Shown: piece after piece, positions 1 through 22,890 of the stretch
Layout: each line of letters begins with the position of its first letter
Numbering within the stretch: position 1 is the first letter of the stretch
Source of the DNA: Geosiphon pyriformis
Lineage: Eukaryota > Glomeromycota > Glomeromycetes > Archaeosporales > Geosiphonaceae
Assembly: GCA_016748015.1 (NCBI GenBank)
Contig: JAAOMT010000551.1
Location: 1-22,890 of the forward strand
DNA: 22,890 nt
Direction of reading: 5' to 3'
The notes under the pieces: model-generated
Told to the model about the DNA's origin: nothing
The model's input: only the letters and a program-made list of their open reading frames with translations
Database searches by the model: none
Translations under genes and position numbers: made by a program

Positions 1-1883
1 GTTTTTGTAATAATTAAAAAATCGTATTTTAATTTTTAATAATACTTAATAATAATATTTTGTTTAACAAAATATTTATGTTTTTAATATTATATATAAT
101 TATTTTTTAAATTAAATTATTATTTAAACAGATTAAATTTAAAATTGTTTTTACTGTATTCAAAACCAATATATTGGTTTTAAGACTACCAATTTTAAAT
201 ATTAATATTTTTAAATTATTTGCAAACAGCTTTTAAAACTTGTTTACAATAGACATAACTTGATAAATTGGTAATATTTTATTTACTATTATATTTAAAT
301 TAAAACTATTTCCTAATAGAAATAGACCAAAAATATTTTTTGTAGATATATTTTCTTAGTTTCAAATAAATTAAAAAGAAAAAAAAATCAATTTATGCAA
401 AATTACGAATATTTAATTAGCAGAAAAATCTAAAAAAATTTTTAAAATATTTAAATAATAATTTAAAGCCAAAACCATAAAATTATAAACCAAATGTTAA
501 ATAAATCTTTTATTATTAAAAATTTTTTGATAAAAAGTAGAATTTGCCAATAATTACTAAAACTTCTGTTTTGTTATCAAAAAAAATTAAATAAGAAACA
601 GAAACATGTTTTTTTGCATATATATATATATATAAAATATTATTTGTTTAAATTAAAAAGAGATTTTTTATTATAATTAAACAATTTTTTACTAATTAAA
701 TAATTTTCTAAAACATAACTAAATTGTTTATTATTAGTATACAAAAACCATATTAAACTAATTTAAAATAAGTTCACATCTTTATAAACTAGAATTAAAT
801 GAATAGTAATATCTTTAAATATAATTAAATTAAAATACATTATAATATAGCAGACTTTAATATATATAACCAAATTACATATTATAACACAAAATTATAA
901 AGTCAAAAATTTTGTTAAATATAATAGTTAATATATTCTCAGTTGTAAAAGTTTTTGAGTAAAGAGCAATAAATAAGCATAATATAAATATACTGTCATT
1001 TTAAAATGTTTTGTTTTGTCTTATCCAAATATGAGAATAGTAGATTTAAGAAAAAAACTTTACAAAAAAAATGCATAAGTTATGAGTTTAAACAATTAGC
1101 AAGATCTACTAGTTAGCTAATAATTGGCAAGTTTAGATTAACACTATTCACAATATCTGTAACATATAAGATTTGATTGGGAATATTTCACAGAAACTCG
1201 AGTTTAGCAGTATTTTATTTCTTTGAAGAAATATATACAAAAATAAATTAGTATAAGAAGAAAAAATCAAAGATTTTACAAGTCACTAATATATCTCTAA
1301 TTCCATAAAGTAAATAAATTAGCATATATAATACATGCAAAAAACTTGACTTTAATCAAAACAATTATTGTTTATAAAATATATGCAATCAGACACATAA
1401 TTATAAAACATAGATTTTATTCTATTAATATATATATTAGAACAAAAATTATAAGAAATTTTGGGATTGTAAAGCTAAGTCTCTTTAAATTAAAGATAAA
1501 TATTTTTTATTACTTTATTATATACTGTATTTATTATAGCTTAAATAACTAAAAAAAATTTTTAATTTCTTAGCCAAAGACAAATTACTATATTCTACTT
1601 TATTTATTTTTAGGCTTTAGTCTATGTGTTTTAGTCCAATTTTATGATATTGCATTAAATTGATAGGACATAAGACTGTTTTTGACATAAAATATAAAAT
1701 ATAACTGAAAAAATTTATTGGACTGTTTGATATAAACACAAGATTGTTTTATGTTTTATGTATATAATATCTTAAACTTATATACTACTTTGAACTCTCA
1801 AATAAAGTAATCAAAAAAATTATTATCTTAATTTTAAACAAAGTTGTGGGTTTAATAATACATCATTAACTAAAATTTTTCAG
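1..1883. other. AT-rich stretch without a recognisable gene
   Basis: Very AT-rich sequence in which every frame on both strands is broken by frequent stops. A 68-codon open stretch at 1346-1552 has only low-complexity Ile/Tyr/Lys composition and matches no family I know. A (TA)n run lies at 618-634. The last bases, a T-rich run ending in CAG at 1881-1883, could be the 3' splice site for the leucine-rich-repeat relic that starts just downstream. No RNA gene or transposon end was seen. Confidence 0.6.
618..634. repeat. (AT)n microsatellite
   Basis: An uninterrupted alternating A/T run of 17 bases. It is a simple repeat, unremarkable in this composition. Confidence 0.85.
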
Positions 1884-2675
1884 TTATATTTTAACTTAAT
1901 TTATCTTAATATTTTTGACAATAAAAAATTAACTAATTTTTTATTATTAAACTTATAAAAAAATGTCCTAAATTGGAACAGAAATATTATTGATAAGTCT
2001 ATTTATAAAATTGCAAGATTGTGTTATAGCTTAAAACATCTAGAAATAAACAGTTGTATTATTAATAAATCTATATGTAAAATTACACAATCCAATTCCA
2101 ATATCTAATCTTTAAATTTTAATAACTATAGGATGCTTATTGATGCCATAATCTTTGTTTTTGTAGATTTATACTCAGATCTGAGAAAATTAAATCTTAG
2201 TAATTATAATAAAGTAACTGATATAGGCATCAAACAAATTACACAATATCATAATCTAGAACACCTTGTATTTAAATTGTTGAAATTTTTTAACAATAAA
2301 ACAATATGTATTATTATACAATTATGTTCAAATATTTGTTATCTTAGCCTGAAATTTTGCTATATTATTAATACTATAGTAGAAACAACAGCAAATTTAT
2401 ACTACAATATAAAATGTTTTAATCTTTATGGATCAGAATCTATTACTAATTTATCTATTTTTAAAATAGCCAAAAAGTGTTCTTATATTTAAGATTTCAA
2501 ATTGGGATATTGTAAACTTTTCACTAATATAACTATCAAAAATATTATACACTATTTATTTGATCTAAAATACCTCAGATTAAAACATTGTATAAATATT
2601 AGCAAAAAAGCATTAGACATATTAGATTTTGATCTCGAAATAAGTAAGTATTATACAATATTATTTACTTTATAA
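1884..2675 (+). pseudogene. Leucine-rich-repeat (RNI/AMN1-type, F-box-LRR family) protein relic
   Basis: This is a decayed array of about nine leucine-rich repeats of roughly 26 residues, of the cysteine-containing type found in F-box/LRR and AMN1-like proteins, which act as ligase adaptors or protein scaffolds. One frame reads from 1983 to 2675 with internal stops at 2106-2108 and 2490-2492. Repeat cores visible include SLKHLEINSC (about 2020), DLRKLNLSNYNKVTDIGIKQI-like (2175-2240), NIKCFNLYG (2410-2437) and LKYLRLKHC (2564-2590). A repeat end KLIKKCPKLE at about 1949-1978 lies in a second frame, and the repeat before it (1884-1942) is back in the first, so two frameshifts are present. No F-box is seen upstream; a CAG at 1881-1883 may mark an exon start. 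GTAAGT at 2644-2649 could be a 5' splice site, so more of the gene may have lain downstream. The LRR identity is secure; the exact product is not. Confidence 0.8.
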
Positions 2676-4410
2676 TTAGAAAAAAATCATATTCTGGTAA
2701 GTAAGTTAATTTGCTACTAAATATAAGATATGTTATTCTAAAGTATATTAAAAATATTAAGCTATAATATTACAAAGTATATTATAATCTGAAATAATTT
2801 GACTTTAATTGAGATAAATAATTACTTACTTCTTTTATTTATCTTAACTAGAAAAACTTTTCAATGTATTTAGTCTTTTTACTTCACGATAACTTCTTAT
2901 TTTCATAATTAGTATGTTTTTACAAATATTTAAATATCTTTAATAATCTTTTTAATATAAATAAATAAATAGTAATTCAACTTATATAATGACTAAAGCT
3001 AAAAACAACATTGAATCTTATAAAAAAATTGAAATAGTACTTGTAATTTTGATTAAGCAACAGATTATATCAAATAACAATTATGAGTCTTAAAATAATA
3101 ACATACTTGTATATAGTTTTATTAATAAAGTAATATCTAGTCTTAGATTTCAAATGTTAAATAAAACAATTCAAATTTTTTTCCACTAATTACTAAAGAT
3201 AGTAAAATTTGAAGTTTGTTAAAAAATTATAAACACAATAACAAATCCAAAATTTTTTTGACATAAATACATTTGATATAAAGTAAAAAAAAAAATTAAT
3301 CTTAGTAGTTTATTATTTTTATTTTTATCTGAGTTTAAGACTGACTTTCTAAGTTGAGTTTTTTTATTTTAATATATAATGCTAAATATGTATTGTTAAA
3401 ATAATTATTTACTGCATTAAAAAGTGGCTGAAGTTCTTAGATCAAATCCTGAACACACTTATAATGCTTCTGAAAATATGTAAAAGCAGAATTTAAAATG
3501 ACATATGGTATATTATTATTATTGGTAAAACAATTAAAATATTTTATTAAATTTTTGATGAATTAGTTAGATTAATGAAAAAACTTATTAAAGTTTGTTT
3601 ATAATATTGATTTACTATTACTTGTATAGTTTTTATGGTCAGGTGGTTATTGAAATTGAAAAAATCTATTATTATTTTACCAATTGCATTTTTAAAACAC
3701 TTAGGTTTAGAAACATACTTGTAACTATTTAAATAAATATCACTTACAATCTTTTTAGTTGCTTTATTTACTATAAAAAGTTTATTATTTGGATAATATA
3801 AGAATACATTTAGGATATTATAAAGTTTTATAGGACTTTTTTGGATTTTTATATGTAGTTTGTATATGTGTTTTGTTTTTTTTTTATAGGTAATAGCAAT
3901 AATGTCAAAATTTTTAATTTTTTCAAAACTTGTCTATTGTTCAAACTTTTCTCATAGTTTTAGCATAAAAAATTTTATATTTCAACAATTTTAAATATTA
4001 AGTAAATGCTAAGAATTCTTTATTGTTATTGGAAATTAAATTAGTTGTATTTATTTTAATAATATGTCCTTAAAATTTATTTTCTAAAAGTTTTTTAATA
4101 AGATTATTAGATTTAAAGTTCTTATAAATCTAATATAACTAAAGATTTTTTTTTTATAAGTTTGCAAGTCTCCACTTGTGTTTTGTGCTAAGAAAAAAAT
4201 ATGATAAATATAAAAATATGTAGATATTAAAGAGATAATATATTTTAAAGAATATAAATTTTAAAAAAAATAAAAAGAATACACACAAAAAATTTCTTAT
4301 TTTATAGACAGCTTGGAGGTTTTAAAAAACATATTGGATTTTTTTTTTACTAAAAGACAATAATAATTTGGTAACTTATTCTTGAAGATAAAATATATAA
4401 AGTAAAACTT
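2676..4410. other. AT-rich stretch without a recognisable gene
   Basis: No domain, RNA gene or transposon end was recognised. The stretch 3560-4010 has a frame with relatively few stops, but its translation is simple Phe/Leu/Ile-rich sequence, as expected from T-rich DNA, so I do not call it a gene. A short piece at 3424-3480 has coding-like codon variety but is too short to interpret. Confidence 0.5.
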
Positions 4411-4440
4411 TGCAAGGGAGGGTTCAATCAGCCCCTAGAC

Positions 4441-4459
4441 CTGTCTCTTATACACATCT
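4441..4459 (+). other. Tn5/Nextera transposase mosaic end (sequencing adapter in assembly)
   Basis: These 19 bases are exactly the reverse complement of the Tn5 mosaic end used in Nextera-type library preparation. They end a short GC-richer block (4411-4459) that stands out from its surroundings. No natural Tn5-type element surrounds it. Eight bases at 4519-4526 (AGATGTGT) repeat the outer end of the same sequence in opposite orientation. The simplest reading is adapter read-through or a chimeric fragment built into the contig, so the two sides of 4411-4526 may not be neighbours in the genome. Confidence 0.9.
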
Positions 4460-4477
4460 AAGGTAAGCAATTTACTT

Positions 4478-4518
4478 TATAATTTGTTTCAAATTATATA
4501 TGAATCAATAATGATTCA
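4478..4518. repeat. Two adjacent perfect inverted repeats
   Basis: TATAATTTG at 4478-4486 pairs with CAAATTATA at 4490-4498 around a 3-base loop. TGAATCA at 4501-4507 pairs with TGATTCA at 4512-4518 around a 4-base loop. Both lie between the mosaic end and its 8-base inverted echo. They could be natural AT hairpins or junk from chimera formation during amplification. Confidence 0.6.
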
Positions 4519-4526
4519 GATGTGTT

Positions 4527-4865
4527 TGTTCAATTTAAGCTAAATAATATAAATATTAATATATTTTCTTTTTGTAATTTCTTTATAACTATTTTTAATT
4601 ATATAAAAATTTATAAACAAAGCTAAAAAAGTTAAAGATTGAAAATTCTCTGAAATTCTTCTTGTAGTTATAGATAATCTTTCTTTTTTATATGTACAAG
4701 ATATTACTTTTTTTTTAAAGTTATTTTTTAACAAAAATTTCTTAGATTTATTATTATTATTATTTAGATAATACAATATAAAAAAGCTGTTAAGTTTATA
4801 AAATGTTTAAGTTTAAAATGATTTCTAAAATACAACTCTTAATTTTATTGCTTTGAAATTAGATT
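4527..4865. other. AT-rich stretch without a recognisable gene
   Basis: A 78-codon minus-strand open frame at 4540-4776 is Asn/Lys/Ile low-complexity sequence and is treated as chance. Nothing else was seen. Confidence 0.5.
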
Positions 4866-5410
4866 ATTTTATTAATATAACCAGTTTTTTGAATTAATTT
4901 AATTTACTAGTCAACAAAATATTCAACACAAAGTTTTTTATATTAAAATTTTTTATTTTCTAAATAAAAATTGTAAAAACTTAAACCTAAAAAATAATTT
5001 AATTTATTTTATTTAATATAAATTTCTAATAAAGTGTTTATTTATAACATAATTAAAAAAATAGAATGCCATTTTTTTACAATAAAAACCAGCTTTTTTT
5101 TATATATCTTGTTTTAAAAAATAAAATATAGGCTTACAGTGAAAAAATTATACATTATTTATATTACAAAAATTTTTATATTGAATAAAATAAGTTTTTA
5201 ATTTATTATTTAATAAATATTTAACACAAGATTTTAAATATTAAAATTTTTCATTTTTTAAAAACATAAATTGTAAAAACTTAAATTGATATTTTTAATT
5301 TAACTTATTTAATATAAATTTTTGATAAAATATTTATTTATAATATAATTATAATATAATTAAATATAGACTTATTGTAAAAAAAGTTATATGTTATTTC
5401 TTATAAACTA
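4866..5410. repeat. Degenerate tandem duplication, about 300-bp unit
   Basis: The segment from about 4866 to 5165 is repeated, with divergence, from about 5166 to 5410. The clearest anchors are AACACAA followed by an AT-rich stretch and TTGTAAAAACTTAAA (4924 onward versus 5223 onward, offset about 299), then TTTAATATAAATTT, and the pair GGCTTACAGTGAAAAAA (about 5131) and GACTTATTGTAAAAAAA (about 5368). The second copy lacks about 60 bases present in the first. No coding sequence or terminal repeats are visible, so this may be an old local duplication or two nested copies of a small non-coding element. Confidence 0.6.
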
Positions 5411-7722
5411 TAATATACTAAGAAAATTTATTAAATATTTTGGAATATTTAATTAACTTACTAATTTGGTTAATTAATAATAAAATATTCAAATATATAT
5501 AAAAAATTAAACTAATTTTTGGTTTTTAAGTAGATTAAACATTAATTATTAAATACTTTTTGGATTAATTAATTATTTGTTTGTTTTGCTGTATTATATA
5601 TATATATTTTTATTATTTTTATATAATAAATTTATCTTATTTAAATATTTAAGCTTTTTAGATAATTTAGCTAAAAAATACTTATTTAATTAATATAAAT
5701 TAAGTAAGAATTATTGGTGTTTTTTTTACAAAATTAGGTTTTATTTAATTTGTTTTTTTAATTAAAAATGTTTTTTTGTTATTTAAAAAGTTTATTAATG
5801 TAAATTGAAAAAAGAAAATATTGATTAATCAGTTTTGTTTTGGTTTTAATTTTAATAAAAACAAAAGTTTTTATTAGGATTTTAATTATTTTGTAAAGAT
5901 TTAAATATTTAAATCAAATTTTAATGTAATTGTAATAATTTTAATTAATTTTAATATTATTTCTTGTTTTATTAATAAAAATTTACAAATTAACAAAATA
6001 TATTAATTATAAATAAATATTATTTTATATTATTAAAAATTATTAATAATTGATTTATTATTTTTGAAAATATTAAATAAAAAACTTATTAATTAATTTT
6101 TAATATTATAAAAAGTTTATTTTATGTTGTTATTTTTAAGTTTTTTGGTTATAGTTGTATTATTTGATAATTAATTAAAAAAACACAAAATTAAGTTAAT
6201 CTAAAATATGTAAATTCTTACAGAAATTGAGAAATAATTATTGAAAAATTCCAGTTAATACTTTAAAAATAGCTATATAATTGATTTTTTAAATTTAGTT
6301 AAGTTGTATTAATTAAACTATAGTTTATTGTTTTTGGCAAAAAATTGTTGCTAAGTTTATTAAATTAAGCCAAACTAATTTGGTGGCTTTTAAATAGTTT
6401 GTTTTAATTAAAAAAATACTATATATATTATTAAAATTAATATAAACAAGACTTTTTAATGAAAAAAAAACAAATATTAAGTTTTGTTTATTATCTTATT
6501 TATAAACACAGATGCTTATATTTTTTTGAAATATAATTCTACTGAAAAAAAAATTTATTTTTAAAAAGGTTTTATTTTTTATTAAATTTTGGATAAATAC
6601 TGATAACTTGTAATTTTGTAAAATAATTATGTTTATTTAATCATCATAATTAATAATTTTTATAAGTACTTGTAAATTATATTTAATAATAATTTATTTT
6701 GTTTAAATTATTGAAACTCAAATTACTGAAAATTTAATTTTTTGCTTAATCTGCTTATAAATAAAAAATTACATATATTTTTACATTTAATTTTTGTTTT
6801 TTTAAATTCAATGATAAAGCTTTATTAAATATTTAAAAATAAGTAATATTATAATGTATTGTTTTAGAGCTTTAAGTTTTTTCATTAAAAATTATATAAA
6901 ATAATATTTTAATATTGAATTGTATTTATAACAAAAACTTTAATTAAATAATAATTTTATTAATAAAAAAAACTTTTAAATTAACTAAAATAAAACTTTA
7001 AAATAAATACAATTTTACATAATAAAGCTTTATTATTAAAAAACTTATTTATTTTACATAATAAATTATTATTATTTAATTATTAATTAACAATATAATA
7101 TATTATTATTAAATATTACACATAATTTTAATATTAAACAAATATTATACATATTAAAATAAATTAATATAATTTGTTTTGTGTTTGAAATTATGTTAAT
7201 ATTATAAAGTTATTCTTAATATTTAATATTTTTAAAATTTTTTCTTATTTAAAGTTTTTTCTAAGTGACTAATTAAAATTAGTTAAATATAATTATGACT
7301 GAAACAAAGAATCTTAAGATTTTTAACAACAAAATAGTAACCAAGCTATTTTTTGCAACTTTTTTTATATATTGTTTAAATAGTAATAAAAACCAGAAAA
7401 AAATATTTTTTGTGTTTTTTAGAGTGCTACTTTTACTTTAAAGTCTGAATTTTTTTTAGTGAGAAACATAACATTAATTTTATTTAGTTTTTTTGGTGTT
7501 TATATTAATTCTATTACAATAATATTAATTATAAGCTTAATTTAAATTTAATTATAAACAATATTTTTATTATTTAAATAATAATAATAATAAATAATAT
7601 ATCTGTTAATAATAAGTTAATTATTAAAAATTAAAACTAGTTTTATGACTGATACATTAAGCTATTCTATATGTTCAAAAATAAATCTAATATAAAAGAT
7701 ATTTATTTTGTAATTAATTTAG
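5411..7722. other. Extremely AT-rich stretch without a recognisable gene
   Basis: This is the most AT-rich part of the window, dominated by runs of A, T, TTAATTAA and TATA-like sequence. A short (TA)n run lies near 5594. Stops are dense in all frames. No inverted terminal repeats with target duplications and no coding relic were recognised. Confidence 0.6.
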
Positions 7723-8712
7723 TTATTTAAAAAAGTGGTATCTTATTAAGAACTCAAATTTTTTATTGTAGTAAATATTACTAACTAAATAAATATTATG
7801 TTCTTTTTTTATGAATATATTATTCCAAATATTTTTATGCCAGTTAATTTTTGGGTTTAAGAATGCAGAATATCTTGCTTTCTCTGCCTTTTCTGTCCAA
7901 TCAAAGTTAATAAATTTAATATCAGTTTGTCCAAACTTAATACAAACTATGATGTTCATGTTATAAAGATTTTTATTTACTAAACTAAATTTCTGAAATT
8001 TTTACATAGCATTCTTAACTGCACTTTTTGTTAATTGAATTGTTTCTAAGTTAAGATAAATTAGTGTTTTATATTCTTCTAAATACTTTATAATAATAAT
8101 TTTTTATCTTTTTTCAAGTTGATTTATTGCCAATAATTTGGGAGTTGAACCAAATTCAAAGTATTTTTTATCTACAGCTTTAGAATATTCTTGGGTAAAT
8201 TTAATCAGAACTTTTTTTTACTGATTTTCTACTTGTATTTTTGCAATTCATAGATAGTAGGTGCCTAAGAATTTTATTTGATATGTTAATATTTACTGTA
8301 ATTATACATGGTTTTATTTAAGGTAAAAATATATGTAAGATAATTAGATATGATGAAAGGAACACAAACAGCATTAGAGATTGATACATTGGGTTTTATA
8401 TTAATTTATATTTAAAGTTAGAGAATATTTAGAATCAATAGTAGCAGAATATATACAAACAAACTATCTAGAATCTCTATATATCTTTGTTTATTTCCAG
8501 CTTTTTTTCTTGTCTTTTTAGTTCTTGTTTTTCTTCTTTTTATATTGTTCTTTTATAATTGTTTCTTTATATTCTGTTAATTAGCTTATTCTGCAATTTG
8601 TTTAATCTATTTGCCTTTTTACCCTCTCTAAATCTCTTTAGCTTTTTTATATATCTCTAATACTAAACTATAGCCAGCTTTAGTTGATATTTAATAGCTT
8701 CAATGCTGATCA
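7723..8712 (-). pseudogene. Relic of an unrecognised coiled-coil-containing protein gene
   Basis: On the minus strand one reading frame carries two coding-like blocks. Block 1 (about 8712 to 8490) begins with a possible Met (MISIEAIKYQLKL) and continues into a highly charged, probably helical or coiled-coil segment (KKLKRFREGKKANRLNKLQ, then KEEKQELKRQEKK). Block 2 (about 8272 to 7723) runs about 183 codons with only four internal stops, where at this base composition about one codon in ten should be a stop. It includes FTQEYSKAVDKKYFEFGS, IKFGQTDIKFINFDWTEK and ARYSAFLNPKINWHKNIW; its last 78 codons (7959 to 7723) are unbroken. The intervening 8273-8489 may be an intron or frameshifted coding sequence. 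I do not recognise the family. Stops at several points make it a pseudogene. Confidence 0.55.
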
Positions 8713-9645
8713 TGTTGTTTTGTGTGTTTTGTTATGGTTTAAAAAAATATTGCATTGATATTTGTTTAATTTGTGTTAATAACGTTTCAGATTTTTAATT
8801 ATCAGTATAAATTTATGATTTAAATAACAAAGCCATTATTTTTAAATTGCATTAATAATAGCTGGTGCTAAAAATTTAATCTTTGCAATATTATTTTTAA
8901 TAATTATTGTATTGTGCAATATTTATTATATATTATTAATAATCTTAAACAAACATTGTTTAATGAAATATTTTTAAATTTTACTATATTTAATTTAATT
9001 TTTTTGTTATTTGTTTTTTTTAAAAATGTTTTATTGAGTATTATTTATTTATTTTCTTACAACATATAAACATTTTAAAATAATATAAATCATGCTTTTT
9101 TTAAATGTAACCAACTATTTGAGCCAAATAAAACAGCAATAAAATTAAATTCCGAATTTTTAATTAACCAAATTCAATATTTAAAATACCTTATATGCTG
9201 ATTTTTTTAAATAAAACTATATTTATTTAAAATTTTCAAGCCAATTTTGTTAATATGCTTAATTAAATTAACATAGTTAAAATATATCTTTAAAAATCAA
9301 ACTTTTTTGTTTATAGTATATTTTAAGCTTGGCTGTAAGAATTTATATATTACTTTTAACATATTATTAAAAATATTCAATCCAATTTAACTATTTGGTT
9401 AAAACACTTAAAAATTTGAATAATTTCTTATTCCAATTTTTTAAAACAAATTATTTGGTTAAAATCACATATATTTTTTATTATTTAATATATTAATATT
9501 AATTTGCATATTTTAAATTAGAAAATTACAAATCTTGATAATGTGTATTAACAATTAAATATTATACATATTTTTATTATTAGTATAATATATTAAATAA
9601 TTATATTATGTTATATTTAATGTATATTTTAAATTGTATTATATA
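8713..9645. other. AT-rich stretch without a recognisable gene
   Basis: No coding relic was recognised. Two loosely similar segments near 9376-9405 and 9430-9465 share TATTTGGTTAAAA about 60 bases apart, perhaps an old small duplication. The stretch ends at the left boundary of the Tc1/mariner element. Confidence 0.5.
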
Positions 9646-9647
9646 TA

Positions 9648-9658
9648 CAGTCTGGTAA
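9648..9658 (+). repeat. Left terminal inverted repeat of the Tc1/mariner element
   Basis: CAGTCTGGTAA, preceded by TA. After these 11 bases both ends become A-rich and the match turns imperfect. Confidence 0.9.
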
Positions 9659-9758
9659 AAAAAAATAAAAATAATTACTATGTCTTAATTAATGTACCAA
9701 ATTACATAAAACAATTTTTATTAAAAAGTTAAATACCATATAATTTTATTAAAAAAAA

Positions 9759-10735
9759 TTAATAGAAAATTCTTTTACAATTTGTTTTAATTATTATTTT
9801 ACAATGCTACTTTATTAATCTTACTAAACCAATTAAGGTAGATTCAAAAATATCTTGCCACTTTTTTCCTATAAATTTTTTTAATTCACTATGATTTTGA
9901 GGTATTTTTTTTTCTATATTTTTTTTAACAATAGCCCAAAGATTTTTTATTGAGTTTAAGTCAGAACTATTAAATAACTACTTCAACAAATCAGTTGTAT
10001 TCTCAACAATAAACTTTTTGGCAAGCTTGTTAGTATGCTTAAGATTATTATCTTGTTGAAATCACTAATTACCTTTCAGCATTGCTTTAATTTCAGATAA
10101 GTGGTTATAAAAAATATCTATATAAAATTGAGCATTTATTATTTAAAAAAAACAGAATAAATTAGTTTCTTTTTTTATAGAAATCCTGCACATGAAAATT
10201 TTTGTTTAATGTTTAGGCATAGGATGAATTGGTCAAGTACTTTTATGCTAACATTTTATTATGTTTTGAAAAAATTGAAAAGATGTTTCATCAGTAAAAA
10301 CTATTCATTTCCAATTATTGTTCAGGTGTTTTTTGGCCCATTTTACATGTTTTTGCTTATTTTTTTTAATCAGTATTGGAGTTGCACTAGGAAGACTTTT
10401 TTTATAATTAAGATTAAATAAATGGTTTGAATAGTAACATAAAAAACATTTATTCTCTTCTTAGGTAACTTTATTGCTAAATATCTAGATAAAATTAAAA
10501 AATCTTTACAAATAATTTGCTTTAATACTTTTAAAAAATTTCCCATAATTTTTTTTGGCCGACTATTACTACTTGTATGCTTTATTGTTTTTTTTTTTGA
10601 GTTTTTTGAGAATATTATAGATTGTAAAAAGAAATATATTCATGTTATTCTGTATTTTTTTTGCCTTTTGTATTTCTTGCTTCTAAAAATGTAATAAAAC
10701 TTGCCATTGCATTTTTTGCTTAAAGTTAGTATTTC
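9759..10735 (-). pseudogene. Tc1/mariner transposase relic
   Basis: This is the broken gene for a Tc1-type DDE transposase, which would cut and paste the surrounding element. The N-terminal helix-turn-helix part is read in two frames (10735-10570, and about 10566-10400 with SNSRPKKI and YLAIKLPKKRINVFYVTI). The catalytic part lies in one frame from 10388 to the stop at 9759-9761, beginning SATPILIKK and running through WAKKHLNNNW. The first Asp is in VFTDETS (codon 10290-10292) and the second in FQQDN (10050-10052). The third catalytic position, exactly 34 residues later, is Lys instead of Glu in SDLNSIKNLW (codon 9945-9947). Internal stops fall where the family has Trp or Arg: 10305-10307, 10248-10250, 10233-10235, the adjacent pair 10062-10067, and 9978-9980. 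The gene is dead by frameshift, stops and loss of the catalytic Glu. Confidence 0.93.
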
Positions 10736-10898
10736 AAAAACAAGTTTTAAAAAAAACTATTAGTTAATATACAAGAAAATGTTTTTAGAGCTTAGCCATT
10801 TATATAATATTTTGTTCTATTTTTATCATTACAAAACTTACAAAAAATGATTAAACCAAATACAATCTTAATAGATTCATATTTTTCCAGTTTTTTTC

Positions 10899-10909
10899 TT
10901 ACCAGACTG
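10899..10909 (-). repeat. Right terminal inverted repeat of the Tc1/mariner element
   Basis: TTACCAGACTG, the perfect reverse complement of the left end, followed by TA. Confidence 0.9.
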
Positions 10910-10911
10910 TA

Positions 10912-12723
10912 TCTTATTTACAATATAAAGTTTTATAATTATTTTTATAATTTGTACTTAATTTTAAGTTTGTATTAAAATATCAAAAGTATAACAGATT
11001 TTTTTCAATTAAGCAATTTTACTATATTTTAAAGCTTAATTATTTTGCTTTTTATGTTGTATATTATATTGTATTGTATTATATATATCTTAAACACAAT
11101 TTTAATATTATAAAATATAATAACTTTCAACTTTTTTACAAAAATCTTCTATTTATAGGTTATTTTTTATATATATATTTATATAAATAATATACTGTTT
11201 TTCTTTATATTAGAAAGATATATTTATTATTTTTGTATTAAAGCCATATTTTGAAGAATTGCAACCAAGTTTGGCTATTTTTTTATTTAGCAATATATGA
11301 AAATAAATTAACATTACACTAAATTATAAAAATTATTAGAAATATAATATAAGAAATATTTTTAATTATGATAAAAAATATATACATATAAATTTTATTT
11401 AAAAGATTTTATATAATATTTCTTTAGCTTAAAATTGAATTATAATCATTTACACATATAATGCTGCTAAAATTTGAAAGTAACTTATAATAAAATCTTT
11501 ATTGTTTGAGTTGAAGATTGAGATTGAGATTGAAGTAAAAGTGAAAAAATTTTGAAAACAAAATTATTATCTGTTTAAGAACCATCCATATCTTAAGAAA
11601 TATTATTAACTTCACTTTTTTTAATGCTATTAATTGAAACTATTTAAAAGTTTAGAAATTTTAATTCTTTTGCATGGTCTAAAATTTAGAAAGCAAATGA
11701 TACAAGTTTATTTTTTGTGAATTTTTTACTTACTGTGGAATTGGAATTGAAAAAATGGATAAAAAAACTATGAACATCATTGTCAAAAAAACAAAAAGTG
11801 TAATTGTTGTTGTGTAAGACAAAGCATTTTTTAGATATTATAATATAATTTCACTAAAAAAAATTAGAATATATATATATTTAAGATCTAATTTCTTTTA
11901 GAATTAAGCCATAAGTTTAAAATATAATAATAATATTTTGTTATTATGTTTTATCTGTATTTATTAAGCCTTTGCTCTTTTGTTAATCTTAAATTATTTA
12001 GTTTATATTGCAATTAGATATTTATATATGAGACTTTATTTGGTTAAAAAAAAAATAAATCTGAAAAATACTGAATTTTTGGATTTAATTTCGAATTAGG
12101 AGTTATTTTTTAGAGAGTAATGCAGAATTAAAATAAATTTATGGTTTTTTAACTATTTAAGTCGATTTAATAAATTTTGATGAGATCAAATTTTTTAGAG
12201 CAAATTGGAATTTAAACTATTTTGGAATGTGATGTAAATTTTAAAATAAGAAGTAAAATACAAATTTCATTATTTGCTATTGCTAATAATTGTAAGATAA
12301 AGCAAAAAATAAATTGTTATGGAAAAATCAACAAATAAAATAAAAATAATTATTTGAGTTAAAACAAATATGATATAATACTTATCTTTATTTTATTTAT
12401 AACCTGACAAAGATATTAAAAAAGTTATGTAAATTTAATAAATTATTCTACCTTCAAAATAAAAGACTGGATAAAAATATGCTATAACAAAAGATGTCAT
12501 TATTAATCTTTAATTTTTTTTATAACTAATATAAGAATAAAAATCAAATAATTTAAAACATAAATTGCTATGCTAAAGATAGAAGCACAAAACATTTAAA
12601 GAGCAATTAGAAATAAAATTTTCTTATTTCAAAATGAGTTTGAATGTTGATCAGACCATTCTCAGAACTTTTAAAGTTTATTTCTTTTTTAAGAGTTTTT
12701 AAATTTAAAACAATGAGCAATGA
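10912..12723. other. AT-rich stretch without a recognisable gene
   Basis: No domain was recognised. A hexamer AGATTG is repeated three times at 11515-11532. Near 12633-12700 there is a short Met-started stretch with coding-like composition that may belong to the gene relic immediately downstream, but I cannot connect it in frame. Confidence 0.5.
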
Positions 12724-13790
12724 TTTGCAATAATATTCCTCATTATTACCAACAAATATGACAAATTACAGTTATCCAAAACTGATTCTCATAATACAAA
12801 ATTTGAATTATATGTTTATGTTTCACAAAGAGCTTTTTGCTTAGAAAAAAATTACAAATTAATCCTATACATATATGGTAAGTTTTTAAAGCATTCTAAT
12901 CAAACTTAAATTGAAGAAAATTTCCTTTAAAACTAAAACAATTTTTGAATATCAGTGAAAATTAAAAAGGTTAGACTAGACAAAAAATTTCAAGTTTTTT
13001 TTAAAAAAAGATTTTTAACAATTGAGTTTGTTCAAAATGAAAGATCACAAATTCCATATGATGAAAAAATTAAAAATTCAATGGTTAATAAAGAATTTTA
13101 TCAAGAGTTCTCTGTTGGATGTTCGGAATTAAAAAAAAGAGTTGATGAGATTCTCAAACATTGAAAAAATAAGAGGCTTATATTTACTAGACATGGGAGT
13201 TTTGGTGGATGTAATAGAATTAACATTAAAATTTTGCATGATAAAATATTTAAGTTTTCTGAAAAACTATTAAGATTTTTATAAAGTCTATGTAGTTTTT
13301 GCTGAATTATATTTTCAATTTCGAATTATATGGGACAAGCAATGAAGGCTAAATATTGAAGTTTATATATATAGGCAATTACAGATTGGAAATTTAATGT
13401 TTTTTCACTATGTCAACATAAAACTCTCAAGAAATATATTTTAAATGATAAACTACAATAACTTTGTTCCAAAATATCCAAATTTGCATTTTGACAATGA
13501 GTTTTTACATTATGTCTAGACAATAGAGCATCATGTGATTATGCAAATCATCAAAGTGAATCATAAACAAATGTATATAGATGTTCAGAACCTTTGACAA
13601 CAGAAAGATATAGGCTAGAATTACCAGTAGAAGTTGAAAATTCTTTTTATTTGAGAAGTTGAATTGAATATTGAAAAAAAATTCTACTTTAAAGAGTTGT
13701 AATGCAGATGCTCATGGAGGTAAAAATACAGCTATAATGTTTTCTTTAGGTCTTTATTTTGGTTATTTTATAACTGTTTGTAATATATAA
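12724..13790 (+). pseudogene. Relic of an unrecognised intron-containing gene
   Basis: One frame reads from 12724 to 13284. Its four stops between 12907 and 12948 all lie inside a GT-AG intron (12878-12955). Removing it keeps the frame, and 116 or so further codons follow with one stop (TGA, 13162-13164). Coding-like content includes SKTDSHNTKFELYVYVSQRA before the intron and NERSQIPYDEKIKNSMVNKE, FYQEFSVGCSELKKRVDEIL and TRHGSFGGCNRINIKI after it. Further blocks follow in shifting frames: 13361-13519 (IGNLMFFHYVNIKLSRNIF, VPKYPNLHFDNEFLHYV), 13501-13674 (NRASCDYANHQSES, EPLTTERYRLELPVEVENSF) and 13680-13790 (NSTLKSCNADAHGGKNTAIM). Two late TGA stops (13660-13662, 13672-13674) may stand for Arg. 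I do not recognise a family. The polar, varied composition argues against chance. Start and end are uncertain. Confidence 0.6.
12878..12955 (+). other. Spliceosomal intron in the unrecognised gene relic
   Basis: The donor is ATATATG followed by GTAAGT and the acceptor is ATATCAG. The 78-bp length is a multiple of three and the two exons join in phase 1 to give a Val codon and continue the same frame. All four stop codons of the upstream part of this frame fall within the intron, which is strong support that the flanking sequence was once spliced coding sequence. Confidence 0.7.
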
Positions 13791-15209
13791 ATGTAATAAA
13801 AAATTTGTAAATTGATATTTAATCTATAAATTACCGTTTTTAAAAAATAATTCAAAAATGAATATTCAATAATTTTAAAGTAAAACTTAGTGTTAAAATT
13901 GTATAAGATATTTAAAACCTGAATTTGCCTGTTTTTTAATATAAAGCTAATTTGAAAAAACTTATAAATGCTTTCATTTTAATATTTTTTTATATTTCTA
14001 TCATTGAAACGAATTTACAAACTACTTTAGACAATTTTGAATGAAATTATCTTTTGACACCAAAGTTATTAAATAATAGAAACCACAAAACAATTTTAAA
14101 ATAATAATTGTTTTTTAAATATAATAGAATTTAGTATTTAAATAATAGTACAAGAACTTGATAGTTGCTTTTAACCATTTACTAAAAAAGTTTATTATAA
14201 AAATGAAAAAAATAAATAAAATATATATATTTAGTTTGTTTTTATTAATTTCTACAAAAAAGTTAATAAATAAATTAGTTAAACTAAAATAAATTAATGA
14301 TCAAATTTTTAAACACTAAATACTAAAATGATAAATAAAACTATTTGTTTTCAAAATTGTTTTCAATATTAAACTTTTATGCAAAAAATTACTATATCAT
14401 TCTTAAAATTTTGAATATATTTCTTTTATCAAATTTAGAAAGTACCAAAAAAAATTTAAGTATTAAAAAAATCACTTTTGCATAAATAAATAAAAATTTA
14501 TAATTAATTAAAACAAAACTTAATTTTAAAGATTTAAATATTAGATTTTATATAACAATAAAACTCTTGTCTATTTGACCTAAAAATTATTGCATGTAAT
14601 CAGTTTTGAAAATAATATTTTAAGATATATCAAAGTTATTTGAGCATTAATAACTTCCAAGTAATAAATCAAAATTTTCACATATTTACAATAAGAATAT
14701 ATTAAATAACCAGACTAAACATGATTTTTAGCAAGTATATTTATTCATCGTTTTTTTTTGAAAACACTAAATTTTTTATATCAAATTAACATATTTTAAT
14801 AACAAGAGTAAAAGGTTTTTGTTTTACATGATAAAAAAATATATTAAATATGCTTAATATTGTCTAAATTTTAATATTTAAATTAAAACTTGCATAAAAA
14901 AAGTCTCAAAGATATTTAATCAGTAGTTTAAAAATGAAGTTATTATTGTTTGAATTTAAGCCAATATTAGCAATTCTTAAAGTTATTATCAAACTATTAT
15001 TAATTAAAAATACATATATTAATTATAATAGTTTATTATACATTAGGTTTCTTAAATATTTTATATCAATTATTTTAAATTTTTGAATTAAATTTCAATA
15101 AGCTTAAACAATAAACAGTAAATAATAAAAGTTTATCAAAATTGGCAACAGGTAAACAATTTTTCTATATAGACTAGATGAATATAAAAAAGATAATTAA
15201 CAAATATGG
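13791..15209. other. AT-rich stretch without a recognisable gene
   Basis: Stops are dense on both strands, and no domain, RNA gene or transposon boundary was recognised. A partial match to the Tc1 end (ACCAGACT near 14710) has no partner and is treated as chance. Confidence 0.55.
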
Positions 15210-15340
15210 CTACTTTTTCCTACTTTTTACTCTTATAAAAAATTTTTAACTAAAACTACTCTCTTCTGCTTTTTACTTTTGTAAAAAATTTTAAACTACC
15301 TCTTTCTTACTCTTTATTCTTAAAAGACATAAATAACAAA
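15210..15340. repeat. Three degenerate tandem copies, 40-46-bp unit
   Basis: Copies start with CTAC and carry a pyrimidine-rich block, then TTACTCTTATAAAAAATTTT-like sequence. They lie at 15210-15255 (46 bp), 15256-15295 (40 bp) and 15296 to about 15340. The third is the most diverged. The plus strand is strikingly C/T-rich in the first half of each unit. Confidence 0.65.
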
Positions 15341-15431
15341 CTAACAATTTTCAATTCTTTACTATTTAATCCTAAATTTAATTCAGTTATTTGATAATTG
15401 ATTGTTCATAAATTTTTATTTTGTATTTATT

Positions 15432-15873
15432 GGCTATTCGAATGCTAAATTGTAAATTACTGGTAAGTATAGTAATTTGAATGTTAAGATACAAATTATT
15501 AATAGATAATGGTTATTTAAATGTTGAGTTGTGAATTATTGGTAAGTAATAGTTATTTAAATATTAAATTTGCATATTTTTAATAAGTCGTGGTTATCAA
15601 ATATTGAGTTGAATTATTGGTAGATAGTGGTTATATTTAAATGTTAAATTTGCATATTTTTGATGGCTATTAGTTATTTGAATGTTGAATTACAAAATAT
15701 TGATGAGTGATTATATTCAAATGTTGAATTGCAAATTATTAGTAAATAATAGTTATTCGAATATTGAATTTATATATTTTTAATAAATAGTAGTTATTTA
15801 AATATTAAGTTGTAAATTATTGATAAATAATGGTTATTTGAATTTTGAATTTGTAAATTATTGATAGACAGTA
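15432..15873. repeat. Minisatellite, eleven tandem copies of a 37-43-bp unit
   Basis: Eleven head-to-tail copies start at 15432, 15472, 15512, 15552, 15593, 15630, 15673, 15711, 15752, 15793 and 15833. The left half of the unit is conserved (GTTATTTGAATGTTGAATT-like). The right half has two versions: type A (TGTAAATTATTGGTAAGTA-like) and type B (TTGCATATTTTTAATAAGT-like). Units 4, 6 and 9 are type B and the others A or A-like. No open frame crosses the array. Two variants interspersed along an old array suggest expansion by unequal exchange of multi-unit blocks. Confidence 0.88.
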
Positions 15874-15995
15874 ATTATTTATCAATTATTAATATCAAAT
15901 TAGAGTTAAGCTTAATAAAGTCTTCTTTTCCTGCCAATTTTGCCAAGCCTGTTCTGTTGGCTGTAGTTTCACTAGATAATAGATAGGAATAGTTT

Positions 15996-16272
15996 AACTC
16001 ATAATGCACATCAATAACTATAAGTTGAAACAAATATTTAGTTGGAATGCAGGAAGCACAGAAGTTAAATAACAATTCATATTATTGATTATAAGTAAAA
16101 GCAAACATTTGGCAGAATGTGTACATGTACAGAGATATAACAATTCATGTTATTAACTATCAATAGAAGCAAACATTCAGCAGAATAAGAACATATACAA
16201 AGATATAATAATTTATGTTATAGACTGTAAGTAAAAACAGACATTTGGCAGAATAGTATATGTACAGTAGTT
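15996..16272. repeat. Minisatellite, three clear and one degenerate copy of a 68-bp unit
   Basis: Copies at 16071-16138 and 16139-16206 are both exactly 68 bp, and a third runs from 16207 to about 16272. Each has AACAATTCATGTTATTGACT-like sequence, then AAGCAAACATTTGGCAGAAT and GTACATGTACAGAGATAT. A diverged fourth copy precedes them at about 15996-16070. The array is unrelated in sequence to the 40-bp array that ends about 120 bases upstream. A 66-codon minus-strand open frame (15875-16075) spans the gap and first copy, but I recognise no protein in it. Confidence 0.85.
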
Positions 16273-18029
16273 AGAAAACACTATATTTGATGATATAAAG
16301 AAATTGGAAACTTTGTGCTTGGTTGAGTTTTTTTAGTTAAAGTTGGGATTTTTTTCAGTAAAAAATGCCTCTTTCCTTTACCTAATACTTAGAGTTAAAA
16401 AAGATACATCAACACCCTTACTTAGATTGTTTCATTAACTAGAGACTTTTAACCTTCAAGATCTGTTGCAGTTATCAGTACAACTGAAGACAAAAATGAA
16501 TCTCTTAAATTTTTTTAATGTTTTTTAAATTCATAAATTGTGAATAGTGAGTTGTTAATTGTACTGGTTATAGCTGTTGGGTTCATAAATTAGTAGATGC
16601 CGATAATTTGTTACCAATAAAGATAAAAGTAATTTTATATAAGATAAGCTTTTGCTTAAAGACAGAAAACACTTTTTTATATATTATTGTCTTTAAGTTG
16701 TTAATTTTGAGATCAAAAATTACACATTTGTTTTTTACATAAAAACAAGAATACAAAAATACAAGAGTGAGATTAACTAATATGTAGTGAATAAAAACAA
16801 AATGTCACTTTTTGAAACCTTAGTATTGTCTGAAATTTTTTTATATTATTATGCAAATTCTCATAACTAATATAATATTAAGTAGATCTTTATAACTCAA
16901 AATTTTTGACTTTGTTATCCTAAAATGGCTAAATACAATCAGTATAAAAATCAAATTCACATTTCTCTTAAAACTATGAAATTCATTATAATGTTTAATT
17001 TAACTTTTTTTTTGTCTAAGAAAACAATATAAATAGTTACAGATGGATTAATTATTAAGAACATGATATTCATATCTTATATCTGAAAAAAAATTTAATA
17101 TACTAGACTGAATAATATAAAAAAATGGAAAACTACTAGGCATAGCCAATATGTGTACTTTTTGTTGTAACATGAAATCTGAAAACATAATTGTTTATTT
17201 AAAACACAGCCTCCAAACATTCAAAAGATTTCAAAATAAAATTAGTGTTTATTATTATCATATCTCGATTAAAATTACATTTTTAATCTAGTTTTAATAT
17301 TAGATACTAAAAAAAATAAAAATTTGGCAATAAGCAACAAATAACAAAGAACTGAAAAAGTATTGACAATTAACAAATAATTAACTATCTAATTTAAAGA
17401 CCTGAATAAAATTGACCATATTATTTTAAATGAATTTCATTCTATGGAAGCATATTTTTGTCTCAACTCACATAATAAAAAGTTCAAATGTTAGTAAATA
17501 TTTATATTTTTAGATTTAATTCACTTAATTTAATCTACTTAAACAGGCTTACTGGGTAATTGTTTTAATACATTTAAACAAACTAGTTTTTCAAAAAGTT
17601 CTTGGTTAACTTTACAAAAAATTATTAAAAGTAATTAGACTTGATAGGAATTTTTTTATATTACTTTCCCTCATTATAACACAATAATTTCATTAAGATT
17701 GCATAAAATAAATAAAACTTATTTCAATAAAGTCTCATAATCTAAAAATAACAATATTAATATTTCTATTTATTAAATCATTGAGTTTAAACCAAATAAT
17801 ATCCTATAAGAAAACATTAATACAGGCAAGAACATTAATTGTTTATTTCTATTAAAGATTTTTTAAACAATTTCTAGCAAAATAAAATACATAATAAATG
17901 TTTTTGTTGATTTTAAGTTATCATTACTGGGCTTTTGCATTTGAACCTCGAAATTCACCAAAAGTAAACATAATAGTAAATTTTTATGAGACTCTTGAAC
18001 ATTAATTAGCTTTAACCTCAGCCTGTTTA
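16273..18029. other. AT-rich stretch without a recognisable gene
   Basis: A 10-bp perfect inverted repeat (CTTAAAGACA at 16655-16664, TGTCTTTAAG at 16688-16697) encloses a 23-base loop. A 35-codon ATG frame at 16925-17032 and a 58-codon open stretch at 17117-17291 are too short and unmatched to call. From about 17936 a coding-like segment (FEPRNSPKVNIIVNFYETLE, 17940-18000) may be the N-lobe side of the kinase relic that follows, but I cannot align it with confidence. Confidence 0.45.
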
Positions 18030-18290
18030 CATAAGTTAGTCAAAAAAATTAGGCACAACATAAAATTCTTAATAATTATGGATAATTCTTAAAAGTTGTA
18101 TTTCTGATCTTGAACTTTTTTGTAAATTATTATCTACAGTCAGTCAAAATTTATAGAGTTATTGAATATTTAGCACCCAAGATTTGTAATGAGGCCTCTT
18201 ATACTAAGAATAAAGATATTTATAGCTTTGTCATCATTTGCTAGAAAACTATTTCAGATGTGATCAGTGGAAAGTATTCTATAATAAAAA
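18030..18290 (+). pseudogene. Protein kinase catalytic-domain relic (TKL/Tyr-kinase-like)
   Basis: This fragment covers the middle of a protein kinase domain, the part that would bind Mg-ATP and recognise substrate. A degenerate catalytic-loop region lies at about 18030-18075. The Mg-binding motif reads SDLEL at 18103-18117, where this family usually has SDLGL; the Asp codon is 18106-18108 and Gly has become Glu at 18112-18114. After a frameshift near 18143 the activation segment follows: IYRVIEYLAPK (18149-18181, with APE changed to APK), then YTKNKDIYSFVII, which keeps the subdomain IX Asp. The next codons are TGC TAG (stop at 18242-18244), where kinases of this type have Trp. The C-lobe is not recognisable beyond about 18260, although the same frame stays fairly open to about 18530. 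G-to-A changes explain the altered Gly, Glu and Trp positions. Kinase identity is firm; substrate and subfamily are not determinable. Confidence 0.83.
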
Positions 18291-20399
18291 ATTATATATC
18301 TCAAAAAAAATTAACAGATGCAAAGTAAACGAATCTGTTTATGAAAAAAGAAAAGGTACAAGATGTTAGCATGTCATGATACGGCAAAATATAAAATTCA
18401 ATAATCTCAAAACCTAGATTTTCTACAAATGGTAAGCCTTTTATTTATTATATTCAAAAAGCTTTTAATCTAAAGACCTTTATTGATGATATAAAAATCA
18501 AAAATTGAGAGAGGAATTGGTTCTTCAAAATATAATTTATTAGCATATATATACTTTCATCTTTATATCTTTTTTAAAAGAAAATTTTTGAATAAATATA
18601 AGGCGTTTGCTTATCAATTTTATTTATGCACAAACACGTTTTGAAAATCTTATTCTTTTGAAACATTATTTATACATATTTGTAATATCTACCTAAATTA
18701 ACATTTCAATTGAACAAGCTTACTTAAACTTAAAATAATTTTTTTCTTTTGGTTTAATACATCAAATGTTATATTTTACATTTTATCAATGGGTATATTT
18801 TAATAAAATTGTAGTTTTTAAATGTAAGCTAAATGTTGAAAGTATACAATTAAATTTATTTTTTGATTTGTTTTTATTTTATTTTTTAAAATTAATATTA
18901 ATGTAGAGAATTTATGTATGTATTACAATAAATCTACTTTTATTTTTAATTAATTTTTCAATAATATTATATATATATGAACTATTATAAACAAATTTTA
19001 GTTTATAATATTCTGGAATATTAAAATTTTGTTACTATAATAAATTATCATTATAAATTGATTTATAATATTGACCTCTAATTGTAACAACCAATTAAAA
19101 AACTGAATTTTAATATTACACAAATAAATCATTAATACATTTTCGAGAAAACAATTACTTGGAAAAAAAAATTGCTGTTTTTGATTATTTTTTATTTTTT
19201 TCTATTATGATATTCATCTAACTTTTTGAAAAGCTTAAATAATTAACAAGATAGACTAATTTTTTTAAATAATCAAATCAATCTTAAAGATTCTAATTCT
19301 TTTTCTCAAATCTACTACATTTGATAAAAATGCCTTTGATTGCTTACTGGTTAGGTAATCAAGAGTTTTATTTTTTTTAAATTATGCTAGATTTTCTCTC
19401 CAAATCAGGCTAAGCAAAGTTTGAAGAATGAAATGATATTATAGCTTTCTAATTAACTTTTAAATAAAACAAAATAACCATATAATATTTAATAAATTTA
19501 CAATTCCTAAAATTTTACATCATAATTTAATGGATCCTAATTTATAAAATTGAAAGAGAACCAAGTTTTATTTATATTTTTATTTACGAAGTATCAAATA
19601 ATAGAGCATATAACTTTTTCGATCATGATAGTTGGATCTTATTATAATTTTGAATATTATAGTAGAGAAAAATTAAAATCACAATGCATAGGTGCTAAGA
19701 AAATCAAGTTAATTATCTTTTTAAAACGATTAGTTATTAATAAATTTTGACATTTTTTTTAATACTTAATTTTTCTAATTAATATTCCTCTTGTTTTTCT
19801 TATCCCTCCAGAATAAAAATATTCCAATTGAGATTATCATTAATTTTTGGCTATTTTAAACAGAACATAAAAATAAGTTTTCAGTATTAGCCCATTTTAG
19901 CTGAAAATATTTGAATATAGTTCAATTTTATTCTTTTGTAATGATAAGTAAAATTATGTTTATCTTCAGCATAGTTAAGAAATTAATTTTTAATAAATAG
20001 AGTAATAAATATATAGAAAAATTTAAATTTAAAACTGTTTATTTTCATTTTTAAAAACTGATCTTTACAAAATATTAATAAATACTTATTAATTTATATT
20101 TCTTATTATATATAAACTATGAATAATCAGATATTAATATAAATAAAATTAATATAATTTAATTGCAAAGGATCCCAAAAAGATTTGTCACCACTTTTTT
20201 TATCTAATTAATTCCCACGTTTTGCAGTAGAAATTTGAGAATCCAAGTATTTTTCCCAATATAAACAGTAAATTTTTTTATGTAATATATTATTTATGTG
20301 TCTTGACATTAGCTTTGCTATTAATACAACGTAAAAAATATTTTATTGAATATATTATTATAATCATAAAGTGACTATCTCCAATAATAAAACACTACA
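18291..20399. other. AT-rich stretch without a recognisable gene
   Basis: 18291-18530 continues the kinase frame with six stops but no recognisable C-lobe motifs. Beyond it nothing was recognised. A 66-codon open stretch at 19550-19750 lacks an ATG start and has no known match. A hairpin at 18983-19010 is listed separately. Confidence 0.5.
18983..19010. repeat. Perfect 10-bp inverted repeat
   Basis: TATTATAAAC at 18983-18992 pairs with GTTTATAATA at 19001-19010 around an 8-base AT loop. No terminator, transposon or gene context gives it a role. Confidence 0.6.
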
Positions 20400-20633
20400 A
20401 TGAAAATTATATCAAGTCAATGTATACGTGGTTATTTTAAGAACTTAAAAGTATTAGCTCAAAGAGAAGGCATAGATCAGAATAGTAATGCATTTAAAGT
20501 ACTATTTTTCAGAAATCTAATACCTAATTGCCAGATGAAAGTCAAAAGATGTGGATTGGAGCTTCCATTAGATGAGTTAGTAGAAAGGCTGAGTGAAATT
20601 GAGAATATTCAGAAAATTCAAAATGGTATATAA
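20400..20633 (+). pseudogene. Gag-like retroelement fragment
   Basis: An ATG-started 77-codon frame, preceded by an in-frame stop at 20388-20390, has ordinary coding composition unlike the surrounding AT-rich sequence. The block QREGIDQNSNAFKVLFFRNL followed by PNCQMKVKRCGLELPLDELV and a short acidic helix resembles the capsid part of LTR-retrotransposon gag proteins, where a hydrophobic helix and F-x-x-L-x-P-like step precede a helix ending in an acidic heptad. A whole gag would be several times longer and would be followed by a zinc knuckle and protease, neither of which is present. I therefore read it as a fragment. The frame itself is unbroken, so a small host gene cannot be excluded. The family assignment is tentative. 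Confidence 0.4.
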
Positions 20634-20712
20634 TATCCACGGTATTTGTTCCTAAAAATTAATTATATAAACATTATTTATTTCCAGGATATACTATTTT
20701 GCAATATTATAA

Positions 20713-21053
20713 CTTAACATTTTTAATATACCTGAGCTATTAGAACAGATCTTACATTTTTTAGCAAAAGATAAATCACTTTACCCAACTCTCTTCATTA
20801 ATAGACTTTGATATCATTCTTTTGTTCCAATTCTATGGTGACATATTAAGTTTTCACAGATCAATGTAACCAAAAGATGTCTTAAGTTTTTACTTGGCAG
20901 TTAATAAACTTTAAAAGAGTTATGTGTGGAATAATAAAGCCACTCGATTGCTCCAAGATAGTATATCTCTGATTAGAAGGTTTAAAAATCTCAGATGCAT
21001 TGATCAGTGCAATTCTGTGTTTATGCCCAGATATACGCTTTCTCATTTTTGAT
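20713..21053 (+). pseudogene. F-box/leucine-rich-repeat protein relic, 5' part
   Basis: The frame starting at 20713 gives an F-box (IFNIPELLEQILHFLAKDK, then SLYPTLFINRL, VPILW and HIKF). F-box proteins bind Skp1 through this motif and bring targets to SCF ubiquitin ligases. Stops sit where the family has conserved residues: TGA at 20809-20811 in place of the Trp after NRL, and TGA at 20839-20841 in place of Arg after PILW. The linker TLKELCVE follows (about 20900-20925). A second frame gives LIRRFKNLRC (20969-20998) and a third gives a leucine-rich repeat, LKISDALISAILCLCPDIRF (20982-21041). At 21051 the frame runs without a break into a BTB domain, so the rest of the LRR array is missing. 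A start codon is not evident; an intron ending at TTTCCAG (about 20688) is possible. Confidence 0.75.
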
Positions 21054-22351
21054 GCTCATTCACAAATTTTAGCAGCAAGATCACCATATTTTGCCATAGT
21101 GCTCTTTAACAATTGGGTTAAAAGGGTAAATAATACCATTATCTTTGCTAAGCCTAATATTTTACCTAATATTTTTGAATTATTTATCAGGTAAGGTTTT
21201 CTTTTACTTCAAGGTATTTAACAAACATCAATTTTTATGTTTTATTTTCCTGTAGATCTCTTTTGATGAACATAGAGTACCTATTATTTTAGAATTGCTT
21301 ATTGCCGTTAACGAACTTATTCTAGAGAATCTTATTGATCATCTTGAAGACTATTTAATTGAACACTATACAAAAGAGTTAGAAGAGAATTTTGCCACTC
21401 AAAGAAAACTTCATTATGCACCAAAATAGCTGCTAACAATCCAGCTATAGTCTTCAACTCACAAGATTTCATCTTCCTTAGTGAAAATGCTTTTTCTTTA
21501 ATTTTAACTCGGAATGACTTAAATATAGAAGAATCTAAGATCTGGGAAAAGATTGTGGAATGGGGAGTTGCTAAATTGGATAACAATATTCAGTTGAAAA
21601 AAGTTTTTTACTGGACAGATGAAAACTTTAACGCTTTTAAGGAATCTATTGAAATGCTTCTACCTTTAATCTGCTTCTTTAATATATCTTCAGTTAACTA
21701 CTATCACAGAGTAAACCATTTGTGAGAATCTTACTTGGAACTCTATATGAAGATCTTTTACATCATTATCTCATACCGAGTAGTCATCAAAAGTCTGTAG
21801 ACACTCAGCCATTATGATTAAATATTGATTCAAAGCTTCTTCAATCACATAATATAAAACAGATAGATCATTGGATTCAAGACAAAGACAAAAATACTCT
21901 TTTTGGAGATTAAGTTGAAAATAATTTTAAATTGTTACTTCAAAGCAGTTGAAACGGATTTACTCCAGCTGATTTTCATCGATTATGCGATGGTAAAGAA
22001 GCAACAGTTAGCGTAATCAAAGTGAAAGGAACTGATTAGCTAATTGGTGGCTATAACTCACACTCGTGGTATTCTAAGGATGAATTTTTGAAGGGAAAAG
22101 GAAGTTTTATTTTTTTCCTTAGAGATGGCAAAGCTAGAAATGCTCAACTTGGCAAATTTGTTGACAAATTTGGACTTTATGGTGGGCTAGACTATGGACC
22201 CATGTTTGGAATGAATTTTATATTACATGGCAATGATTTTTAAAATAGTTTAGGGTGGTATTGTGCAAATAAAAGAAACTATGAGCATGTTGTAATGTCT
22301 GTGTCAGAAGATCACGGGGATTTCTTTGTCAAGGAGTATGAGGTTTTTTAA
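21054..22351 (+). pseudogene. BTB-BACK-TLDc protein relic
   Basis: Proteins with this domain order are a large family in arbuscular mycorrhizal fungi. BTB and BACK usually mediate dimerisation and Cullin-3 contact; TLDc domains are linked to oxidative-stress and V-ATPase functions. The BTB part starts at AHSQILAARSPYF (21057) and runs to ELFIR (21191). Its N-terminal strands are absent, replaced by the F-box/LRR relic. A 65-bp intron-like sequence follows, but the exons do not join in phase and the expected YIY-G motif is lost. ISFDEHRVPIILELLIAVNE resumes at 21256. A frameshift near 21398 leads into the BACK part (IAANNPAIVFNSQDF, NIEESKIWEKIVEWGVAKLD), and another near 21712 into the last frame. 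There the TLDc domain (GFTPADFHRLCD, VSVIKVKGT, LIGGYNSHSWYS, DYGPMFGMNF) is interrupted by stops at 21815-21817, 21911-21913, 21950-21952, 22037-22039 and 22241-22243, before the natural end at 22349-22351. Confidence 0.93.
21191..21255 (+). other. Probable intron in the BTB-BACK-TLDc relic
   Basis: GTAAGG follows ATCAG at the 5' side and a pyrimidine-rich tract ends in TGTAG at the 3' side. The 65-bp size matches other introns here. Splicing leaves the downstream BTB frame out of phase by one or two bases, so a small deletion accompanied decay of the exon end. Confidence 0.6.
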
Positions 22352-22890
22352 ATCATAAAAAGATAAAATTGGTTTTATTTAATTTGATTATATATTTTTC
22401 AAAAGTTATGCACCCTATTCTGGAAATTTCCACCAACAGAATATTCTATATCTTGCTGCTTTAAGACGCAAAATAAAGTTAAAAAACGATAACAAGTTTT
22501 AGAAAAAACTTTAAAATTTATAATTATTTTAATAAAAAGTAATTGTTAAAGTGAAGGTTTTTATCATAGGCTAAAACCAAAAAATGCTCGTTAGCACTTT
22601 TATTCCCATAGAACGCCTCATAAATAATATAATCTACTTTCAATCTACTTATCAATTCAAAAGAAATGCTATTTAAGCTTTATAATCTTTATTATGGCAA
22701 GCAATAGTATGTTTTTGTGTTTAAAGACTGCTCGAATGTTACATGTGTAAATGTAATTCACATATTATACAAACTCCCAATTTCCAATACATGGTTCACC
22801 AAATGTTATGAATTCAATTTAGGATTTGAGACTTAATAGAAAAATAATTAATTAATTCAGGATTTTTAAGGTGGCATAGATTATTGTGTG
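22352..22890. other. AT-rich stretch without a recognisable gene
   Basis: Downstream of the TLDc relic no coding block, RNA gene or repeat boundary was recognised before the window ends. Composition is slightly less AT-biased than upstream, and no polyadenylation signal could be singled out from the A/T background. Confidence 0.5.

Follow-up and report, generated by a model that had tools for sequence, protein, structure and literature searches.

The window analysed here, a stretch of 22,890 nucleotides that is the entire contig C31 of the 124.7-Mb, 406-contig assembly of Geosiphon pyriformis, contains a single Tn5 mosaic end (ME) on its minus strand, exact at 19 of 19 positions (Table 1). 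These 19 bases are almost certainly the remnant of a Tn5 adapter. The best explanation of the site, to which we give a probability of roughly 0.7, is such a remnant, with sequence ending in ME having been joined across a gap in the assembly; that the join was computational is, taken by itself, likely. The contig is probably wrong locally at this point, and the 19 ME bases should be masked. ME sites of this kind are an ordinary technical artefact and have no bearing on the biology of the organism. An earlier sequence-only reading of the window spotted the site correctly and over-read it as a false join.

The mosaic end in the window and its copies in the assembly

Chance does not account for the match. 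One of 100 dinucleotide shuffles of the window contained an ME with up to three mismatches (mean 0.01), and the exact 19-mer occurs 99 times in the assembly (48 copies on the plus and 51 on the minus strand), while a reversed control sequence gave no match. The sequence-only reading had described the match as perfect and beyond chance and had proposed tagmented DNA as its origin. Both claims hold, the second on the strength of the exact ME, its 99 copies and a Tn5 target bias confined to one side.

Ninety-six loci were fetched, which together cover all 99 sites (script count 99). ME was read throughout as AGATGTGTATAAGAGACAG, its upstream side being designated U and its downstream side D. No flank common to the copies was found on U or D among the 99 sites. 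Both sides look like host sequence, with many flanks lying in repeat families, and end points coincide in only two pairs, L038/L095 on the U side and L033/L069 on the D side. The end of a transposon or repeat was rejected on these grounds. A real genomic element of any kind, whether the end of a repeat or a Tn5-type insertion in vivo, has next to no probability: a repeat end would indeed give 99 identical copies, but no common sequence adjoins these on either side, and an excerpt of PMC3046479 describes the ME as a hyperactive derivative of 19 bp for use in vitro.

The two sides differ in their fit to the target preference of Tn5, for which an excerpt of the same paper (PMC3046479) gives the 9-bp consensus AGNTYWRANCT. 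Over the 99 sites the consensus score was 3.64 of 7 on the D side against a background of 2.69 (z 7.9), and 2.78 on the U side against a background of 2.71 (z 0.6). Among the 99 D sequences G1 was present in 34, Y4 in 78, W5 in 85, R6 in 74 and C9 in 30. T2 (48/99) and A8 (53/99) were enriched; T3 (29/99) and A7 (30/99) were not, although both belong to the consensus, so that the preference is seen as a whole only. It lies beside the ACAG end of the ME and not at the other end. Therefore D, unlike U, starts where Tn5 has cut. Since no flank is common to all copies, and since the Tn5 consensus fits only after the terminal ACAG, the ME in the window is an adapter and not a transposon end. The bias behind the target stretch listed for the window in Table 1 is the one measured over all 99 sites and is not derived from that site alone.

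No exact Nextera S5 or N7 (i5/i7) stem, ISPCR sequence or TruSeq stub was present in the 96 fetched loci, and the TruSeq stub was absent genome-wide. With the Nextera stems missing from these loci, the evidence is for the ME as such and not for its Illumina form. Full ends number 99 and matches to a 15-nt suffix of the ME 102, so that only 3 ends are 1-4 nt shorter on the AGAT side; the search covered exact ends, either full-length or with up to 4 nt missing on that side. There is little or no microhomology at the junctions. At the 28 sites with a comparable copy (L038 and L095, each of which matches the other, were set aside) the bases that natively follow U match the start of the ME over 0-3 positions, and mispriming via microhomology was rejected on this basis.

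The idea that the copies are enriched near contig ends was rejected, since 7 of the 99 lie within 5 kb of an end and 5.4 would be expected. ME density was 16 per Mb in small and 1.6 per Mb in large ME-bearing contigs, a comparison that is biased in that contigs free of ME are uncounted. No ME touches a run of Ns directly within the fetched 300-bp flanks. L073 (C331) has a 20-N gap about 70 bases before its ME. At L008 (C134:56914-56971) two oppositely oriented MEs are separated by just 20 bases. L038 (C268:148625) and L095 (C403:108400) have the same U end to the base and different D sides, which is unexplained; the two copies show three internal differences and, at the far end, a difference of one base.

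The window site and its paralogues

The region from 3441 to 5459 of the window served as the query for similarity. Six copies of the part around 3350-4440 were fetched, with 72-96% identity, and at least one more is present among the matches listed. Four of the fetched paralogues have the left flank only; C357 and C378 have both flanks.

Table 1. Features of the window discussed in the text
Feature	Position	Strand	Remarks
Tn5 ME, 19 nt	4441..4459	-	AGATGTGTATAAGAGACAG on minus strand; exact; adapter remnant, not genome
Tn5 target stretch, 9 bp, adjoining the ACAG end	4432..4440	-	GTCTAGGGG on minus strand; position set by the ME
AGATGTGT, partial ME match	4518..4525	+	Native, present in paralogue C357; not adapter
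Native left flank (D side)	3175..4440		Collinear with paralogues; takes in 4411-4440
Native right flank (U side)	4460..5688		Orientation as in C357 and C378
Tandem array	15450..15881		Period 40/81 bp
Tandem array	16069..16267		Period 68 bp
BTB reading frame	20973..21194	+	Just below Pfam cut-off
BACK reading frame	21363..21725	+	Above Pfam cut-off
TLDc-like motif	22040..22243		Recognised by eye

In C357 (95-96% identity) the flanks lie on one strand and in the same order with about 1.48 kb between them (skipped length 1481); the left flank is 95.8% identical over 3175-4431 and the right flank 94.5% over 4459-5688. In C378 (79-88%) order and orientation are again the same and the distance is about 1.16 kb (skipped length 1159), with identities of 79% over 3350-4440 and 87% over 4453-5671. 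The middle of the C378 interval consists of 484 Ns, and its GC content is 0.311 without the Ns (0.181 if they are counted). Since the intervals of C357 and C378 match each other at both ends, the interval is probably ancestral and missing from the window at 4440/4460. In other words, the window probably lacks about 1.2-1.5 kb of neighbouring sequence at this point. Within the 29.5 kb of C357 that were compared, homology to the window is limited to the common segment 903-6200 (88-96% identity) and to 21045-22484 at 78%. C357 is thus, judged by its sequence, a paralogue of the window segment and not an allele. C357 and C378 represent other loci, and a real local rearrangement may have taken place at the window site.

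The sequence-only reading had suggested that the two sides of the ME may be a false join of unrelated loci, lying between 4440 and 4527. An adapter inside a contig is a usual sign of a misjoin, and the comparison made here is with paralogues and not with the locus itself; but in the two copies spanning both flanks, C357 and C378, these are collinear and have the same orientation, and a false join is very improbable. The same reading held any synteny across this point to be unsafe. Because the flanks are collinear with 1.16-1.49 kb more between them, the coarse order, which is kept in C357 and C378, holds; the local sequence looks incomplete.

A similar distinction applies to a GC-richer block that had been delimited at 4411-4459. 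Only 4441-4459 is foreign. The stretch 4411-4440 is native host sequence, with 59 of 61 identities to C378 over 4380-4440, and a contaminant as the source of the block is thereby ruled out. The alignments with four more paralogues stop at 4440 or, for one of the four, at 4450. An inverted 8-mer, AGATGTGT, had been placed at 4519-4526, one base off, and taken as a second piece of adapter. It occurs natively in C357, so there is no second adapter piece. As both 4411-4440 and the 8-mer are native, the adapter junctions in the window lie at 4440/4441 and 4459/4460 and do not extend from 4440 to 4527. Towards the far end of the window the BTB and BACK frames and the TLDc-like motif (20973-22243) probably belong to a split eukaryotic gene.

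Junctions across the assembly and their possible origin

All 99 sites were mapped on 11 fetched stretches, and 30 junctions could be placed with both sides on one strand; the remaining sites yielded no usable match pair on these stretches. Pairs were discarded if fewer than 40 bases aligned or if an alignment ended more than 5 (U) or 6 (D) bases short of the junction. Also discarded were L058, which matched on opposite strands only and with a weak D match, and the opposite-strand alternatives of L009, L064, L075, L076 and L086. L005 is outside the 30 because its D match stops short of the junction. Paralogues or further copies of repeats stood in for the loci themselves as reference, the placements of L015 and L051 are weak (64-86%), and a site whose two sides are far apart cannot be caught in this way.

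From U to D, 24 of the 30 placed junctions jump forward on the same strand by 296-4214 bp, 23 of them by 296-2149 bp; the longest jump, of 4214 bp, is that of L082. Searches with single sites agree with this, the skipped lengths being 359 bp at L042, 463-476 bp at L029 in closer copies, 966 bp at L063, 1012 and 1036 bp at L053 and about 2.1 kb at L076; for L079 two copies gave 612 and 719 bp, and in the mapping two others gave about 830 bp. The other six (L033, L056, L059, L081, L083 and L096-) jump backward by 140-5822 bp, although for L033 and L056 the jump may be a forward one, should their D sit in a second terminal repeat. Outside the placed set, L005 shows a forward skip of about 187 bp. 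Because most placed junctions jump forward, an ME usually marks what is, by comparison with related copies, a collinear omission.

In 3 of 26 site-copy pairs the skipped interval contains, or is overlapped by, a run of Ns, namely C378 for the window (484 N), C207, the nearest copy, for L005 (a run of 341 N) and C366 for L051 (99 N); the other 23 pairs are without N. Ten N runs occur in the fetched stretches; their sizes are various, two being 20 N long. The omitted intervals show no consistent trend towards AT-richness, and dropout of AT-rich sequence was rejected as their cause. A complete ME-890 bp-ME fragment is contained within contig C406 (L096/L103, C406:84162-85089). In a native copy, C252, its flanks are separated by 809 bp of other sequence, and the 890 bp are found 361 bp further on. 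A run of at least 1974 Ns follows about 540 bp after the fragment in C406.

A likely explanation lies in the way in which gaps were closed. A double-stranded Tn5 adapter end stayed on sequence that was taken into the assembly, as the exact ME, its 99 copies and the one-sided Tn5 bias show. At each site a piece opening with ME and a Tn5 cut point (D) adjoins an unrelated break point (U). On paralogous or other repeat copies the two usually match one locus in the right order, with some of the sequence between them missing (24 of the 30 placed junctions). The join would have been made by the assembler, a scaffolder or a gap closer: in a hard or repetitive interval, sequence with an untrimmed ME end may have been taken as the edge or the filling of a gap, which was then closed while the remaining 0.3-2 kb were left out. 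We infer such a gap join from the N runs in skipped intervals, from the order and orientation of the flanks and from the full-length ends. The source of the ME could be a library of the LILAP type, a Nextera mate-pair library or ordinary Nextera reads with the stems trimmed.

Several findings speak against a misclosed gap. Six of the 30 jumps are backward, L082 skips 4214 bp, 23 of 26 intervals are free of Ns, and L038 and L095 share their U end. Moreover, no ME touches an N run, though contig ends left over beside open gaps might be expected. The main rival is a physical chimera arising in the wet lab, in which a tagmented ME end was joined by ligation to a broken molecule from the same region, or was copied on from it, the resulting chimeric read then entering the assembly. 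It keeps this place because the backward jumps, the 4.2-kb jump and the shared U end are not explained by gap closure, because of the missing contact between ME and N runs, and because junctions between distant loci cannot be placed by the method used. Full-length ME ends, a random-looking U and a Tn5-cut D would all fit end joining, as would the ME-flanked pieces, adjacent or complete, at L008 and L096. Random joining, however, should yield more inversions, backward jumps and distant partners, yet 24 of 30 jumps are forward and 23 of these span no more than 2149 bp, with L058 as one further site, on opposite strands only and with its weak D match. We therefore consider a library chimera rather unlikely and prefer the misclosed gap.

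In Nextera mate-pair libraries fragments are circularised, and each half of the circle junction is a 19-nt ME, two of them head to head giving 38 nt. A junction with a single ME, formed where one end was tagmented and the other broken, could have been built into the contig. A single ME without a stem would fit half a junction, and the six backward jumps of 140-5822 bp are of the expected kind; an excerpt of PMC6298255 describes tagmentation with junction adapters. But a circle must jump backward by the length of the fragment, while 24 of 30 jumps are forward, and the doubled 38-nt form is absent: no two of the 99 sites abut, the closest being 20 nt apart (C134). A mate-pair origin of the joins is accordingly quite improbable, well behind the misclosed gap.

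Consequences and comparison with known systems

Gene models, deletions and repeat breakpoints at the 99 ME places are untrustworthy without reads. We suggest tentatively, as a doubtful generalisation, that an exact stem-less 19-nt ME inside a contig might be a general and searchable scar of misclosed gaps, one that in this assembly usually marks a silent collinear omission of about 0.3-2 kb and not a chimera. If this is true, a scan of public assemblies for ME would bring to light deletions that may escape ordinary adapter screens. VecScreen sets its limit for internal matches above 19 bases; this would account for the passage of such remnants through deposition screens.

The sites resemble the known contamination of assemblies by Nextera/Tn5 adapters in the exact 19-nt ME and in the Tn5 target bias on the insert side. 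They differ from it in that no exact i5/i7 stem is found in the 96 loci, in that they are internal joins and not contig ends, and in that they mostly mark a collinear omission. The part of PMC11575248 that bears on the ME has it only together with its stems. The Nextera mate-pair junction adapter is similar in its tagmented ends, and its reads need the junction adapter trimmed according to an excerpt of PMC6298255; here a single 19-mer is seen instead of a doubled 38-mer, and 24 of 30 jumps are forward instead of backward.

Among the matches listed for a prior description of such scars, LILAP was the one directly relevant. As described in an excerpt of PMC11226609, LILAP is a Tn5 hairpin library for PacBio whose hairpin joins the PacBio adapter to the 19-bp ME; before assembly its authors trim adapter sequences of 19 bp from the ends of the reads. 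That LILAP was used for the source genome is a conjecture; going by this excerpt, untrimmed LILAP reads would end in an ME of the length found here.
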